From positions 1,178,001 through 1,242,000 of the forward strand of contig NZ_LT906465.1 of NCBI RefSeq assembly GCF_900187185.1: 64,000 bases of DNA, read 5' to 3'. The translations under genes and the position numbers were made by a program. Source of the DNA: Chryseobacterium taklimakanense (GTDB taxonomy: Bacteria > Bacteroidota > Bacteroidia > Flavobacteriales > Weeksellaceae). This document shows positions 1 to 64,000 of this stretch, piece after piece. Positions within the stretch are counted from its first letter, which is position 1, and each line of letters begins with the position of its first letter. The notes below the pieces were generated by a model. The model was not told where the DNA came from. It worked only from the letters and a program-made list of their open reading frames with translations, and did not search any database.

Positions 1-420
1 TCCAGAAAATGCGAGTGTGGGCAGCAACTGGATTACGCGATGAGCTACATCAACGATCATGGCGGTATCATCATTTATTTGCGGCAGGAAGGCCGCAACA
101 TCGGCATCATTAATAAACTCCGGGCGTATGCTCTGCAGGAGAAAGGTCTGGATACGGTACAGGCTAATTTGCAGCTGGGTTTACCGGCAGATGACCGTGA
201 TTTTTCTGTAGCGATTGAAATTTTAAAAGATCTGGGCGTGAAGGAAGTTAATCTTCTTACCAATAACCCGGATAAAATGAAATACGTTGAGGAGAGCGGG
301 ATCATCCTGAATTCCAGAATTCCTCTGCAGATCGAAGCTACGGATGAAAGCCGCGATTATCTAAAAGTTAAGAAAACGTACTTTGGTCACCTTTTAAATT
401 CAAATCAGGAAAATTCTTAA
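1..420 (+). CDS. ribA: GTP cyclohydrolase II, C-terminal part (truncated by window start)
   Basis: This is the 3' part of a GTP cyclohydrolase II, which opens GTP to the first pyrimidine intermediate of riboflavin synthesis. The reading frame is already open at base 1. The fragment starts inside the zinc-binding site (SRKCECG, two of the three zinc cysteines) and continues through the family motifs YLRQEGRNIG, a conserved AN-x-x-LGLPADDRDF segment, and LLTNNPDKM. About 139 residues are visible. The N-terminus lies outside the window, so it may be a stand-alone RibA or the C-terminal half of a bifunctional RibBA. Its TAA stop shares the bases TTAA with the stop of the convergent deoD gene. Confidence 0.95.
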   Translation, partial: SRKCECGQQLDYAMSYINDHGGIIIYLRQEGRNIGIINKLRAYALQEKGLDTVQANLQLGLPADDRDFSVAIEILKDLGVKEVNLLTNNPDKMKYVEESGIILNSRIPLQIEATDESRDYLKVKKTYFGHLLNSNQENS

Positions 421-1124
421 AACCTCAGTGCAGATTCCAGGGCGAGTTCCATCATTGTTCTCAGCGCACGTTCCCTTTCATCGGCAGAAATTTGTTCACG
501 CGTTGGGATAATATCAGAAACTGTAAGTATTGTGGCCGCATTTTTCCCAAGGAACTGGGCATTGGCAAACAAAGCGAAAGCTTCCATTTCCACCGCAAGG
601 CAGCTGTATTTTGTGGCAATTTGCGGCACCTCAGCACTTTTTCTGTAAAAAATATCGCTGGTGTGAATATTTGTTGGAATTGTTTTTAAACTTAATTCTT
701 TCGCGGTATGACTGATGACGTCAAACAGATTGCCCTGGTTTGAGATGATTTCCTCATCAATCTCCCAGGCGAATTTAGCGTAAGTACTTTCACTGGCAGC
801 ATTTTCAACATTAAGAATATCAAACAGTTTTAGCTCCGGCGTATAAGCACCGCAGGTGCCGATTCTTACTATATTTTCAACTTCATATTCAGTATAAAGT
901 TCATAAGAGTAGATGCCAATACTCGGAACGCCCATTCCGCTGGCGCCCACGGTGATTTCCTGTCCTTTGTACAGACCTGTATAGTAAAAAATATTCCTGG
1001 TCGTGCTTACTAGTTTTGCATCAGTAAGGTAATGATCTGCTATGAATTTTGCTCTCAAAGGATCTCCCGGCTGAAGTACTGTTTTGGCGATTTCCTCTTT
1101 CTTGGCACTGATGTGAACGCTCAT
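417..1124 (-). CDS. deoD: Purine nucleoside phosphorylase, DeoD type
   Basis: Cytosolic enzyme that splits purine (deoxy)ribonucleosides with phosphate to free base and (deoxy)ribose-1-phosphate, in nucleoside salvage. The 235-residue length is right for the hexameric trimeric-type DeoD family. Visible motifs are QPGDPLRAK near residue 18 (phosphate-binding GDP segment), the central GMGVPSIGIYSYEL, RIGTCGAY near residue 87, AVEMEAFALF near 178 (ribose-binding Met-Glu) and LTVSDI near 200 (catalytic Asp). A TAnnTTTG promoter element on the minus strand (1147-1154) lies 22 nt upstream of the ATG. The gene converges on ribA with stops overlapping by 3 nt. Annotation is secure. Confidence 0.95.
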   Translation of the reverse strand: MSVHISAKKEEIAKTVLQPGDPLRAKFIADHYLTDAKLVSTTRNIFYYTGLYKGQEITVGASGMGVPSIGIYSYELYTEYEVENIVRIGTCGAYTPELKLFDILNVENAASESTYAKFAWEIDEEIISNQGNLFDVISHTAKELSLKTIPTNIHTSDIFYRKSAEVPQIATKYSCLAVEMEAFALFANAQFLGKNAATILTVSDIIPTREQISADERERALRTMMELALESALRF

Positions 1125-1146
1125 ATCTTTTATTTAAAATTCATAT

Positions 1147-1154
1147 CAAAGATA
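1147..1154 (-). promoter_or_regulatory. -7 promoter element TATCTTTG for deoD
   Basis: Exact match to the Bacteroidota -7 consensus TAnnTTTG on the minus strand, 22 nt before the deoD start. The -33 element was not clear. Confidence 0.5.
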
Positions 1155-1171
1155 AGAAAATACCTTAGGAA

Positions 1172-1197
1172 CAAAAAATCCCGCTGTTACGCGGGAT
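1172..1197 (-). terminator. Rho-independent terminator of the 1219-1731 lipoprotein gene
   Basis: Stem ATCCCGC/GCGGGAT with a short loop, followed in the minus direction by a run of six T. It lies just downstream of the lipoprotein stop codon. Confidence 0.75.
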
Positions 1198-1218
1198 CGA
1201 TATTTAAATGATTTTTGG

Positions 1219-1731
1219 TTAAAGTTTTCCAACCTTAGAATCGTCGATGTTGTAATATTTAATCACTTCTTCATAGTTTGAATAATCTACATTTGCCCTG
1301 CCCGTCGCAGCTGCCGGAACAAACACCACTCTGAAAGTCTGGTTATTCAGATAAGAATTCTTGAATGCCGCATTCTGCGCTGCAATATCAATATTTCCAC
1401 CGGCATAGATTGCAAAATCCTGTCTCGTGAAATCAAAGTCATAATCCAATTCGCCTTCCGGGAGAAATAAAGTTCTTGGTATCTGCTGCCAAACTGCATT
1501 GGCTCCATCAACACCGGATTTTCTGTATACCAAAATAACATCGGTGGACGGGATTGCATTGAACGACTTGCTGATGACATACTTGCCATTAACACTCTGG
1601 AAGCTCGCCGTAAGGTCATATACTAAAGGATAGGTATCATTATCTGGGGAATCATCTCTGCTATCAGAAGTACAGCTTACAACCAGGAATCCCACCAACG
1701 CTATCATTAAAAAGGAAAACAGTTTTTTCAT
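1219..1731 (-). CDS. Hypothetical lipoprotein
   Basis: A protein of 170 residues with a lipoprotein signal peptide: MKKLFSF, a hydrophobic stretch, then the lipobox FLVVSC with the modified Cys near residue 20, followed by an acidic Asp/Ser-rich linker (TSDSRDDSPDND). The start at 1731 is chosen because it gives a normal signal peptide; the 15 extra upstream residues of the longest reading frame look like untranslated leader. The remainder is a predicted all-beta globular domain with no motif I recognise. It is transcribed alone and ends at a strong terminator. Similar small lipoproteins are common in Flavobacteriia and have no assigned function. It should be anchored to an envelope membrane. 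Confidence 0.75.
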   Translation of the reverse strand: MKKLFSFLMIALVGFLVVSCTSDSRDDSPDNDTYPLVYDLTASFQSVNGKYVISKSFNAIPSTDVILVYRKSGVDGANAVWQQIPRTLFLPEGELDYDFDFTRQDFAIYAGGNIDIAAQNAAFKNSYLNNQTFRVVFVPAAATGRANVDYSNYEEVIKYYNIDDSKVGKL

Positions 1732-1824
1732 TGTTACAAAATTTAGATTGTTAGTACCGGCAATTATCCAAAACAAGTGCCAAAGATTAAGATAAGTTAA
1801 GAGCCGACAAATCTTTAAATATTG

Positions 1825-1832
1825 TATTTTTG
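1825..1832 (+). promoter_or_regulatory. -7 promoter element TATTTTTG for the GH3 gene
   Basis: Exact TAnnTTTG match 22 nt upstream of the ATG at 1855. Confidence 0.5.
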
Positions 1833-1854
1833 TTCAAAGGACAAAATTTAAAAT

Positions 1855-3567
1855 ATGAGATTAAAAATGTCAGTGCTGGTTTTAATTTTATCCATAGGAT
1901 TAAAATCAGCTCTTTACGCACAATACAAACCCAACAACCTGACTGCTGAAGATGAAAGAAAAGCACAGGCATGGGTAAGCAAAACTTACAGTTCTCTTTC
2001 CCAGGACGAAAAACTGGGGCAACTTTTCATTGTTGCGCTTTACGTAAACCGCGGCGAAGAGGAAATCAATAAAGTGCGGAATCTTGTGGTGAATGAAAAA
2101 CTGGGCGGCCTGATTCTGATGCAGGATGATGCGGCGCGGCATATTGCTTTACTGAACGAATTCCAGAGCAAATCTAAAGTTCCGATGATGATCGGGATGG
2201 ATGCAGAATGGGGATTATACCAGAGAATTGCAGCAGCGAAAAAATTCCCCTGGGCCATGACTTTAGGCGCCATTCAGGATAAAAGTCTGATTACAGAAAT
2301 GTCTGCAAAAATTGCGGAAGATGCCAAAAGAATGGGCGTCAACTGGGATTTTGCCCCTGTTGTAGATGTGAATACCAACCCCAACAACCCCATCATTGGG
2401 AACAGAAGCTTTGGTTCGGAGGTAGATAATGTGGTGAAATCGGCTCTGGCGTATTCTGCGGGGCTTCAAAACAGCAATGTTTTGGCGGCAATAAAGCATT
2501 TCCCGGGACACGGAGACACGAGTACCGATTCACACCATGATTTGCCGGTAGTTTCCCACGATTTGAAAAGACTGAATGAAGTGGAACTCGCACCTTTCAA
2601 AGCATTGACGGATAAAGGAATTGGCGGCGTGATGGTCGCGCATCTTTATGTTCCGGCCCTGGAAAAACAGCCAGGCGTTCCGGCATCGGTTTCCAAAAGC
2701 ATCATTACCGGACTGCTGAAAGAAAAATATGGTTATAAAGGTCTGATTATTACTGATGCCTTGAATATGGGCGCTGTTGCGAAACGCTACAAACCGGGCG
2801 AACTGGATGCACTGGCGTTTAAAGCCGGAAACGATATTATGCTTTTTTCTGATGGTGTAAAGGAAGGGAAACGCCTGATTCAACAGGCGATTGATAAAGG
2901 TGAAATTTCACAAAACCGCGTAGAGGAAAGTGTAAAGAAGATTCTTTTGACCAAATATTATTTAGGTTTAACACAGTATGTGCCGAAAAATCCAGAAAAT
3001 ATCAACAGAGACCTGAACAACGACAGCCACACGAAAACCGTTCAGAAAATGTACGCCAATGCATTAACGCTCCTGAGAGATGAGAAAAAACTCCTACCGC
3101 TGAACTGCAAAGAAACTCACTATTACGTTCCGCTGGAGGAAGCACCTTATCAGACTTTTGCAGATCAGCTGAATTTGAGAACCAGTGTAATTGTAAAAAG
3201 AGCGAATGAGATTTCATCAATTCCGGCGAATTCTAAAGTGATTGTCGGATTCCACAAGGATAATTCTACGGCTTACAAACCTTATAAAATTTCTGATGCC
3301 TCAAAGAAAGTTTTGGCTGATCTAGGTAAGAATCAAAATATCATTCTCAATGTTTTTGGTTCCGCATACGCTTTAAAAGATGTCGATATTTCAAAAATTT
3401 CAACCGTCCTGGTAGCTTATGAGAACAATGACGATGCCATGACAGCGGCAGCAAAATCGCTGCACGGACAAACAAAAATTCACGGCAGATTGCCTGTTTT
3501 CGTCAACGAAAAACTGAAAGCAGGCATGGGAATGGATTTGAATCCAACTAAACAAACCACTAAATAA
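1855..3567 (+). CDS. Glycoside hydrolase family 3 protein (beta-N-acetylhexosaminidase-like)
   Basis: Exported GH3 glycosidase of 570 residues. A signal peptide occupies the first ~22 residues (ending LYAQ). The TIM-barrel domain follows: LGQLFIVALY near 55, IGMDAEWG near 113, the NagZ-type signature KHFPGHGDTSTDSHHDLP near 214 (Lys-His pair plus the His/Asp catalytic loop) and ITDALNMGAV near 299 (nucleophile Asp in TDAL-x-M). A smaller C-terminal alpha/beta domain completes it, but the beta-lactamase domain fused to some Bacteroidota relatives is absent. Likely substrate is GlcNAc-containing peptidoglycan or chitin fragments in the periplasm; this is inferred from the NagZ-like loop. It may act in cell-wall recycling. 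ATG 1855 is favoured over the Met three codons later because of promoter spacing, but either is possible. Confidence 0.88.
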   Translation: MRLKMSVLVLILSIGLKSALYAQYKPNNLTAEDERKAQAWVSKTYSSLSQDEKLGQLFIVALYVNRGEEEINKVRNLVVNEKLGGLILMQDDAARHIALLNEFQSKSKVPMMIGMDAEWGLYQRIAAAKKFPWAMTLGAIQDKSLITEMSAKIAEDAKRMGVNWDFAPVVDVNTNPNNPIIGNRSFGSEVDNVVKSALAYSAGLQNSNVLAAIKHFPGHGDTSTDSHHDLPVVSHDLKRLNEVELAPFKALTDKGIGGVMVAHLYVPALEKQPGVPASVSKSIITGLLKEKYGYKGLIITDALNMGAVAKRYKPGELDALAFKAGNDIMLFSDGVKEGKRLIQQAIDKGEISQNRVEESVKKILLTKYYLGLTQYVPKNPENINRDLNNDSHTKTVQKMYANALTLLRDEKKLLPLNCKETHYYVPLEEAPYQTFADQLNLRTSVIVKRANEISSIPANSKVIVGFHKDNSTAYKPYKISDASKKVLADLGKNQNIILNVFGSAYALKDVDISKISTVLVAYENNDDAMTAAAKSLHGQTKIHGRLPVFVNEKLKAGMGMDLNPTKQTTK

Positions 3568-3571
3568 TATT

Positions 3572-3587
3572 GCACAGATTTTCACAG
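3572..3587 (+). repeat. 16-bp inverted repeat, left copy, flanking bshA
   Basis: GCACAGATTTTCACAG, the exact reverse complement of 4820-4835. Further ATCTGTG-like units occur nearby (around 3640). The two copies lie in the spacers on either side of bshA. Confidence 0.7.
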
Positions 3588-3665
3588 CTGGTATGCTTTC
3601 TCAACCGCATAACTCTAAACTGAAAAACTGAAACCTGTGTAATCTGTGAGAAACAAAAATAAAAA

Positions 3666-4802
3666 ATGAAAATCGGAATACTCTGTTACCCAACCTACGG
3701 CGGGAGCGGCATTGTGGCCACCGAACTGGGGATGTCTTTAGCCAAAAAAGGCTATGAAGTTCATTTTATTTCCAACAATTTGCCGGCACGCCTGGATATT
3801 ACCAATCCCAATATCTTTTTTCATAAAGTCAACTTGCAGACCTATCCGCTGTTCCAGTATCAGCCGTATGATATTGCGCTGAGTTCTATGATTTACCGCG
3901 TTGTGAACCTCTATAAACTGGATTTGCTGCACGCACATTATGCGATTCCTTACGCTTATGCGGCGTTTACTGCAAAGCAGATGCTGAAAGAAGAAGGTAA
4001 AGATATTCCGCTCGTAACCACCCTTCACGGGACGGATATCACTTTGGTTGGCCAACACCCCAGTTACAAACATGCGGTAGAATTCTCTATCAATCAGAGC
4101 GATACGGTGACATCGGTTTCAGAAAGCCTGAAAGCAGATACCCTGAAGTTTTTCAATATTAAAAAAGACATCCAGGTGATTACCAATTTCATCGATAATT
4201 CTGATTTCGAGGACATCAAGTACTGTCAAAGAAATCAGTTTGCCGACGATGACGAGAAAATAATGATCCATGTTTCCAACCTACGTCCGGTGAAGCGTGT
4301 GGAAGAGGTTTTAACGATTTTCAAAACGGTGAACAGTCACGTCAAATCGAAACTTATCATCATCGGTGAAGGTCCGGATATGGAAAAAATCAGTACCTTT
4401 TTGGAAGAAAACCCAGACCTGATTGATAAAATCCGTCTTTTGGGGAAAGTGAATGACCTGTACCGGATTTTACAACTTTCAGATGTGTTTCTTCTGCCTT
4501 CTGAACAGGAAAGTTTCGGCCTCGCCGCCCTCGAAGCAATGGCTGCCGGAACGCCGGTGATCAGTTCGAATGCCGGTGGTATTCCTGAGGTAAATATTCA
4601 GGGTGAAACCGGATTTTTAGCGGAAGTGGGCAATGTAGAGGCTATGGCCAATTACACGATAAAACTGCTCAGCGACCAAGAACTTTTGGCAAAAATGAAG
4701 AAAAATGCTAAAGAGCAGGCGATGAAGTTCGATCTGGTAAACATCCTCCCCATTTATGAGAAAATGTATGCGGAGACCATAAATAATTTTGTTAAGAATT
4801 AA
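3666..4802 (+). CDS. bshA: N-acetyl-alpha-D-glucosaminyl L-malate synthase
   Basis: First enzyme of bacillithiol synthesis: it transfers GlcNAc from UDP-GlcNAc to L-malate in the cytosol. It is a 378-residue GT4 glycosyltransferase with the BshA-specific N-terminus (MKIGILCYPTYGGSGIVATE, a glycine-rich loop), HAHYAIPYAYAA near 98, TTLHGTDITLVG near 118, NFIDNSDF near 176, and the GT-B donor site EQESFGLAALEAMAAGTPV near 280 (EX7E motif). Full length. Bacillithiol is the main low-molecular-weight thiol of many Bacteroidota. The other bsh genes are not in this window. It is flanked by a 16-bp inverted repeat in the two spacers. Confidence 0.95.
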   Translation: MKIGILCYPTYGGSGIVATELGMSLAKKGYEVHFISNNLPARLDITNPNIFFHKVNLQTYPLFQYQPYDIALSSMIYRVVNLYKLDLLHAHYAIPYAYAAFTAKQMLKEEGKDIPLVTTLHGTDITLVGQHPSYKHAVEFSINQSDTVTSVSESLKADTLKFFNIKKDIQVITNFIDNSDFEDIKYCQRNQFADDDEKIMIHVSNLRPVKRVEEVLTIFKTVNSHVKSKLIIIGEGPDMEKISTFLEENPDLIDKIRLLGKVNDLYRILQLSDVFLLPSEQESFGLAALEAMAAGTPVISSNAGGIPEVNIQGETGFLAEVGNVEAMANYTIKLLSDQELLAKMKKNAKEQAMKFDLVNILPIYEKMYAETINNFVKN

Positions 4803-4819
4803 ACACACAGAATTTATAT

Positions 4820-4835
4820 CTGTGAAAATCTGTGC
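4820..4835 (+). repeat. 16-bp inverted repeat, right copy, flanking bshA
   Basis: CTGTGAAAATCTGTGC, exact reverse complement of 3572-3587. It sits in the 103-bp spacer between bshA and the DUF2851 gene. Confidence 0.7.
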
Positions 4836-4905
4836 TATCGGTGTTAAAAAAATACGCACGGATTCAGGATTTATACAGATTAGTTTTACCGTGGAAAAAT
4901 AAAAT

Positions 4906-6168
4906 ATGACCGAGAAACTCCTTCAATACCTTTGGAATTACAAGATTTTTAAAAGTTTTGATTTTAAAGATACAGAAGGGAATGCTATAGAAATTCTCGA
5001 CTTTGGAAAATGGAACAGCGATTCGGGGCCTGATTTTCTCCTGGCTAAGATTAAGATGAAGGATTTAGTTTTGGTGGGAAATATTGAACTGCACACCAAA
5101 TCTTCAGACTGGATCTTCCATAACCATTCCGGAGACCCAAATTTTGACAACCTCATCCTGCACGCGGTTTACCAGCATGATGTCGAGATCGGTGAATTTT
5201 CAGACAAAAATATCCCGACACTGGAGTTAAAAGAATATATCGAAGAGGAAACGCTTTGGAAATACGGACAGTTGCTTCATGAGAACGAATTCATAGCGTG
5301 CGAAAAAATTTTTAATCCAAAAAACATCCCCTTCCAGTTTGCAGAAGAAAAGCTGCTGCAGAAACTCGACGAAAAATCTTTGGAAATAGAAGCCAGCCTG
5401 AGAAAATTCAAAAACAATTACGAGGCCGTTCTTTTTCATTATTTGGCATATGCTTTTGGATTGAAGGTGAATGCAGCGATTTTTAAACAAATCGCGGAAA
5501 GTATTGATTTTTCCGTCGTCAATAAAATCAGGCAAAACGAAACGCAACTGGAAGCGTTATTTTTCGGAACTGCGAACTGGCTCGAAAATGCCGAAGACTG
5601 CCAAATGAAAATCTGGAAACGCGAATTTGATTTCCTGAAAACGAAATTTCAACTTCCGAATGTGAAATTCAATCCAAAATTTTTAAGATTGCGGCCACCA
5701 AATTTCCCGACCGTACGGCTTTCGCAACTGGCGAATCTTTACCACAAACAGCCCAACCTTTTCTCAAAAATTATTCATGCTAAAACCATCGCAGAACTGC
5801 TGGAAATTTTTCATCGTGTGAAGGCCTCCGGATACTGGGACAACCACTTTAATTTTGGAAAAATTTCTGAAGTGAACCATGAGAAATTTTTAACGAAAAA
5901 CTTCGTTGAAATCCTGATCATCAATGCCGTGTTACCAATAAAATACACCTATCACAAATATCATACTGAAGAAACAGCAGACGAGATCCTGGACTTTTAC
6001 CGGGAAATCACCGCCGAAGAAAACCGCATCATAAAAGGCTGGAAAAATCTCGGTGTTCAAATTGAAAAAAGCCTGGAATCGCAGGCATTTATTTACCATT
6101 ACAAAAATTTCTGCGAACCAAAAAATTGTCTAAATTGCGGTATATTTTTCAAGACCATGACGGTTTGA
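4906..6168 (+). CDS. DUF2851 family protein
   Basis: A 420-residue soluble protein matching the DUF2851 family of Bacteroidota and Chlorobi. Recognition rests on the N-terminal block around residues 1-90: an aromatic start (LLQYLWNYKIF), DFGKWNSDSGPDFLLAKI, VGNIELHTKSSDWIFHNH and NLILHAVYQHD, which contains several conserved Asp/Glu/His residues that could form a metal or nuclease-like site (inference only). The C-terminus holds CEPKNCLNCGIF, a CxxxxCxxC cluster. No signal peptide. Function is unknown. It is followed closely by a PspC-domain gene on the same strand, a common arrangement in relatives. Confidence 0.85.
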   Translation: MTEKLLQYLWNYKIFKSFDFKDTEGNAIEILDFGKWNSDSGPDFLLAKIKMKDLVLVGNIELHTKSSDWIFHNHSGDPNFDNLILHAVYQHDVEIGEFSDKNIPTLELKEYIEEETLWKYGQLLHENEFIACEKIFNPKNIPFQFAEEKLLQKLDEKSLEIEASLRKFKNNYEAVLFHYLAYAFGLKVNAAIFKQIAESIDFSVVNKIRQNETQLEALFFGTANWLENAEDCQMKIWKREFDFLKTKFQLPNVKFNPKFLRLRPPNFPTVRLSQLANLYHKQPNLFSKIIHAKTIAELLEIFHRVKASGYWDNHFNFGKISEVNHEKFLTKNFVEILIINAVLPIKYTYHKYHTEETADEILDFYREITAEENRIIKGWKNLGVQIEKSLESQAFIYHYKNFCEPKNCLNCGIFFKTMTV

Positions 6169-6227
6169 TCTTAAAAACTTTTTGAGTATCAAACTTATAA
6201 CCTTGAAGCTTCAAACCTGAAACAAAA

Positions 6228-6464
6228 ATGACTGAACCTAAATTCATCACCAATATCCGCCACAACGTAGAACGTGAATGGTTTGGCACGCTCACAAGAA
6301 TGGGCGCAAAACTGGGAATTCCGGTGTCAAAACTTCGGGTGTTCTTCATCTACTCCACTTTTGCGACGGTTGGGTTTTTCTTTTTGATTTATCTTATTCT
6401 GGCATTTTCGCTTTGGGTAAAGGATATTTTCATAACCAGAAGGCCAAGTGTTTTTGATCTTTAA
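6228..6464 (+). CDS. PspC-domain small membrane protein
   Basis: A 78-residue protein: about 40 soluble residues, then one hydrophobic segment around residues 41-62 (FFIYSTFATVGFFFLIYLILAF) and a short basic tail. The block RMGAKLGIPVSKLRVFFIY is the PspC signature (a putative HTH-like stretch next to the membrane helix). PspC proteins bind partners at the inner membrane and in some bacteria activate the phage-shock response; in Bacteroidota the role is not established. Located 59 nt after the DUF2851 gene and 67 nt before a GNAT gene, so possibly co-transcribed. Confidence 0.8.
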   Translation: MTEPKFITNIRHNVEREWFGTLTRMGAKLGIPVSKLRVFFIYSTFATVGFFFLIYLILAFSLWVKDIFITRRPSVFDL

Positions 6465-6531
6465 AATTCATTCTGTAAAAAATTTTCCTTTAACAGTAAA
6501 TTCTTTTTTGCCCTTTAAATTACTTTGTGAA

Positions 6532-7050
6532 ATGGAATTCATTCAGATTACTTCGCCGGACGATTTTCGGACTAAAGAAATTTACAGTTCATACATAAAC
6601 TCTTTCCCCGAAGACGAAAGGAGAAACCGGGAACAATTCAGCCAACTTTTCAATAATGAAAAAGTGAAAGTTTTTTCTGTGCTGAATGACCTGAAATACA
6701 TTGGCTACCTCATCGCATGGGAGCTCACCGAATTTGTATTCATTGAACATTTTGAAATATTTTCTGAATTCCGGAGCCAGAAATTCGGGAGCGAAGTCAT
6801 CCAAAAACTGTTTCGCGATTACTCCAAAATTATCCTTGAAGCAGAACCTTCTGATTTGGATGACGATGCCCGCCGAAGGATTGATTTCTACAAAAGAAAC
6901 GGTTTCCAGATTGTGGATGAGGATTATCTGCAGCCGCCTTACTCACAGGACAAGAAACCCGTACCACTGTGGCTTTTAGCCAATTATACACCTGAAAAAC
7001 TGGGGCATTTGCGTGAAGAAATTAACGATGTCGTTTACTGCCTTTCTTAA
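6532..7050 (+). CDS. GNAT family N-acetyltransferase
   Basis: About 172 residues using ATG 6532; the reading frame stays open upstream to 6448, but those codons overlap the end of the PspC gene, and a TACTTTG promoter-like element lies at 6521-6527, so the internal ATG is preferred. The GNAT fold is suggested by the beta-strand/acetyl-CoA segment EIFSEFRSQKFGSEVIQKLF (the RSQKFGS part stands where the family has Q/RxxGxG/A) followed by RRIDFYKRNGFQIVDEDYLQP, the usual helix-strand near the C-terminus. It transfers an acetyl group from acetyl-CoA to an unknown amine. It converges on the 7047-7874 gene, overlapping by 4 nt at the stops. Confidence 0.75.
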   Translation: MEFIQITSPDDFRTKEIYSSYINSFPEDERRNREQFSQLFNNEKVKVFSVLNDLKYIGYLIAWELTEFVFIEHFEIFSEFRSQKFGSEVIQKLFRDYSKIILEAEPSDLDDDARRRIDFYKRNGFQIVDEDYLQPPYSQDKKPVPLWLLANYTPEKLGHLREEINDVVYCLS

Positions 7051-7874
7051 GCCGGCTCCTCCACCGATTTCATTTTATTCCTGTTCATGAAATCTTTCAG
7101 TTCTTTTTTCAGGTAAAATTCAATTGCAGTTTTATTGAAATTGCTGCGGAAATTTTTAGCAAGCTGGTATTTCCCGTCAACAAAGGCGAGCAGCATTTCA
7201 AACTGATATTCGTCTATACCGTGCTTATAAAAATAGCCCAAGTCGATATTCTCTTTTACGCGCTTGTAAAAAGCCTGAGTTTCTGCATAGTCTGCAGTGG
7301 TTTTGGCAGGTTGGACCGCTTTGGAAATTGACTTTATAGCGGCTCCGAGCAAACCGCCGCCACCAGAGGAGAAGAGGGACAGCTGACCCGATTTCATATC
7401 TGGGCCCAGGACCAAAGACGAAGGCATTTTGTTGGAAGGATAAGCCATGGCAGGCCCCGACTGCACCCATTTTGCAAGGTTGTTATTCAGTTCTTCCACT
7501 TTTTTCGGGCGGTCGAGCGCGCGGACATCCTTTCGCAGGTTTCCGGTTGGCTTGAAAGCGATTTCAACCTCTTCGATAAGCTGTGCGCGCAACTGTATGG
7601 CAATATTCAATGGTCTTGTAAAATGATCAGGCTGCACTTTTACTGAAACCCGCTCGAAATTGTTTTTTATAAACCTCAGTTCGTCGGAAGATCTTGCTCT
7701 GATTATGAAATTGCCATCGCTGTCGGTTCTTGCCGTTTCTTCGGTATGCACATTGAATACGAGCACACCGGGAACTTTTGTCCCGGCGTCGGTCGTCACA
7801 TGACCTATGACATATTGCTGGGCGCCCACAAAACCAAAGGCTAAAATGAAAATAAAAAGTAAAAATTTATTCAT
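7047..7874 (-). CDS. Carboxypeptidase-regulatory-like domain protein, paralogue 1
   Basis: A 275-residue exported protein. Signal peptide residues 1-18 (ending VGAQ) is followed by a CarboxypepD_reg-like beta-sandwich (about 20-95: VIGHVTTDAG-x-KVPGVLVFN, then DSDGNFIIRARSSDELRFIK), the plug-like domain that usually precedes TonB-dependent barrels, but here there is no barrel. The C-terminal part is helical and charged. It lies 2 nt after 7877-8641 and shares with it signal peptide, domain order and the DELRF motif, so the pair is a tandem duplication and an operon. Periplasmic or surface-associated; function unknown. Confidence 0.75.
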   Translation of the reverse strand: MNKFLLFIFILAFGFVGAQQYVIGHVTTDAGTKVPGVLVFNVHTEETARTDSDGNFIIRARSSDELRFIKNNFERVSVKVQPDHFTRPLNIAIQLRAQLIEEVEIAFKPTGNLRKDVRALDRPKKVEELNNNLAKWVQSGPAMAYPSNKMPSSLVLGPDMKSGQLSLFSSGGGGLLGAAIKSISKAVQPAKTTADYAETQAFYKRVKENIDLGYFYKHGIDEYQFEMLLAFVDGKYQLAKNFRSNFNKTAIEFYLKKELKDFMNRNKMKSVEEPA

Positions 7875-7876
7875 AG

Positions 7877-8641
7877 TTACTGTTTTAATCTTAAAATATA
7901 GACAGGAAAAGATTCTTCCATCTCCACAAGGACGCCGGACAGGTTCCTCACCTTTACCAACTGCCGGATTTTGGGATTCTCCGTGAAGGAAAATTCTATA
8001 AATTCCGGAATTCGTCTCTGGGGCACACCGGCATTGGTGAAATAATCATCGGAAACACGCTTACGGATCCAGTACACATCAGACTGCTGGTCTTCGAGTT
8101 CGTAAAGATGTTTTTTGCGGCGGGCATCCCCGCTGATGATATCGTAAACGCCCTGAATATTCAGAACCCCAAAAGCCAGCGGTTTCAAAACATCGTCCAC
8201 CAGTTCGGCCGGTTTTTCCCGCGGTTTTTCCGGAGAAGCCGGCAGGCCGATATTTTTTTTCAGCTGGGCGGTTTTGTCTTCTCTTGCCAGAAGTTTGGAA
8301 TCCCTGTTCAGATCTCCTGAAAGTTTCACTGCATTGAGCTTCACTTCTTCAATATTGTGATAGGCTTGTCTTAAATGGGCATAGACACGGCTTTCTGCTG
8401 AAGATATGGTGACCGCGCTGCGCTCGTAACCGGCTTTCACAAACCTTAATTCGTCCTTTGGCAGCGCTTCGATGGAGAAATTTCCCTCGCCGTCGGTATA
8501 GGTTTTCTGGCCGGTACGCATATTGATGATGAGCACGGAGGAAAGCGGTACTTCACCGTCTGTAACGACTTTGCCCGGAATGTTTTGAGCAAAAATGACG
8601 ACGCAGGAGAAAAATAGGGTTAAAAGTAAAATTCTTTTCAA
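7877..8641 (-). CDS. Carboxypeptidase-regulatory-like domain protein, paralogue 2
   Basis: A 254-residue exported protein, first gene of a two-gene operon. Signal peptide 1-18 (ending IFAQ), then a CarboxypepD_reg-like domain (residues ~20-92: IPGKVVTDGEVPLSSVLIIN, then DGEGNFSIEALPKDELRFVK). The middle is a Lys/Pro-rich helical region (KKNIGLPASPEKPREKP) and the C-terminus is predicted beta-rich. It is clearly homologous to the downstream gene over the first ~150 residues. No outer-membrane barrel is present, so it is not itself a TonB receptor. The function is unknown; such proteins are frequent in Flavobacteriia. Confidence 0.75.
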   Translation of the reverse strand: MKRILLLTLFFSCVVIFAQNIPGKVVTDGEVPLSSVLIINMRTGQKTYTDGEGNFSIEALPKDELRFVKAGYERSAVTISSAESRVYAHLRQAYHNIEEVKLNAVKLSGDLNRDSKLLAREDKTAQLKKNIGLPASPEKPREKPAELVDDVLKPLAFGVLNIQGVYDIISGDARRKKHLYELEDQQSDVYWIRKRVSDDYFTNAGVPQRRIPEFIEFSFTENPKIRQLVKVRNLSGVLVEMEESFPVYILRLKQ

Positions 8642-8804
8642 AAGACCTGATTATAGAGGCAAAATTATAACTGTTTATGAACTGTTTACACGATGCATCC
8701 CTTATGGATGTGAAAGTTTAAAACAGATTAACGCGTTTTAAGAATTTTTGGGAATTTACGATTTTCTTTTTAGTTAAAATAATGTTAGAATGCCTGCCCG
8801 TAAA

Positions 8805-8907
8805 TAGCCCGGGATTGTAGCGGTTACCCCACAGCGAGGGAGCGGAACGCAGTGGAGCGACCGAGCGAGGAGTAGTAGCGGAAAGCCGGAAACAGCTCCT
8901 GAAAATA
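8805..8907 (+). repeat. Bipartite intergenic repeat, copy A
   Basis: The 333-bp gap between 8641 and the tmRNA holds this repeat. It starts TAGCCCGGGATTGTAGCGG and ends GTAGTAGCGGAAAGCCGG then AAACAGCTCCTGAAAAT, with a GC-rich variable middle rich in GAGCG units. The two arms resemble each other (core GATTGYAGCGGAAA) and match the copies near 28.9, 36.3 and 58.6 kb. It is noncoding on any sensible reading. Confidence 0.7.
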
Positions 8908-8947
8908 AAAATGACCGCAAATTCTGATTTTGGAACGATTTTTTCTT

Positions 8948-8955
8948 TACTTTTG
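8948..8955 (+). promoter_or_regulatory. -7 promoter element TACTTTTG for tmRNA
   Basis: Exact TAnnTTTG match 19 nt upstream of the mature 5' end; a TTTTG at 8928-8932 may be the -33 element, with a somewhat short spacer. Confidence 0.6.
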
Positions 8956-8974
8956 CACCCTTATCCAAAAAAAT

Positions 8975-9372
8975 GGGGCTGACCGGTTTCGACAGCAAGA
9001 CCAATGGGTAAGTAAGCATGCAGAGAACCACAGCGCGATCTCTATAATCCCTTGCTGTAAATTTTTAACTGGCAACGAAGAGTATGCTCTTGCTGCTTAA
9101 TCTGAAGTTTAGTAGGATTAACATTTTTCCCGAAGTATAGTAGGGAAACAAGATGTCTCGCAAAAGCTCGGTTTCGCGGCGTTTGAGCACGAGGCATAGG
9201 AAATGCGAAAATAAGTTCCGGGAATCTTCGGCCCGGGAACGAAAACCAAAGAAGATAAGCCGTAAGTTGGGTGTTTGTCCTCTGCTTGCGGACGAAAACC
9301 AAAGGCAAAATAAGCATGTAGAAAGCTTGCGTATTGCTTGTTTGGACGAGAGTTCGAATCTCTCCAGCTCCA
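8975..9372 (+). ncRNA. ssrA: Transfer-messenger RNA (tmRNA)
   Basis: tmRNA rescues stalled ribosomes by adding a degradation tag. The 5' end GGGGCTGACCGG pairs with the 3' end CAGCTCC to form a 7-bp acceptor stem with the G3-U70 wobble that alanyl-tRNA synthetase needs. The T-arm GAGAGTTCGAATCTCTC is at 9348-9364. The resume reading frame at 9071-9100 is GGC AAC GAA GAG TAT GCT CTT GCT GCT TAA, giving the tag (A)GNEEYALAA. About 398 nt. The discriminator A is at 9372; CCA appears not to be encoded (bases CAA follow). Reading frames found inside this region in all frames are spurious. Confidence 0.96.
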
Positions 9373-9383
9373 CAAAATATCTG

Positions 9384-9412
9384 AAAACCCGCTTCTGCAG
9401 CGGGTTTCTATT
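9384..9412 (+). terminator. Terminator after tmRNA
   Basis: Stem AAACCCGC/GCGGGTTT (9385-9392 with 9400-9407) followed by CTATTTTT. It may also serve the convergent repressor gene ending at 9414. Confidence 0.8.
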
Positions 9413-9413
9413 T

Positions 9414-10196
9414 TTACTGCTCTTTTCTGGCGTGCAGTTCTGTTTTTAAAAGGTCGATTTCTTTCTTCAGCAGGATGTAAACTTCTTTAGGCGACAGATC
9501 ATCATTCTTTTTAAGTGAAAATTCCCTGGTATTGATGCTGCAGCTGAATTCCCACATCTCGAGGATCTGCGATTTACTGATTTCGTAGGGCTCATAAAAT
9601 TCATTGTCGGGGCTCACCTTAACGGACTTTTCGGAAGCGCCTTGAAATCTTTTATAAGTAATTCCTTCGTTTTGGGTTATAAATATGTACGGCGTTCCAT
9701 TTTTTAGATCGCTGAATGATTCAACATATTTTCCGACGATGAAGGTTCCGTCATTGAAAGGCGGCATCGAGTCACCGGTTACAGGAAACGCGCGGTATTT
9801 CCCGTTACGTAAAAATGGTAAGGACAGCGACTGCAGACCTTCGATATATTCCGGATCCGAATAGCCGTTCAGGTAGCCCATGGATGCTTTATGGGGTACA
9901 ATTTCTATTTTATTTTCACCTTTTGAATCTACTGAAACCGGCAAAACGATCCTGTTATCCGGCAGAGCAAGAATCTCGTCCAGCGGATATTTACGGATAT
10001 TCACCGTAAGCAGAAGGTCGACACTGATCCTGTGGAATTTGGACATCTTGATTAAAATATCGATCGGTGGCTCATTGGAACCGTCTTCATATTTTGCGTA
10101 GCGGCCTCTGCTGATTTTCAGGCTGTCAGCGACCGATTGCTGTGAAACCTGCAGCTGAGCGCGCAAATGTTTTATATTTTCTGAAAAAACTGACAT
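9414..10196 (-). CDS. XRE-family HTH / S24 peptidase-domain repressor (LexA/CI-like)
   Basis: A 260-residue transcriptional regulator. Residues ~6-60 form an XRE helix-turn-helix (QVSQQSVADSLKISRGRYAKYEDG). Residues ~115-215 form an S24 domain with the nucleophile Ser in VTGDSMPPFNDG and the Lys general base in GITYKRF. A coiled C-terminal tail follows. S24 repressors cleave themselves after RecA filament contact. The expected scissile Ala-Gly corresponds here to HKASMGYLNGY, so the residue before Gly is Met, not Ala. This could weaken self-cleavage (inference). dinB and lpxK lie upstream in the opposite orientation. It may control a DNA-damage or stress regulon; targets are not evident. Confidence 0.85.
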   Translation of the reverse strand: MSVFSENIKHLRAQLQVSQQSVADSLKISRGRYAKYEDGSNEPPIDILIKMSKFHRISVDLLLTVNIRKYPLDEILALPDNRIVLPVSVDSKGENKIEIVPHKASMGYLNGYSDPEYIEGLQSLSLPFLRNGKYRAFPVTGDSMPPFNDGTFIVGKYVESFSDLKNGTPYIFITQNEGITYKRFQGASEKSVKVSPDNEFYEPYEISKSQILEMWEFSCSINTREFSLKKNDDLSPKEVYILLKKEIDLLKTELHARKEQ

Positions 10197-10360
10197 TGAT
10201 ATATTTTATAACTACAAATTTAAAAAAAAATGATATAATTAATTATAAAAAAATAACCGATTTGTTTTGGCTTGTAAATCAGTTTTAAAATAAAATGCAA
10301 ATCAAAACCATTGTGGAAAAATCACGCGGGGGATAGCTTACAAATTCTAATGTAAAACCT

Positions 10361-10368
10361 TAATTTTG
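10361..10368 (+). promoter_or_regulatory. -7 promoter element TAATTTTG for lpxK
   Basis: Exact TAnnTTTG match 61 nt before the GTG start, implying an untranslated leader of roughly 55 nt. Confidence 0.5.
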
Positions 10369-10429
10369 CAGAAAGTTTTGGGAAAAGGCAAAGCGCTTTT
10401 TCAAAAAAAATAATCTTAATATTTTTTGT

Positions 10430-11455
10430 GTGAAAAGATGGTATCTCTACCCTTTTTCTCTGGTTTATAATTTGGCAACTGCGACCCGCAATGCCTTGTA
10501 TAATCTGGGGATCTTTAAATCAACAAAATTCAAAACTCCTGTAATCAACGTGGGAAACCTGTCTGTGGGCGGCAGCGGAAAATCGCCGATGGTGATGTAC
10601 CTGGCAGAGTTTCTCTCGAAATATTACAGAACCGGCGTTCTCTCCCGCGGTTACGGCAGGGTTACCAAAGGCTACGGCATTACCAATTATGACAGCAACT
10701 ATAAAACTGTGGGCGATGAGGCGATGCAGCTTTTCGAGAGGTTTAAAAACCGTTTTGTAATCGCCGTGAGCGAACAGCGGGTTCCAGGTGCAAAAAAGGT
10801 TATTGAAGATATGGACCTGGATGTGCTTGTGTTGGATGATGCCATGCAGCACCGCGCCATAAGGCCGGGCTTCAATATACTGATGACCGACTATAACGAT
10901 CCCTACTTTAAAGATTTTATACTGCCGGCAGGAAATTTAAGGGAAAGCAGAAGCGGCGCCAGAAGAGCCAATATCATCATGGTATCCAAATGCCCGGATG
11001 ATTTGACTGCGGAGAAAAAACAGTATTACATCTCAAGGATTCGTCCGCAGCATTATCAGAAGGTATTTTTCTCTTCAATTTCCTATGACGAGCATGTTTA
11101 CAGCATTGATAAAAAGCTGCCGGACAACAATTTAGCATATTACGACATACTGCTCATTACCGGAATTGCAAATCCGCAACCTCTGCTGAATCATCTGTCG
11201 AAATTTTCGCAGCGGGTGAAGCACCTTAAATTTAAAGACCATCATAATTTCAGCGATCAGGATATTAAAAATATCATCGCGGAATACAAAAAACTGGGGG
11301 AATATAAAATCATCCTCACCACCGAAAAAGATTATGTACGGCTGAAGACTTTTGATTATTTAAGACAGCTTATTTACTATTGGCCCATCAACGTAAATAT
11401 CGAGAACAGGGAAGAGTTTAACCAGACCATTCTGGATTACATCAGAAAAAATTAA
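10430..11455 (+). CDS. lpxK: Tetraacyldisaccharide 4'-kinase
   Basis: Inner-membrane-associated kinase that phosphorylates the 4' position of the lipid A disaccharide precursor, making lipid IVA. The 341-residue length is usual. The N-terminus has the amphipathic/hydrophobic segment PFSLVYNLATATRNALYNLG, followed by the Walker A-like VGNLSVGGSGKSPMV near residue 41 and the family block SRGYGR near 74. LVLDDAMQHR near 134 carries the catalytic/metal Asp-Asp and Gln-His. ITGIANPQPL and the C-terminal TTEKDYVRLK are also typical. The start is GTG at 10430, as no ATG lies in frame upstream. Ends in a terminator overlapping the stop. Confidence 0.93.
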   Translation: MKRWYLYPFSLVYNLATATRNALYNLGIFKSTKFKTPVINVGNLSVGGSGKSPMVMYLAEFLSKYYRTGVLSRGYGRVTKGYGITNYDSNYKTVGDEAMQLFERFKNRFVIAVSEQRVPGAKKVIEDMDLDVLVLDDAMQHRAIRPGFNILMTDYNDPYFKDFILPAGNLRESRSGARRANIIMVSKCPDDLTAEKKQYYISRIRPQHYQKVFFSSISYDEHVYSIDKKLPDNNLAYYDILLITGIANPQPLLNHLSKFSQRVKHLKFKDHHNFSDQDIKNIIAEYKKLGEYKIILTTEKDYVRLKTFDYLRQLIYYWPINVNIENREEFNQTILDYIRKN

Positions 11456-11480
11456 AAACGCATCCCTCAGGTGCGTTTTT
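11454..11480 (+). terminator. Terminator of lpxK
   Basis: Stem AAAAACGCA/TGCGTTTTT separated by 9 nt; its 5' arm overlaps the lpxK TAA stop. Confidence 0.8.
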
Positions 11481-11507
11481 CCTTTCAACCAGGCTGATTT
11501 TTATTTT

Positions 11508-11515
11508 TAATTTTG
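11508..11515 (+). promoter_or_regulatory. -7 promoter element TAATTTTG for dinB
   Basis: Exact TAnnTTTG match ending only 5 nt before the dinB ATG, so transcription should begin at or next to the start codon (leaderless mRNA). Confidence 0.55.
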
Positions 11516-11520
11516 CGGAA

Positions 11521-12600
11521 ATGTCTCACCGCAAAATCATACATGTCGATATGGACGCGTTCTATGCGTCGGTAGAGCAGCACGACAATCCGCAACTCCG
11601 CGGAAAAGCAATTGCTGTGGGCGGCGGACAGTACGGCGTGGTTGCCGCAGCAAGTTATGAAGCCAGAAAATTCGGAATCAGGTCCGCAATGCCGGGAAGA
11701 AAAGCGCTTGAACTCTGTCCGCACCTCATCGTCGTAAAACCCCGTTTTCAGCGGTATAAGGAAATTTCCCAGCAGATCAGGGAGATTTTTTATGAATATA
11801 CAGATCTGGTAGAGCCGCTTTCGCTGGATGAAGCATATCTGGACGTGACTGAAAATAAAAAAGATATGGAATCTGCCAACGAAATCGCCCGCGAGATCAG
11901 GCAGAAAATATTCGATAAAACCGGACTTACTGCCTCTGCCGGCATTTCGGTCAATAAATTCCTGGCAAAAGTAGCGTCCGACTACAATAAACCCAACGGC
12001 CAAAAAACCATTCATCCTTCGCAGATCATTGATTTTATGGAGAAACTTCCGATTGAAAAATTCTATGGGATCGGAAAAGTGACGGCCAACAAGATGCACG
12101 AAATGCATATTTTTTCAGGCAAGGATCTAAAGGAAAGATCACTTGAGGAACTGATCAGGTTTTTTGGGAAATCGGGAAATTATTATTACAACGTTGTTCG
12201 CGGCCATCATAAAAGTGAGGTGAAACCGCACAGAATTCAGAAAAGCGTCGGGGTGGAAGAAACTTATTTTGAAAACCTTTTGGATGAACAGGCCGTATTC
12301 AAACAGTTAAAAATCATCAGCAAAGACCTGGAGGAACGCCTCGGCAGAAAAGATATCAAAGGAAAAACGCTCACTTTAAAAATAAAATACAAGGATTTCT
12401 CGGTTTATACCCGCAGCAAAACTCAGGACGTTTATTATGGTGATTCAGAAAATCTTTTTGAAACAGCCCAGAATTTATGGCAACTGCGGCCGTACGACAA
12501 ACCGGTGCGCCTGTTGGGTCTTTCACTTTCCAATCTCAATACCCAGGAAAAGAAGCAAATTTCAGTTCAGCTGAAGTTGCCTTTCCCGGATTTTGAGTAG
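11521..12600 (+). CDS. dinB: DNA polymerase IV (Y-family translesion polymerase)
   Basis: Error-prone Y-family polymerase that copies past damaged bases. The 359-residue protein has palm motif HVDMDAFYASVEQ near residue 7 (metal Asp), SYEARKFGIRSAMPGRKAL near 46, SLDEAYLDVTEN near 101 (metal Asp-Glu), SAGISVNKFLAKVASDYNKP near 140 and helix-hairpin-helix IEKFYGIGKVTANKM near 178. The little-finger domain fills the C-terminus, which ends QLKLPFPDFE, resembling a beta-clamp binding peptide (QLxLPF). The promoter is so close to the ATG that the mRNA is probably leaderless. No LexA-type operator was recognised. Confidence 0.95.
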   Translation: MSHRKIIHVDMDAFYASVEQHDNPQLRGKAIAVGGGQYGVVAAASYEARKFGIRSAMPGRKALELCPHLIVVKPRFQRYKEISQQIREIFYEYTDLVEPLSLDEAYLDVTENKKDMESANEIAREIRQKIFDKTGLTASAGISVNKFLAKVASDYNKPNGQKTIHPSQIIDFMEKLPIEKFYGIGKVTANKMHEMHIFSGKDLKERSLEELIRFFGKSGNYYYNVVRGHHKSEVKPHRIQKSVGVEETYFENLLDEQAVFKQLKIISKDLEERLGRKDIKGKTLTLKIKYKDFSVYTRSKTQDVYYGDSENLFETAQNLWQLRPYDKPVRLLGLSLSNLNTQEKKQISVQLKLPFPDFE

Positions 12601-12650
12601 CAATGTAAAACAATCTTACAATCTTGTAAGAGTTTTGACCTCCAACGCCG

Positions 12651-12658
12651 TATTTTTG
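12651..12658 (+). promoter_or_regulatory. -7 promoter element TATTTTTG for alpha-amylase gene
   Basis: Exact TAnnTTTG match 17 nt upstream of the ATG at 12676. Confidence 0.5.
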
Positions 12659-12675
12659 CCAAAAATTCATTTTCA

Positions 12676-14148
12676 ATGAACGCTACGATGCTTCAGGGCT
12701 TCCACTGGTACACGGAAGGTAACGGAACTTTTTATAATCACATCAAAGAATCATCAGACTGGTTACAGGAACTCGGAATTACCTCCATTTGGCTTCCGCC
12801 GGCATACAAAAGTAGCGGCGGCGGTTACTCCGTGGGTTACGATCCATATGACCTGTATGATTTAGGGGAATTTGACCAAAAAGGAACGGTTGCTACTAAA
12901 TACGGAACTAAAGAACAGTATCTGGATACCTGCAAAACCCTGCAAAGCAAAGGAATTTCGATTATTGCAGACATTGTACTGAACCATAAAGCCGGCGGAG
13001 ACGAAAAAGAGCGCTTCCACGCTGTAAAGGTGGATGAGCACGACCGCCAGAAAAACATTTCAGAACCTTTTGAGATTGAAAGTTACACTAAATTCACCTT
13101 TCCGGGAAGAGCCGGAAAATATTCTGATTTTGAATGGGATTTTACCTGTTTTTCAGGAGTGGACTATGCGGAAGGACACGAAAATGGAATATTCCAGATC
13201 ATCCACGACCACGGTGACGGCTGGGAAGAAGTAATTGGCAATGAAAAAGGAAATTATGATTACCTGATGTATAATGACATCGACCACCGCAATCCCTTTG
13301 TGCGCGAAGAGCTCAGCAAATGGGCGATATGGTACCACGACCAGATTTTTTTCGACGGCGTTCGTCTGGATGCGGTTAAGCATCAATCGCCGGATTTTTA
13401 CAAAGAATGGCTCCACAATCTGCGGTCTAATACCGGAAAGAATATTTTTGCCGTGGGCGAATACTGGGCGCCGGGGCTTTTACCCCTTATGCTGGATTAT
13501 ATCGATGCTACAGAAGGCTGCATGAGCCTTTTTGATGCCTCCCTGCAACGTAACTTTCACATCGCTTCAAAAGCTGGCGGCGAATATGATCTGAGAAGAA
13601 TATTTGACCAAACTCTGGTGGCTTCGCGCCCAGATCTGGCAGTTACCGTAGTTGCAAACCATGACACGCAACCACTGCAGCAGCTTGAAGCACCGGTAGA
13701 ACCCTGGTTTAAACCCTTAGCTTACGCACTTATACTTTTGAGAGAAGACGGTTACCCCTGTGTATTTTCGCCTGATCTGTACGGAACCGGTTATTCGGAC
13801 AAAGGCAAAGACGGTAATGATTACGAAGTTTTTATGCCTAAAGTCGATGGTATTGAAGCCCTCTTAAAAGCAAGAAAAGAAAACGCTTACGGTTTGCAAC
13901 GCGACTATTTTGAAGATGCCCACTGTGTTGGCTGGACTCGCGAGGGCGACGGTTTCAACAAAGGTTGCGCGGTAGTGATGAGCAACCAGGACCAGTACGA
14001 AAAACCGATGGAAGTGGGAGCAGCTTATGCCGGACATTCTTTCTACGATTTGCTTGGGCGTTTCGACCACAAAATCGAAATCGATGAGAACGGCTGGGGA
14101 AATTTTACCTGTCCTGCGGGAAACGTTTCGGTTTGGGTTCCGGAGTAA
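12676..14148 (+). CDS. Cytoplasmic alpha-amylase, GH13 subfamily 5 type
   Basis: Glycoside hydrolase family 13 enzyme, 490 residues, which hydrolyses alpha-1,4-glucans. There is no signal peptide, matching the intracellular AmyA/AmyS-like group. Motifs in order: MLQGFHWYTEGNGTFYNHI at the N-terminus, GYDPYDLYDLGEF near 54, region I DIVLNHKAGGDE near 99 (Asn-His), region II FDGVRLDAVKH near 222 (nucleophile Asp), region III FAVGEYWAPG near 259 (acid/base Glu) and region IV VANHDTQP near 326 (His-Asp). It presumably degrades internal glycogen or imported maltodextrins. Monocistronic. Confidence 0.93.
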   Translation: MNATMLQGFHWYTEGNGTFYNHIKESSDWLQELGITSIWLPPAYKSSGGGYSVGYDPYDLYDLGEFDQKGTVATKYGTKEQYLDTCKTLQSKGISIIADIVLNHKAGGDEKERFHAVKVDEHDRQKNISEPFEIESYTKFTFPGRAGKYSDFEWDFTCFSGVDYAEGHENGIFQIIHDHGDGWEEVIGNEKGNYDYLMYNDIDHRNPFVREELSKWAIWYHDQIFFDGVRLDAVKHQSPDFYKEWLHNLRSNTGKNIFAVGEYWAPGLLPLMLDYIDATEGCMSLFDASLQRNFHIASKAGGEYDLRRIFDQTLVASRPDLAVTVVANHDTQPLQQLEAPVEPWFKPLAYALILLREDGYPCVFSPDLYGTGYSDKGKDGNDYEVFMPKVDGIEALLKARKENAYGLQRDYFEDAHCVGWTREGDGFNKGCAVVMSNQDQYEKPMEVGAAYAGHSFYDLLGRFDHKIEIDENGWGNFTCPAGNVSVWVPE

Positions 14149-14281
14149 TCCGGAAGCTTTAAATTATTTATTGAAATAAAATTTTTGGCTTACGAACCCA
14201 TTGATAACTGATTTAATTTAGAAATTAAATTTTGGGAACATCAGTAAATAATAGTAACTTTAGGAAACAAAATCAAAAGCT

Positions 14282-14719
14282 ATGACACATATTGTATTAC
14301 CTGTAGATTTTTCGGATTCTACAGAAAAACTTTTAGACGGAGCGGTAAAATTTGCCAGGGCAACCAACGGTAAAATTTTCATGATTCATGTAGCACCTTC
14401 AGATATTGGTTTTGCTGTCGGAGATATGGGTTTTCAATATTTTCCGGAGGTGGAGCAAAATGAAATTAAAGAAGAGCTTCTGCAACTTAATGCGCTGCAA
14501 CAGCGCATCATTGCGCAGGGCGTAGACTGTGAACACCTGCTGAAACAGGGAGCGGCAAAGGAAATCATCCTGGAATATGCGGCGGAAAAAAACGCGGATT
14601 ATATCGTCATGGGTTCCCACGGCCGCAGCGGCATTTATGACGTGTTTGTCGGCAGCCTGACGAAGGACCTTACTAAAAGTTCAGGCATTCCGGTTTTGGT
14701 AATTCCGTGCCACATCTAA
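14282..14719 (+). CDS. Universal stress protein, UspA family
   Basis: A 145-residue single-domain Usp protein. It has HIVLPVDFSDSTEKLLDGA at the N-terminus (strand 1 with the conserved Asp), a variable middle with IFMIHVAP, and the C-terminal nucleotide-binding signature ADYIVMGSHGRSGIYDVFVGSLTKDL, which fits GxxG-x9-G(S/T) of ATP-binding UspA proteins. Cytosolic stress-related nucleotide-binding protein of uncertain exact role. It stands alone between the amylase gene and a bidirectional terminator. TAACTTTA at about 14253 may be its -7 element. Confidence 0.9.
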   Translation: MTHIVLPVDFSDSTEKLLDGAVKFARATNGKIFMIHVAPSDIGFAVGDMGFQYFPEVEQNEIKEELLQLNALQQRIIAQGVDCEHLLKQGAAKEIILEYAAEKNADYIVMGSHGRSGIYDVFVGSLTKDLTKSSGIPVLVIPCHI

Positions 14720-14740
14720 TTTTTTAAAACCACGAAAATA

Positions 14741-14778
14741 AAAAATACCGCTCTGTGCTTACAGAACGGTATTTTTTT
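14741..14778. terminator. Bidirectional terminator between usp and the 14792-15022 gene
   Basis: Stem AAATACCG..CTGT / ACAG..CGGTATTT, with A-run on the left and T-run on the right, serving both convergent genes. Confidence 0.8.
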
Positions 14779-14791
14779 AACTATCAATTAA

Positions 14792-15022
14792 TTAACCTTT
14801 TTTCATAATTTCAGGATCATAATAAGGTTTTGCTTCCGGGGATGGCGGTGTGTAGTCCTTATCCTTATTGTTGCCCAACGGAACTACAAGTTCCCAGCAC
14901 CAGTAGACGAACAGTGCGGTTGCAACCAAAAATAAGATCCAGTTCAAAACGTAACCTAACGCATCATAAAACCCGAATGACCACTTGAACAGACCGCTTA
15001 AGAATAACCAGAAAGATGTCAT
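14792..15022 (-). CDS. Small membrane protein, DUF6341-like
   Basis: A 76-residue protein with one or two hydrophobic segments (residues ~3-18 and ~25-46: LGYVLNWILFLVATALFVYWCWELVV) and a polar Pro-rich C-terminal tail (YTPPSPEAKPYYDPEI). This layout and its position back to back with a DUF6427 gene match the small DUF6341 proteins of Flavobacteriia, which databases sometimes mislabel as uracil phosphoribosyltransferase. The family name is from memory and moderately sure; no enzymatic motif is visible. Confidence 0.65.
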   Translation of the reverse strand: MTSFWLFLSGLFKWSFGFYDALGYVLNWILFLVATALFVYWCWELVVPLGNNKDKDYTPPSPEAKPYYDPEIMKKG

Positions 15023-15040
15023 TATTTTCCTTTTTTAAAT

Positions 15041-15048
15041 TAACTTTG
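15041..15048 (+). promoter_or_regulatory. -7 promoter element TAACTTTG for the DUF6427 gene
   Basis: Exact TAnnTTTG match 16 nt upstream of the ATG at 15065, inside the divergent 42-bp spacer. Confidence 0.55.
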
Positions 15049-15064
15049 CACAAATTTATAAAAA

Positions 15065-15970
15065 ATGTTCAAATTACTTTCAAAAGAAAGCAATATTTTT
15101 TCCATACCGGTCTACATTATTTTTCTTCTTTTTGTTGTAATTGCATTTAATGTCCTTGATTTCAGCTACTTGAACGGCATCTCTGCAGTAATCACCTTTT
15201 GTGGTGTCGCACTGGCCTATTTTGTTTTCAACCAGATCAATCTGACTTACCAAACCCACTTACCGCTGTTCCTTTACACGGTTTTTATATTTGCACTTTA
15301 CCCCGGGGATCTGGATATAGGTATTGCAGTTTCGCTGCTTACCAACTCATTTCTTCTTTTGATCTTAACAAGTACCGAGGAGCATTTCCGTAAGCGGTCT
15401 TACGTTTTGGTGGGCGCTATACTGGTGGTAAATTTCATTTTCCTGCCCACAACCTGGCCGATGCTTATTTTCGTAATACTGCACATTATAGCCACTTCGC
15501 AGCAAATTCCGTTAAACATATTCAGACTGTTTTTAGGAATGGTTCTCATGCTGGGCGCGTATTTCTGCCTGATGTATTTCATTGGGTTCACCACGTTTGA
15601 TGACCGATATCTTCCTGTAAAAATTGGCAGACCGATGACTGATTTCTATCCGGTTTATTTCCTGTTTCCAGTTTTTGGACTGATGGTTTATGCGGTGATA
15701 GACCATTTTAATCATTTCAATGCCAAAAGCCCCATCAGCAGGTTCAAATATACGTTTATACTGATTTTCACTCTGGCTCAGCTGGTAACTATTATTCTGT
15801 ATATGGGAAAAAGTTACGAATACCTTTTGCTGCTGGCATTTCCGGCGAGCATCATTCTGAGCCGTATGCTGAGATATTTCCCGAAGTACTGGATGAAGGA
15901 AGCCGGCTTGTGGATCATCATTATTTGTCTGCTGGTGTATAGAGCGGGCAGTTATTTTCAAATTTTATAA
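15065..15970 (+). CDS. Polytopic membrane protein, DUF6427 family
   Basis: A 301-residue integral inner-membrane protein with about eight to ten hydrophobic helices spread over the whole length (e.g. VYIIFLLFVVIAFNVL, SFLLLILTSTEEH, FILIFTLAQLVTIILYMG, LWIIIICLLVY). N-terminal FKLLSKESNIFSIPVYII and the central DDRYLPVKIGRP fit the Flavobacteriia DUF6427 family. Function unknown; the neighbour on the opposite strand is its usual DUF6341 partner and the next gene is DUF3109, an arrangement I recall as conserved. Divergent promoter region of only 42 bp. Confidence 0.75.
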   Translation: MFKLLSKESNIFSIPVYIIFLLFVVIAFNVLDFSYLNGISAVITFCGVALAYFVFNQINLTYQTHLPLFLYTVFIFALYPGDLDIGIAVSLLTNSFLLLILTSTEEHFRKRSYVLVGAILVVNFIFLPTTWPMLIFVILHIIATSQQIPLNIFRLFLGMVLMLGAYFCLMYFIGFTTFDDRYLPVKIGRPMTDFYPVYFLFPVFGLMVYAVIDHFNHFNAKSPISRFKYTFILIFTLAQLVTIILYMGKSYEYLLLLAFPASIILSRMLRYFPKYWMKEAGLWIIIICLLVYRAGSYFQIL

Positions 15971-15980
15971 AAAAGAAAAA

Positions 15981-16568
15981 ATGGTTCAAATAGGAGATAA
16001 ATTAATTTCTGAGGATATTTTTTCCGAAGAATTCGTGTGCAACCTTACCAAATGCAAAGGCGCCTGCTGTGTAGAAGGTGATGTGGGCGCACCTTTGGAT
16101 CGTGAAGAAACCAGGATCCTTGAAGAAATTTTTGATAAGGTAAAACCCTACTTGCGTCCGGAAGGCGTTAAAGCTCTGGAGGAACAGGGAACCTGGACGG
16201 TAGACCCGATGGACGGCGATTTTGTGACGCCGATGGTTAATGGTGAAGAATGCGCGTATGTTATTTTTGATGAAAAAGGCATTACCAAATGCGGTATCGA
16301 AAAAGCTTATGAAGACGGCGCGGTGGACTGGCAAAAGCCGATTTCCTGCCATCTTTACCCCATTCGTGTGAGTGAATATTCCACTTTTACAGCATTAAAT
16401 TACCACGAATGGCCAATCTGCAATGATGCCTGCGTTTTGGGCAAAGAGCTGCAGGTTCCGGTTTATAAATTTCTGAAAGGCCCGATCATCAGGAAATATG
16501 GTGAAGAATTCTACAGTATTTTGTCGGATGCGGCTGATGAGTGGAAAAAAGAATTCGGCAGCCGATAA
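15981..16568 (+). CDS. DUF3109 family Cys-rich protein
   Basis: A 195-residue soluble protein with a cysteine pattern that looks metal binding: VCNLTKCKGACCVEGDVGAP (residues ~18-37, Cx4CxxxCC), a conserved ECAYVIF, ITKCGIE, the hallmark SCHLYPIRV near residue 128 and ICNDACVLG near 147. This is the DUF3109 family, related in style to YkgJ-type CxxxCxxC Zn/Fe-S proteins. Function unknown. It begins 10 nt after the DUF6427 stop, so the two are almost certainly co-transcribed. Confidence 0.85.
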   Translation: MVQIGDKLISEDIFSEEFVCNLTKCKGACCVEGDVGAPLDREETRILEEIFDKVKPYLRPEGVKALEEQGTWTVDPMDGDFVTPMVNGEECAYVIFDEKGITKCGIEKAYEDGAVDWQKPISCHLYPIRVSEYSTFTALNYHEWPICNDACVLGKELQVPVYKFLKGPIIRKYGEEFYSILSDAADEWKKEFGSR

Positions 16569-16690
16569 AGATTAGAGAGATACCCAATATATGGGCAAAT
16601 GTTTCCCGCTTTGAATTTCTATGTTTTTGATCCTCCCTTTCGTGTAACCGTTTTAATATAAGTCCACTTTTTCCATCAGTTTTTTCGACA

Positions 16691-16722
16691 GAAAAAAGGG
16701 CGGCACGCCAAGCGTGCCGCCC
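16691..16722 (-). terminator. Strong terminator of the M16 peptidase gene
   Basis: Perfect 11-bp stem GGGCGGCACGC/GCGTGCCGCCC with a 3-nt loop, followed on the minus strand by TTTTTT. Confidence 0.85.
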
Positions 16723-16745
16723 GAAACATATCTGAATTTATTTCA

Positions 16746-19700
16746 CTATTTAAAGTCTGCTTCAGAAACCCCAGAGTTCAAAACTACATCTGCAGTTACC
16801 ATTTCAATCTGCTCTCCCATCGCTGAAATTTCCATTTTTACCGGAAATTTAATTCCGCCGAAATCTTTGTATTCCAGGATTTTCATTTCACCCATTTCTG
16901 CACCGCCACGGTAGAGCAAACCGGTTTCTGCATCGAAATAAGTTTTCCCTTTATCAGATGTCAGCACATAGTAATTTCTTCCGTTTTCTGATACCTTTTC
17001 AACAGATTTGTAATCTGAAGCTTTCATCGAAAGCGCGTCAAACATTTTCTTGACTTTGAACTGCTTTACCTGTTCAGGTGTAAGGTCTATCTTCTGCCCC
17101 ATTTGTGAAACGTAGCCTTTCTCACCATCGAAAACGCTTACGGCCATATCATTGCCCATCATACTTTGGGTCATTTTCATTTTATTAGGCGCCATCTGAA
17201 GCGTGGTTATCGTTAAATCCATCCCCTGAACTTTCATCGTGGAAACCGTTTTTACAGATTTCACTGCTTCAAGTTTTGCTTTCCCGCCGAGCGCTGCAAC
17301 GTATTTATCAATCACCTGCTGTACTGTAAGGTCTTTCACCGCAGTCGCCGGAGCTGCTGAAGCTGCAGGTTTAGCCTCTTTATTCACGTTCGCTTCCCAA
17401 CCGTCTTCAGGCATCAGTGTTGCCGAAATCAAATTGTTTTTTGTAAGATATTTTTTAGCAACGTTTTGCAGATCTTTTACGGTAAGGGCTTTTACTTTCT
17501 CCTCATAATTCAGGATTTCGTATCTGTCGCCACCTTCCAGCTGATAATTTACCATATTGGAAAGCCAGTAGTTGTTGTCTTTCAGCTGCACTTTATTGTC
17601 ATTAAGCTCTCCTTCCTTATATTTATCCAGGTCTTTCTGTTCCGGCCCGTTATCAATCAGTTTCTGCATTTCTGCTAAAGCTGCTTTGGTCAGTTTGTCA
17701 ACGTTTTCCGGCCCTAAAGGAAAATTGATGCTGAAGAACCAGGAACCGTAGGGAACTTTGGCCATACCACCTCTTGCGCCACCGCCGTAGATGCCGCCTT
17801 CTTCTTCTCTTAATTTTTCAATCACTTTTATCGTAGCTACTTCACCCAGAGCGGCCAGTGCCAGATCTTCTTTTTCGTTATAATTCGCAAGGCCACCATA
17901 AATCAGCTGTACCATACTTTTCGGATCCTTACCTTTTTTGTAAACTTTGGTATGGTTTCCGTAAACCGGCTTGTAGCCAGTATCTTTGTAAGTTGAAGTT
18001 TTGTTTGCAGAAGGTAAACTCGCCAGATACTGCGTTGTGTAATCTTTCAGTTTTGCCTCATCAATATTTCCTACAAAATAGAAGTGGAAGTTTCCGGCGT
18101 TGGCAAATCTTTCTTTGTAAAAGTCGTAAGCTCTTTTGTAGTCGGTTTTTGCCCAATCTGCCTCGAAAGGAACAAGGCCGGTAAACCTCGGGTTATTTTG
18201 GTTTCTGAATTTCTGGAATTCATTTTGGAAATAGAAATTAGGATCCGAAGCCAGGTTTGCAAACATTGCATTTTGCTTTTCTTTATAAGCGTTAAAAGCT
18301 GCGGGATCGTAATTCAGTCCGGTAAAGTAAGAATAAATAAGCTCCATCATCGTTCCCAGATCCTTCTGAACCGTTCTTCCGCTTAAACCTTCAGTCAGGT
18401 TTCCGACAGACGGATTCACGCTCACCTGTTTTCCGGCAAGGTAATTGGCAATGTCATTTTTGCTGTATCCGTTTACACCAGCTTCCGCAAGTGCAGGAAA
18501 TGCAAACTGCGTTTTGATATAATCTGCATCATTAAGCAGTGAGTTACCACCCAAACTTCTCGCTGAAAACAGAATTTCATCTTCCTTGAAGTCGGTTTTC
18601 TTATAAGTTACTTTGGCGCCGTTGCTTAGTGTGAATGTGGTAGTTCCAAGTTTCGCATCAGTTTCAGTTTTTACAATCTTACCTGTGGATTTGAAAGCCT
18701 TTACCAGATTTGCGATCGTCGCTTTTTCTTTGTAAGGCTCAATTTTAGCCAATTTAACTTCATCAAAAACTTTAAGAACCTGAGCGTCGTTCGGATATGA
18801 AATTCCGTCTTTCTTAGGTCCTGTGAAAACCACTACCCTGTTATCATCACGCACAAATCCTTTGATCACCTCATTGGTTTGTGCTAAAGTTACTGACGGC
18901 AGATAAGTTTTATTCTGTTCATATTCCCAGGCAATTCCCGGAATCACTTCAGCTTCAAGGAAGTTCCGCACATATTCGTTCACTAAAGATGAACTTTCAG
19001 TTTTATCACGGTTATTGTATGACCTTTCAAGTCCGGAAAGAATTTGAGATTTAGCTCTGTCAAGTTCAGTTTGGGTAAAACCGAATCTGTTGGCACGTTC
19101 GATTTCTTCAAGCAAAACCTTTAATGCGGCAAGGTGTCCGCCGTCTTTGGTCACTGCCATTCCTGTAAATGCTTCTTTCGTTCTCAGGAAATTACCATAG
19201 CTCACTAATCCAAAGGTGAAAGGCGGATTGTTTGAATTGGTAAGTTCTCTGAGGCGGTTATTCATCATCGTGTTTACAAGATTCTGAACAATGGATTTGT
19301 TGTAGTCAGCTACGGTAATCAGCGGTTTTTTCAGACCGTCGTCTTTCATTATCAGCTGTACCTGTGATGAAGTTGCATCGGGATCAGTTTCCACAGAAAC
19401 CAAAGTTTCTTTATGGCTTGGCATTCCGTAAACCGTTCTTTCTCTTGGTTTTGCGGGATTTTTATATTTACCGAAGTTCGTTTTAACCTTCTGTTCCACT
19501 TCATCTACATTGATGTCGCCCACCACAACCAGCGCCATTAGGTCCGGACGGTACCACTCCTGATGAAATTTTCTTAAAACTTCCGGCTTAAAATTTTCAA
19601 GAATGTCCTTGCTTCCGATCGGCAGGCGTTTCGCATACTGGGAGTTGTAAGCAACTTTCGGAAGCCACCTATCCATCATTCTTTTCTCGGGGCCTAATCC

Positions 19701-20192
19701 GAGCCTTAATTCTTCAAGAACAACACCTCTTTCCTTATTGATTTCCTCATCCGTTAAAAGTGCGTTGAAAGCCCAGTCTTCCATTACTTTGAGGCCCAGG
19801 TCAAGATTCCCTGGCTTGTCTAGCGGTACCGGGAGCATGTAAACAGTTTCGTCGAAGCTCGTATAAGCATTCAGGTGCTGGCCAAACTTGATCCCTACCG
19901 ACTGCAGGGCATCAACCAATTTGTTTCCCGGAAAATTTTTAGTTCCGTTGAAGTTCATGTGCTCCATAAAGTGGGCAAGGCCAAGCTGAGACTCATCCTC
20001 AAGCACGGAGCCTGCGTTGATGGCAAGGCGCATCTCCACTTTTTTCTCAGGTTTTACATTTTTGCGGATGTAGTATTTCATCCCGTTGGGCAGAGTGCCG
20101 ATCCTGACCGAATTGTCGACCGGAACGTTCTGTGCGATTAAACTTCCCACCATAAAAAGAAACAGTGAGAACGATAATAATAGTTTTTTCAT
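16746..20192 (-). CDS. M16 family metallopeptidase with C-terminal lipoprotein-sorting-like domain
   Basis: A 1148-residue exported zinc peptidase. Start 20192 gives the signal peptide MKKLLLSFSLFLFMVGSLIA; the longer upstream frame is leader. The inverted zinc motif HFMEH is at residues 74-78 with the downstream Glu in KERGVVLEELR near 150. A second, catalytically inactive M16 half follows, as in pitrilysin-type PqqL-like enzymes. The last ~200 residues (after an Ala/Pro-rich linker PAASAAPATA) form an extra beta-rich domain with VIDKYVAALGGKAKLEAVK and KKMFDALSMKASDYKSVE, resembling LolA-like lipoprotein-sorting folds. Periplasmic peptide degradation is likely. Transcribed alone, with a very strong terminator. 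Confidence 0.9.
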   Translation of the reverse strand: MKKLLLSFSLFLFMVGSLIAQNVPVDNSVRIGTLPNGMKYYIRKNVKPEKKVEMRLAINAGSVLEDESQLGLAHFMEHMNFNGTKNFPGNKLVDALQSVGIKFGQHLNAYTSFDETVYMLPVPLDKPGNLDLGLKVMEDWAFNALLTDEEINKERGVVLEELRLGLGPEKRMMDRWLPKVAYNSQYAKRLPIGSKDILENFKPEVLRKFHQEWYRPDLMALVVVGDINVDEVEQKVKTNFGKYKNPAKPRERTVYGMPSHKETLVSVETDPDATSSQVQLIMKDDGLKKPLITVADYNKSIVQNLVNTMMNNRLRELTNSNNPPFTFGLVSYGNFLRTKEAFTGMAVTKDGGHLAALKVLLEEIERANRFGFTQTELDRAKSQILSGLERSYNNRDKTESSSLVNEYVRNFLEAEVIPGIAWEYEQNKTYLPSVTLAQTNEVIKGFVRDDNRVVVFTGPKKDGISYPNDAQVLKVFDEVKLAKIEPYKEKATIANLVKAFKSTGKIVKTETDAKLGTTTFTLSNGAKVTYKKTDFKEDEILFSARSLGGNSLLNDADYIKTQFAFPALAEAGVNGYSKNDIANYLAGKQVSVNPSVGNLTEGLSGRTVQKDLGTMMELIYSYFTGLNYDPAAFNAYKEKQNAMFANLASDPNFYFQNEFQKFRNQNNPRFTGLVPFEADWAKTDYKRAYDFYKERFANAGNFHFYFVGNIDEAKLKDYTTQYLASLPSANKTSTYKDTGYKPVYGNHTKVYKKGKDPKSMVQLIYGGLANYNEKEDLALAALGEVATIKVIEKLREEEGGIYGGGARGGMAKVPYGSWFFSINFPLGPENVDKLTKAALAEMQKLIDNGPEQKDLDKYKEGELNDNKVQLKDNNYWLSNMVNYQLEGGDRYEILNYEEKVKALTVKDLQNVAKKYLTKNNLISATLMPEDGWEANVNKEAKPAASAAPATAVKDLTVQQVIDKYVAALGGKAKLEAVKSVKTVSTMKVQGMDLTITTLQMAPNKMKMTQSMMGNDMAVSVFDGEKGYVSQMGQKIDLTPEQVKQFKVKKMFDALSMKASDYKSVEKVSENGRNYYVLTSDKGKTYFDAETGLLYRGGAEMGEMKILEYKDFGGIKFPVKMEISAMGEQIEMVTADVVLNSGVSEADFK

Positions 20193-20286
20193 TAAAAATT
20201 GGGTTTTTAGTACGAGCCTAAGATAATGATTAAAAATAATATGCGACAAAATAAAAACTGTTAAATATCTTATAAAGTTTACATAA

Positions 20287-20312
20287 AAAAACCGCTGAAA
20301 AATCGGCGGTTA
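20287..20312 (-). terminator. Terminator downstream of the small membrane ORF
   Basis: AACCGC/GCGGTT hairpin followed by T-run on the minus strand, 25 nt beyond the stop of 20337-20495. Confidence 0.6.
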
Positions 20313-20336
20313 AAGGTTTTTCATAAAAAATACATT

Positions 20337-20495
20337 TTATATATTCTTAAGTAAAGGATAATTTTTCTTCAAATAATAGATAATAGCACTCACTATTACC
20401 ATAAGACCCAAATCTTGTAATACACCGATATAATATACACCCTTCATAAACAACGAAATAATGAAAGCAATAGTCATTAAGCCTGAAATAAGCAT
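20337..20495 (-). CDS. Small putative membrane protein, cut off from its upstream region by the IS
   Basis: A 52-codon minus-strand frame beginning MLISGLMTIAF and ending YPLLKNI. It has two hydrophobic stretches (residues ~2-15 and ~24-40) separated by KGVYYIGVLQD and a basic C-terminus, so it looks like a two-helix membrane hairpin. A terminator lies just downstream. The IS982 element sits only 25 bp upstream of the start, between this frame and a TATATTTG promoter element at 21557-21564, so its native expression is probably lost. Before insertion the frame was closed upstream by TAA within ~45 nt, so the ATG at 20495 is the likely real start. Family not recognised. Confidence 0.5.
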   Translation of the reverse strand: MLISGLMTIAFIISLFMKGVYYIGVLQDLGLMVIVSAIIYYLKKNYPLLKNI

Positions 20496-20512
20496 ATAAT
20501 TTTTGAAAAAGC

Positions 20513-20520
20513 TATTATTA
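20513..20520. repeat. Target site duplication, left (TATTATTA)
   Basis: Identical to 21504-21511 on the other side of the insertion sequence; 8 bp. Confidence 0.85.
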
Positions 20521-21503
20521 ACCTGTTGTGCATTTAGAAATTAAAAAGAAAAAAGATTGTTCATTTGATTAAAAAATCGTATATTTAATTGGTTACCAAG
20601 CCATTAAATACATGAACAATCTCATTCAAAACTACGAAATTATTTTAAAAGAATTGACAAAAACCTGCAACCATATCACCACTAAGAAGCAAATCAGACT
20701 TCCAAAAATGTCCGACTTGGAACTTGTGGCACTTAATATTACCGCAGAATACATGTCGATTAACTCTGAACTACAGTTGTTTAGGTGTATTTCGGGAACT
20801 GGTTTGGACGAAAAGATAGAAAGAAGCGTATATAACAGAAGGAAAAGAAAACTTTTCCCTTACATTGAGAAAATTCGGGAAACTCTGAGCGGAAAGTTTG
20901 CAGACTTTACCGACGTCTTCATTGTGGATTCAACACCCATTGAAATATGTAAAATAAGCAGGGCAAATCGTTCCGCAATTTGCTCTACGGATGAAATCAA
21001 ACCTGCATTTGGATATTGTGCGGCGCAGAAGTCAAGATATTTTGGCTATAAACTACATGCAGTTTGTGATAAGAATGGAATCTTTCACTCTTTTGATTTT
21101 TCGCCCGCAAATGTCCACGATGTAAATTATCTTTTCGATATTAAAGAAAATTTTCAAAATTGTTTATTAATCGGAGACAGAGGATATATCAGCAAAGAAT
21201 TGCAAGTGGATTTATTCAATTTCTCCAAGATTAACCTTTCGGTTCCTATGCGCAGGAATCAACATGGTTTTGTGGAGTTTTCAAGGACGAAATCAAAAAT
21301 AAGAAAGAGAATTGAAACCAATATCTCGCAACTGTGCGGACAGTTCACCATAAACACGAACTTTGCAAAAACCTTTCAAGGTCTTGCGACAAGAATAGTG
21401 TCAAAAATAACTTCTTTCACAATGATTCAATACCTGAATTTCTTCGTGTTTAAAAGAAGTTTAAATAAACTAAAAGTTAATTTGTGCTAAATGCACAACA
21501 GGT
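20521..21503 (+). mobile_element. IS982-family insertion sequence, complete
   Basis: A 983-bp element with perfect 17-bp terminal inverted repeats (ACCTGTTGTGCATTTAG at 20521-20537 and its complement at 21487-21503) and 8-bp target duplications. The ACC end, size and single transposase gene fit the IS982 family. The perfect ends and intact gene suggest recent insertion. The right inverted repeat overlaps the transposase stop codon. Confidence 0.92.
20612..21490 (+). CDS. IS982-family transposase
   Basis: A 292-residue DDE transposase. The N-terminal region (IRLPKMSDLELVALNITAEY) is the usual IS982 helical DNA-binding part. The catalytic core has DVFIVDSTPIEICK near residue 102 (first Asp), FGYKLHAVCD near 141 (conserved Gly-Tyr-Lys), LLIGDRGYISKEL near 186 (second Asp with DRGY) and a C-terminal Glu in KRIETNISQL (near 231). 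Intact, with no frameshift. The gene runs the length of the element and its stop lies in the right inverted repeat. Confidence 0.92.
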   Translation: MNNLIQNYEIILKELTKTCNHITTKKQIRLPKMSDLELVALNITAEYMSINSELQLFRCISGTGLDEKIERSVYNRRKRKLFPYIEKIRETLSGKFADFTDVFIVDSTPIEICKISRANRSAICSTDEIKPAFGYCAAQKSRYFGYKLHAVCDKNGIFHSFDFSPANVHDVNYLFDIKENFQNCLLIGDRGYISKELQVDLFNFSKINLSVPMRRNQHGFVEFSRTKSKIRKRIETNISQLCGQFTINTNFAKTFQGLATRIVSKITSFTMIQYLNFFVFKRSLNKLKVNLC

Positions 21504-21511
21504 TATTATTA
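21504..21511. repeat. Target site duplication, right (TATTATTA)
   Basis: Identical to 20513-20520. Confidence 0.85.
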
Positions 21512-21556
21512 ATTTGTTTTATTATTTATGTTGTTAAAATTAAAATTAAAATTAAG

Positions 21557-21564
21557 CAAATATA
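21557..21564 (-). promoter_or_regulatory. -7 promoter element TATATTTG, now upstream of the IS
   Basis: Exact TAnnTTTG match on the minus strand. Without the IS it would lie about 85 nt upstream of the small ORF 20337-20495, so it may be that gene's displaced promoter. Confidence 0.35.
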
Positions 21565-21601
21565 ATTTTGTTAAAATATGTTAATTTTTAACAAAACTAA
21601 A

Positions 21602-21625
21602 AAACCGCTGAAATTTCAGCGGTTT
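21602..21625 (-). terminator. Terminator of tig
   Basis: Perfect palindrome AAACCGCTGAAA/TTTCAGCGGTTT followed by T-run in the minus direction. Confidence 0.8.
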
Positions 21626-21646
21626 ACAATATTAGTCTTTAAATTT

Positions 21647-22981
21647 TTATTTCTTAAGCTCTTCCAAAAACTCATCATGAGAAATGGCAGTTTCTTTTTT
21701 AGTCGCTTTTTCAAGAATAACGTCTTTCAGTTTAGACATGGCTACTTCTGAAGAGATCTGCTGAATCCGGTTTTGGTCTTTCAGCATCTCCACAGCGTAT
21801 TTCTGGATTTCTTCATCCGGTAAATGGTGTATTCCGTAGATGGCCAGCTGGTTTCTCACCAACTGTTCTGCCTGTGCCAACACATCAGCATAATCCAACT
21901 TAATATCGTTGTCATTCATCAGTTTCCCTTCGATGATCTGGTACTTCACCTGATTTTTTTCGGCTTCCAGAACTTCTTTAGCCTGCTCTTCGGAAGTGAT
22001 GTTCTGGTTGCTGAACATTAACCATTTTGTAAGGAACGCTTCCGGAAGTTTTACTTCCTCCTTTTCGTTAACCTGCTCCAGGATTTTGTTGACGAAATGT
22101 ACGTCTGCATTCTGCTGGAAGAACTCGTCAAGCTCAGCTTTCACTTTATTTCTAAGTTCTTCTTCCGATGTAATGTTTCCTTCACCATAAACTTTATCAA
22201 ACAATTCCTGGTTCAGCTCGTGGAGCTTCAGTCCGTAGATGTCAACCACTTTCACTTCAAGCTCATCGTGGTGAAGGTGCTCCGCCTCATCCTTCGAGAA
22301 ACCAAGCTGTTTTGCCAATTCTTCGTTAGCCTGAACATCAGCTTTAGAAACCTTAAGGGTTTCGTCTTTCTTAAGTTTTTTCACCAGGTCATAAGCTTCT
22401 TTATTGTCTTTGCTTATCGTAACTGTCTTAGGATGGTGATGGTGCTCGCCTTCTGCATCAGCCTCTACAACCTGCGAAACCTGAAGTGTTACATAAGAAT
22501 CTTTACCGATTTTTTCCTGCTCCTCTCTCTCAGCAAATCTCTTCTGCATGTTTTCGATGCTTTGCCCGATTTCTTTATCAGAAGCTTCTACTTTATAGTG
22601 TGGCGCTTCGTATTTAGCAAGATCAATTTTGAAATCCGGTTCGTAACCCACCTCGAAAGCTACAGAAAGCTGCTCTGCATTAAAGTCCAAATCATCCACT
22701 GGCACCGGTACCGGCTGGCCCACAAGCTTCAGGTTGTTTTCGTTTACATAGTTGTTCAGCGCTTCAGAAACCTGCTTGTTGATCTCCTCGAAAGAAACTG
22801 GAGCCTCATACTGCTTTCTTACCATGCTCATCGGAACTTTTCCTTTTCTGAAACCTGGCACCTGCGCATTTTTAGCATAGTTGTGCAGCTGTTTTTCCAC
22901 TTTGTCTTTATAATCAGCCTTGTCTATTGTAACCGTAAGCAATGCACTTACCTCATCGTGATTTTGTGCTGTAACCTTCAT
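21647..22981 (-). CDS. tig: Trigger factor, ribosome-associated chaperone
   Basis: A 444-residue chaperone that binds the ribosome exit tunnel. The N-terminal ribosome-binding domain carries the family signature QVPGFRKGKVPMSMV near residue 40 (G-F-R-x-G-K-x-P). The central segment, where other trigger factors have an FKBP prolyl isomerase domain, is diverged and contains a His-rich patch EGEHHHHPKT; catalytic FKBP residues are not evident, as in other Bacteroidota. The C-terminal helical arm completes it. A TATTTTTG promoter element is at 23019-23026 and a palindromic terminator follows. Confidence 0.9.
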   Translation of the reverse strand: MKVTAQNHDEVSALLTVTIDKADYKDKVEKQLHNYAKNAQVPGFRKGKVPMSMVRKQYEAPVSFEEINKQVSEALNNYVNENNLKLVGQPVPVPVDDLDFNAEQLSVAFEVGYEPDFKIDLAKYEAPHYKVEASDKEIGQSIENMQKRFAEREEQEKIGKDSYVTLQVSQVVEADAEGEHHHHPKTVTISKDNKEAYDLVKKLKKDETLKVSKADVQANEELAKQLGFSKDEAEHLHHDELEVKVVDIYGLKLHELNQELFDKVYGEGNITSEEELRNKVKAELDEFFQQNADVHFVNKILEQVNEKEEVKLPEAFLTKWLMFSNQNITSEEQAKEVLEAEKNQVKYQIIEGKLMNDNDIKLDYADVLAQAEQLVRNQLAIYGIHHLPDEEIQKYAVEMLKDQNRIQQISSEVAMSKLKDVILEKATKKETAISHDEFLEELKK

Positions 22982-23018
22982 TATTTTTAAATATTGTTTT
23001 TATTAAAATTTTGGTTCG

Positions 23019-23026
23019 CAAAAATA
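23019..23026 (-). promoter_or_regulatory. -7 promoter element TATTTTTG for tig
   Basis: Exact TAnnTTTG match on the minus strand 37 nt upstream of the tig ATG. Confidence 0.5.
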
Positions 23027-23079
23027 GGAATTTTTTATTAAAAAATGCTTAATAATCAGCAAACTGTTTATAAAAAAAT

Positions 23080-23106
23080 ACGGCAGATTACTGCCGCATT
23101 TTGAAA
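23080..23106 (-). terminator. Terminator of the TonB receptor/lipoprotein operon
   Basis: Stem CGGCAG/CTGCCG with ATTA loop, extended by AAAAT/ATTTT, and a T-run on the minus strand. Confidence 0.75.
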
Positions 23107-23124
23107 TAATGATGAATATCCTAA

Positions 23125-23685
23125 TTACTGAATGCTGATCAGGGCATTTACATCCGCTTCACCCCCGGTCATTTTCCCAAGCTGGTTTGTGGCAGAAGGA
23201 TAATTTTGATCTACTGACGTTGGCGTATGAAAAAGTTTAAGGCTCACCTTCGCGTTTGATGGTGCTGAATTGATGCTCCATTCCGTTTTTACACCTAATT
23301 TTTTACCGTCAGTTCTTACAATGTCATCCGCTGCCCTCACTAAGTTCGCACCAATTCCTGCAAATTCAAAAACGATGAAGTGCTCATCTTTTTCTTTAAT
23401 GATCTCATCAAGCATACTGTGATAATGGTCATCATGCTTATGGAAAAAATCAACGCTTACCAGATAAGATTTTCCGTTTTGTAGGGTAAGTGCCTTATCA
23501 GCATTTCCCCCGATATAATTCACGGTCTGCACATTCGCAGCATTGGATTTTTCAGTTACGGTCAGTGTAATTTTTTCGATTTCTTCATGCTCGTGAATAT
23601 CTTCCGGAACATCGTCCGCGTTACGGCAGGAAAGGATGAAAAGTGAAGCGAAAATAACTAAGATCAGATTAAATATGTTTTTCAT
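23125..23685 (-). CDS. His-rich lipoprotein of the TonB-receptor operon
   Basis: A 186-residue lipoprotein: signal peptide with lipobox FILSC (Cys near 20), then an acidic/His linker (DVPEDIHEHEEIEK) and a beta-sandwich-like domain. It contains HKHDDHYHSM near residue 103 and KDEHFIVFEF, so potential metal ligands are plentiful. Its C-terminal layout (EEGDEH-like, LKLFHTP, GGEADVNA) resembles proteins named 'type 1 periplasmic binding fold superfamily' in Flavobacteriia, which typically sit beside TonB receptors. It is 20 nt downstream of the receptor, in the same operon. Probable job: surface or periplasmic capture of a metal or metallophore (inference). Confidence 0.75.
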   Translation of the reverse strand: MKNIFNLILVIFASLFILSCRNADDVPEDIHEHEEIEKITLTVTEKSNAANVQTVNYIGGNADKALTLQNGKSYLVSVDFFHKHDDHYHSMLDEIIKEKDEHFIVFEFAGIGANLVRAADDIVRTDGKKLGVKTEWSINSAPSNAKVSLKLFHTPTSVDQNYPSATNQLGKMTGGEADVNALISIQ

Positions 23686-23705
23686 TTTGATTAAATTTTA
23701 ATTGT

Positions 23706-26093
23706 TTAAAAGTTATATTTAAGGGTAAGAATCAGGCTTCTGCCCAATTCCGGTGCGAAAAACCTCAGTCTGTTGAGATAATCGCGGTATTCTGTATTCA
23801 AAAGATTATTGATTCTGAAATTGACATTGAAATTTCTGAAAACATCCATTCCTGCAGCAGCATTAAAAACACTGTACCCTGCCGGCGGTGTGGAAGTATC
23901 CAGAGTTCTGGTGACCAGTTGACCACTTTCGATCAGGTCCAGGTTTACATTCCGGACCGGGAAATGGTTTTGTTTCAGGAAAGTTTCATTTTCCAGAGTG
24001 AAATATAATTTCGACGGTTTTCCTAAGCTGAATTCCAGGGAGTTTTTGAAATTTAACGGCATCATCAGGATCAGCGGTTCATCATTTTTCAGGTCATCGC
24101 CACGCAATGCTGAAACCTGAGAATTCCACTTGAAATTATCTGTAAAATTCAGTTCCAGATCTGCATCTACGCCATAAATCCTTGCTTTGGTCTGAAGATA
24201 ATCCCAGATCATAAAGATCCCCCGGTTTGAATTCTGGATTCCCGTCGGCACCTGGTTAATGAAATTGTCAGAAGTCATCAGATATGGATTTATTTCTACC
24301 TCAAGTCCTTTCAACACCGGAATTCTCCCCTTTGCTGAAAGACTGAAATGATAAACTTCCTCTTTCCTGATTGATAAATCACCGCGTTCAATAATCGCCG
24401 CCGAATGGTGAAGCCCGTCCGCAAAAAGCTCCGCCGCATTTGGTGTACGGCTTGCCCGGGAAACATTCACACTTAAATCCCAGTTCTGGCCGGGTCTGTA
24501 CTTGATTCCCGCATTTGCAGAAATATTGTGAAAATCCAGCACCGGCCTCGTCAGCACTCTGCTGCCGCTTCTTTTGATCACAAAGTTTGAAAAAAGATTT
24601 TCAAACCTTCTCTCCCATTCGTTTTCATCGTAATATTTGTAGGCATCATATCGGTTAAAGTCATACCGGGCACCAAATTCAGCATTCAGCTTTTTTGAAA
24701 ATCGGTACTGAAAAACTGAAAACAGGCCTGCATCATAGCGGTAATAATCCGGGATCAGCCGTCTTGCCTGCGTGGCGGGATTCGGATAATTATCCTGCAG
24801 CGCGCCTGAAATTCCGCTTTCCAGCTGCCATTTTTCGCGCTCAATGAGATGTTCCAGTTTTGCCTGATGCGTTATCAGACGCAGATCCATCGATGGCAAA
24901 TCATTCAGTTCACCTCTCCGCAAATCATATTCTTTCCGGTTATTCAACTGAAAAGAATAGTGAAATGACAGTTTACCAAAACCATAAAACCTTTTATAAG
25001 CTTCAAGTTTGGCAATGTGATGGCTGACTTCCTGCTTTGGATTCGTGATTTTGTACCGGAAATCATCATAATAAGCCACAGAATTTCCCTTGGCAACCGC
25101 ATTGTAGAAATCTTCCGGTCCACCCAAATGCGACCCTCTGAAAATTCCAAAATTCTGGCTGATGCCGCTGTAGCTGGCTTCAAAACCCTGCACAAAATTC
25201 CGGTTACCAAAGGAAAAATTCATCGAATGTTCCTCCGTTCCGGTATTTTGCAGCGTATGGTGAGGGATGTACAAATCGCCAAGTTTCTGATAAGTCCCGG
25301 CACCGTGCACAAACCACCGGTTTTGCCAGATTTTTGCCAAATCTGCGCCAACTTTAGCACCCCGCCCGTTCGAAATTCCGGAGATTAAAACTTCGCCCAT
25401 GATGGAATCTCTTGCAGGAAAGATTTTGGGCTCCAGAACCACTACACCGCCCGCAGCATCGCCACTGTATTTCAGTGTTCCTGAACCCTTTATGACATTG
25501 ATCCTCTCAAAATTGGTAGTTTCAATGCTTGGCGCATGTTCCACGCCCCATTCCTGTTCTGCCATCCTCACACCGTTATTGATGATCGAGATGCGGCTCC
25601 CATAAAGCCCGTGAATTACAGGTTTCGATATGCTGTTTCCGGTTTTCAAGGTGCTGACGCCTGAGATTCGCTGTAAGATATTTCCCAGATTTTCAGTTGA
25701 ATTCCTGGCAATTGTACTGTGATCCAGCGTTTTCACAGTCGTCAGACCCGCAGACGTTTGCCGGCGGTGCAAGGCCACCGTTTCGATATCGTGGATGTGA
25801 TGCTCGAGGCTTAAAGTTATGTGCAGATTTTCTGAAACTTCAATCACTTCCGAAAACGGTTCACATGCCGGGTGCATGGCAGCAAGGTTATGTTTTCCTT
25901 CAGAAATACCCCTAATGGTAAACCTTCCCTGCGCATCGGTAATCGTCGACTTTTCACCGATGGTTACTCGGGCATCCTTCAGGAAAGTTTTGTCATGAAA
26001 ATCCTGTACTGTTCCCGAAACTGTGTACGTTTTCTGGGCATTAAAAAGTGTAATTCCCACAAGGAAACACACGAAATTTAATAGTAATTTCAT
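23706..26093 (-). CDS. TonB-dependent outer-membrane receptor (probable metal uptake)
   Basis: A 795-residue receptor. Signal peptide 1-19 (ending LFNAQ), then a carboxypeptidase-regulatory-like domain (residues ~22-100, ending SLEHHIHDIE). The plug domain follows (TTVKTLDHSTIARNSTENLGNILQRISGVSTL, then VIHGLYGSRISIINNGVRM, IETTNFERINVIKGSGTLKY), and then a 22-strand barrel ending in the terminal aromatic signature LILTLKYNF. The family style is that of metal or siderophore receptors. The neighbours are two His-rich proteins, which points to zinc or copper rather than a glycan; no SusD partner is present. Confidence 0.88.
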   Translation of the reverse strand: MKLLLNFVCFLVGITLFNAQKTYTVSGTVQDFHDKTFLKDARVTIGEKSTITDAQGRFTIRGISEGKHNLAAMHPACEPFSEVIEVSENLHITLSLEHHIHDIETVALHRRQTSAGLTTVKTLDHSTIARNSTENLGNILQRISGVSTLKTGNSISKPVIHGLYGSRISIINNGVRMAEQEWGVEHAPSIETTNFERINVIKGSGTLKYSGDAAGGVVVLEPKIFPARDSIMGEVLISGISNGRGAKVGADLAKIWQNRWFVHGAGTYQKLGDLYIPHHTLQNTGTEEHSMNFSFGNRNFVQGFEASYSGISQNFGIFRGSHLGGPEDFYNAVAKGNSVAYYDDFRYKITNPKQEVSHHIAKLEAYKRFYGFGKLSFHYSFQLNNRKEYDLRRGELNDLPSMDLRLITHQAKLEHLIEREKWQLESGISGALQDNYPNPATQARRLIPDYYRYDAGLFSVFQYRFSKKLNAEFGARYDFNRYDAYKYYDENEWERRFENLFSNFVIKRSGSRVLTRPVLDFHNISANAGIKYRPGQNWDLSVNVSRASRTPNAAELFADGLHHSAAIIERGDLSIRKEEVYHFSLSAKGRIPVLKGLEVEINPYLMTSDNFINQVPTGIQNSNRGIFMIWDYLQTKARIYGVDADLELNFTDNFKWNSQVSALRGDDLKNDEPLILMMPLNFKNSLEFSLGKPSKLYFTLENETFLKQNHFPVRNVNLDLIESGQLVTRTLDTSTPPAGYSVFNAAAGMDVFRNFNVNFRINNLLNTEYRDYLNRLRFFAPELGRSLILTLKYNF

Positions 26094-26164
26094 TTAAAAT
26101 TATTTAAAATACATCAAGCCCTGCATCAATATGCAGAACCATAATCATTTGAATAAGAATTTTT

Positions 26165-26518
26165 TTAAATGAAAAAAACCGGCGGCCCCCGAAGGTAAAA
26201 ATAGCGCAGATCAGAAGAGAACTCCCTGCACAGATAAAATGTTTCGTACTGTGAACCTTCTTCAGCAGGAAAAATCCGATAGGCAAATTCTTCCGGAGAA
26301 AAAGATATTTTATGGGTTAAAAAGTGGCAGGCCACACAATCGTTCGGGCCTGTAATTTTTGAAAAACTGCTGACGGATTTTTCAGTTTTTGAAAACCCAC
26401 CATCCTGAAAAAAACCGTGCGAATGGTGATGGAATTTTGCCGAAAACAGGACTACGAAAGCATATACCGACACCAGAAGCAGCGATATATATTTCTGTAT
26501 GGATTTATTTTTCAGCAT
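26165..26518 (-). CDS. Small His-rich membrane-anchored protein
   Basis: A 117-residue protein, first gene of the receptor operon. An N-terminal hydrophobic helix (residues ~10-27, YISLLLVSVYAFVVLFSA) is followed immediately by FHHHSHGF, then NDCVACHFLTH with a CxxCH pair. This His-cluster plus CxxCHF layout is typical of small metal-related proteins of Bacteroidota with no assigned enzyme function. It lacks other heme-binding features, so CxxCH as a heme c site is possible but not favoured. The ATG is only 4 nt past a TAACTTTG promoter element, implying a leaderless mRNA. There are 71 nt to the receptor. Confidence 0.65.
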   Translation of the reverse strand: MLKNKSIQKYISLLLVSVYAFVVLFSAKFHHHSHGFFQDGGFSKTEKSVSSFSKITGPNDCVACHFLTHKISFSPEEFAYRIFPAEEGSQYETFYLCREFSSDLRYFYLRGPPVFFI

Positions 26519-26522
26519 CGGG

Positions 26523-26530
26523 CAAAGTTA
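26523..26530 (-). promoter_or_regulatory. -7 promoter element TAACTTTG of the His-rich/TonB operon
   Basis: Exact TAnnTTTG match on the minus strand, 4 nt upstream of the first ATG of the operon. Confidence 0.55.
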
Positions 26531-26588
26531 AACAATTATTAAATAACGTCCTGCCTTAAATCATGAATGTCATATGGGGTAAAATTTG

Positions 26589-26596
26589 TAAATTTG
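26589..26596 (+). promoter_or_regulatory. -7 promoter element TAAATTTG for pfkA-gapA
   Basis: Exact TAnnTTTG match 23 nt upstream of the pfkA ATG. Confidence 0.55.
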
Positions 26597-26619
26597 CTAC
26601 TCATCAGAAATAAGGAAAT

Positions 26620-28646
<2,027 letters not shown>

Positions 28647-28670
28647 TCATACGCAATATCATAAACTCCA

Positions 28671-28699
28671 GACCTCTCGATTTTTCGGGAGGTTTTTTT
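28671..28699 (+). terminator. Terminator of pfkA-gapA
   Basis: Stem ACCTCTCGA/TCGGGAGGT with TTTT loop, followed by eight T. Confidence 0.85.
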
Positions 28700-28840
28700 T
28701 GATAAAGTAGAAAGCAAATGAAAAACTCTTAATCATCTTAGTGAACATATCAAAGTACAAATCCTCATTTCAAATGAAGCGAAGCAGTCTCATCGTATTA
28801 TCAATGTGGGCAATCCCCTTGCCAACCCCTGTGGCAGCAC

Positions 28841-28924
28841 CCCGGGTCGGGCTATCCACTGCAATCTTTTTTGGCAGCTTCGGGAACCTCAGCCACCAAA
28901 AAAGGATTTCCGTTACTATCCCTA
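28841..28924 (-). repeat. Bipartite intergenic repeat, copy B
   Basis: Reading on the minus strand: GATAGTAACGGAAATCC, a hairpin with arms CTTTTTTGG/CCAAAAAAG, then GATTGCAGTGGATAGCCCG. The same two arms flank a hairpin in copy C. The 329-bp gap between gapA and 28976 holds the terminator and this element; open frames crossing it on both strands look spurious. Confidence 0.65.
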
Positions 28925-28975
28925 TTGCGGAAAATACGGCGTAAAAATTGCAGAAACATCCCAAATTAATATAAA

Positions 28976-29377
28976 ATGAAAATCCTAATCACCGTCATTT
29001 TTTTCATTTTACAGATCACCGCCTCCGAGTTTGCCGTACGCGAACTGGTTTTTTCGGATGCAACGCCAACTTTTCTGGAAAAAATAATTTATCATCTCGT
29101 TACTGCGCCGCCTTTCATTATCGCACTCATTTTAATTTCAGAAACTAAAAACTTATACAAAACCTTCGGTTATACCTCAATATTTTACGTCATTTCAATT
29201 ATTGTTATACAGTTGTTTTTAAAAATCCCAAACAGTGTCGATTATCCCACGGGAGTCTCAGCAAGCATCGGTAGTTACGGATTTTTCCAGACGGGCGGAA
29301 GTTTTGGCGGCTTATCACTATTTCCGCAAATTTTAGTCACCGCAATCACCACCTATTTACTCTATAAACAGAAATAA
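28976..29377 (+). CDS. Hypothetical four-helix membrane protein
   Basis: A 133-residue hydrophobic protein with about four membrane segments: residues 2-18 (ILITVIFFILQITASEF), 37-55 (HLVTAPPFIIALILIS), 65-84 (YTSIFYVISIIVIQLFL) and 114-129 (LFPQILVTAITTYLL). A polar Gly/Ser-rich loop (GVSASIGSYGFFQTGGSFGG) precedes the last helix. Not recognised. Its TAA stop overlaps the ATG of the MpaB-like gene (TAATG), so the two are translationally coupled and probably act together. Confidence 0.65.
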   Translation: MKILITVIFFILQITASEFAVRELVFSDATPTFLEKIIYHLVTAPPFIIALILISETKNLYKTFGYTSIFYVISIIVIQLFLKIPNSVDYPTGVSASIGSYGFFQTGGSFGGLSLFPQILVTAITTYLLYKQK

Positions 29378-30582
29378 TGCAGGCAAAACCAACATTTCAC
29401 AACAGCCAACATTTCCAAAAATACTGGAACGAAGGCAACGGCAAAGAACTTATCGTCTGGGCCGGTAAAAAACCCGACATTCAAAATTTTAAGAAATACG
29501 CACACCTCTATCACGAAGTGGATCATCTGGGAGACGAAGCTGTAAAAGACACCTACTTAAAACTTCCGTACAACGAGGCCACCGCTATCGTACAAAAATG
29601 GACCACAAATCAAATCTCAGAAACCGACGACGCCCCGGAAAGCCTGAAAAAAATGTTTCTGCAAATGCAGCACATTCCCCATTGGTTTGACGAAGATTTG
29701 GCAAATACCGGCGCAAGATTCAATATGCGGACGGGAACCAATGCAATGATTGTTCTCCGGGATTTCTCTTTGATGGGCGGTTACGATTATGCTTATCTCA
29801 ACAAACCCCTGGTTTTCACCGGCGCACTGAAAAAAGGTGCGGTTAAAAGACTGAAAGACACGCTTGAATTCTGGGTTCACGTCACGCGCGAAAACGCTTT
29901 GAAAATCAATTCCGAAGCTTACCAGCTGATCGTAAGAACGCGGCTGATGCATTCTTATGCCCGGCTGACCATCAAAAAGAAAGTCCCTGACTGGGATTAC
30001 GAAAAATGGGGCGAACCGATCAACTGGTGGGATATGATTGCGACCTACACGGGATTTTCTCTTGTGTTTATGCAGGGTTTAAAGAAATTGGGCATCAAAA
30101 TTTCACCGGAAGAAGAAAAAGGCGTTTTCCACCTGTGGAAATACGTCAGTTATCTTTTGGGAATTCCTGAAGAATATCTTCCTGAAAATGTGGAACAGGC
30201 TGTAGAACAGCTTTATCTGTGGAGCTCTTTGCAGGATGAGGCAGACGAAGACTCGGTGCAGCTTGCCGGAGCTTTGCTTGAAGAAAACCTTACCAATACA
30301 ATTTACAAATTTCAGTTCCAGCGAAAATTACTGCTGCGGTTGCATCAGAGCATGAACCGGTTTCTGCTCGATCCCGAAATCAATGAACGTCTTGAAATTC
30401 CCAAACCAAGATTTGTTTCAGCCTTTCCAAAACTGATTATTCAGGCGAATGGACTCGCACAGAAATATTTTGACCTCAAAAATCCTGAAAACTACCGCAA
30501 ACACGTAGAATTAGGCAACAAAAACCAGATGAAAGTGCTTGATGATTATATCAGACATTCGCCTAAGGATTTTCATTATTAA
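29377..30582 (+). CDS. MpaB/DUF2236-family oxygenase-like protein
   Basis: A 401-residue helical protein of the MpaB/Lcp-like (DUF2236) superfamily, some members of which are heme b oxygenases (the rubber oxygenase Lcp). Supporting blocks are FNMRTGTNAMIVLRDFSLMGGYDYAYLN near residue 109, LEFWVHVTRENALK near 163, the signature IVRTRLMHSYARLTI near 186 (conserved Arg-x-x-x-His-x-x-x-Arg, likely heme environment) and EPINWWDMIATYTGFSLVF near 213. No signal peptide. Substrate unknown; lipid or terpenoid oxidation is a guess. Start overlaps the upstream membrane protein stop by 1 nt, so it may dock to that partner. Confidence 0.8.
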   Translation: MQAKPTFHNSQHFQKYWNEGNGKELIVWAGKKPDIQNFKKYAHLYHEVDHLGDEAVKDTYLKLPYNEATAIVQKWTTNQISETDDAPESLKKMFLQMQHIPHWFDEDLANTGARFNMRTGTNAMIVLRDFSLMGGYDYAYLNKPLVFTGALKKGAVKRLKDTLEFWVHVTRENALKINSEAYQLIVRTRLMHSYARLTIKKKVPDWDYEKWGEPINWWDMIATYTGFSLVFMQGLKKLGIKISPEEEKGVFHLWKYVSYLLGIPEEYLPENVEQAVEQLYLWSSLQDEADEDSVQLAGALLEENLTNTIYKFQFQRKLLLRLHQSMNRFLLDPEINERLEIPKPRFVSAFPKLIIQANGLAQKYFDLKNPENYRKHVELGNKNQMKVLDDYIRHSPKDFHY

Positions 30583-30619
30583 AACTATTGAAACAGTTTT
30601 ACACATTCTCACATTACAC

Positions 30620-30645
30620 GGAAAAATCTTTGAAAGGATTTTTCC
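30620..30645 (+). terminator. Possible terminator after the MpaB-like gene
   Basis: Perfect 9-bp hairpin GGAAAAATC/GATTTTTCC with 8-nt loop 38 nt after the stop; the T-run is inside the stem, so efficiency is uncertain. The 291-bp gap to 30874 holds otherwise only the attC-like hairpin at 30816-30850. Confidence 0.4.
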
Positions 30646-30815
30646 TATGTGGAAATTTGCAAAACTGCTACCTTCAAAACACACAAAATCAAACTTAACT
30701 TTTAAGATTTGCTGTCCAAACTTTGGGAGCAACTATATATCTAAATTCCAAAAACGACATCCCCATAAGAGGACCATAATGCTCTTGAAAAGCTACCGGA
30801 GATTCCGTTCAACGG

Positions 30816-30850
30816 GCTTTCATCTTGTGTCCTGCGGACAAGACGAAAGC
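30816..30850 (-). other. attC-like hairpin / terminator downstream of the P-loop ATPase gene
   Basis: On the minus strand GCTTTCGTCTTGTCC pairs with GGACACAAGATGAAAGC, a long stem with one mismatch and a 2-nt bulge and a 3-nt loop. It follows GCCTAATAAC, 24 nt past the ATPase stop. Unpaired bulge bases beside a GCCTAAT box recall integron attC sites, but the distal GTTRRRY box is only loosely matched (GTTGAAC), so a plain terminator or another repeat is equally possible. Confidence 0.4.
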
Positions 30851-30857
30851 TTAGTTA

Positions 30858-30866
30858 TTAGGCGTA
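30858..30866. repeat. 9-bp inverted repeat at the 3' boundary of the ATPase gene
   Basis: TTAGGCGTA, exact complement of TACGCCTAA at 32415-32423. The pair brackets the ATPase gene with 7 nt after its stop and 17 nt before its start. Confidence 0.6.
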
Positions 30867-30873
30867 GTTTTTT

Positions 30874-32397
30874 TTATAATTCCGTTCCACAGTCCAAGCA
30901 AGAATATTTTTTTCGTTCAAAATCTCTATACGCAAATTTTTTGCAAATATCTGTATGACATCTCTTAACTTTTGTCAAAATAAATTCTTCCATATTCAAA
31001 GAATTACATGCAAACCTAGCCATTCTAATATCAGTAAAAGCATACTCATTGACAGCTTTCTTATTTGATCTAGTTACTAAACCAATTTTTTTTACGAGAT
31101 TTGAAGCCGTCCATGGATTAATGATGTTGCGAATTGCTGGTGAATCTGCTGCAACTTTTTTTGAAACCAAATCCTCAATTGTGAATGATGCACAATTCGT
31201 TTTAGCAAGGTATCTCTTGTTATTATCATTTTGCAAAAATTCATCAATTTTTTCTTTGCAGAACATGTCAATTGAATTATTTATGACGGGAATCCGAAAA
31301 ACTTTTGATGTTTTATCCGACTTAAATTGTTCAGATAGAATTCGATTACAGATTCTTATACAATCTCTGGGAGAAAACTCTGAAAATAATATGGTTCTTC
31401 CTAAGCCTTTAGTTTCATCAAATAAAGTTGCTGCATCAGTAATTCTACTTGAGCTATATGCAGCTAATCTTTTGTTTAGCATATTTCTTATTTGTGGATA
31501 ATCCCACTCTAAAGAATATGAAAATAATCTGTCAGGTCTTGCGTCCTTGACACAATATGGTTTTAAAGCATCCCATAAGAAAAACTTAAAGGCAACGCCA
31601 CTAGTTTCTAAAAGTTCTAAATCTCTAATCAATTCTGAAATAAATTGATAACTAGCTTTAGGATCATTACCTGTTAAATTTTGTTCATCTACTTTGTCAA
31701 CTAAAATATAAATTGTCGAAACTCCTAATTTCTGTAATAATTCTTTGATATTTAAAAAGTTATCTTTATGCGACATTTGCAACTTTTTATCAATTTCAAT
31801 TTTTGATATATCAATTTCGACACCTTTAGCCTTTGAAACTGACTTTACAATTTCAGCAATTGGTTCTTTAAATTTTTTCCAAATATCGAGTGCATAATCT
31901 TCATATCTTTTTAAAGAATTGATTGCTTGTTTCGGAAAAGAAGCAGGAGTATCAAATAAATAAATTCGACATAATTTATATAGGAACTGGCGTTCCTCAA
32001 ATTTAAACTTATACATAAATTGATATTCTTCCAATTCTCCAAGCCTATTGAAAAAAGCAAGTAACATCAACCTGTTTAAATATTCTAAATGATATGATAA
32101 AGTAATTTCATCTGCAGTCCTAAAGTTTGTCAAATCATGATCTGTATAAGTGATAGTCAGAATATTATCAAATTCCTTTGCACGTTTTTCAATCATTAAT
32201 CTTTGCGCGGTTTTACCCCCTCCTCTTGGAGCATAAATTATGTTTGATGCTGGAGAATCTGGATCACCCCAAACATCCTCAAAATAATCTGGAGCAATAA
32301 AATATTTATCTAATAAATTTGATTCATTATCTGCATTAGTATATTGGAATGGATTTTCATTAAATCCTAAAAATTCAATATATTCCTTTTTTGTCAT
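30874..32397 (-). CDS. Orphan P-loop ATPase with C-terminal zinc-ribbon-like motif
   Basis: A 507-residue protein of unknown function. The N-terminus (FLGFNENPFQYTNADNE) is followed by Walker A APRGGGKTAQR near residue 57 and Walker B IYILVDKVDEQN near 230, with a following basic region and the sensor-like LFSYSLEWDYPQIRNML near 285, an organisation of AAA/STAND-type NTPases related to cyanobacterial Sll1717-like ATPases (family name from memory). The C-terminus has CHTDIC (Cx4C) and SCLDCG (CxxC) near 480-505, probably one zinc ribbon. Base composition is clearly more AT-rich than its neighbours, and short inverted GCCTAA boxes bracket it, so it looks horizontally acquired. Single-gene phage defence is possible but unproven. 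Confidence 0.7.
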   Translation of the reverse strand: MTKKEYIEFLGFNENPFQYTNADNESNLLDKYFIAPDYFEDVWGDPDSPASNIIYAPRGGGKTAQRLMIEKRAKEFDNILTITYTDHDLTNFRTADEITLSYHLEYLNRLMLLAFFNRLGELEEYQFMYKFKFEERQFLYKLCRIYLFDTPASFPKQAINSLKRYEDYALDIWKKFKEPIAEIVKSVSKAKGVEIDISKIEIDKKLQMSHKDNFLNIKELLQKLGVSTIYILVDKVDEQNLTGNDPKASYQFISELIRDLELLETSGVAFKFFLWDALKPYCVKDARPDRLFSYSLEWDYPQIRNMLNKRLAAYSSSRITDAATLFDETKGLGRTILFSEFSPRDCIRICNRILSEQFKSDKTSKVFRIPVINNSIDMFCKEKIDEFLQNDNNKRYLAKTNCASFTIEDLVSKKVAADSPAIRNIINPWTASNLVKKIGLVTRSNKKAVNEYAFTDIRMARFACNSLNMEEFILTKVKRCHTDICKKFAYRDFERKKYSCLDCGTEL

Positions 32398-32674
32398 GTT
32401 TTATCTTGTAAAATTACGCCTAACGGAAAAAGCATTTGCGAAGTGCGGGCTAAATGGAACTGAATGTTCAATTTCGACCAAACGAAGCCGATGCTTTTTT
32501 CTTACACTAAATTACTCTTTTTTGTGGAATAAAAAAGCAGCGGCGGATAAATTTTACCTTAAAACACAGACTGTTTCTGATGGTAATCCAGATTATTAAA
32601 CCTAATGAAACTTAGGGAAATTATATTGCTACAAAATTTATCCACATTACGGAGTTCATCAAATATTAATTCCT
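32398..32674. other. Intergenic region upstream of the ATPase gene and recA
   Basis: No gene seen. It holds the GCCTAAC box (32418-32424) and an imperfect long hairpin with arms AAAAAGCAT (32428-32436) and ATGCTTTTT (about 32490-32498). The rest is AT-rich with no clear signal until the recA promoter. Confidence 0.5.
32415..32423. repeat. 9-bp inverted repeat at the 5' boundary of the ATPase gene
   Basis: TACGCCTAA, extended to GCCTAAC; read on the gene strand it is GTTAGGCGTA, 17 nt before the ATG. GTTAGGC is the classic integron R-prime box. Confidence 0.6.
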
Positions 32675-32682
32675 TATTTTTG
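32675..32682 (+). promoter_or_regulatory. -7 promoter element TATTTTTG for recA
   Basis: Exact TAnnTTTG match 18 nt upstream of the recA ATG. No SOS-box-like dyad was recognised. Confidence 0.55.
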
Positions 32683-32700
32683 TTCAAATATACCTTTTAA

Positions 32701-33699
32701 ATGAGTACAGCAGACGATAAAAAGAAAGCACTGGCACTGGTGCTTGAAAAACTGGATAAAACCTACGGAAAAGGCACCGTAATGACTTTGGGTGACGATT
32801 CTGTGGACACTTCCATTGAAGTTATTCCTTCCGGTTCGCTCGGTTTGGATATCGCCCTTGGTGTTGGCGGATATCCGAAAGGAAGGATCATCGAAATTTA
32901 TGGTCCCGAATCTTCCGGTAAAACAACCCTGACACTTCACGCCATTGCAGAAGCACAAAAACAGGGCGGCATCGCAGCGTTTATTGATGCGGAACACGCT
33001 TTCGACAGGCATTACGCAGCAAAACTGGGAATCGACCTTGATGATCTGATCATTTCCCAGCCTGATAATGGTGAACAGGCGTTGGAAATTGCAGACAACC
33101 TGATCCGTTCGGGAGCTGTTGATATCGTGGTTATCGACTCGGTAGCAGCCCTGACGCCGAAAGCGGAAATCGAAGGAGAAATGGGCGATTCTAAAATGGG
33201 ACTGCATGCAAGACTGATGTCGCAGGCGCTGAGAAAACTTACGGCAACCATTTCCAGAACGAAATGTACAGTAATCTTCATCAACCAGTTGAGGGAAAAA
33301 ATAGGCGTAATGTTTGGCAACCCGGAAACTACAACCGGCGGTAACGCACTGAAGTTCTATGCATCTGTAAGAATTGACATTCGCAAAGCGAGCGCTCCGA
33401 TTAAACAGGGCGACGAAGCTGTGGGCAGCCGCGTAAAAGTAAAAATCGTGAAAAACAAAGTAGCGCCACCTTTCAAAATGGCTGAATTTGATATTATGTA
33501 TGGCGAAGGTGTTTCCAAAAGCGGAGAAATTCTGGATACAGCTGTTGAAATGGGCATCGTGAAGAAAAGCGGTTCATGGTTCAGCTACGAAGACACCAAA
33601 CTGGGACAGGGACGTGACGCCGTGAAAGACGTTCTGCGCGACAACCCGGAACTGGCTGAAGAACTTGAAAACAAAGTAAAAGAAGCTATAAAAAAATAA
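32701..33699 (+). CDS. recA: RecA recombinase
   Basis: ATP-dependent strand-exchange protein for homologous recombination and SOS coprotease activity. The 332-residue protein has Walker [11 protein letters not shown] at 68-77, [10 protein letters not shown] near 96, the Walker B region [24 protein letters not shown] near 140, the L2 DNA-binding loop with [21 protein letters not shown] near 198 and a short acidic C-terminus. It is canonical and complete. Flanked by the AT-rich orphan ATPase gene upstream and htpG downstream. Confidence 0.97.
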
Positions 33700-33723
33700 A
33701 TAATCTAAGATTAAAATAAGCAG

Positions 33724-33757
33724 AAAACAGCATCTCTTTGGTGCTGTTTTTTTTTGT
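33724..33757 (+). terminator. Terminator of recA
   Basis: Hairpin AAAACAGCA/TGCTGTTTT with a short loop and a nine-T run. Confidence 0.85.
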
Positions 33758-33845
33758 ATTTCCACCATTCAATGCCACTTTGTCACACTTCTCCTGATGG
33801 TCTTTTTTTTGAGTCTACCCCGGTAATCAATCAAAAATTATTATC

Positions 33846-35738
33846 ATGACAAAAGGAAATATTAATGTTTCGGTAGAGAATATTTTTCCACTGATTAAGA
33901 AATTTCTCTACAGTGATCACGAAATTTTTCTTCGCGAACTGATCTCCAATGCCACCGATGCAACACTTAAACTTAAGCATCTGACCTCCATTGGCGAAGC
34001 CCAAGTGGAGTATGGCAATCCACAGATTGAAGTAAAAATTGATAAAGAAAACAAAACATTGCACATCATCGACCAAGGAATTGGAATGACGGCTGATGAG
34101 GTAGAAAAATACATCAATCAGGTTGCATTTTCCGGCGCTGAAGAATTTCTCGAAAAATATAAAGATTCTGCAAAAGACTCGGGAATAATCGGGCATTTCG
34201 GGTTAGGGTTCTACTCCGCATTTATGGTGGCCGACAAAGTAGAAATCCTTACCAAATCGTATAAAGACGAACCGGCGGTTTTGTGGATCTGCGATGGCAG
34301 TCCACAATTTACACTCGAAGAAACCGATGCAAAACAGGAGCGGGGCACGGAAATTATTCTGCACATTGCGGAAGATTCCACCGAGTTTTTAGATGAACAG
34401 CGCATACTTGGACTCCTGACCAAGTACAACAAATTCATGCCGGTGCCGATTAAATTTGGAAGTACCACACAAACCCTTCCATTACCTGAAGGCGCGCCTG
34501 ATGATGCAAAACCCGAAACTGTAGAAGTTGACCGGATCGTAAACAACCCCAATCCCGCCTGGACGAAACCCCCTGCGGAACTCAACCGTGAAGACTATGC
34601 AAAGTTCTATCACGAACTGTATCCGATGCAGTTTGAAGAACCGCTTTTCAACATCCACCTCAATGTGGATTATCCGTTCAACCTTACCGGTATTCTCTTC
34701 TTCCCTAAATTGAGTAACAACCTGAATATCGAAAAAGACAAAATTCAGCTATATCAGAATCAGGTATTTGTCACCGATGAAGTCAACGGTATTGTTCCGG
34801 ATTTTTTAATGCTGTTGAGAGGTGTGATTGATTCTCCTGATATTCCGCTGAATGTATCCAGATCTTACCTTCAGGCAGACGGTGCAGTGAAAAAAATATC
34901 ATCGTACATCACGAAAAAAGTAGCCGACAAAATGGTATCGCTCATCAACGAAAACCGTGAAGATTACGAGCAAAAATGGAACGACATTAAAATTGTGATT
35001 GAATACGGAATGATCAGCGAAGAGAAATTCTTTGAAAAATCTGATAAATTTGCTCTCTACCCAAACACCGAGGGAACATACTATCTCTGGAATGAGCTGG
35101 AAGAAAAAATCAAAACTGCACAGACCGATAAGGACGGAAACTTAGTCATCTTGTATGCGACCAACGCGGATGCACAGCATTCTTACATTGAAACAGCGAA
35201 GGAAAGAGGTTACGAAGTACTGCTTCTTGATTCGCCAATTGTGCCGCACCTGATCCAGAAACTGGAATCGGCGAAAGAGAAAATTTCTTTTGCAAGAGTA
35301 GATGCGGATCACATCAACAATCTGATCAAAAAAGAGGATACCGCCATTTCCAAACTCAAAGACGAGGAAAAGGAAACCCTAAAGAAAAGCATCGAGGAAA
35401 CGGTAAACGATAAAAAATTCACCGTTCAGATGGAAGATTTAGACAGCTCTGAAGCCTTATTCCTGATTACCCAGCCCGAATTTATGAGAAGGATGAAAGA
35501 TATGCAGGCGACAGGCGGAGGTGGAATGTTCGGAATGAACGGCTTTCCGGAGATGTATAATCTGATCGTGAATACCAACAGTGATTTGGCTTCCGATATC
35601 CTGAACAGTACCGATGAAGATGCTAAAGAAATGAAAATTAAACATGCCCTGGATTTGGCGAAACTTTCTCAAAATCTTTTGAAGGGAAAAGAACTTTCAG
35701 ATTTTATTGCGAGAAGCTATCAGCAGTTGAGCAAATAG
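33846..35738 (+). CDS. htpG: Molecular chaperone HtpG (Hsp90)
   Basis: Bacterial Hsp90, 630 residues. The N-terminal GHKL ATPase has FLRELISNATDATLK near residue 28 (ATP-binding Asn), DQGIGMTADEV near 76, and GHFGLGFYSAFMVAD near 115. The middle domain has the catalytic-loop Arg in NVSRSYLQADGAVKK near 337. The C-terminal dimerisation domain follows and contains a Met/Gly-rich stretch (MKDMQATGGGGMFGMNGFPEMY, interrupted here only for description). A cytosolic, ATP-driven folding factor. A GC-rich bidirectional terminator follows. Confidence 0.96.
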   Translation: MTKGNINVSVENIFPLIKKFLYSDHEIFLRELISNATDATLKLKHLTSIGEAQVEYGNPQIEVKIDKENKTLHIIDQGIGMTADEVEKYINQVAFSGAEEFLEKYKDSAKDSGIIGHFGLGFYSAFMVADKVEILTKSYKDEPAVLWICDGSPQFTLEETDAKQERGTEIILHIAEDSTEFLDEQRILGLLTKYNKFMPVPIKFGSTTQTLPLPEGAPDDAKPETVEVDRIVNNPNPAWTKPPAELNREDYAKFYHELYPMQFEEPLFNIHLNVDYPFNLTGILFFPKLSNNLNIEKDKIQLYQNQVFVTDEVNGIVPDFLMLLRGVIDSPDIPLNVSRSYLQADGAVKKISSYITKKVADKMVSLINENREDYEQKWNDIKIVIEYGMISEEKFFEKSDKFALYPNTEGTYYLWNELEEKIKTAQTDKDGNLVILYATNADAQHSYIETAKERGYEVLLLDSPIVPHLIQKLESAKEKISFARVDADHINNLIKKEDTAISKLKDEEKETLKKSIEETVNDKKFTVQMEDLDSSEALFLITQPEFMRRMKDMQATGGGGMFGMNGFPEMYNLIVNTNSDLASDILNSTDEDAKEMKIKHALDLAKLSQNLLKGKELSDFIARSYQQLSK

Positions 35739-35758
35739 ACTGCTCTATAATAAAGTTG

Positions 35759-35788
35759 CGGCGCGGGCAAAGCCCGCGCCGATTTTAT
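35759..35788. terminator. GC-rich terminator between htpG and the alkyltransferase-like gene
   Basis: 10-bp stem CGGCGCGGGC/GCCCGCGCCG with AAA loop, followed by ATTTTAT in the plus direction. Confidence 0.75.
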
Positions 35789-35827
35789 CCGTATCAATCC
35801 TTCAAGGATTTGACATCCCTGCTGGAT

Positions 35828-36133
35828 TCAAAGTTCCTCCATCGGATTCCAAAAAATAACCTTAAAATTCTGAATTTTATCGCCTCTCACTGCTACACCT
35901 TCTCTGTTTAATTTTTCGGTGAACCCGGCGAGACAGCTGGCCGTGATTCTACCTGATGAATTACAAACCCGGTGTGCCGGAAAATCTTCATCATAACTCC
36001 GAAGTGCATTGCCGACATGGCGTGCATGCTTGGGATAACCAACCGCTTTTGCAATGGCTCCGTAAGTGGTCACTCTCCCTTCGGGTATTAAGCGGATTAT
36101 TTCAAATACCTGCTGTTTGAAAAGACTGTTCAT
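35828..36133 (-). CDS. Alkyltransferase-like (ATL) DNA-repair protein
   Basis: A 101-residue protein of the MGMT DNA-binding domain family (IRLIPEGRVTTYGAIAKAVGYPKHARHVGNAL, HTH-like). In true O6-alkylguanine transferases the active site is PCHRV; here it reads PAHRVCNSSGRI, so the acceptor Cys is replaced by Ala. Such alkyltransferase-like proteins bind alkylated guanines and hand them to nucleotide excision repair without accepting the alkyl group. A Cys two residues past the His-Arg pair is not in the catalytic position. Cytosolic. It converges on htpG. Confidence 0.88.
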   Translation of the reverse strand: MNSLFKQQVFEIIRLIPEGRVTTYGAIAKAVGYPKHARHVGNALRSYDEDFPAHRVCNSSGRITASCLAGFTEKLNREGVAVRGDKIQNFKVIFWNPMEEL

Positions 36134-36264
36134 CTTTCAAATTTAGGATTTTTTTACTTGAGAGGTGACTGGAGTTTTTGATGTTGGATGGCGCGAGCGA
36201 AGCGAGCGCCAAAAAAGTTAAACTGTAGCGATAGGACGGCATCTGAAACACCGAAACGGCCATC

Positions 36265-36340
36265 ATAGCCCGGATTGCAGCGAAAATCCTTTTTGTTTTT
36301 TCCAGAAAACAAAAAGATTGCAGCGGAAAGCCGGCCCGGA
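36265..36340 (+). repeat. Bipartite intergenic repeat, copy C
   Basis: ATAGCCCGGATTGCAGCGAA, an 11-bp hairpin with arms CTTTTTGTTTT/AAAACAAAAAG, then GATTGCAGCGGAAAGCCGG. This is the cleanest copy of the family. The rest of the 296-bp gap between 36133 and 36430 carries GCGAGCGAAGCGAGCGC-type palindromic sequence and a terminator. Frames through it on the minus strand are spurious. Confidence 0.7.
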
Positions 36341-36374
36341 AGTTCAATGATGCTGAATACATCCTGCTCCACAT

Positions 36375-36404
36375 AAAAAAAAGCACCCAAAAATTTTGAG
36401 TGCC
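36375..36404 (-). terminator. Terminator of the deoxyhypusine synthase-like gene
   Basis: Hairpin GCACCCAAAA/TTTTGAGTGC (one mismatch) followed on the minus strand by eight T. Confidence 0.75.
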
Positions 36405-36429
36405 TTATTTATAAACTAAATTCTTCGTT

Positions 36430-37404
36430 TTAAGAATTTTCCAGAATATACTGGAACATCAGCGGAGCACAGATGGTTGCATCACTTTCAACGATGTATT
36501 TCGGTGTAGTGATATCGAGTTTGCCCCAGGTGATCTTCTCGTTTGGAACTGCTCCTGAATAGGACCCGTAAGAGGTCGTGGAGTCTGAAATCTGGCAGAA
36601 ATACGACCAGAACGGAATATCCGTCATTTCAAGGTCCTGGTAAAGCATCGGCACCACGCAAATCGGGAAATCTCCGGCGATACCACCACCAATCTGGAAG
36701 AAACCAACGCCCTTGCCACCGGAATTCTTCGGATACCAGTCGGACAGGAACATCATATATTCAATACCGGACTTCACGGTAGAAGGCTTCAGTTCGCCCT
36801 TAATACAGTAGCTCGTGAAGATATTGCCCATCGTGGAATCTTCCCAGCCCGGAACCACGATGGGAAGGTTTTTCTCTGCCGCAGCCAGCATCCAGGAGTT
36901 TTCTTTCGGGATTTCATAATACTGTTCCAACACGCCTGAAAGCAGCATTTTATACATATATTCATGCGGGAAATACCTTTCACCCTTCGCTTCGGCGTCT
37001 TTCCAGATTTCTACGATGTGTTTCTGCAGCCTTCTGAAAGCTTCTTCTTCAGGGATACAGGTATCAGTTACACGGTTAAGCCCTTTTTCCAGAAGATCCC
37101 ATTCTTCCTGAGGCGTAAGGTCTCTGTAATTCGGCACCCTCTTGTAATGTGAATGCGCCACAAGATTCATCAGATCCTCTTCCAGATTGGCCCCAGTACA
37201 GGAGATGATATGCACTTTGTCCTGGCGGATCATCTCAGCAAGAATTTTCCCAAGTTCGGCGGTTGACATTGCGCCGGCAAGGGTGATCATCATTTTGCCG
37301 CCGTCTTTCAGGTGGGCTACATAACCTTTAGATGCATCTACCAACGCTGCAGCGTTGAAGTGCAGGTAATATTTTTCGAGAAATTCTGTAACTGTGTAAC
37401 TCAT
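36430..37404 (-). CDS. Deoxyhypusine synthase family protein (polyamine-type)
   Basis: A 324-residue NAD-dependent spermidine/homospermidine-synthase-like enzyme of the DHS fold. Bacteria have no eIF5A, so the substrate is presumably a free polyamine or agmatine/putrescine. The N-terminus MSYTVTEFLEKYYLHFNAAAL is typical of bacterial DHS-like proteins. Key blocks are TLAGAMSTAELG near 43, SCTGANLEEDL near 70, FQIGGGIAGDFPICVVPML near 235 and GSYSGAVPNEKITWGKL, with the catalytic Lys near residue 295. Start 37404 is chosen because a TATCTTTG promoter at 37423-37430 would overlap the longer version beginning at 37425. Confidence 0.88.
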   Translation of the reverse strand: MSYTVTEFLEKYYLHFNAAALVDASKGYVAHLKDGGKMMITLAGAMSTAELGKILAEMIRQDKVHIISCTGANLEEDLMNLVAHSHYKRVPNYRDLTPQEEWDLLEKGLNRVTDTCIPEEEAFRRLQKHIVEIWKDAEAKGERYFPHEYMYKMLLSGVLEQYYEIPKENSWMLAAAEKNLPIVVPGWEDSTMGNIFTSYCIKGELKPSTVKSGIEYMMFLSDWYPKNSGGKGVGFFQIGGGIAGDFPICVVPMLYQDLEMTDIPFWSYFCQISDSTTSYGSYSGAVPNEKITWGKLDITTPKYIVESDATICAPLMFQYILENS

Positions 37405-37422
37405 TTTGTTTTTAAATTTTAA

Positions 37423-37430
37423 CAAAGATA
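37423..37430 (-). promoter_or_regulatory. -7 promoter element TATCTTTG deciding the start of the DHS-like gene
   Basis: Exact TAnnTTTG match on the minus strand 18 nt upstream of ATG 37404. It overlaps the alternative upstream start at 37425. Confidence 0.55.
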
Positions 37431-37464
37431 AGATTTTGATGCCGAAGTTGGAAACCGCAGAATT

Positions 37465-38106
37465 TTAAAACCTGAATGTTGCTCCCAAACTTGCAGCCAC
37501 CCTGTGGAGGCCTTCATATTCACCTTCATTCGGTTTATATTCCGTGCCGTTGATTTTATATTTTTTCAGGACACCACCAGTGTAGGAAAATTGCGGACCA
37601 ATCATAACTGCCGGTGAAATTCCATACATATAACCAATGGTCGCTGCAAGACCGAGATTGGAGCCTTTTGTTTCCACAAACTGATTTTTAGAAACATAGC
37701 TGATCAAACCAATTGCCATATCATAATACAGTCTATGCTTCACATCCTCCTCGAAATTGCTGTAAATGAATCCCGGGCCTACGAATGAAATTCGGTCGTC
37801 TGTTTTGAAATCATTTAAAATTATGTTTTCATTAGCCACATTGAAATCACCGGTATGCGAGGCAGTATAAAGGTTATATTTGATACCAAGGCCAGTTAAT
37901 GTATTGACGCGATAGTATGCACCAATGTCAAAATTGAAACCCGATTTCAGGCCTTTCACATATTCTTTTTGCGAAGCATCCATATTGTCCGCTGTTTTAG
38001 CCACGCGCCATGCATAACCAACCGACGGAATGATTGTGATTTTTTGTTGGGCAAATGTCATTGCCGTACCTGCCAGAACCGACAGTATCAGTAGTTTTTT
38101 CTTCAT
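37465..38106 (-). CDS. Outer-membrane beta-barrel protein
   Basis: A 213-residue exported protein: signal peptide 1-19 (MKKKLLILSVLAGTAMTFAQ), then alternating hydrophobic/polar strands with short turns typical of 8- to 10-stranded barrels (IIPSVGYAWRV, GFNFDIGAYYRV, GLGIKYNLYTASHTG, RLYYDMAIGLISYVS, LGLAATIGYMYGI). It ends with an aromatic C-terminal residue (RVAASLGATFRF), the insertion signal for the outer membrane. Function unknown; perhaps a porin-like or structural protein. A TATATTTG promoter element is at 38130-38137. Confidence 0.78.
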   Translation of the reverse strand: MKKKLLILSVLAGTAMTFAQQKITIIPSVGYAWRVAKTADNMDASQKEYVKGLKSGFNFDIGAYYRVNTLTGLGIKYNLYTASHTGDFNVANENIILNDFKTDDRISFVGPGFIYSNFEEDVKHRLYYDMAIGLISYVSKNQFVETKGSNLGLAATIGYMYGISPAVMIGPQFSYTGGVLKKYKINGTEYKPNEGEYEGLHRVAASLGATFRF

Positions 38107-38129
38107 ATTTATTTAAAATTAAATTCCAC

Positions 38130-38137
38130 CAAATATA
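38130..38137 (-). promoter_or_regulatory. -7 promoter element TATATTTG for the barrel protein gene
   Basis: Exact TAnnTTTG match on the minus strand, 23 nt upstream of the ATG. Confidence 0.5.
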
Positions 38138-38181
38138 AGATGCTTGCCTAACATCCGGACAAAAAATCTACCAAATATCAA

Positions 38182-38220
38182 TAAAAAAGTACAACCGGCA
38201 GGGCTGGCTGTACTTTTCAT
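38182..38220 (-). terminator. Terminator of the GreA/GreB-like gene
   Basis: 9-bp stem AAAAGTACA/TGTACTTTT with T-run on the minus strand. Confidence 0.75.
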
Positions 38221-38237
38221 TGATCTGAACTGAGGAT

Positions 38238-38618
38238 TTAGTTTTCCCAGTTTTCTACTTTCAGGATTTCGATTTTGCGTTCTCCGTCTCTGAAAGGCCA
38301 GTTGATGATATCACCCACCTTGTAACCCACTGTTGCAAGCGCAATATCCGAAAGAATGGAATGTTTGTTTTTCTTGGGTTTCGCTTTGTTTGATGCTACG
38401 AAGATGTACTCCTGCTCTTCATTTGCGGTATGGTCCTTAACCGTCACGACGCGGTCAACGGTTACCACATCCTCCGGCAAATCCCTTCTCAGAACCTGTT
38501 TCGCACCTCTAAGTTCCGCTGCAAGCCGGGTTTCCTCTTCGGCACTTACCTTTTTTCTTCTTAATTGTTCTTTTATCGCATCATAAATTCCTGTCGTTAA
38601 TATAATCTGTTCTGTCAT
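38238..38618 (-). CDS. GreA/GreB-family transcription factor (C-terminal domain type)
   Basis: A 126-residue protein that fits the GreA/GreB family. The N-terminal part (residues ~1-45) is a short helical stretch (DAIKEQLRRKKVSAEEETRLAAELRGAKQVL), shorter than the full Gre coiled coil, followed by a Gre C-terminal FKBP-like domain (VVTVDRVVTVKDHTANEEQEYIFVA, then DIALATVGYKVGDIINWP). Such proteins bind the RNA polymerase secondary channel region and modulate elongation or compete with GreA. Start 38618 (MTEQIIL) is chosen; the longer frame adds an implausible Cys/Lys leader. Confidence 0.8.
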   Translation of the reverse strand: MTEQIILTTGIYDAIKEQLRRKKVSAEEETRLAAELRGAKQVLRRDLPEDVVTVDRVVTVKDHTANEEQEYIFVASNKAKPKKNKHSILSDIALATVGYKVGDIINWPFRDGERKIEILKVENWEN

Positions 38619-38743
38619 TTTTTTAGGTTTAAATTTAGGGCATGCCTGCAATAATTCACCCGGAGAAAGATGGTTTCTCCATTGTAAGGCATCATTAAAA
38701 ATTTGAAAATTGCGGTAGTTCCCTGCCGTGAATCAGACAGGGT

Positions 38744-38857
38744 TTAGCTCACGAACTCTTTGAAGTTTTTCAGGAAAGCATCCGTATGCAAATAAAGCAG
38801 CGCCGACAAGAGTTTTGCCGAATCTTTATAAACCGTCAAAAAACGTGCGCAACCATT
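38744..38857 (-). other. Spacer with a possible short coding remnant
   Basis: The ~298-bp gap between the Gre-like gene and arfB contains a 38-codon open stretch on the minus strand without a start codon, whose translation (KLLSALLYLHTDAFLKNF part) looks amphipathic and protein-like, ending in TAA. It could be the decayed end of a gene or chance. Nothing else is seen in the gap. Confidence 0.2.
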
Positions 38858-38916
38858 TTATTTACAGTAATTTAGTAATTGGTCAAAGATACGGATTTTT
38901 CTTTTCAAAATCAATA

Positions 38917-39309
38917 TTACAGGCGGAAACGGCGGTTTTCTTTCTTTTCTGACAGTTTCTTTTTGGTATTGAGTCTCTTCTCGATCTGGGATTTCGCAGG
39001 TTTTGTTTTGAGCCTTTTCTTGGGGATGATTAAAGCTTTATTTACCAGTTCCAGGATTTTTTCGGTGGCAATCTTTCGGTTTTGAAGTTGGGTGCGCGAT
39101 TCGGTAACGGTCAGCTGCAAAATTCCTTCCTGGTTGATTCTGTTTTTTAGTTTTTGCTGAATTAATAATTTTTCGTCATCGCTAAAGTAAGTGCTGGCAT
39201 CAACATTCCACATAACGGTCACTGCAGTTTCCACCTTGTTCACATTCTGGCCGCCTGCACCACTGCTGCGGGAGGTCTTAAAGGTCAGTTCTGTGATGAA
39301 ATCTTTCAT
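38917..39309 (-). CDS. arfB: Alternative ribosome-rescue factor / peptidyl-tRNA hydrolase ArfB
   Basis: A 130-residue release-factor-like hydrolase that frees stalled ribosomes lacking a stop codon. The catalytic loop SSGAGGQNVNKVETAV near residue 14 carries the GGQ. The C-terminal tail is long, basic and unstructured (KKRLKTKPAKSQIEKRLNTKKK), as needed to enter the empty mRNA channel. It lacks the codon-recognition domains of RF1/RF2. Its presence beside a tmRNA gene in the same window gives the cell two rescue routes. Located 15 nt downstream of menE, likely one operon. Confidence 0.9.
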   Translation of the reverse strand: MKDFITELTFKTSRSSGAGGQNVNKVETAVTVMWNVDASTYFSDDEKLLIQQKLKNRINQEGILQLTVTESRTQLQNRKIATEKILELVNKALIIPKKRLKTKPAKSQIEKRLNTKKKLSEKKENRRFRL

Positions 39310-39324
39310 GATGATGTAACCGGT

Positions 39325-40356
39325 TTAATGTGATTTTATAATCTCAAAAAGCTCCCGTCGGTTAACCTTACCGTTGGGCGTTCTGGGAATTTCATTTACA
39401 AATATAATTCCTTTCGGTTTGTGAAAGGATTTTTCAAACTTAATATTAGAAACCACTGATTTTATTTTTTCATCCTCTTTACCTTCAACAGCCAGAACCA
39501 GTTTCTGTCCTAAAGTTTCATCCGGAATTCCGAGGAATACTGCTTCATTCGCAATATGCTGCTTTACAGTTTTTTCCAGTTCCTCCGGAAAAATCTTTGC
39601 GCCACCCGAATTGATGATATTGTCCGCCCTTCCCAAAAACCTGAACTGTTTTTCATTAATCAGTTCCACAACATCATTGGTCTGTAAAAGGGCGGGATTC
39701 AGCTGCGGTGCGTAAATTTTTAAACAGGCCCGTTCATCCTGTGAAATCTCAATATTTTCAAATGCCGTAAAAAATTTTTCTTCTGTGGGAAAAATCTCCT
39801 TCAGGGCAATATGCGAAAGCGTTTCCGACATGCCGTAGGTTTCATAAATTTTAGTTTCACTGTGCGAGGAATCCAGTCTTTCATAGATTTTCTGCTTCAA
39901 ATTTTCAGAAACCGCTGCCCCGCCGATGATGATTTTTTTGAGGAGATGCAGTTTGTCTAATGAATTTTCAACCTGTAAAGGCGTCATTGCGCAGAAATCA
40001 GAATACCCGTGTAAGTCAATAAGCGGATTAAGGGACGGGTGACTAACCTTTAATTTTAAATTCCTCACAACAGACCGCACCACCATCATCTTCCCTGAAA
40101 TATATTCAACCGGAAGGCAAAGCAGCGCCGTATCATTTTCTTTTAATTCTAAAAAGTTGCAGGTACTTACCGCAGAATTGATCATTCTTGATTTTTCTGC
40201 TTCAAATATTTTTGCAGTTCCTGTAGAGCCCGAAGTTTGTACCAAAACCGTTTCCGAATCGGAAAACCATTCTTCGATAAAATTTATAACCTTTTTTTCA
40301 AAATCGTTTTCAGGCTTCAACTTATTAACATCCAGATCTTTAAAATCAATAATCAT
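39325..40356 (-). CDS. menE: AMP-dependent ligase, o-succinylbenzoate-CoA ligase-like
   Basis: A 343-residue short adenylate-forming enzyme. Motifs: VLVQTSGSTGTAKIFEAEK near residue 37 (A3 loop), KKIIIGGAAVSENL near 144, YETYGMSETLSHIAL near 169 (A5), FLGRADNIINSGGAKIFPEEL near 226 (A7/A8) and the catalytic Lys in RTPNGKVNRREL near 326 (A10). The length and pattern fit Bacteroidota MenE, which makes succinylbenzoyl-CoA for menaquinone. Other men genes are not in the window, so the exact substrate is inferred. Upstream of arfB in one operon. Confidence 0.83.
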   Translation of the reverse strand: MIIDFKDLDVNKLKPENDFEKKVINFIEEWFSDSETVLVQTSGSTGTAKIFEAEKSRMINSAVSTCNFLELKENDTALLCLPVEYISGKMMVVRSVVRNLKLKVSHPSLNPLIDLHGYSDFCAMTPLQVENSLDKLHLLKKIIIGGAAVSENLKQKIYERLDSSHSETKIYETYGMSETLSHIALKEIFPTEEKFFTAFENIEISQDERACLKIYAPQLNPALLQTNDVVELINEKQFRFLGRADNIINSGGAKIFPEELEKTVKQHIANEAVFLGIPDETLGQKLVLAVEGKEDEKIKSVVSNIKFEKSFHKPKGIIFVNEIPRTPNGKVNRRELFEIIKSH

Positions 40357-40430
40357 AATTACACAGCAATGATTTCACCGTAAAATTAACTTTTTAGGCT
40401 GAAAACTTTTTTTAAATTGGAAAAAATTAT

Positions 40431-40438
40431 TAAATTTG
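40431..40438 (+). promoter_or_regulatory. -7 promoter element TAAATTTG for tRNA-Gln
   Basis: Exact TAnnTTTG match 16 nt upstream of the tRNA 5' end. Confidence 0.55.
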
Positions 40439-40454
40439 CACCACTAAAACGGAC

Positions 40455-40525
40455 AGACCTATGGTGTAGCGGTAACACTACTGATTTTGGTTCAGTCATC
40501 TGGGGTTCGAATCCCTGTGGGTCTA
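40455..40525 (+). tRNA. tRNA-Gln (anticodon UUG), integration site of the island
   Basis: Acceptor AGACCTA pairs with TGGGTCT (one T-G wobble); anticodon stem ACTGA/TCAGT encloses the loop TTTTGGT, giving anticodon TTG; the T-arm GGGGTTCGAATCCC is complete. 71 nt; CCA is not encoded. Its last 14 nt form part of the att site shared with the right end of the element at 47404-47418. Confidence 0.95.
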
Positions 40526-40526
40526 C
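40512..40526. repeat. att core, tRNA side (attL)
   Basis: TCCCTGTGGGTCTAC, the end of the tRNA T-arm and acceptor, identical to 47404-47418. It marks the left junction of the island. Confidence 0.85.
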
Positions 40527-40538
40527 TTATTTACTTTT

Positions 40539-40566
40539 AACGCTCTGATTATCAGGGCGTTTTTTA
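40539..40566 (+). terminator. Terminator after tRNA-Gln, supplied by the element
   Basis: Stem AACGCTCTGA/TCAGGGCGTT followed by six T. The original chromosomal terminator now lies beyond the right junction at 47425-47452. Confidence 0.8.
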
Positions 40567-40572
40567 TTTCTA

Positions 40573-40592
40573 GGGGAACCGTTGGGGAACCA
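40573..40592. repeat. Left arm repeat: two GGGGAACC boxes
   Basis: GGGGAACCGTTGGGGAACCA, identical to 47237-47256. Two 8-bp boxes 11 bp apart, one helical turn; probable integrase or excisionase arm-binding site. Confidence 0.65.
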
Positions 40593-40605
40593 GTTTGGTT
40601 TTTAG

Positions 40606-41220
40606 TCATTTTTTAGCTGTTTTTTTAAACGCTCTGCGTTCCATTCTTTCTAACATTGCAGCCATTAAAATTTCCTGATCGCCTGCCTGATTTATCAATT
40701 TATTAAGGCGGGAATATCTTTTTGTTGGTTTGCCGTTGTAATATCTTTTAAAATGTTTGCTGAAAATTTCCTGATACGGATCATCGCGGTAGTATTTCCC
40801 TAATTTACTGCAAACCCTCATCCTTTTGTTCTCTATTTGGCATTCATACATTAACCCGAACGCGGAACGGTGCAGAAAATAACCACTATGCAAATATAGG
40901 TTCCTGCAAAGTTTCCCAGTTTTGGGGCATACAAAAAACCAAATAACGCCCTTCCCCAAATTGGACGGGCGCGTTACCAGTTGAACGGTGTAATCTATTT
41001 TATTATCCTCGTTGTGGGTGTAGTACAGACGTGCGCTCCCTCGATCTGATAACATCGTTACGATTATGCCGATCGTATTTTTGTCCCCATTGCGCGACGT
41101 CCAAATTATCTGTCCTGATTTTGTGCTGTCGGGGTTTAGGTAATTGTGTTTTTTGAGAAATGATATTTCAATTCTGCGTAAACTGTCGGTAGTGGTTGGA
41201 TATGTTGCCCAGCGTCCCAT
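40606..41220 (-). CDS. Conserved unknown protein of the element with CPxTGKxCRNLYL motif
   Basis: A 204-residue basic protein, last gene before the left junction. The middle holds WFFVCPKTGKLCRNLYLHSGYFLHR, a CPxTGKxC pair followed by a hydrophobic/aromatic stretch; I recall similar sequences as unannotated proteins in Bacteroidota phages and mobile elements. A further Cys pair (YECQIENKRMRVCSKLG) may complete a zinc site. The C-terminus is Lys/Arg-rich, hinting at nucleic-acid binding. Function unknown. Spacing of 216 bp to the primase gene leaves room for its own promoter; that gap holds nothing else beyond a CGCGCGCGCG run. Confidence 0.6.
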   Translation of the reverse strand: MGRWATYPTTTDSLRRIEISFLKKHNYLNPDSTKSGQIIWTSRNGDKNTIGIIVTMLSDRGSARLYYTHNEDNKIDYTVQLVTRPSNLGKGVIWFFVCPKTGKLCRNLYLHSGYFLHRSAFGLMYECQIENKRMRVCSKLGKYYRDDPYQEIFSKHFKRYYNGKPTKRYSRLNKLINQAGDQEILMAAMLERMERRAFKKTAKK

Positions 41221-41436
41221 ATTTTAAATTTTAAATAACTCCCTATCTGATACGCGCGTAATGACTTTAGAAAAATCTTTTTTTATGGTTTCCGAAAACT
41301 AAAATATTTTGAGCGTTGCCCCTCGCGCGCGCGTAATTGTCCGCAAATTCTAATTGTTTAGCCATAAAACTAAACTTCTGTACTTTTACGATCTATTCCA
41401 CCCAGCTACAAAAATAACCTAAATTATTAAGGAATA

Positions 41437-42357
41437 TCAGGTTTTAATCTTCCCGCGACGTTCTCCGTAACCGATTTTATAAAGTTCCTGAGCGGTTTTT
41501 ATTATATCCCCTCCGTTATATTGATATGCTAAAATATGATAGGGTGTTAATAATTTTTGCGCGGGGTATCGTGTACCTGTACTAAACAAATAAATTCCAT
41601 TATCGAAAATATAACCGGAATATGCAGACTTCGCCCCGTGCCGTTTTATAGCCGTGTATTTACCACGTTTTCCAACAATAGTAAACTCATCCCTGATTAA
41701 ATCCCAAACGTCTGTATTTTGGTTAAAATCGTCCCACGCGGATAATGTAGCGGTGGTACTAATTGTTTTCTTTTTTTTAGGCGGTTCCTGTGGTTCGGGA
41801 ACCTCATCAAACATCCGGCAAACAAACAAAATAACTTCCCGTTCCTCCGGTGTAATTTCTTTGATTTGAGAATAGTCCAGTTCGCTAACTTTATTCTCAA
41901 AATAGGCGACTACATAACCGTATTTTCCGCGCGTTTCAATTAGTGCCTCCTGTTTACCTCTGATCCGTGCTATCTTTTTGTTTCCCTCTATCTCTCTACA
42001 TCTGAAAAGTAAATGAAACCCTCCGCTGCGGGTTCGGTATAATGCTATTTTATTATCAAAGTCGGGTATATGGTCGCGCAACAGTGCAAAAAAATTACTT
42101 TCAAAAAAAACGCGTTCCTGCTCATCATCTAAAATTTTAGTGTCTACGTCTATGCACTGCAGATTATTGTAGCCCGTAATAATTGCAAAATCTGTCGCGC
42201 CTGTCGTTACGGAAATATCTTTTAATTGTTCCCCAGTCATCGGTGTAGATTGATACGGTTTCCACGTTTTGACGGTCGGAATTTTGGCGGAATTTACCGG
42301 AATTATGGAAAAATCTTTTGTTAGTGCTGTTGCTGATTTTATTTTGCTGCTATCCAT
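41437..42357 (-). CDS. PrimPol-type bifunctional DNA primase/polymerase
   Basis: A 306-residue replication primase of the archaeo-eukaryotic superfamily, N-terminal prim-pol type found in plasmids, phages and satellites. Supporting motifs are FSIIPVNSAKIPTVKTWKPYQ near residue 16, the metal-binding LQCIDVDTK near 67 (Asp-x-Asp) and SGGFHLLFRC near 106 (the Ser/Gly-x-His motif). The C-terminal ~100 residues are variable. The start codon directly follows the shared leader motif of the element (42361-42376), and a repeat-rich origin candidate lies between this gene and the ATPase gene. It probably primes replication of the element. Confidence 0.83.
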   Translation of the reverse strand: MDSSKIKSATALTKDFSIIPVNSAKIPTVKTWKPYQSTPMTGEQLKDISVTTGATDFAIITGYNNLQCIDVDTKILDDEQERVFFESNFFALLRDHIPDFDNKIALYRTRSGGFHLLFRCREIEGNKKIARIRGKQEALIETRGKYGYVVAYFENKVSELDYSQIKEITPEEREVILFVCRMFDEVPEPQEPPKKKKTISTTATLSAWDDFNQNTDVWDLIRDEFTIVGKRGKYTAIKRHGAKSAYSGYIFDNGIYLFSTGTRYPAQKLLTPYHILAYQYNGGDIIKTAQELYKIGYGERRGKIKT

Positions 42358-42360
42358 TTT

Positions 42361-42376
42361 TGTAAGTTATTGAACA
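42361..42376 (-). promoter_or_regulatory. Shared leader motif before the primase gene
   Basis: Minus strand TGTTCAATAACTTACA, ending 3 nt before the ATG. One of four copies of TGTTCAA (3-6 nt) CTTACA that precede genes of the element. Confidence 0.5.
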
Positions 42377-42390
42377 TTAGTATTTTAAGT

Positions 42391-42496
42391 AACGGTTTAA
42401 CAGTTTAAACTGTATTCTTAAACTTTAAACTGTTGCGCCAACGGTTTACGGTTTAACAGTTTAAGGCGTATATATAACGCCTAAACTTAAACTGTT
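42391..42496. repeat. Iteron-like cluster, candidate replication origin of the element
   Basis: Within 106 bp there are five copies of a TTTAAACTGTT-type box in both orientations (42399-42408, 42404-42413, 42424-42434, 42455-42464, 42487-42496), two overlapping to make the palindrome ACAGTTTAAACTGT, plus a palindrome AGGCGT/ACGCCT (42464-42482) around a TA-only core suited to melting. It lies between primase and helicase-like ATPase genes. Additional single boxes occur inside the ATPase gene (42713-42723) and near 44284-44294. Confidence 0.65.
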
Positions 42497-42505
42497 AGGA
42501 AACCC

Positions 42506-43648
42506 TTAAACCTTTTCAAATTTTTCTCTTATATCGGGGTTAAGAATGTTAGGTTTAGATTTTCCCTTTTGCAGTTCGTCCGGCTGCAGAATTATCTGTT
42601 CGTTTCGGGCGCGAGTGATCAGGTTTTTTAAAAAGTTTTCTCCCACTTTCCGGGCAATTATGCCTAAATGTAAAACCGCTAACTGTCGTAAAGTTTGATC
42701 ATATCCCAACGGTTTAAACTGTTCCTGATTGAACACTTCAAAAAACAATTTTTCCAGCTGTTCCTCCGTTACCATATCGGGGGTAAACTTTTGTTTGCTC
42801 TCCCTGTCATTTTCAGGAACGCGCGCCTTAAATGGTAATCCGTGTTGGTCTATTTCAAAGGCGAACGGTTCCGGCTCCTTATTTCGGGTTTGTGTTGGGG
42901 TTACTACTGAAACATCGGAATTATTAGCGCGCTCCACTGCCAAAACTGTTTCTGCCTTATTTATTAGTTCTGTTCCCAAATGCCCCCGCGCGTTACTGTC
43001 GCCCTTATTTTGGTGCAGTATCGTAATGATATGAATATTTCGTTCCTCTGTCCATTTTAGAAACCTCCCTGCAATATCGGACGCCTCTTTAGGATCGTTA
43101 ATATCAAAAGTTATATCCCTGACCCCGTCAATTACTACGAACCCCAAGTTTTCAGTATTGTAAATTTTAGCCTCTATTAATGCCAGTCTGCGGTCTGTGG
43201 GTTCGCTCCGCAATCCGTAAACGGAAAATCGGTTATCGTCGGTAATACCTGCCAGCCTGCAGATACGTTTTAAACTGCGCTGAACGTGCCATTTTCCTTG
43301 CTCTGTATCAAAATAGATTACTTTGTTTTGGTCGGTCGGTAAACATCCCTGAAAGGTTCGCATTATAGGTTTTTCCGAGAAAAGGGACGCGGTTAATATA
43401 CCTATTGCAAAAGTCTTTTTACTTTTAGCCTTTCCCGTTAATACGCTAAAATTTCCGAGTGTTCCAATAATGGCGTGATCGTCCGGATTTTCATCAATAA
43501 ACATTTTTATAGCTATTTCAGGCTCCGGTATTTCGTCCGTTACTAAAATGCGGTGTTGCTCTAATTCCTCCAGTAATTCCTCCGCTGAGGTTTCAGGTTT
43601 TTGCGGTTTCTTTGCAAATGCCAAAGGAATATTTATTTCGTTTGTCAT
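42506..43648 (-). CDS. RepA-like/RecA-fold ATPase of the element
   Basis: A 380-residue AAA/RecA-fold ATPase resembling replicative RepA helicases of plasmids and satellites. Walker A is LTGKAKSKKTFA near residue 71 (the usual Gly before Lys-Thr is Lys, as I have seen in Bacteroidota relatives), a Walker B region is GFVVIDGVRD near 167, and a switch-like ILHQNKGDSNARGHLG lies near 208. The C-terminal part (residues ~290-380) is helical and may bind DNA. Its start overlaps a 12-codon upstream frame (TAATG), which follows the shared leader motif. It likely loads on the iteron cluster just downstream. Confidence 0.8.
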   Translation of the reverse strand: MTNEINIPLAFAKKPQKPETSAEELLEELEQHRILVTDEIPEPEIAIKMFIDENPDDHAIIGTLGNFSVLTGKAKSKKTFAIGILTASLFSEKPIMRTFQGCLPTDQNKVIYFDTEQGKWHVQRSLKRICRLAGITDDNRFSVYGLRSEPTDRRLALIEAKIYNTENLGFVVIDGVRDITFDINDPKEASDIAGRFLKWTEERNIHIITILHQNKGDSNARGHLGTELINKAETVLAVERANNSDVSVVTPTQTRNKEPEPFAFEIDQHGLPFKARVPENDRESKQKFTPDMVTEEQLEKLFFEVFNQEQFKPLGYDQTLRQLAVLHLGIIARKVGENFLKNLITRARNEQIILQPDELQKGKSKPNILNPDIREKFEKV

Positions 43649-43686
43649 TATTTGGTTATCTTTGCGTTATCAATTTGGTTATCCAT
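43648..43686 (-). CDS. Possible 12-codon leader peptide before the ATPase gene
   Basis: MDNQIDNAKITK followed by TAA, whose last A is the first base of the ATPase ATG. Its start lies right behind the shared leader motif, in the position where the other genes carrying that motif begin. It is probably translated and couples to the ATPase gene; a direct role as a peptide is doubtful. Confidence 0.4.
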   Translation of the reverse strand: MDNQIDNAKITK

Positions 43687-43688
43687 TT

Positions 43689-43704
43689 TGTAAGGTCTTG
43701 AACA
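43689..43704 (-). promoter_or_regulatory. Shared leader motif before the ATPase gene
   Basis: Minus strand TGTTCAAGACCTTACA, directly after a TAGGTTTG promoter-type element that overlaps its first T-G. Confidence 0.55.
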
Positions 43705-43750
43705 AACCTAAAGGGAATGCGGAAATCCGTTTTCCCTTTTTTGTTCTCTA

Positions 43751-43957
43751 TTATTCGCTATCTTCCTGAGCGCGCTCTAAATAGTCCGCGAGGTCGGAAA
43801 TATCTAATTCATCCCCTGTTAATATGTAATGCAGCTCTGCAAATTCTTTGAAACACTGAAATAGAATTTCCATTTCAAATCCTGCGGTAACTCCGTTTTT
43901 TAATTCGTCTTTGGCGTTATCCAGTGCGACGGCTAATTTTCGTAATTCCATTGTCAA
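43751..43957 (-). CDS. Small unknown protein of the element (68 aa)
   Basis: A 68-residue acidic, mostly helical protein (MELRKLAVALDNAKDELKNG, then FAELHYILTGDELDISDLADYL). No recognised motif. Its ATG overlaps the stop of the 133-residue upstream gene by 4 nt, so it is translated from the same mRNA. Small acidic helical proteins in satellites are often regulators, but nothing here proves that. Confidence 0.5.
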   Translation of the reverse strand: MTMELRKLAVALDNAKDELKNGVTAGFEMEILFQCFKEFAELHYILTGDELDISDLADYLERAQEDSE

Positions 43958-44355
43958 AAGTTTTTAATTATTTCGTTTGTTAATTTCTCCCTGAAATCGG
44001 GGTTCCCCTTTGGATAGAATGCCCTGCAGACGCGTATAATGACGTTTTGGCGGTCGGGCGGTAGGTATACTATTATAAAAGATTTTACACCGTTTACGGG
44101 CAAATCTGAATAGTAGAAATTAGGGGTTCCGGTCGGGCGTAATCCGGCTAAACTGCATCTGCTCCAGTTGGTGGTGTCGCGTATCCGTAATAAATTATTT
44201 GCGCCCTGTATGGAATTATAGCCGTTGTTTACCTCCAGCCTGATAAGGTCGGGCAATAGGTCGGGAATTTCTGTAGAATGCAGTTTAAACTGTTGGAACG
44301 TCTTTTTTTCAGTATCAAAATGATACTCCAGTTTGTAGTGGTCCGGTTTGAACAT
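43954..44355 (-). CDS. Unknown protein of the element (133 aa)
   Basis: A 133-residue protein, predicted mixed alpha/beta, with the segments YHFDTEKKTFQQFKLHSTEIPDLLPDL and VKSFIIVYLPPDRQNVIIRVCRAFYP. No family recognised. It lies between the HTH/excisionase-like gene (11 nt away) and a 68-residue gene with which it overlaps by 4 nt. The three form a transcriptional unit placed between integrase module and replication module. Confidence 0.5.
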   Translation of the reverse strand: MFKPDHYKLEYHFDTEKKTFQQFKLHSTEIPDLLPDLIRLEVNNGYNSIQGANNLLRIRDTTNWSRCSLAGLRPTGTPNFYYSDLPVNGVKSFIIVYLPPDRQNVIIRVCRAFYPKGNPDFREKLTNEIIKNF

Positions 44356-44366
44356 CGCAATAAATT

Positions 44367-44639
44367 TTAGTCGTTAATGATCATTGCGTTTTCAATCTCA
44401 TCAAACCGGTAGTATACGCGGGAACCTAATTTGTAGGAACGTAATATTCCGCGACGTCGCCAGTCGTGCAGCGTTGGTTTGGTTATGCCGAACCGGTCGC
44501 ACACCTCATCTGCGGAAAGGTAGCGTTTCGGGGCGTTATCGGTTAGGAATTTGGTAAGGCGGTCGAAAAGGCGGGTTTCGACGTTTTCCGCTATTTGGTT
44601 AATGTTTTCCTGCGGAACGGTAATGTTTAAAGTTTGCAT
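44367..44639 (-). CDS. HTH excisionase / MerR-like DNA-binding protein
   Basis: A 90-residue protein with a C-terminal helix-turn-helix_17 excisionase-type domain: RYLSADEVCDRFGITKPTLHDWRRRGILRSYKLGSRVYYRFDEIE spans residues ~40-86 and matches the winged HTH of Bacteroidota excisionases, with the first 38 residues forming a coiled helix (INQIAENVETRLFDRLTKFL). It probably directs excision with the integrase or regulates the element. Two GTAAGTAAT repeats 11 bp apart upstream (44676-44695) could be its own operator. Confidence 0.82.
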   Translation of the reverse strand: MQTLNITVPQENINQIAENVETRLFDRLTKFLTDNAPKRYLSADEVCDRFGITKPTLHDWRRRGILRSYKLGSRVYYRFDEIENAMIIND

Positions 44640-44675
44640 CGTCGTATATTTTTAATTGATCAATGCAAATATTAT

Positions 44676-44695
44676 GTAAGTAATTAGTAAGTAAT
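44676..44695. promoter_or_regulatory. Direct repeat, candidate operator upstream of the HTH gene
   Basis: GTAAGTAAT at 44676-44684 and 44687-44695, one helical turn apart, 37 nt before the HTH gene start. Confidence 0.4.
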
Positions 44696-44721
44696 GTGCG
44701 GAATTACTTTTTCTTAACTAA

Positions 44722-44752
44722 ATAAAAAAACGCTAACTATTTGCCAGCGTTT
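44722..44752 (-). terminator. Terminator at the end of the 342-aa gene
   Basis: AACGCT/AGCGTT stem with an 11-nt loop and T-run on the minus strand; it overlaps the gene's TAG stop. It separates the integrase-proximal genes from the HTH gene. Confidence 0.6.
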
Positions 44753-45765
44753 GTATTTGTTATTTCGGGTTTTAACTTCATTTTCAGCAATTGTTTATTA
44801 GCCTGCTGCAGATTTTCAGGGTTTTTATAGGGACTGTTTTTGTTTCCGTCGTCCCGTATAGGTTGCAACATCGGTAACAGATAGGAATACAAAGCTTTTG
44901 AATTAATGCCAGTTATCGCGGATAAAATTTGCGCTGTGTGCTGTATTGTGTCGGGTTTTTGCTGCAAAGATTTTACAAAATCTATTATCCCCAATTTTTC
45001 CAGCATAATAACGCGCGCCTTTGGTTCGGTATCTGAAAAATCAAATTCGGGTGTCTCCGGTTCGGGCGTTGGTGCAATTTGTTGAGGTTCCGGGGCGTTT
45101 ATCCTATCATTAATCCAATCATAAATGCGTATTACTGAAATTTTGTAATTCTCATATTTTGCAGAATCGAAATACAAAAACTGCCCAATAGAATATTCAT
45201 TTTCATTGATATATTCCTGTAATTCGTCGTTTGTTATTGTTGAAAACTGAACAAATTTTTCAAACGTTTGAAAGTCTTTTCCTGAATAAAGAAAATCAGA
45301 ATTATTATAAGGACTTTTCTTTTCCTCATATCCTACAATATCTAAATAAGAACCGGGGTCGTCAGGATCATCCAAATAATGCACTACCGTATCTAATATT
45401 TTATTTTCAGCAAAAAAATGAAAATGACTTTTCTTTTCTATTGCCAATTCAAAATAAAAATCATTCAAACGGTCAGGGTCATCAGCAAAATAATTAAACA
45501 GTCTAACATCCAATTCATTAGAAATATTTTGAACAGTTTTAGTTGTTTTTAAATACCGTTTTAAAACTTCATCATAATACGAAACCTCAATTTCAATATC
45601 TTTTGTTTCTAAATACAAAGGGTCTATTTCGGCTCCGTAAGTAGATAATAACTTTTTAAGATATATTTTTTCGGAACCGTCGGGAAGTTGTTTTTTCCAG
45701 TCCTCAAAATCCTTATTATAGTTATTCTTAAATTCAGTAAAAGAATAGTAAAAAGGTAATTCCAT
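44737..45765 (-). CDS. Unknown protein of the element with C-terminal helical domain (342 aa)
   Basis: A 342-residue acidic, AT-rich gene product. The first ~220 residues are rich in Asp/Tyr/Phe and show no known fold. After a Pro-rich linker (EPQQIAPTPEPETPEFDF), residues ~255-335 form a helical domain with ARVIMLEKLGIIDFVKSLQ and ILSAITGINSKALYSYLLPML, a block I recall at the C-terminus of many unannotated Bacteroidota mobile-element proteins. Its start follows a copy of the shared leader motif (45778-45793). Being next to the integrase, it may be an accessory or regulatory protein; this is inference. Confidence 0.6.
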   Translation of the reverse strand: MELPFYYSFTEFKNNYNKDFEDWKKQLPDGSEKIYLKKLLSTYGAEIDPLYLETKDIEIEVSYYDEVLKRYLKTTKTVQNISNELDVRLFNYFADDPDRLNDFYFELAIEKKSHFHFFAENKILDTVVHYLDDPDDPGSYLDIVGYEEKKSPYNNSDFLYSGKDFQTFEKFVQFSTITNDELQEYINENEYSIGQFLYFDSAKYENYKISVIRIYDWINDRINAPEPQQIAPTPEPETPEFDFSDTEPKARVIMLEKLGIIDFVKSLQQKPDTIQHTAQILSAITGINSKALYSYLLPMLQPIRDDGNKNSPYKNPENLQQANKQLLKMKLKPEITNTNAGK

Positions 45766-45777
45766 AATGTTAAGTTT

Positions 45778-45793
45778 TGTAAGGTTTTGAACA
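45778..45793 (-). promoter_or_regulatory. Shared leader motif before the 342-aa gene
   Basis: Minus strand TGTTCAAAACCTTACA, 12 nt before the ATG. Confidence 0.5.
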
Positions 45794-45839
45794 CGTTAAA
45801 AAAGGGCGGTTTCCATCCCCGCTATTATTAAGATTAAAA

Positions 45840-47186
45840 TTAGTTTGCTGTTTTAGTTTTTTCAGGCTCTACAGTGCCGGAAACGGGGCTATTTTCCATT
45901 ATTTCCCAGTAGTGATACATCTGTTCGGATAGGGTGGAATTATCTATTCCTATGTAGCCGAGAAACTCCCGTTCGGTTTTGTGTCCGGTTACTGCCATTA
46001 TTACGGCTGTGGGAATTTTACTGTAATGCATTGTTGCAAACGTGCGCCTGCAGACGTGCGAGGAAATCACTTTATAAAACGGATAGTTTCCGAAAACATA
46101 ACATTTTTTAACCGGATCGTACACCCTGCCGTAATCCAAACGGTCTATTTCTGCCAGTCGGGCGACGGTTTCCAAGTGTGTGTTAAAAATCGTTTTGCAG
46201 CTGTCTATATTGCTGCTGTAAACGGGCGGAAAATTGCCGTTCCTTTTGTCCAGTATCTTTTTTACTTCGGGGTGTATGGGAACCACTACGGGCGTTTTTG
46301 TTTTGCGCTGCGCTACGTTTATAAAGTCTTTGCCGTTAATGTTTACGATTTTCTTTTTGGTCATCCCGAACAGATCGGACGCCCTTTGTCCAGTGTAGCA
46401 TCCGATAATTAGCCAGTCCCGCGTTATTTCCAGTTTTTCATTTCCGATTAATATTAAATCCTGTATTTTGGCAAGTTCGGTTTCTGTGAGGTAGTGCGTT
46501 GGGGTGTCTGTGGTAAAACCTTTAATTTCTGTTAGTTGATCGTGAACGGCTACGCCCTCCAGTTTGGCATCTTTAAAAATTGTTTTGGTGTATTTTAGAT
46601 ATTTCCCTACAGTATTGTCGCTGAGGTTCTGCCCGCGTAAAAAGGTAACAAACCGGTTGCCTACGGAAATATTATAATCGGAAACTTTCAGGCGTTTTTT
46701 TTCGGTCTGCAGAAATTCTAAAAACTTTGAAATTATGGTTTCGTGTTTCTGCTGCGTGCGGTAAGAAATTGGCTGCCCCTTGTATTTGCGGAATGGTAGA
46801 ATTTGGGCGCGGTAATGCTCTAAATAGTTGTCTATGTAGTCCAGTTCGACTACGCGTTTACCGTCATTATAAAACCCTGCAATAACCTCATCTAACCAGT
46901 CCCCTGTTATCAGTTCGTTATCCCCCCTTTTTTGGTATTCCTGCAGAATAAAGTTTTCCAAACCGGAAAGGCGGGTTTTTAATTCGTTGTGCTGCTGCAG
47001 AAAATCAGCGGTTCCCGATTTTATGTTTTTGGGAAAACCTTTTGCATCCGGTTGTCCGTTCCAGTGTTCGGGGTTTACGGTTTCGCGTGTTTTTCGTTTG
47101 AATTTAGTATTCCGGTCTGCGGAGAAATTAACGTAAATAGTCGCGTTGGGTGTGGTCGTCCTAATGAAATAGAAAATTTTTGCCAT
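45840..47186 (-). CDS. Tyrosine recombinase (site-specific integrase)
   Basis: A 448-residue integrase that recombines the element at the tRNA-Gln 3' end. The N-terminal arm-binding domain and SAM-like core-binding domain (ISYRTQQKHETIISKFLEFLQTEKKR) precede the catalytic domain, in which the Arg is in IGCYTGQRASDL near residue 268, the His-x-x-Arg in SHVCRRTFATMHY near 380, the third His in VTGHKTEREFLGYI near 405 and the nucleophile Tyr follows in this last segment or at MYHYW near 425. Full length. Promoter element TATCTTTG at 47212-47219. Directly adjacent to the right junction, as usual. Confidence 0.93.
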   Translation of the reverse strand: MAKIFYFIRTTTPNATIYVNFSADRNTKFKRKTRETVNPEHWNGQPDAKGFPKNIKSGTADFLQQHNELKTRLSGLENFILQEYQKRGDNELITGDWLDEVIAGFYNDGKRVVELDYIDNYLEHYRAQILPFRKYKGQPISYRTQQKHETIISKFLEFLQTEKKRLKVSDYNISVGNRFVTFLRGQNLSDNTVGKYLKYTKTIFKDAKLEGVAVHDQLTEIKGFTTDTPTHYLTETELAKIQDLILIGNEKLEITRDWLIIGCYTGQRASDLFGMTKKKIVNINGKDFINVAQRKTKTPVVVPIHPEVKKILDKRNGNFPPVYSSNIDSCKTIFNTHLETVARLAEIDRLDYGRVYDPVKKCYVFGNYPFYKVISSHVCRRTFATMHYSKIPTAVIMAVTGHKTEREFLGYIGIDNSTLSEQMYHYWEIMENSPVSGTVEPEKTKTAN

Positions 47187-47189
47187 AAT

Positions 47190-47209
47190 TGTAAGGTTTA
47201 TTTGAACAT
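47190..47209 (-). promoter_or_regulatory. Shared leader motif before the integrase gene
   Basis: Minus strand AATGTTCAAATAAACCTTACA, 3 nt before the ATG; it lies just downstream of the -7 element, so it should form the 5' end of the mRNA. Confidence 0.5.
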
Positions 47210-47211
47210 TA

Positions 47212-47219
47212 CAAAGATA
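47212..47219 (-). promoter_or_regulatory. -7 promoter element TATCTTTG for the integrase gene
   Basis: Exact TAnnTTTG match on the minus strand 25 nt upstream of the ATG. Confidence 0.55.
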
Positions 47220-47236
47220 GCATTTATTTTAATTTT

Positions 47237-47256
47237 GGGGAACCGTTGGGGAACCA
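47237..47256. repeat. Right arm repeat: two GGGGAACC boxes
   Basis: GGGGAACCGTTGGGGAACCA, identical to 40573-40592, upstream of the integrase promoter; probable arm-type site that could also autoregulate the integrase. Confidence 0.65.
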
Positions 47257-47403
47257 AACTGTATTTTATCTTAAACGCATTTTAATCAAAAACCACAAAC
47301 GAACATTATAAACATATTGTAATCCCTTTATTAATCGGTGTTTTGGGTTTTTTAGAATATTTCTAAATAGTCGGTATAATTTAAACAAAATATAGGTTTA
47401 TTC

Positions 47404-47418
47404 TCCCTGTGGGTCTAC
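47404..47418. repeat. att core, right junction (attR)
   Basis: TCCCTGTGGGTCTAC, copy of the tRNA-Gln 3' end, followed by the presumed original downstream sequence. Confidence 0.85.
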
Positions 47419-47424
47419 CATCTA

Positions 47425-47452
47425 AACCTTCTGATTTTCAGGAGGTTTTTTT
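47425..47452 (+). terminator. Original tRNA-Gln terminator, now beyond the island
   Basis: Stem AACCTTCTGA/TCAGGAGGTT with TTT loop and T-run, 6 nt after the right att copy. Confidence 0.75.
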
Positions 47453-47457
47453 ATTAT

Positions 47458-47487
47458 AAAGGCTTTCAGTAGTTTTGAAAGCCTTTT
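47458..47487 (-). terminator. Terminator of argS
   Basis: 11-bp stem AAAGGCTTTCA/TGAAAGCCTTT just after the argS stop. Confidence 0.75.
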
Positions 47488-47491
47488 ATTT

Positions 47492-49255
47492 TTACATTCT
47501 GTTTACAGTTCCGATTCCGAGCAACTCCAAAGATTTTTTGACGGTTTTACTCGTGATGTCAGAAAGATTTAATCTGAACTGAACTGTTTCAGGATTTTCC
47601 TGACTCAAAATCTGGTTATTTTGGTAAAACGAATTGTAAGTTTTCACCAAGTCATAAACATAATTCGCAACATGCGCAGGGCTTAATGTTTCCGCAGCCT
47701 TTTCCACAATATCTTTATAATTGGCCAGCTGCATAATCAGGTCTTTCTCATATTCATTCAGCTGAATATCACCTTCAGTTTCCCGGAAAGTATAATTGGC
47801 TTTACCCAGAAGCGACTGGATCCTCGCATAAGTGTATTGGATAAAAGGCCCAGTATTGCCGTTGAAATCGATACTTTCTGCAGGATTGAAAAGCATTTTT
47901 TTCTTCGGATCCACCTTCAGCATGAAATATTTCAGGGCTCCCAGACCTACGGTTTCATAAGACCGCTCTTTCTCTTCATCATCAAGATTTTCCAGTTTGC
48001 CGAGTTCCTGAGCTTTTTCTTTGGCGGTCTGATACATTTCTTCCATCAGATCATCAGCATCAACCACGGTTCCTTCACGTGATTTCATCTTGCCTTCCGG
48101 AAGCTCAACCATACCATAAGACAAATGATAAAGCTGATCCGCCCACTGATATCCCAGTTTCTTAAGAATCTTGAAAAGCACCTGGAAGTGGTAATCCTGC
48201 TCGTTCCCTACGGTATAAATCAGCTTTTGGATATCGTTATCCTTGAAACGCTCCACTGCGGTTCCCAAATCCTGAGTCATATAGACTGAAGTACCGTCGG
48301 AACGCAGCAACAGTTTCTGGTCGAGGCCTTCATCCTCCAGATTGACCCAGACCGAACCGTCATCTTTTCTGTAAAAAACCCCGCTGTTCAAGCCTTCCTG
48401 AATCAAGTCTTTACCTAAAAGATAAGTTTTGCTTTCATACTGAACCTGGTCGAAATTTACACCCAGACGTTTATAAGTCTCATTGAATCCGGCATAAACC
48501 CAGGAGTTCATTTCGTTCCACAGGTTTCTCACTTTATCATCACCCTTTTCCCAATCCAGCAACATTTGCTGGGCTTCTTTAATGGAAGGTGCCTGTTTTT
48601 TGGCCACGTCTTCATCAAAACCTTCAGCAACCAAATCAGCAATTTCTTTCTTATAATTTTTATCAAATTCCACATAGTAATTACCCACCAGTTTGTCGCC
48701 TTTCAGTCCGGTGGATTGTGGATTTTCCTGCTTTCCGGATTTTTCCCAGGCAAGCATGGATTTGCAAATATGGATTCCGCGGTCGTTGATAATTTGGGTT
48801 TTAATGACATTATAACCGGCTTCTTCTAAAATTTTTGCAACCGAAAAACCTAAAAGATTATTCCTGATATGACCCAGATGGAGCGGTTTATTCGTGTTTG
48901 GTGAAGAATATTCCACCATTACCGTCTGGTTTTTAGCTACCTTTTTACCGAAGTTCTCAGTAATACTTTTTAAATTTTCGAGGAAAAAGTTATTATTGAC
49001 CGTCAGGTTCAGGAAACCTTTTACCACATTGAAGCTTTCAACAAGGCTGGTTTGAGCTGCAAGAGCGCCGCCCAGTTCCATCCCGATCGTATCAGGGCTT
49101 TTCTTCAACAGTTTCACCAGCGGGAAAATCACAACGGTAAAGTCGCCTTCAAATCCTGATTTATTTTCCTGAACCTCAAGGCTAACGCCGTTAATCTGGT
49201 AGGTTGACTGTATGATTTCAGAAATCTTCTGCTGTATGGTATCTTTAATATTCAT
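47492..49255 (-). CDS. argS: Arginyl-tRNA synthetase
   Basis: Class I synthetase charging tRNA-Arg. The 587-residue protein has the N-terminal Add1-like domain, the HIGH-type motif SSPNTNKPLHLGHIRNNLLG near residue 115, YGMVELPEGKMKSREGTVV near 375 (KMSKS-like KMKSR), and a DALR anticodon-binding domain at the C-terminus ending LELLGIGTVNRM. The frame extends 2 codons upstream to a TTG, but ATG 49255 is taken as start; promoter element TATATTTG is at 49277-49284. Lies just outside the right junction of the island. Confidence 0.95.
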   Translation of the reverse strand: MNIKDTIQQKISEIIQSTYQINGVSLEVQENKSGFEGDFTVVIFPLVKLLKKSPDTIGMELGGALAAQTSLVESFNVVKGFLNLTVNNNFFLENLKSITENFGKKVAKNQTVMVEYSSPNTNKPLHLGHIRNNLLGFSVAKILEEAGYNVIKTQIINDRGIHICKSMLAWEKSGKQENPQSTGLKGDKLVGNYYVEFDKNYKKEIADLVAEGFDEDVAKKQAPSIKEAQQMLLDWEKGDDKVRNLWNEMNSWVYAGFNETYKRLGVNFDQVQYESKTYLLGKDLIQEGLNSGVFYRKDDGSVWVNLEDEGLDQKLLLRSDGTSVYMTQDLGTAVERFKDNDIQKLIYTVGNEQDYHFQVLFKILKKLGYQWADQLYHLSYGMVELPEGKMKSREGTVVDADDLMEEMYQTAKEKAQELGKLENLDDEEKERSYETVGLGALKYFMLKVDPKKKMLFNPAESIDFNGNTGPFIQYTYARIQSLLGKANYTFRETEGDIQLNEYEKDLIMQLANYKDIVEKAAETLSPAHVANYVYDLVKTYNSFYQNNQILSQENPETVQFRLNLSDITSKTVKKSLELLGIGTVNRM

Positions 49256-49276
49256 CTTCAAAAAAAATTGAGGTTA

Positions 49277-49284
49277 CAAATATA
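49277..49284 (-). promoter_or_regulatory. -7 promoter element TATATTTG for argS
   Basis: Exact TAnnTTTG match on the minus strand, 21 nt upstream of ATG 49255. Confidence 0.5.
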
Positions 49285-49291
49285 AGGAAAT

Positions 49292-49319
49292 AAAAAACCG
49301 CTCGGTGGAGCGGTTTTTA
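49292..49319 (-). terminator. Terminator of the SusC/SusD operon
   Basis: 11-bp stem AAAAACCGCTC/GAGCGGTTTTT with a 4-nt loop, 21 nt after the susD-like stop. Confidence 0.8.
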
Positions 49320-49339
49320 TTTATTGCAGAAACTGCATT

Positions 49340-50839
49340 TTACAGTTCCCACCAGAATTTAGAAGTGTTTTTATCTTCTGCTGGTGACAGTCTGGTTACA
49401 GCTTCGTTATAATTTGTAGTATTATAATTAGCTTCTTCTAGAGGGTAAGGAATTCTTGTTGGAATCTTTCCACCATTAATAGCATTTTTTGCAGGTACTA
49501 AAGTTGGAAAATTAGTTCTTCTCCACTCTGACCAAGCATCAAATCCTTGATTAAACAATGCAACCCACTTTTCCTCAGCAATTACTTTCGCTGGATTTGC
49601 TGCCATATCAGCTACTCTGGCAGCAGCATATGCAACCGCGTCAGCTTTTATTGCGGAACCATATCTGGCATCAAGTGTCTCATAACTTCTTGTGATCCCT
49701 AAAGTTAACATTGCAGCAGGACTCTCAGAAGTCCATCCGAGTAATGCCGCCTCAGCTCTGTTAAGATAAGTATATCCGGCAGTGAATAATGCCATTGGAG
49801 CATCAGCGCCTTTGAATTTAGTAGACATTTGGGCAGCGTTAGCTGTGTTATCAAGACCAGCTGCCGAAAGGTTATCCACTGTATAACCATAAGCCAATCC
49901 TGTTCCTGTCATCCCACCTGTGCTGAATACACTTAAACGTGTATCAGGAGTATGGTTTGAAGTCCTGTTAAATGTATTGGCGGCTCCCTTAAGAGATTCC
50001 GTGAATTCTCTTGAAAGATAATAGTCAGCAGCTCTAAAACTGTTAAGGGGGTTAGCAACTAAACTTGCAGAAGAGAAACTCCAGTAAGCTTCTTGCGCAG
50101 TTGTTTCAATAACCCCACCACTGTTAGCCAAGGCTTCCTTGAAAGTTTGAGCAGCAAATCCGGTAGCACCAGGATATTTTTTGCTCAACTGAAGAGCAGC
50201 CTGCATTAAGACAGAGTTTGCTAATCTTTTCCAGTTACCTATGTTTCCTTGGTAAAGGATATCTCCCTGAGGCGCAGTTTTTGCGGCATTCAGCATATTT
50301 CTTCCCTCCTGAAGGTCTTTGATAATTCCTTTGTAGATCGTCTCCTGGGTGTCATACTTTGGAGTTCTGATATCCTGGCCAATTTTGGCCGCTTCACTAT
50401 ACGGAGCATCTCCATAGGTATCCGTAATTCTTTTGTAGATGATCGACTTGAATATTTTTGCAACACCAATCATATTCTCTGCACTACCCTGCACCTGCAT
50501 CTCCGCTGTAGGATTATTAGAGTAATCGTTGATGATTTTATCCAAGTTTACGATTTGGTTAGCATAATATCTGCCCCAAGCACCTCTTTCAAAACCATAG
50601 ATCTGCTGAGTTGTATATACAGACTGTGCCTGATACTGCACGTAAAGCTGTGGATTCATCAGATAAGCATTTCCACCGTTTTGCGCAAAACTCATCATTG
50701 ATCCAGACATAAGTGCAGAGTAACTTGCGTCATATGCACCGTACTTATCTTTATTTAAATCCCCAAAGTTTTCATCTCTACAAGACCCTAATGAGCCTAA
50801 AACGAAAAGGGACAATACTACTATTTTTAATTTTTTCAT
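49340..50839 (-). CDS. SusD/RagB-family surface lipoprotein
   Basis: A 499-residue outer-membrane lipoprotein that caps the partner SusC-type transporter and binds the nutrient. Lipobox LGSLGSC with the acylated Cys near residue 20. The body is alpha-helical with TPR-like repeats: MNPQLYVQYQAQSVYTTQQIYGFERGAW, then SIIYKRITDTYGDAPYSEAAK near 130 (the SusD signature) and IAEEKWVALFNQGFDAWSEWRRTNFP near 430. This is the SusD-like_2 subgroup. Fifteen nt after the SusC gene. Substrate not evident; no glycoside hydrolases are adjacent, so peptides or oligomers other than glycans are possible. Confidence 0.93.
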   Translation of the reverse strand: MKKLKIVVLSLFVLGSLGSCRDENFGDLNKDKYGAYDASYSALMSGSMMSFAQNGGNAYLMNPQLYVQYQAQSVYTTQQIYGFERGAWGRYYANQIVNLDKIINDYSNNPTAEMQVQGSAENMIGVAKIFKSIIYKRITDTYGDAPYSEAAKIGQDIRTPKYDTQETIYKGIIKDLQEGRNMLNAAKTAPQGDILYQGNIGNWKRLANSVLMQAALQLSKKYPGATGFAAQTFKEALANSGGVIETTAQEAYWSFSSASLVANPLNSFRAADYYLSREFTESLKGAANTFNRTSNHTPDTRLSVFSTGGMTGTGLAYGYTVDNLSAAGLDNTANAAQMSTKFKGADAPMALFTAGYTYLNRAEAALLGWTSESPAAMLTLGITRSYETLDARYGSAIKADAVAYAAARVADMAANPAKVIAEEKWVALFNQGFDAWSEWRRTNFPTLVPAKNAINGGKIPTRIPYPLEEANYNTTNYNEAVTRLSPAEDKNTSKFWWEL

Positions 50840-50854
50840 GTCTTAAAATAATTA

Positions 50855-53800
50855 TTAAAAGTTAATTTTAACATTCAGACCATATCCTTTTGTAGACGGT
50901 AGCTGTCCATCCTCGCCGTAAGATTGGGACATTTCCGACGGATCCTGTCTGTGGTAGTTATCTTTTGATACTGCGATTAACCAAGGGTTTCTTGCTGTCA
51001 ATCCAACTGTGATTCCCTGAACTGTTGTATTTGTGAATAAAGCTTTTGGCAAAGTATAAGATAAAGCTACCTCTCTTAGTTTAATATAACTAGCATCGTG
51101 TATATATTGCTCCGCCAATCTGTTACCGTGGAACTGAGTAAAGTAGTCGTAAGCTTCTACATATGTGTCAACAGGCGCGCCGTTTTCGTCAACTCCGGTT
51201 ACTCTTACCCCTCCGCCGTCTGCTACAGCATCTCTAACATTGTGACCTCTGTCGTTCATTGCAGCTGTCGGCTCTAAAAGACCTCCTGAGTTACCCCATT
51301 GTTCAGACAGCGAGAAGAATTTACCTCCTTTTTGGAAATCAACACTTGCTGCAAGAGTTAAACCTTTGTATTCAAGAGAGTTATACCAACCACCGGTGAA
51401 TTTAGGCAGGATACTTCCGAAGTTCTTATTACCTTCTATTACATATAAACCATCACTGTTCAGAATCTTATTTCCATTAGCGTCCCTCGCAAATCCGTTT
51501 CCTACTAGCTGGCCCCATTCTTGACCTTTCATTTGAAGTACTGAAACATAACCAAAGGCAGGTTGGAAGCCATAGTTGATATTGTCTAAGCCTTCAGCAA
51601 CATTTTCAATGGTTGATTTGTTCATTGCGAAGTTAGCAGATGTTGTCCAGTTCAGACCAGTACTGCTTCTCAACACGTCACCGGAAAGAGATAATTCAAC
51701 CCCTCTTCTTCTGGCGTCCCCTGAATTAAGAAAGATACTTAAAGCACCTGAAGATGATGGCAATGTTACAGGAAGCGGTTCATCATTTCTCTTTTCATCA
51801 TAGTAAGTACCCGATAATGTCAACCTGTTTTTGAGGAACTTCAAATCTGCACCTACCTCAAAGTTTGAGTTGATCGCAGGCTCTAAGTTAGGATCAATAT
51901 ATCTGGTTGGCTGAAGGGCCATTTGATATGATTTTGTACCCAAAGTTAGCGGCTTGTCATAAAAGGAGAATTCCGGATTGGTCTGTCTGGCATTGATATC
52001 TGACGCAATTTGCGCAATACCTGCTCTTAATTTGAAATAATTCAACACATCATTTTTAGCCCATAAATTATGAAGCAAGATACTGGCTCCTAATGAATAT
52101 GTGAAGAAAGAGTTATTGCCGTTTAGATATGCAGAGTTAATATCATTTCTCGCAGATGCATCTACATAGAATGTATCATTATAACCCACGGAAACGTTAC
52201 CAAATAAAGACTTATACCTTTTACCGTAATCCCATGGATCTGGAACCGGTGCAATATTAGCATTTTTAAAATCCCATACATCCGGCGTCAATAAATACTG
52301 TAGTTTACCGAATACATCCATTTCTTGCGATACGCCAGTCCAACGTTGGTTGGTAAGGTTACCACCAACGAAAGTATTTAAGTCAATATTTCCGAACTTA
52401 TTGCTATAGCTCAATCTACCTTCATATTGATCTTCAGTATAATCAGAGTCGGTCAACCCAAAACCGTTAAGGAAATCCATGTATCCACCTTCTGTACCAC
52501 TGGCACTCTTGGTAAGTGAATAAGGCATGTAATAACGGCTGTTAGTAATATTGTTAACTCTTGAATAAGAAACCCTTGCAGTTAAGTCATCTGTTATCTT
52601 ATATGACGGGGCTACAGAGAACATAAGAGTTTTTCTATCCCTATAAGGCCTGTATCTTTCCATATAGGTATATGGGTTATACCAGAATGCGGGTTTCGTT
52701 CTGTACGCACTTGGACCATCGATTCTGTAATAGTCAGGACCCCACCAGTTCCATGAAGCATGGTAACCTCTAGGAGTTTCAAGATCTTTCAGCTCCTTCA
52801 TTTTTGTGATATCCAGATCTCTACCAAACCATTGGTTGAATGTACCTGATGTTTGATTAGAATAACCATCATCAAAATCACCAGTTGTCCTTCCCTGAGA
52901 GAAGTTCATGATAGCTTCTACATTAAGCTTTTCGCTGAATTTGTAGTTAGCGTTTGTGTTGAAGTAATTTCTTCTAAGTTCAGTATATGGTGTAATACCG
53001 TTTTGAAGCAAGTTGGTAAACGAAACCCTCCCTGTGAAATCACTTGTACCACCTGAAACTGAAATGGTATTTTTAAAGGTAAATGCATTATCGTAAAAAT
53101 CTTTTACGTTATTAGGCTGCGCTTCCCATTTAGCAGTTTTACCAAAATATGGACTGTCTTTCCAGAAAGCATACCAAGGCAGATAATCCCTGCCGTCAAA
53201 TTTAGCACCCCAAGATTCGTCAGCAAGGTAATTTTGACCTCTTTTATATGTCATTCCTTCCAATGCTGCCCATTCTGCCGGATGTCTCACAGGATTGAAT
53301 TTGAAGGTACCAAAAGAATCTTCTCCGTCATAACCTTGGCCATATTCATTCTGATATCTCATTGTTCTCGCTACATAATCAACGTTTGTAGTAGAATTCA
53401 ATTCAACATTCAGTCTGTTTCTCGCACCTTTTTTAAGTGTCATAACAACAACACCATACTGAGCTCTTTGGCCGTAAAGTGCAGTAGCATTAGGACCCTT
53501 AAGAACGTTTACCGACTCCAGGTTATCCATATCAATCGTGTTAGGATCAACGATAACACCATCTAAAACGTAAATTGGATCAGCATCTGATAACATTGAA
53601 ACAGCACCTCTTAAACGAAGCTTTCCTGTTTCCCCCAATTTGGATCCAGCCTGCCCGTTAAGCTGAACACCGGCTACCTTACCCACAATAGCATTCTTTA
53701 CGTCAACATTATTTGTTACGTTAAGTTCTTCTGCTTTTACTTGTTGAGTTGCATAAGGAAGTGATTTTTCCTCTCTTTTGATACCTAATGCAGTAACAAC

Positions 53801-53914
53801 CACACCTTCGATATCTGTTGTTTTAGTTGCAGTATCTTTTCTTGTCTGTGCATCCACCAATACAAAAGACGAAGATAACACCACAGCTAAAACGCTTGTT
53901 GTTAATTTCTTCAT
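50855..53914 (-). CDS. SusC/RagA-family TonB-dependent outer-membrane transporter
   Basis: A 1019-residue transporter importing oligomers across the outer membrane with TonB energy. Signal peptide 1-22 (ending VLVDAQ). It has no N-terminal carboxypeptidase-like domain; the TonB-box-like region GVVVTALGIKREEKSLPYA follows at once. The plug contains VAGVQLNGQAGSKLGETGKLRLRG, PIYVLDGVIVDP and ESVNVLKGPNATALYGQRAQYGVVV near 130. A 22-strand barrel ends KGYGLNVKINF. It forms an operon with the SusD-like lipoprotein. The absence of the N-terminal domain is common in related Weeksellaceae genes. Confidence 0.93.
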   Translation of the reverse strand: MKKLTTSVLAVVLSSSFVLVDAQTRKDTATKTTDIEGVVVTALGIKREEKSLPYATQQVKAEELNVTNNVDVKNAIVGKVAGVQLNGQAGSKLGETGKLRLRGAVSMLSDADPIYVLDGVIVDPNTIDMDNLESVNVLKGPNATALYGQRAQYGVVVMTLKKGARNRLNVELNSTTNVDYVARTMRYQNEYGQGYDGEDSFGTFKFNPVRHPAEWAALEGMTYKRGQNYLADESWGAKFDGRDYLPWYAFWKDSPYFGKTAKWEAQPNNVKDFYDNAFTFKNTISVSGGTSDFTGRVSFTNLLQNGITPYTELRRNYFNTNANYKFSEKLNVEAIMNFSQGRTTGDFDDGYSNQTSGTFNQWFGRDLDITKMKELKDLETPRGYHASWNWWGPDYYRIDGPSAYRTKPAFWYNPYTYMERYRPYRDRKTLMFSVAPSYKITDDLTARVSYSRVNNITNSRYYMPYSLTKSASGTEGGYMDFLNGFGLTDSDYTEDQYEGRLSYSNKFGNIDLNTFVGGNLTNQRWTGVSQEMDVFGKLQYLLTPDVWDFKNANIAPVPDPWDYGKRYKSLFGNVSVGYNDTFYVDASARNDINSAYLNGNNSFFTYSLGASILLHNLWAKNDVLNYFKLRAGIAQIASDINARQTNPEFSFYDKPLTLGTKSYQMALQPTRYIDPNLEPAINSNFEVGADLKFLKNRLTLSGTYYDEKRNDEPLPVTLPSSSGALSIFLNSGDARRRGVELSLSGDVLRSSTGLNWTTSANFAMNKSTIENVAEGLDNINYGFQPAFGYVSVLQMKGQEWGQLVGNGFARDANGNKILNSDGLYVIEGNKNFGSILPKFTGGWYNSLEYKGLTLAASVDFQKGGKFFSLSEQWGNSGGLLEPTAAMNDRGHNVRDAVADGGGVRVTGVDENGAPVDTYVEAYDYFTQFHGNRLAEQYIHDASYIKLREVALSYTLPKALFTNTTVQGITVGLTARNPWLIAVSKDNYHRQDPSEMSQSYGEDGQLPSTKGYGLNVKINF

Positions 53915-54017
53915 ATCAAATTAAATTTTTCAATGAAACAAATATGAGAAAGATCATTAAAATGACCAAACAAAAAGTTAAAAAAACCTTAATAATTTTG
54001 TAATATTAAAAGATTTG

Positions 54018-54025
54018 TAATTTTG
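54018..54025 (+). promoter_or_regulatory. -7 promoter element TAATTTTG for rnhB
   Basis: Exact TAnnTTTG match 23 nt upstream of the rnhB ATG. Confidence 0.5.
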
Positions 54026-54048
54026 CGGTTAAATTTTCTGCAAATTTT

Positions 54049-54657
54049 ATGAATTTGATAAAAAGTTGGAGCAATCAATATCTTGAAGCTGGTTGTGATG
54101 AAGCTGGAAGGGGCTGCCTGTGTGGCCCGGTAGTGGCGGCGGCGGTACTATTGGGTGACAATTTTCACCACGAAATGGTTAATGATTCTAAAAAATTAAC
54201 ATTAAAGACACGACTCGATCTGGAAAGTTGTATAAAGGACAACGTGAGAGAATATGCCGTAGCAGAAATTTCCCCGGCATTCATTGATCAGCACAACATC
54301 CTGAATGCCAGCATTCACGCGATGCATATGGCTTTGGATCAGCTCACCACACCACCCGAACTCATTTTGGTGGACGGTAACCGGTTCCATCCTTATAATT
54401 TTATTCCGCACCAGTGCATCGTGCAGGGAGATTCCAAGATTTTATCGATTGCTGCGGCATCAATCCTGGCCAAAAACCACCGGGACAGACTTATGATGAA
54501 GCTCCACGAGGAATTTCCGCAATACGGCTGGAATACCAATATGGGCTACGCCACCCGCGAGCACCAGCGGGCGCTTAACAAATTCGGACCAACCATACAT
54601 CACCGGCGGTCGTTTCGCCTCAATTACGAAGAATTATTTGATGAAGCAGGAGGTTAA
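54049..54657 (+). CDS. rnhB: Ribonuclease HII
   Basis: Cleaves RNA in RNA-DNA hybrids and removes single ribonucleotides from DNA. The 202-residue protein has AGCDEAGRGCLCGPVVAAAV near residue 15 (catalytic Asp-Glu in DEAGRG), VNDSKKLTLKTR near 43, ILVDGNRFHPY near 107 (third acidic residue in VDGN), IVQGDSKILSIAAASILAKNHRD near 127 (catalytic Asp) and the C-terminal NMGYATREHQRALNKFGPTIHHRRSF. Complete and canonical. The 227-bp gap to yidC contains only a terminator. Confidence 0.95.
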   Translation: MNLIKSWSNQYLEAGCDEAGRGCLCGPVVAAAVLLGDNFHHEMVNDSKKLTLKTRLDLESCIKDNVREYAVAEISPAFIDQHNILNASIHAMHMALDQLTTPPELILVDGNRFHPYNFIPHQCIVQGDSKILSIAAASILAKNHRDRLMMKLHEEFPQYGWNTNMGYATREHQRALNKFGPTIHHRRSFRLNYEELFDEAGG

Positions 54658-54834
54658 GGTCAAAATCGGCGAATCCCATAATTTATCAAAAAACCGTTAA
54701 CGGTTATTTTGCCGCCCCAGAGGTAAGCCGAAGAAATCATAGAAAGCGGTGAAGCACCCGGACTGCCGAACGGCGTAAACCGTATTTCACCTATTAAGAA
54801 CAGTAAATGATCCCTTCGACGCAATCCAATAATA

Positions 54835-54862
54835 AAAGCGAAACCTAGTTCAGTTTCGCTTT
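54835..54862 (-). terminator. Terminator of yidC
   Basis: 10-bp stem AAAGCGAAAC/GTTTCGCTTT; lies downstream of the yidC stop in the minus direction. Confidence 0.75.
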
Positions 54863-54884
54863 ATAAATACATTTATGTAAAAAT

Positions 54885-56696
54885 CTACTTCTTTTTTGCT
54901 GCCTGCTTTCTCGCCTGCTCCTGTGCCTGCTGCTGAGCTTGGGCCTGCTCCATCATTTCGCGCATTCTTTTCTGGAATTTGCCTTCTTTTTTTGGCTGTG
55001 CCTTATTGGCCTGGATCTGGGCGTGAATTTTATCCTCATCCAAAATCCAGTACTTGATGACGAGAATAATGACAATGTTAATCGCATTCGACACGAAATA
55101 ATACCATGATAAACCTGAAGCCGAAGTGTTAAGGAAGAACAGGAAGGTAATCGGGAAGATATACATCAGCACTTTCATATTCGGCATTCCCGGTGCTGTG
55201 GGCTGCTGCATATTACCGGCGGTCAGCATTGTGTAAATTAGGATCACTGCCGTACATGCAATCGCGAAAATACTTAAATGATCTCCTAAAAACGGTATGC
55301 TGAACGGTAGTTTAATCACATCATCATACGCTGTAAGGTCTTTTGCAAACCAAAAACTTTTACCCCGCAAATCAATAAAATTCGGGAAGAAACGGAACAG
55401 GGCATAGAAAATCGGAATCTGCAATAATGCAGGCAGACAGCCTGCCATCTGATTGACACCGGCTTTTCTGTACACTTCCATGGTTGCCTGCTGGCGCTTC
55501 ATTGGGTCAGCATCTTTGTATTTTTCGTTCACTTCATCAATTTCAGGGCGGATGACCCTCATCATCGCACTCAGCTTGTGCTGCTTGAACATGATTGGTG
55601 AAAGAATCAGCTTTACCAAAATCGTAAGCCAGAAAATAGCCCAACCGGCCGTCATACCAAACGACGCAATGAAATTGTATACCGGAATAAAGAACCACCT
55701 GTTCAGTGTTCCGATGAATGACCACCCCAAAGGAAGAATTTCGTCAAAATTTTTGTCATAGGATTTCAGTAACGGCAAATCCAACGGAAGGAAGTACCAG
55801 GTGAAATCCTGATTAAGCTCATTACCCGCCATTTGCACCTGCCCGTTATAACTGAATTTTTTCAGATACTCACCTTCCGCAATCGGTTCCTGACTTCCGG
55901 TAGATTGCGTGAACCCATTCTTAGCTTCAATAACCGAAGAGAAAAACTGCTGTTTTACGCCAAGCCAGTTCAGGGTTTCGCCAGTTTCATCAAGAGTGGT
56001 TCTTCCGTCATAATCATAAGAACCATAGTTATCAAAAGCATAGGAAAATTCAGAGTGCGTCTGTTCCTGCGCTCTACCTTTTTCCAGATTTTTAACCTGA
56101 TAATCCCAGACAAAATTCGCTTTACCATCCGTCACCAGCTGAGAAAGCCCCTGCGTCCTTACTTTAAAATCCACCGTATATTTGGGCATCAAAGTGTAGA
56201 TAAACTGTACTGTCGCTCCGTTAATATTGCTGGTTAAAGTCGCTGTATTGCCATTTACCGAAGGCGTAAAAACCAGATCTTTGGTGTTGATCACCTTTCC
56301 GGTCCGGTCCTTAAACAGAAAACCGTACGAGGAATTATTCTTATTAATAAGATATAAAGGCAGATCCGCCTTATCGGTCTTCTGGTCGTAAGCTTTGTAT
56401 TTATTTAGCTCCACCTTGGACAGCTGCCCGCCTAAACTTGAAAACTCAAGTTTCAGCTCCTCATTCGCAAGATTTACGGTTTGTATGGATGATGGCGTAA
56501 CATTGGTATTCAGATTTGCGGCAACCGAAGGTTTGGCGGCGCTGTTTACCTGTTCTGTTTTTGGATTTTGCGCATTTTTCCGCTGCTCTTCTTTTGCCTG
56601 TTTGTTCTGGAAATAAAACATCGCCCCAAGCATGATCAGCGAGAACAGCATAAAACTGATTAACTGATTTTTGTCTAATCCGTTATTTTGTTGCAT
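54885..56696 (-). CDS. yidC: Membrane protein insertase YidC
   Basis: Inserts and folds inner-membrane proteins alone or with SecYEG. The 603-residue protein has an N-terminal helix (residues ~9-26, LISFMLFSLIMLGAMFYF), a large periplasmic beta-domain (about 80-340, KAYDQKTDKADLPLYLINK), and the five-helix Oxa1/YidC core from ~345 (MTAGWAIFWLTILVKLILSPIMFKQ, then YRKAGVNQMAGCLPALLQIPIFYALFRFFP, ASGLSWYYFVSNAINIVIILV). The C-terminus is a basic Gln/Ala-rich coiled tail (AQAQQQAQEQARKQAAKKK) for ribosome contact. Promoter element TAATTTTG at 56766-56773. The gene follows pyrG on the same strand. Confidence 0.96.
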   Translation of the reverse strand: MQQNNGLDKNQLISFMLFSLIMLGAMFYFQNKQAKEEQRKNAQNPKTEQVNSAAKPSVAANLNTNVTPSSIQTVNLANEELKLEFSSLGGQLSKVELNKYKAYDQKTDKADLPLYLINKNNSSYGFLFKDRTGKVINTKDLVFTPSVNGNTATLTSNINGATVQFIYTLMPKYTVDFKVRTQGLSQLVTDGKANFVWDYQVKNLEKGRAQEQTHSEFSYAFDNYGSYDYDGRTTLDETGETLNWLGVKQQFFSSVIEAKNGFTQSTGSQEPIAEGEYLKKFSYNGQVQMAGNELNQDFTWYFLPLDLPLLKSYDKNFDEILPLGWSFIGTLNRWFFIPVYNFIASFGMTAGWAIFWLTILVKLILSPIMFKQHKLSAMMRVIRPEIDEVNEKYKDADPMKRQQATMEVYRKAGVNQMAGCLPALLQIPIFYALFRFFPNFIDLRGKSFWFAKDLTAYDDVIKLPFSIPFLGDHLSIFAIACTAVILIYTMLTAGNMQQPTAPGMPNMKVLMYIFPITFLFFLNTSASGLSWYYFVSNAINIVIILVIKYWILDEDKIHAQIQANKAQPKKEGKFQKRMREMMEQAQAQQQAQEQARKQAAKKK

Positions 56697-56765
56697 TGTG
56701 AATTTTATTAATTAGTCTGAAATCTCTCATAAATGTTATACCAACATCCTGAAAATTTAAGGTGA

Positions 56766-56773
56766 CAAAATTA
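56766..56773 (-). promoter_or_regulatory. -7 promoter element TAATTTTG for yidC
   Basis: Exact TAnnTTTG match on the minus strand, 69 nt upstream of the yidC ATG. Confidence 0.45.
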
Positions 56774-56893
56774 CTGTTTTTTTCTGAAAATCTATTTTAT
56801 TTAAAAAAAGGAAAAGACACCAAGGAAAATCCAGTTTATCATTTTGCAACGGCACTGCTGATAAACCAATTATTCTTTTGTGTCCTTTTTATG

Positions 56894-58501
56894 CTATTTT
56901 TTGCTGCACGCCTTTACAAAAGCGATGAAAAGGGGATGCGGCGTCTCCACCGTACTTTTATATTCCGGGTGGTACTGAACGCCTACATAGAACGGATGAT
57001 TCTGAAGTTCAAGAGTCTCTACCAATTTGGTTTCAGGATTGAGGCCAGTTGGCATCATGCCGCTTTTTTCAAATTCTTCCTGATATTCAGAATTGAATTC
57101 ATATCTGTGGCGGTGTCTTTCAGAAATAGTTTTTGACCCGTAGATTTCAGAAAGTTTGGAACCAGGTTTCAAACTGCATTTCCACGCTCCGAGACGCATG
57201 GTACCACCTTTATCCACTACGTTTTTTTGGTCTGCCATCAGGGAAATCACCGGATCAGGCGTCGAAGTATCAAACTCCATTGAATTCGATTTTTCTAAGC
57301 CAAGAACATTTCTTGCAAATTCAATCGTCATGATCTGCATACCGAGGCAAATACCCAGCAAAGGAATTTGATTTTCTCTGGCATATTTGGCAGAAAGCAC
57401 TTTTCCTTCGATGCCGCGGTCGCCAAAACCAGGCGCAATCAGCATCCCATCAATTCCGGCAAAAGTTTCTTCCAGATTATCCTTGGTAATGTCGCCGCTG
57501 TAAACCCAACGTACCTTCACTTCTGTTTCCAGCTCAGCACCGGCATGAATAAAAGCTTCAGCAATAGATTTGTAGGAATCCTGCAAAGAAACATATTTAC
57601 CAACCAAAGCAATTTCTACAGTTTTTTTTGGATTCTGGTAACGTTTCAGGAATTTTTTCCATTCTTTCAGGTCAGCTTCCTTATCAGATTTCAGTCCGAG
57701 CTCCTTCAAAATCACATCATCAAAATTCTGTTTCTGAAGATATAAAGGAACCTCATAGATCGTATCCAAATCCTTACATTCAATCACGTTCTCCAGTGGA
57801 ACATTACAAAACTGAGCCAGTTTCGCCCGCTGTTCTTTAGGGATTTTATGCTCCGTACGGCAAACCAAAACATCAGCCTGAATGCCGCTCTCCATCAGCT
57901 GGCGTACGGAATGCTGCGAAGGTTTTGTCTTCAGTTCACCGCTTGCCGCCAAGTACGGAAGCAATGTGAGGTGAATGACCATTGAGTTATTCTCACCAAG
58001 TTCCCATCTCAACTGGCGCACCGATTCGATATAAGGAAGCGATTCTATATCGCCCACCGTACCGCCGATTTCAGTAATGATAATGTCGTAATTCTGTTTA
58101 GCGAGGATTTTGATCCTGCGTTTGATTTCGTTTGTGATATGCGGAATGACCTGCACCGTTTTCCCAAGAAAATCACCTTTTCTTTCTTTTTCGATTACGG
58201 TTTGGTAGATTCTTCCGGTCGTTACATTATTATTTTGGGAAGTTGGGGAATCCAGGAACCTCTCGTAGTGTCCCAGGTCCAGATCGGTTTCAGCGCCGTC
58301 TTCGGTCACATAACATTCGCCATGTTCATAGGGATTCAGAGTTCCGGGATCGATATTGATATAGGGGTCAAGCTTTTGTATGGTAACGCTGAAACCTCTA
58401 GATTTTAGCAGGAGCCCCAAAGATGCAGAGACAATTCCTTTTCCTAAAGATGATGTCACACCCCCGGTCACGAAGATGTATTTCGTTTGCTTTTTACTCA
58501 T
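56894..58501 (-). CDS. pyrG: CTP synthase
   Basis: Converts UTP to CTP with glutamine. The 535-residue protein has the ATP loop VTGGVTSSLGKGIVSASLG near residue 11, DPYINIDPGTLNPYEHGE near 44, EIGGTVGDIESLP near 143 and SMVIHLTLLPYL, followed by the class I glutamine amidotransferase domain with nucleophile Cys in LLGICLGMQIM near 383 and the catalytic His/Glu in VQYHPEYKSTVE near 518. Canonical and complete. A TAACTTTG promoter element is at 58518-58525. The spacer to yidC is 197 bp, with yidC's promoter in it. Confidence 0.96.
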   Translation of the reverse strand: MSKKQTKYIFVTGGVTSSLGKGIVSASLGLLLKSRGFSVTIQKLDPYINIDPGTLNPYEHGECYVTEDGAETDLDLGHYERFLDSPTSQNNNVTTGRIYQTVIEKERKGDFLGKTVQVIPHITNEIKRRIKILAKQNYDIIITEIGGTVGDIESLPYIESVRQLRWELGENNSMVIHLTLLPYLAASGELKTKPSQHSVRQLMESGIQADVLVCRTEHKIPKEQRAKLAQFCNVPLENVIECKDLDTIYEVPLYLQKQNFDDVILKELGLKSDKEADLKEWKKFLKRYQNPKKTVEIALVGKYVSLQDSYKSIAEAFIHAGAELETEVKVRWVYSGDITKDNLEETFAGIDGMLIAPGFGDRGIEGKVLSAKYARENQIPLLGICLGMQIMTIEFARNVLGLEKSNSMEFDTSTPDPVISLMADQKNVVDKGGTMRLGAWKCSLKPGSKLSEIYGSKTISERHRHRYEFNSEYQEEFEKSGMMPTGLNPETKLVETLELQNHPFYVGVQYHPEYKSTVETPHPLFIAFVKACSKK

Positions 58502-58517
58502 TAGATTTAGGTTTGGG

Positions 58518-58525
58518 CAAAGTTA
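58518..58525 (-). promoter_or_regulatory. -7 promoter element TAACTTTG for pyrG
   Basis: Exact TAnnTTTG match on the minus strand 16 nt upstream of the pyrG ATG. Confidence 0.55.
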
Positions 58526-58570
58526 AAGGATTTAGAAAGGCGAAACAAGGAGAATTTATCCTTTAATTTT

Positions 58571-58672
58571 CAGGAGCCGGGAACCTGCTTTCCATTACAA
58601 TTCCTCGCGCCACCACTGTCAGGCAGAGCCTGTCGAAGCCTGCTGCGGGATTTTCATTTCAATCAGGGCTAG
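58571..58672 (-). repeat. Bipartite intergenic repeat, copy D
   Basis: Minus strand: TAGCCCTGATTGAAATGAAA, ATCCC, a variable middle with AGGCTTCGACAGGCTCTGCCTG hairpin part, then GGAATTGTAATGGAAAGCAGG and GGCTCCTGAAAAT. The last block equals that of copy A. It occupies the first part of the 436-bp pyrG-radA gap. Confidence 0.6.
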
Positions 58673-58679
58673 AAATTTG

Positions 58680-58828
58680 CCCTTCACAGAAAATTTTTCC
58701 GGTGAAAATTTAACTTAACATCACATTCATAATCAAACCAACAAAGCACAGCAATTCTGCAACCCCGTGTTGCTGTCTATATATTTCCCTTCTTTTTTTG
58801 CCACCGGTTTTCCGGTGGTTTCTTTTTC
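58680..58828 (+). ncRNA. Possible small RNA in the pyrG-radA gap
   Basis: Second part of the gap. It holds a hairpin ACAGCAA/TTGCTGT (58748-58776) and then CCACCGGTTTTCCGGTGG followed by TTTCTTTTT (58801-58828), a good plus-strand terminator that no plus-strand gene uses. This suggests a short noncoding transcript. No promoter was identified and the minus-strand frame across it is unconvincing. Confidence 0.3.
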
Positions 58829-58937
58829 AGAGAATTTCAAATTTGTAAATTGCGGGTTCGCGACATACAATTGGTTTACGGACCCTAAAATTAAAAAAGT
58901 ACTGTCCTGAACTTTAAACAATAAATTTTAATCTCCC

Positions 58938-60284
58938 GTGGCAAAACTCAGAACCGCCTATTACTGCCAAAATTGCGGCACCCAATATTCCCAGTGGCAC
59001 GGCCAGTGCAAAAACTGCGGCGCCTGGAATACCCTTGCCGAAGAAATCTTGGAAAAGGCTTCTGCAAAAACTTCTCCGGATAAGAAGAAAAATCACATCA
59101 TCAACATCATCGAGGTGGAAACCAATGAAGAACCGCGCATAAAGACCATTTCCGAAGAGCTGAACCGCGTGTTGGGAGGCGGAATTGTTTTGGGTTCCGT
59201 GATTTTGATCGGTGGCGAACCTGGGATTGGGAAATCTACCCTTCTGCTTCAGTTGGCTTTGAAGATGAAGAAGAAAATACTGTACGTTTCCGGAGAGGAG
59301 AGTGCCTCCCAGATAAAAATGCGCGCCGACCGGCTGACTGATGTTCAGAATCCGAACTGTTTTCTTTTTACTGAAGTTTCTGTAGAAAAAATCATTCACG
59401 AAGCCAAAAAAATGCAGCCGGACCTGATGATTGTAGATTCAATTCAAACGCTTCATTCCCAGCTTCTGGAAAGTTCGCCCGGAACCGTTTCCCAAATCCG
59501 GGAATGCTCCAACGAACTCATCAAATTTGCCAAGGAAACCAACACCCCAATTATTTTGGTGGGCCACATCACGAAAGACGGACAAATCGCAGGGCCAAAA
59601 GTTCTGGAACATATGGTGGATGTGGTTCTGAATTTTGACGGCGACCGGAATCATCTGTTCCGGCTTCTTCGGGCCAACAAAAACCGTTTCGGCTCCACGT
59701 CCGAAATTGGGATCTATGAAATGATTGCCCAAGGTCTGAAAGAAATAAAAAATCCGTCCGAAATCCTGATCACGAAAAAATTTGAAGAACTTTCCGGCAA
59801 TGCCATCGCCGTCACTTTGGAAGGAAACCGTCCGATGCTTCTGGAGATCCAGGCTTTGGTCTCTACTGCTGTGTACGGCACGCCGCAAAGAAGTTGTACC
59901 GGTTTCGATTCCAGAAGGCTGAACATGCTTCTCGCAGTCCTTGAAAAACGCGCCGGTTTCCAGCTGGGCGCAAAAGACGTTTTCCTGAACATTACCGGCG
60001 GAATAAAGACCGACGATCCGGCACTGGATTTGGCGGTTATTGCATCTATTCTGTCGTCAAATGAAGATATGGCAGTTCCTGAAAAATTCTGTTTTGCCGG
60101 AGAAATCGGTCTGAGCGGAGAAATCCGGCCGGTGCCGCAAATCGAAGCCAGAATTTCGGAAGCCGAGAAGTTGGGTTATGATAAAATTTTCATTTCGAAC
60201 CTGAATAAAATCCCGAAGCGCAAATTCGCAATCAAGATTGAAGAAGTAAGCAAGATTGAGGATTTTCATGAGCGGTTGTTTTAA
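58938..60284 (+). CDS. radA: DNA repair protein RadA
   Basis: RecA-related branch-migration helicase for recombination intermediates. The 448-residue protein has the N-terminal zinc finger YYCQNCGTQYSQWHGQCKNCG (CxxC...CxxC, described in halves), Walker A GGEPGIGKSTLLLQ near residue 92, YVSGEESASQIKMRADRL near 115, the RadA-specific KNRFGSTSEIGIYEM near 250 and a C-terminal Lon-protease-like domain (GIKTDDPALDLAVIASILSS). The start is GTG 58938, since the zinc finger begins within ten residues. Complete. Confidence 0.94.
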   Translation: MAKLRTAYYCQNCGTQYSQWHGQCKNCGAWNTLAEEILEKASAKTSPDKKKNHIINIIEVETNEEPRIKTISEELNRVLGGGIVLGSVILIGGEPGIGKSTLLLQLALKMKKKILYVSGEESASQIKMRADRLTDVQNPNCFLFTEVSVEKIIHEAKKMQPDLMIVDSIQTLHSQLLESSPGTVSQIRECSNELIKFAKETNTPIILVGHITKDGQIAGPKVLEHMVDVVLNFDGDRNHLFRLLRANKNRFGSTSEIGIYEMIAQGLKEIKNPSEILITKKFEELSGNAIAVTLEGNRPMLLEIQALVSTAVYGTPQRSCTGFDSRRLNMLLAVLEKRAGFQLGAKDVFLNITGGIKTDDPALDLAVIASILSSNEDMAVPEKFCFAGEIGLSGEIRPVPQIEARISEAEKLGYDKIFISNLNKIPKRKFAIKIEEVSKIEDFHERLF

Positions 60285-60340
60285 AGCGTGTCAGGGCTTA
60301 GAGACCTAACAGCGCTAAACCAATATTAAAAAGATAACTT

Positions 60341-60598
60341 ATGAAGAAAAACATTTGCCATCTCAAATGTGACCGATTTTACCACGTTTATCATTGTGGA
60401 ACAAGTGGAGGGCAGTTGTTCTTTCTCAATTCAAATCCGGCAAAACATGGAATTACTAAAGATTTATTAGAATATTCCTCTTGGTCTGCCAAAAAAATTG
60501 GTCATCTAACTTGTCCAAAAAGCAGTGAAATTCCTGAATTATTTGATGGTCCGAAGCATTTTGAATATTTATTGCACCAATATAATTTCAGCGTATAA
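60341..60598 (+). pseudogene. Remnant of a REP-associated (RAYT / Y1) transposase-like gene
   Basis: An 85-codon frame that joins both ends of a Y1-type transposase with the middle missing. The N-terminus CHLKCDRFYHVYHCGTSGGQLFF corresponds to the family start (YHVYNRG...LF), and NPAKHGITKDLLEYSSWSA corresponds to the later block YIHRNPVKHGLVKxxxxYxxSS. The HUH metal motif and the catalytic Tyr region between them are absent, so no active enzyme can result. I infer an internal deletion that kept frame. Such transposases mobilise REP-type repeats, of which this window has a possible family. It could also be a functional small protein derived from it. Confidence 0.55.
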
Positions 60599-60642
60599 AA
60601 GCGTTCTGGGGCCCGCAGCCCTTACCACCCTTACCAAGAACA

Positions 60643-61233
60643 ATGAACTACCTCGCCCACGCCTACCTTTCCTATTCCGACGGACAGCTTGTCGGCAATA
60701 TGATTGCAGATTTCATCCGCAACAGGGAGCGTTTTCTATATCCGGGAGAAATCCAGAAAGGCATTGCGCTTCACCGGGCTATTGACACTTTTACGGATGG
60801 ACATCCCGAAATTCATGAGGCGAAGAAGATTTTCAGTCCGCTCGTGAGATTGTATGCGGGAGCCTTTGTGGATGTGAGTTTCGATTTTTTCTTGGCGAAT
60901 CAACTGGCGGAAAACCAGGAAGATTTTAAAAAATTCACTGAGAAAGTTTATCAAAAACTTTGGATTAACGAATCTTTTTTACCAGAAAATTTCCGCAAAA
61001 TGTTGGTTCCAATGGAAAAAGACAACTGGCTTTTCAATTACCAAAATGATTGGGGAATCGGTTATAGCATGAGGAATGTGAAACGGAAAGCGAAATATCT
61101 CGATGAAGAAATTCCGGTTTTTGAAGAGTTTTTGAAACACAAGAGCCAGATAAAGACCCACTTCAACAATTTCTTTCCCGAACTTGAGGCGTATAGCAGA
61201 AATTTCGTCGAAAATTTAGAACTGCTGGAATAG
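60643..61233 (+). CDS. acpH: Acyl carrier protein phosphodiesterase
   Basis: A 196-residue HD-like phosphodiesterase that removes the 4'-phosphopantetheine from ACP. The N-terminus MNYLAHAYLSYSDGQLVGNMIADF contains the family His and Asp residues, and QKGIALHRAIDTFTDGHPEI near residue 40 supplies further His/Asp metal ligands (HRxID..TDxHP). VDVSFDFFLANQ near 79 is also conserved. Full-length AcpH/DUF479. Its last 18 nt overlap the convergent DUF6702 gene. Confidence 0.87.
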   Translation: MNYLAHAYLSYSDGQLVGNMIADFIRNRERFLYPGEIQKGIALHRAIDTFTDGHPEIHEAKKIFSPLVRLYAGAFVDVSFDFFLANQLAENQEDFKKFTEKVYQKLWINESFLPENFRKMLVPMEKDNWLFNYQNDWGIGYSMRNVKRKAKYLDEEIPVFEEFLKHKSQIKTHFNNFFPELEAYSRNFVENLELLE

Positions 61234-61719
61234 ATAACGGTCGGGGTAAGAAAGTTTCTGACTTTTCCTTTGCCCATTCAGGATGATGTGGATAATATTC
61301 ATCTGATCATCAAAAAGATTGTATAAAGCGCTTACGGCTGCTTCTACCTTTTTGGGTGATTTTACAGGTTCAGATTCTATGTAGACATTTACGGCCTCGC
61401 TGTCCTCTTCATAGCCTAAATAATTTATTGCCAGCATTTTATTATTGACTTTCAGTTTAATATAGTCCAAAAAATAAGCTTTCAGAGCTTCATTCATCCT
61501 ATCCCTGAATTTCTCATCCTGAAAATGGAGCGCTGTTTTATACTTTTTATTCACAGCATTTTCCAGATCATCCAGAAAAAATTTTCCTGTAATTTCAAAA
61601 GTCCTGGTGTTTGAATTATAGTTAAATTCAACAGAACCAACATGATATGGATGAGCATCCTTAGCTGAAGCGGAAAAGCAAAGTGTGAGAAAAAAGAATA
61701 TGGAAAGCAGATATTTCAT
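61216..61719 (-). CDS. DUF6702 family exported protein
   Basis: A 167-residue exported protein: signal peptide 1-19 (ending SASA), then HPYHVGSVEFNYNSNTRTFEITGKFFLDDLENAVNKK near residue 22, which matches the DUF6702 pattern (HPxxV...VNYN...LEI..KxFxDDLE). The rest is a beta/alpha domain. Function unknown; it usually travels with a HupE/UreJ-family gene and an M1 peptidase in Flavobacteriia, and exactly that order occurs here, though on opposite strands. It overlaps acpH by 18 nt at the 3' end. Confidence 0.78.
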   Translation of the reverse strand: MKYLLSIFFFLTLCFSASAKDAHPYHVGSVEFNYNSNTRTFEITGKFFLDDLENAVNKKYKTALHFQDEKFRDRMNEALKAYFLDYIKLKVNNKMLAINYLGYEEDSEAVNVYIESEPVKSPKKVEAAVSALYNLFDDQMNIIHIILNGQRKSQKLSYPDRYLFQQF

Positions 61720-61812
61720 AGCAGTATGTGGGCTCTTTGATGAGCTGTGAGCCGCAAAGTTAAATTATTTTCGTATTATCGTTCCCCGAAAAAAAAACCT
61801 GTAAAACTTAAA

Positions 61813-62391
61813 ATGAGCGATTTCTTATTCTACCTGAAACTGGGTTGGGAACACATTATCTCCTGGGATGCGCTGGATCATCAGCTGTTTGTACTCGTAC
61901 TGATTGTAGCCTACACATTCAATGATTTCAAAAAACTTCTGATTCTTATTACTGCGTTTACAGTGGGACATTCCATCACGCTGGCTTTAAGTGTTTTAGA
62001 TTTATACAGGCTTCCTTCAGACTGGGTAGAATTTCTAATTCCCCTAACCATTGTGATTACTGCGTTGGACAATATTGTTTTAAAAGGTAAAATAAAAAAC
62101 CTGATGCAGGTCAATTATTTCCTGGCTTTGGGATTTGGTCTCATCCACGGTTTGGGATTTGCCAATATTGCCAGAATGTCGATGGCCAAGGAACAGAATA
62201 TTGCGGTTCCGCTTTTAGGGTTTAATGTGGGTTTGGAACTGGGGCAAATCGTTGTAGTTTTAGCCCTGATGATTTTGGCATACATTGTTGTCACCCTTTT
62301 TCGGGTACCGAGAAAAGACTGGATTATGTTTATCTCGTCAGGTGTTTTCGCACTGGCCCTGAAAATGGCTCTGGAACGGATTCCCGGATAA
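61813..62391 (+). CDS. HupE/UreJ-family membrane protein
   Basis: A 192-residue integral membrane protein with six or seven helices, of the HupE/UreJ family, members of which are nickel/cobalt permeases linked to hydrogenase or urease. Supporting motifs are GWEHIISWDALDHQLFVLV near residue 9 (His and Asp-His as in HPxxGxDH), FTVGHSITLALSVL near 49 and FGLIHGLGFANIA near 112, with further His. ATG 61813 (MSDFLFYLKLG) is preferred over the GTG 22 codons upstream, whose leader is basic and atypical. No Ni enzyme genes are nearby, so its metal is unknown. Confidence 0.83.
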   Translation: MSDFLFYLKLGWEHIISWDALDHQLFVLVLIVAYTFNDFKKLLILITAFTVGHSITLALSVLDLYRLPSDWVEFLIPLTIVITALDNIVLKGKIKNLMQVNYFLALGFGLIHGLGFANIARMSMAKEQNIAVPLLGFNVGLELGQIVVVLALMILAYIVVTLFRVPRKDWIMFISSGVFALALKMALERIPG

Positions 62392-62560
62392 AACAGCTCA
62401 TTGTAATTAAATAAAATAGCTCTTTACACATAAATTTTCCCGGTTGCTTTTTACGGAAAAAGCTTTCATTTTTTATACTTGAAATTTCAATTATTGTAAT
62501 AATATTTTTTAAGTTCAGCGTAAACTGTAACAAACACAACGTTTTATTGACAAATATTTT

Positions 62561-62568
62561 TAATTTTG
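62561..62568 (+). promoter_or_regulatory. -7 promoter element TAATTTTG for the M1 peptidase gene
   Basis: Exact TAnnTTTG match 20 nt upstream of the ATG. Confidence 0.5.
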
Positions 62569-62588
62569 TCTAAATTCTTATAATTACA

Positions 62589-64000
62589 ATGAAATTAAAG
62601 AGCTTTATACTCGGTGTTACTGCTTGCGCATCAACAGTTTACGCTCAAAACCACCAGAACAATCCTGGCAGCAACCACGGCAATAAGTTTGAGCAGCTTG
62701 GAACCATCCTGCCCACGCCAAATATTTACAGAACTGCATCCGGAGCGCCGGGGCAAGGCTATTGGCAAAACCGTGCTGATTACGACATTACCGCATATTT
62801 AGATGAAGACAACCGTAAATTAAAAGGCTCTGAGACGGTTACCTATTACAATAATTCACCGGATCAGCTGGATTATCTTTGGCTTCAGCTTGATGAAAAT
62901 GAGCATTCATCCATTAATAACTCGGGATACAGCGCTTCCTCAAAACTTCCAAAGCACATGAATTCAGAAAATCTGAAAAGCTCAGAATTACCTGCCGCAG
63001 ATAACGGACTGGGTGTCAATCTTGAAAAAGTGACTGACGCCGAGGGAAATCCCCTGAAATATGTGGTGAATAAAACGATGATGCGTATCGATTTGCCAAA
63101 AGTTCTAAAAAAAGGCGAAAAATACACTTTTAAAATTGACTGGAACTACAACATTTCCGACCGCATGAAGTACGGAGGCCGAGGCGGTTACGAACATTTC
63201 CCTGAGGACGGCAACGATGTCTTCACTATGACCCAGTGGTTCCCCAGAATGTGCGTTTATTCCGATTTCCAGGGTTGGCAAAACCATCAGTTTACAGGAC
63301 GCGGAGAATTTGCTTTGGTTTTCGGAAACTATAAAGTCTCAATGAATGTACCGGCAGACCACATCGTGGCAGCAACCGGTGAAGGTAAGAACTATAAAGA
63401 TGTACTCACGTCTGCCCAGTTTGAAAGATGGCAGCAGGCGCAGAATGCGAGTGAACCTATGGAAGTTGTCACTTTAGAAGAGGCCAAAAAAGCGGAAAAA
63501 TCCAAATCCAAAGCAAGAAAAATATGGCATTTCGAGGCCACGGATGTCCGGGATTTTGCATGGACATCTTCCAGAAAATTTGTTTGGGACGCCATGCGGG
63601 TGACCATTCCAGAAAACAACAATCAGGTAATGGCGATGAGCCTTTATCCGAAAGAAGCGTACGGACTGTACAGAAAATTCTCGACTAAAGCCGTTGCTCA
63701 CACCATAAAAACTTATTCAGAATTTACCATTCCGTATCCGTATCCTGTGGCCCAATCGATAGAAGCTTCCAACGGTATGGAATATCCGATGATCTGCTTC
63801 AATTTTGGCAGGACTGAAAAAGACGGAACTTATTCGGAAGGAACCAAAAATGGTATGATCGGCGTCATCATCCATGAAGTGGGACACAATTTCTTCCCAA
63901 TGATCATTAATTCAGATGAAAGACAATGGTCCTGGATGGATGAAGGATTAAATACCTTTGTGGAATACCTGACAGAAGAGAAGTGGGACAATAAATTCCC
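62589..64000 (+). CDS. M1 family metallopeptidase, 5' part (runs off the window)
   Basis: The frame from ATG 62589 is open to the window end (about 470 residues). Signal peptide 1-20 (MKLKSFILGVTACASTVYAQ) then a polar Asn/Gly-rich stretch. The M1 N-terminal beta-domain runs from ~50 (WQNRADYDITAYLDEDNRKLKGSETVTYYN), followed by the substrate-recognition motif SNGMEYPMI near 396 and the zinc site HEVGHNFFPM near 424 with the third Glu 18 residues later (DEGLNTFVEYL). A periplasmic or outer-surface aminopeptidase. It lies about 200 bp after the HupE-like gene; the C-terminus is outside the window. Confidence 0.92.
   Translation, partial: MKLKSFILGVTACASTVYAQNHQNNPGSNHGNKFEQLGTILPTPNIYRTASGAPGQGYWQNRADYDITAYLDEDNRKLKGSETVTYYNNSPDQLDYLWLQLDENEHSSINNSGYSASSKLPKHMNSENLKSSELPAADNGLGVNLEKVTDAEGNPLKYVVNKTMMRIDLPKVLKKGEKYTFKIDWNYNISDRMKYGGRGGYEHFPEDGNDVFTMTQWFPRMCVYSDFQGWQNHQFTGRGEFALVFGNYKVSMNVPADHIVAATGEGKNYKDVLTSAQFERWQQAQNASEPMEVVTLEEAKKAEKSKSKARKIWHFEATDVRDFAWTSSRKFVWDAMRVTIPENNNQVMAMSLYPKEAYGLYRKFSTKAVAHTIKTYSEFTIPYPYPVAQSIEASNGMEYPMICFNFGRTEKDGTYSEGTKNGMIGVIIHEVGHNFFPMIINSDERQWSWMDEGLNTFVEYLTEEKWDNKF

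What the first reader, a model, noticed from the sequence alone, without database searches (positions are those of the whole stretch)
40512..47418. Minimal satellite-like integrative element at tRNA-Gln with its own replication module
A 6.9-kb element with a 15-bp att repeat at the tRNA 3' end carries integrase, excisionase-like HTH, PrimPol primase and RepA-like ATPase, but no relaxase, capsid, portal or terminase gene. That is the gene logic of a phage satellite (PICI/P4-like) or integrative plasmid. Such satellites are barely described in Flavobacteriia, and three of the eight genes are unrecognised.
Basis: partly seen in the sequence, partly recalled or inferred. Interest (0 to 1): 0.78.

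Follow-up and report, generated by a model that had tools for sequence, protein, structure and literature searches.

The report
Minimal tRNA-Gln integrative island, helper unknown
A complete 6.9-kb mobile island sits at a glutamine tRNA gene and carries genes to cut itself out and copy itself but none recognised for moving to another cell; it belongs to a family of islands found in Flavobacteria and related bacteria whose replication genes are swapped between members.

Summary
In detail: an intact 6,892-bp element (40527-47418) lies between 15-bp copies of the tRNA-Gln 3' end, and two relatives of other genera have the empty site. Eight same-strand genes encode a tyrosine integrase, P342 (place of PICMI iolg or Tn4555 TnpC), an HTH_17 excisionase-like protein, two small proteins, a RepA-type helicase, a PrimPol and a conserved end protein, P204. 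No relaxase, capsid, portal or large terminase was recognised. It is not a decayed ICE or prophage. Related islands recur at several tRNA genes and at tmRNA; relatives carry defence or toxin cargo and exchange the replication module. New here: 21 of 25 att-bounded islands carry a pair of 7-10-bp sites exactly 11 bp apart at both ends, mostly beside the int promoter; in the window GGGGAACC-N3-GGGGAACC. 'Phage satellite' is not shown: the gene order matches both PICMI satellites and mobilizable Tn4555/NBU elements, and the host chromosome has five relaxase and three RteC genes but no Terminase_6N match. Best reading: a self-excising, self-replicating hitcher with unknown helper, conjugative slightly likelier than phage. 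New variant of a known kind.

The parts
40455..40526 (+). tRNA-Gln(TTG), the integration site; kept intact by the insertion
   Evidence: ARAGORN; Rfam RF00005
40512..40526 (+). att copy at the tRNA 3' end
   Evidence: exact 15-bp repeat
40573..40591 (+). tandem arm-type site, GGGGAACC x2, period 11, tRNA side (46 bp from att)
40606..41220 (-). P204: conserved end protein of the family, function unknown
   Evidence: 28 of 296 family genomes, 22 of 395 class genomes, own genome included; fold model of low confidence, no PDB match at E<=0.001
41437..42357 (-). PrimPol primase/polymerase
   Evidence: PF09250 1.8e-9; phrog_19930 1.1e-23; 2 of 296 family genomes, own included
42377..42505 (.). putative replication origin: ACGGTTTAACAGTTTAA iteron-like repeats and hairpins between PrimPol and helicase
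   Evidence: D5, D8; single-strand fold of 42358-42505, z -4.78; origin role inferred
42506..43648 (-). RepA-type (RecA-fold) helicase, AAA_25
   Evidence: PF13481 7.8e-10; model pLDDT 87.2; first VIA rows RSF1010 RepA, Z 20.0, rmsd 3.1, 221 aligned, tied with RAD51, RadA, DnaB; first Foldseek row is RadA, RepA second
43751..43957 (-). p68, unknown
   Evidence: one homologue among the loci searched, L180, also beside p133
43954..44355 (-). p133, unknown, conserved after the HTH gene
   Evidence: 40-67% identity in relatives
44367..44639 (-). HTH_17 excisionase/AlpA-like protein
   Evidence: PF12728 2.6e-11; phrog_66 1.1e-7
44737..45765 (-). P342, gene next to int, conserved C-terminal part; position of iolg/TnpC
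   Evidence: 16 of 296 family genomes, own included; alignments; gap to int 74 bp
45840..47186 (-). tyrosine integrase
   Evidence: PF13102 8.4e-10, PF00589 2.6e-7; 24 of 296 family genomes at E<=1e-60, own included
47237..47255 (+). tandem arm-type site, INT side (148 bp from att), next to the int promoter
47404..47418 (+). att copy at the far end

Best explanation
An intact minimal 'hitcher' element. Shown: it is inserted at the tRNA-Gln 3' end between 15-bp att copies, the site is empty in two relatives, and paired 8-bp sites 11 bp apart flank it just inside att. Inferred: the integrase binds these paired arm sites and the att core; HTH_17 acts as the excision factor together with P342; Int bound to the arm beside its own promoter also represses itself; the excised circle is copied by the RepA-type helicase and PrimPol from the iteron/hairpin region at 42377-42505, with P204 and p133 as accessory proteins. 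It cannot transfer itself. A helper moves it, most likely a resident conjugative element acting on an unrecognised oriT (about 0.4), otherwise a phage (about 0.3), or transfer is rare and plasmid-like (about 0.2).
For: Structure. Empty sites in L191 and L195, joined flanks 73% and 71% identical over about 1.5 kb across the junction. Islands with the order INT-P342-HTH-p133-replication-P204 recur. Paired arm sites: 21 of 25 att-bounded islands; with periods 5-30 allowed only 11 was found; Markov-resampled ends 0 of 1000; ends of different islands 20 of 600. TAnnTTTG just downstream of the INT-side arm in 17 of 21 against 4.5% (282 of 6,300) random stretches. Helicase fold. PrimPol. Origin-like region. 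No relaxase or large terminase recognised. A 6,969-bp circular Hymenobacter plasmid record, pHsw3, carries P204 with a distant relative (26% over 231 columns, two-sequence E 2e-12) of the other islands' Rep-like protein, which links P204 with replication.
Against: No excision, replication or transfer was observed. P204, p68, p133 and P342 have no known family. The origin rests on repeats and folding only. Four of 25 islands lack exact paired sites (one of them, L098, has them with one mismatch). Helper type is unresolved: relaxases or terminases of unrecognised families could have been missed, and Terminase_6N is the only packaging family sought in the host genome.
Confidence: 0.65

Rival explanations
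1. Conjugative hitcher: a relaxase-less relative of Tn4555/NBU elements, mobilised in trans by a resident ICE or a relaxase-bearing element through an oriT.
For: Same backbone integrase-TnpC-excisionase-AAA ATPase-DUF6371 listed for Tn4555 in O. hominis (PMC13183296 passage) and a similar one seen in an element with mef(En2) and lnu(AN2) (the name NBU2 is recalled). The element in L017 has INT (27%), the same ATPase (37%), a Toprim primase and a Mob_Pre relaxase. The window genome has five PF03432 relaxases and three RteC genes outside the window.
Against: No listed PF03432 or PF01076 match falls inside an att-bounded island; the genomes of 24 of the 25 islands were covered (not that of L122). 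No oriT was identified; the primase type differs (PrimPol).
Confidence: 0.4
2. Phage satellite working like a PICMI: int, excision partner, HTH/AlpA and primase, packaged unmodified by a helper phage.
For: Gene order and size match PICMI (int-iolg-alpA-up1-prim, mean 6.7 kb, no packaging genes). Cargo of relatives includes defence genes. In one IMG/VR record an island of this family directly abuts phage genes and holds the record's only PF00589 match.
Against: P204: 0 of 50,697 phage records, two IMG/VR records. INT and PrimPol gave none in IMG/VR, but that scan is weak: it missed the 51% INT relative in L186 of the same collection. Terminase_6N in 3 of 30 genomes with islands, not in the window genome. 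Island size is not tight: INT-P204 distances reach 16-23 kb.
Confidence: 0.3
3. Integrative plasmid: a small plasmid replicon that acquired an integrase and persists mainly vertically.
For: Replication genes with an iteron-like origin; pHsw3 as a plasmid with P204 and a Rep-like protein.
Against: Spread across genera with mosaic gene affinities implies repeated transfer.
Confidence: 0.2
4. Decayed remnant of a larger ICE or prophage.
For: No recognised cargo or transfer gene in the window copy.
Against: All eight ORFs open; att and both arm pairs intact; many relatives have the same small size and order.
Confidence: 0.04

Closest known systems
PICMI (phage-inducible chromosomal minimalist islands, Vibrio)
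   Same: int, gene next to int, HTH/AlpA, intervening gene, primase; mean 6.7 kb; no packaging genes (PMC10803314: abstract and three result sections read)
   Different: tRNA-Gln instead of fis; non-Vibrio host; separate RepA-type helicase; P204; no helper phage known
Tn4555 / NBU-type mobilizable elements of Bacteroides
   Same: integrase, excisionase and AAA ATPase order, homologous AAA_25 ATPase; insertion at a Leu-tRNA 3' end for NBU1 (a reference title seen)
   Different: no relaxase found; PrimPol instead of a DUF6371 or Toprim/zinc-ribbon primase; P204; arm pairs at both ends not found in the two NBU2-like stretches examined (L211, L213)
RSF1010 replication module (recalled apart from the RepA fold)
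   Same: RepA-type helicase fold, separate primase, repeats and hairpins at a putative origin
   Different: PrimPol rather than RepB'; no RepC recognised; element integrates
P4 and PICI satellites (features recalled)
   Same: integrase, HTH regulator and replication genes in a small island
   Different: no packaging or capsid-remodelling gene recognised

Membership tests
PICMI | co-located int, alpA-like HTH and primase in this order | tested here: met
   compared; p133, p68 and the helicase lie between HTH and PrimPol
PICMI | integration at fis in Vibrionaceae | tested here: not met
   tRNA-Gln
PICMI | activation and packaging by a virulent helper phage | not testable with these tools
   needs infection experiments
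PICI / P4 satellites | packaging-redirecting or capsid-remodelling genes | tested here: inconclusive
   none recognised above cut-off; HTH protein matches a small-terminase PHROG weakly (0.0082) among many HTH families; four proteins have no family
Tn4555/NBU mobilizable elements | integrase, gene beside it, excisionase-like HTH, AAA ATPase and primase in this order | tested here: met
   primase of another type, and p133 and p68 between HTH and ATPase
Tn4555/NBU mobilizable elements | own relaxase | tested here: not met
   no relaxase match in the element; G000 has no PF01076 match and its five PF03432 matches lie elsewhere
Tn4555/NBU mobilizable elements | oriT | not testable with these tools
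   no oriT model used
ICE | type IV secretion and relaxase genes within the element | tested here: not met
   only a sub-threshold DotI/IcmL match of P342 (0.019)
RSF1010-type replicon | RepA-fold helicase | tested here: met
   ties with RadA/RAD51/DnaB mean fold class, not membership
RSF1010-type replicon | RepC iteron-binding initiator | tested here: inconclusive
   no family match for p68, p133, P204

The most novel reading that the evidence does not exclude
A Bacteroidota-wide family of minimal phage satellites, evolved apart from PICMIs, defined by INT-P342-HTH-p133-P204 with double-ended arm sites paired at 11 bp, interchangeable replication modules (PrimPol+RepA helicase, DUF6371 primase+RepA helicase, or a 430-aa Rep-like protein) and defence cargo, all packaged by unmodified helper phages.
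Probability: 0.28. Interest if true: 0.78.

Novelty: new variant of a known kind. Interest (0 to 1): 0.52.

Why it matters
It points to a recurrent, compact class of mobile islands in Flavobacteria and other Bacteroidia, members of which carry restriction, defence and toxin genes but no recognised means of transfer, with a sequence signature (paired sites 11 bp apart at both ends) that could find and delimit them automatically. Because the same excision-replication gene order underlies both phage satellites and conjugation-dependent elements, these islands allow a direct test of whether one backbone can serve both kinds of helper.

Tried and rejected
Rejected: decayed ICE or prophage (many relatives are equally small and ordered). 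P342 as an RteC relative: no match in the element even at E<=10. The 430-aa Rep-like protein as a filamentous-phage gene II relative: suggested by motifs recalled from memory; no Pfam, PHROG or NCBIfam support, left open. p77-like proteins as small terminases: no PHROG support. The 467-aa neighbour in the NBU2-like element: no Pfam match, hhalign probability to the Rep-like alignment 0.2%. P204 fold: mean pLDDT 64, no PDB match at E<=0.001; no clear sequence match in the PDB for helicase, PrimPol, P204 or Rep-like protein (best E 0.047). The 'circular phage' L185 was discounted: other PLSDB records of that series hold chromosomal genes (dnaK, lepA), so its circularity is not trusted. An Rfam rimP match at 47392 is below the gathering score. 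L041 is a phage contig that shares the helicase (43%) but, by my reading of its ORFs, not the island. The leader motif as one strict pattern: one search found no match in the element; a looser search did.

Limits of the surveys: the 25 islands are those in which I could set both ends from tRNA-end or INT-flank repeats among 75 longer loci; they are not a random sample, six of them (L119, L120, L122-L125) were set in the same repeat search that showed the arm pairs, and some share arm units (L166/L169/L175, L096/L105, L119/L120, L118/L122), leaving about 16 distinct units by eye. Three further loci (L015, L176, L180) show period-11 pairs at both ends but are outside the 25; L178 shows a period-12 pair. 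L211, L213, L017, L210, L212, L185 and L107 showed no double-ended pair within the stretch held. In L126 the tRNA lies on the INT side and no pair was found. The Pfam and PHROG tallies cover 105 of the 159 ORFs of 19 islands (those matching INT, HTH, ATPase or P204, and a few others, were left out) and list only 25 of 46 and 25 of 88 families, so a single relaxase or structural match could be hidden; two searches were run for relaxases for that reason. Single-protein IMG/VR scans find close relatives only: one search missed the 51% INT relative in L186. There was no control set of genomes without islands.
Full report
What is there. The window is bases 1178001-1242000 of a 2.76-Mb single-contig genome of an unnamed species; among the 99 genomes drawn as relatives none other is of its genus. 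tRNA-Gln(TTG) occupies 40455-40526. Its last 15 bases recur exactly at 47404-47418 and nowhere else in the window; about 6e-6 copies are expected by chance in the element. Between them are eight minus-strand genes: P204, PrimPol, a RepA-type helicase, p68, p133, an HTH_17 protein, P342 and a tyrosine integrase.

It is an insertion. A query made of the tRNA joined to the far flank matched along its whole length in G012 and G138, genomes of other genera of the family (most of the 117 of 120 genomes with a match there match only a part, such as the tRNA). Aligned at the junction, both have tRNA-Gln followed directly by the end of the next gene (argS by my reading) with no insert, 73% and 71% identity over about 1.5 kb. 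A third candidate (G144) was seen only in the listing.

It is a member of a family. Close integrases (E<=1e-60) occur in 24 of 296 family genomes, P204 in 28 of 296, P342 in 16 of 296, PrimPol in 2 of 296, the window's own genome included each time; the helicase in 12 of 99 relatives, own included. P204 occurs in 22 of 395 class genomes, 18 of 197 genera. In the islands closest to the window the order is INT - variable cargo - P342 - HTH - p133 - replication module - P204 - tRNA or tmRNA end, though not every island has every gene. Targets found: tRNA-Gln (L118, L121, and near P204 in L170 and L174), tRNA-Cys, -Leu, -Arg, -Ala, -Val, -Glu and tmRNA (L119, L120, L123, L124). Of 25 att-bounded islands, 22 measure 5.2-10.2 kb and three 11.9-13.4 kb; INT-P204 distances of 16-23 kb occur in four genomes (G186, G239, G228, G319).

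The replication module is exchanged. Several relatives have a 420-460-aa Rep-like protein with no family match. Flavobacterium and Tenacibaculum islands have the same helicase (43-46%) with, in those scanned, a DUF6371/zinc-ribbon primase (nine of 105 proteins match DUF6371). The window has the helicase with a PrimPol whose only relative in 296 genomes (47%) sits in a prophage-like region (my reading of the neighbours). Best relatives of each window gene among the 47 loci compared come from different islands, so the element is a mosaic. A 6,969-bp circular Hymenobacter plasmid record, pHsw3, carries P204 and a distant relative of the Rep-like protein, the best hint that P204 serves replication.

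Replication. The helicase model (18 sequences, mean pLDDT 87.2) gives RSF1010 RepA as first VIA row (1olo, Z 20.0, rmsd 3.1, 221 aligned), tied within 1 Z with RAD51, RadA and DnaB; Foldseek puts RadA first and RepA second. This is the fold class; the replicative role is inferred. Between PrimPol and helicase lie repeats ACGGTTTAACAGTTTAA and related palindromes; the strand folds better than all 200 shuffles (z -4.78). I infer the origin there.

Paired arm sites, the new observation. GGGGAACC occurs as a pair with 11-bp period at 40573 and again at 47237, in the same orientation; no other 8-mer in 64 kb forms such a pair twice at periods 9-14. Single copies in the other orientation lie at 44001 and 63238. 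In 25 islands with both ends set, 21 carry a pair of 7-10-bp units shared by both ends. Although periods from 5 to 30 were allowed, all 21 have period 11; Markov resamples of the ends gave 0 of 1000, and ends of different islands matched in 20 of 600 pairings, some between islands with the same arms. L126, L094, L098 and L103 missed; L098 qualifies with one mismatch. Distances to att are 34-57 bp on the tRNA side and 115-160 bp on the INT side (window 46 and 148). The INT-side pair is followed within about 60 bp by TAnnTTTG, the Bacteroidota -7 element (recalled), in 17 of 21, against 282 of 6,300 random stretches. This is what arm-type sites of an integrase with an arm-binding domain should look like; such a domain and arm sites are reported for the CTnDOT integrase, in a subgroup that includes NBU1 (PMC8138268 passages). 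That the window's integrase binds them, and autorepression of int, are inferences.

Satellite or not. For: gene order, size and lack of packaging genes match PICMI, where int, iolg and alpA are needed for excision and prim for replication (PMC10803314, abstract and three sections read). Cargo of relatives includes type IIG restriction, RmrA, SoFic, PifA and QatA matches (43 chosen proteins, two of them from pHsw3; 25 of 131 families shown). The window copy has no recognised defence gene; its HTH protein matches the mad1 model (9e-8), which I take for the shared HTH domain. One IMG/VR record joins an island of this family to phage genes, with the island's integrase the only PF00589 match in the 32.8-kb record; its far end runs off in tail-like genes (my reading), so it is a fragment and tandem insertion cannot be told from fusion. 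Against: P204 is in 0 of 50,697 phage records and two IMG/VR records; INT and PrimPol gave none, a weak negative since one search missed the 51% relative in L186. The order integrase-TnpC-excisionase-ATPase-DUF6371 is also listed for Tn4555 (PMC13183296, passages only) and a similar one is seen in an NBU2-like element, both of a conjugation-mobilised kind (recalled). Relaxase PF03432 matched in 18 of 30 genomes with islands (17 over the cut-off), none of the listed matches inside an att-bounded island by my comparison of coordinates; G000 has five, plus three RteC. PF01076 matched in 2 of 30, one inside the element of L017. Terminase_6N matched in 3 of 30, not G000. There was no control set without islands.

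Literature. Searches for phage satellites with Flavobacteri/integrase/primase, Bacteroidetes/helper phage, Bacteroid, Flavobacteri/prophage/integrative, and Chryseobacterium/integrative mobilizable/tRNA-Gln, for DUF6371 and Tn4555/tnpC, and for arm-type sites showed no description of this family or of the double-ended pairs in their listings. I read passages of PMC12324425, PMC11389934, PMC13183296, PMC8138268, PMC10367356 and PMC9745183. The library holds open-licence papers only, so older Bacteroides work is mostly missing.

Noticed in passing
window 42358-42376, 43686-43704, 45775-45793, 47189-47206: A shared leader motif, TTCAA..(A)CTTACAA, stands before the start codons of PrimPol, helicase, P342 and integrase; similar leaders precede int in many related islands. 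Role unknown.
   Followed up: partly
L120:12121-13380, L186:3078-4388, L184:4172-5527: A 420-460-aa Rep-like protein with no Pfam, NCBIfam or strong PHROG match stands in place of the PrimPol-helicase module in several islands and occurs with P204 on pHsw3.
   Followed up: partly
L119, L120, L123, L124: Islands of the family inserted at the 3' end of the tmRNA gene.
   Followed up: yes
L113, L115, L116, L117: Larger islands with closely related integrases (64-67%) carry very large, possibly secreted or RHS-like proteins and, in L117, a Vsr-like gene; labels are my reading of the sequence.
   Followed up: no
L186: An island of the family directly adjoins phage repressor and recombination genes in an IMG/VR record; fusion or tandem insertion.
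   Followed up: partly
plasmid records of the OY725xxx series, e.g. L212, L213: PLSDB records labelled complete circular plasmids contain dnaK and lepA and look like chromosome contigs.
   Followed up: no
NC_011893.1:39547-39975 and three other Methylobacterium plasmid records: P204 has weak matches (31-32% identity over half to two thirds of its length) on Methylobacterium plasmids, outside Bacteroidota.
   Followed up: no
G347:C20:261808-263030: Two adjacent P204 copies.
   Followed up: no
G000:C1:2173455-2242628: Two relaxase and two RteC genes within 70 kb of the host chromosome, probably conjugative elements that could be helpers.
   Followed up: no
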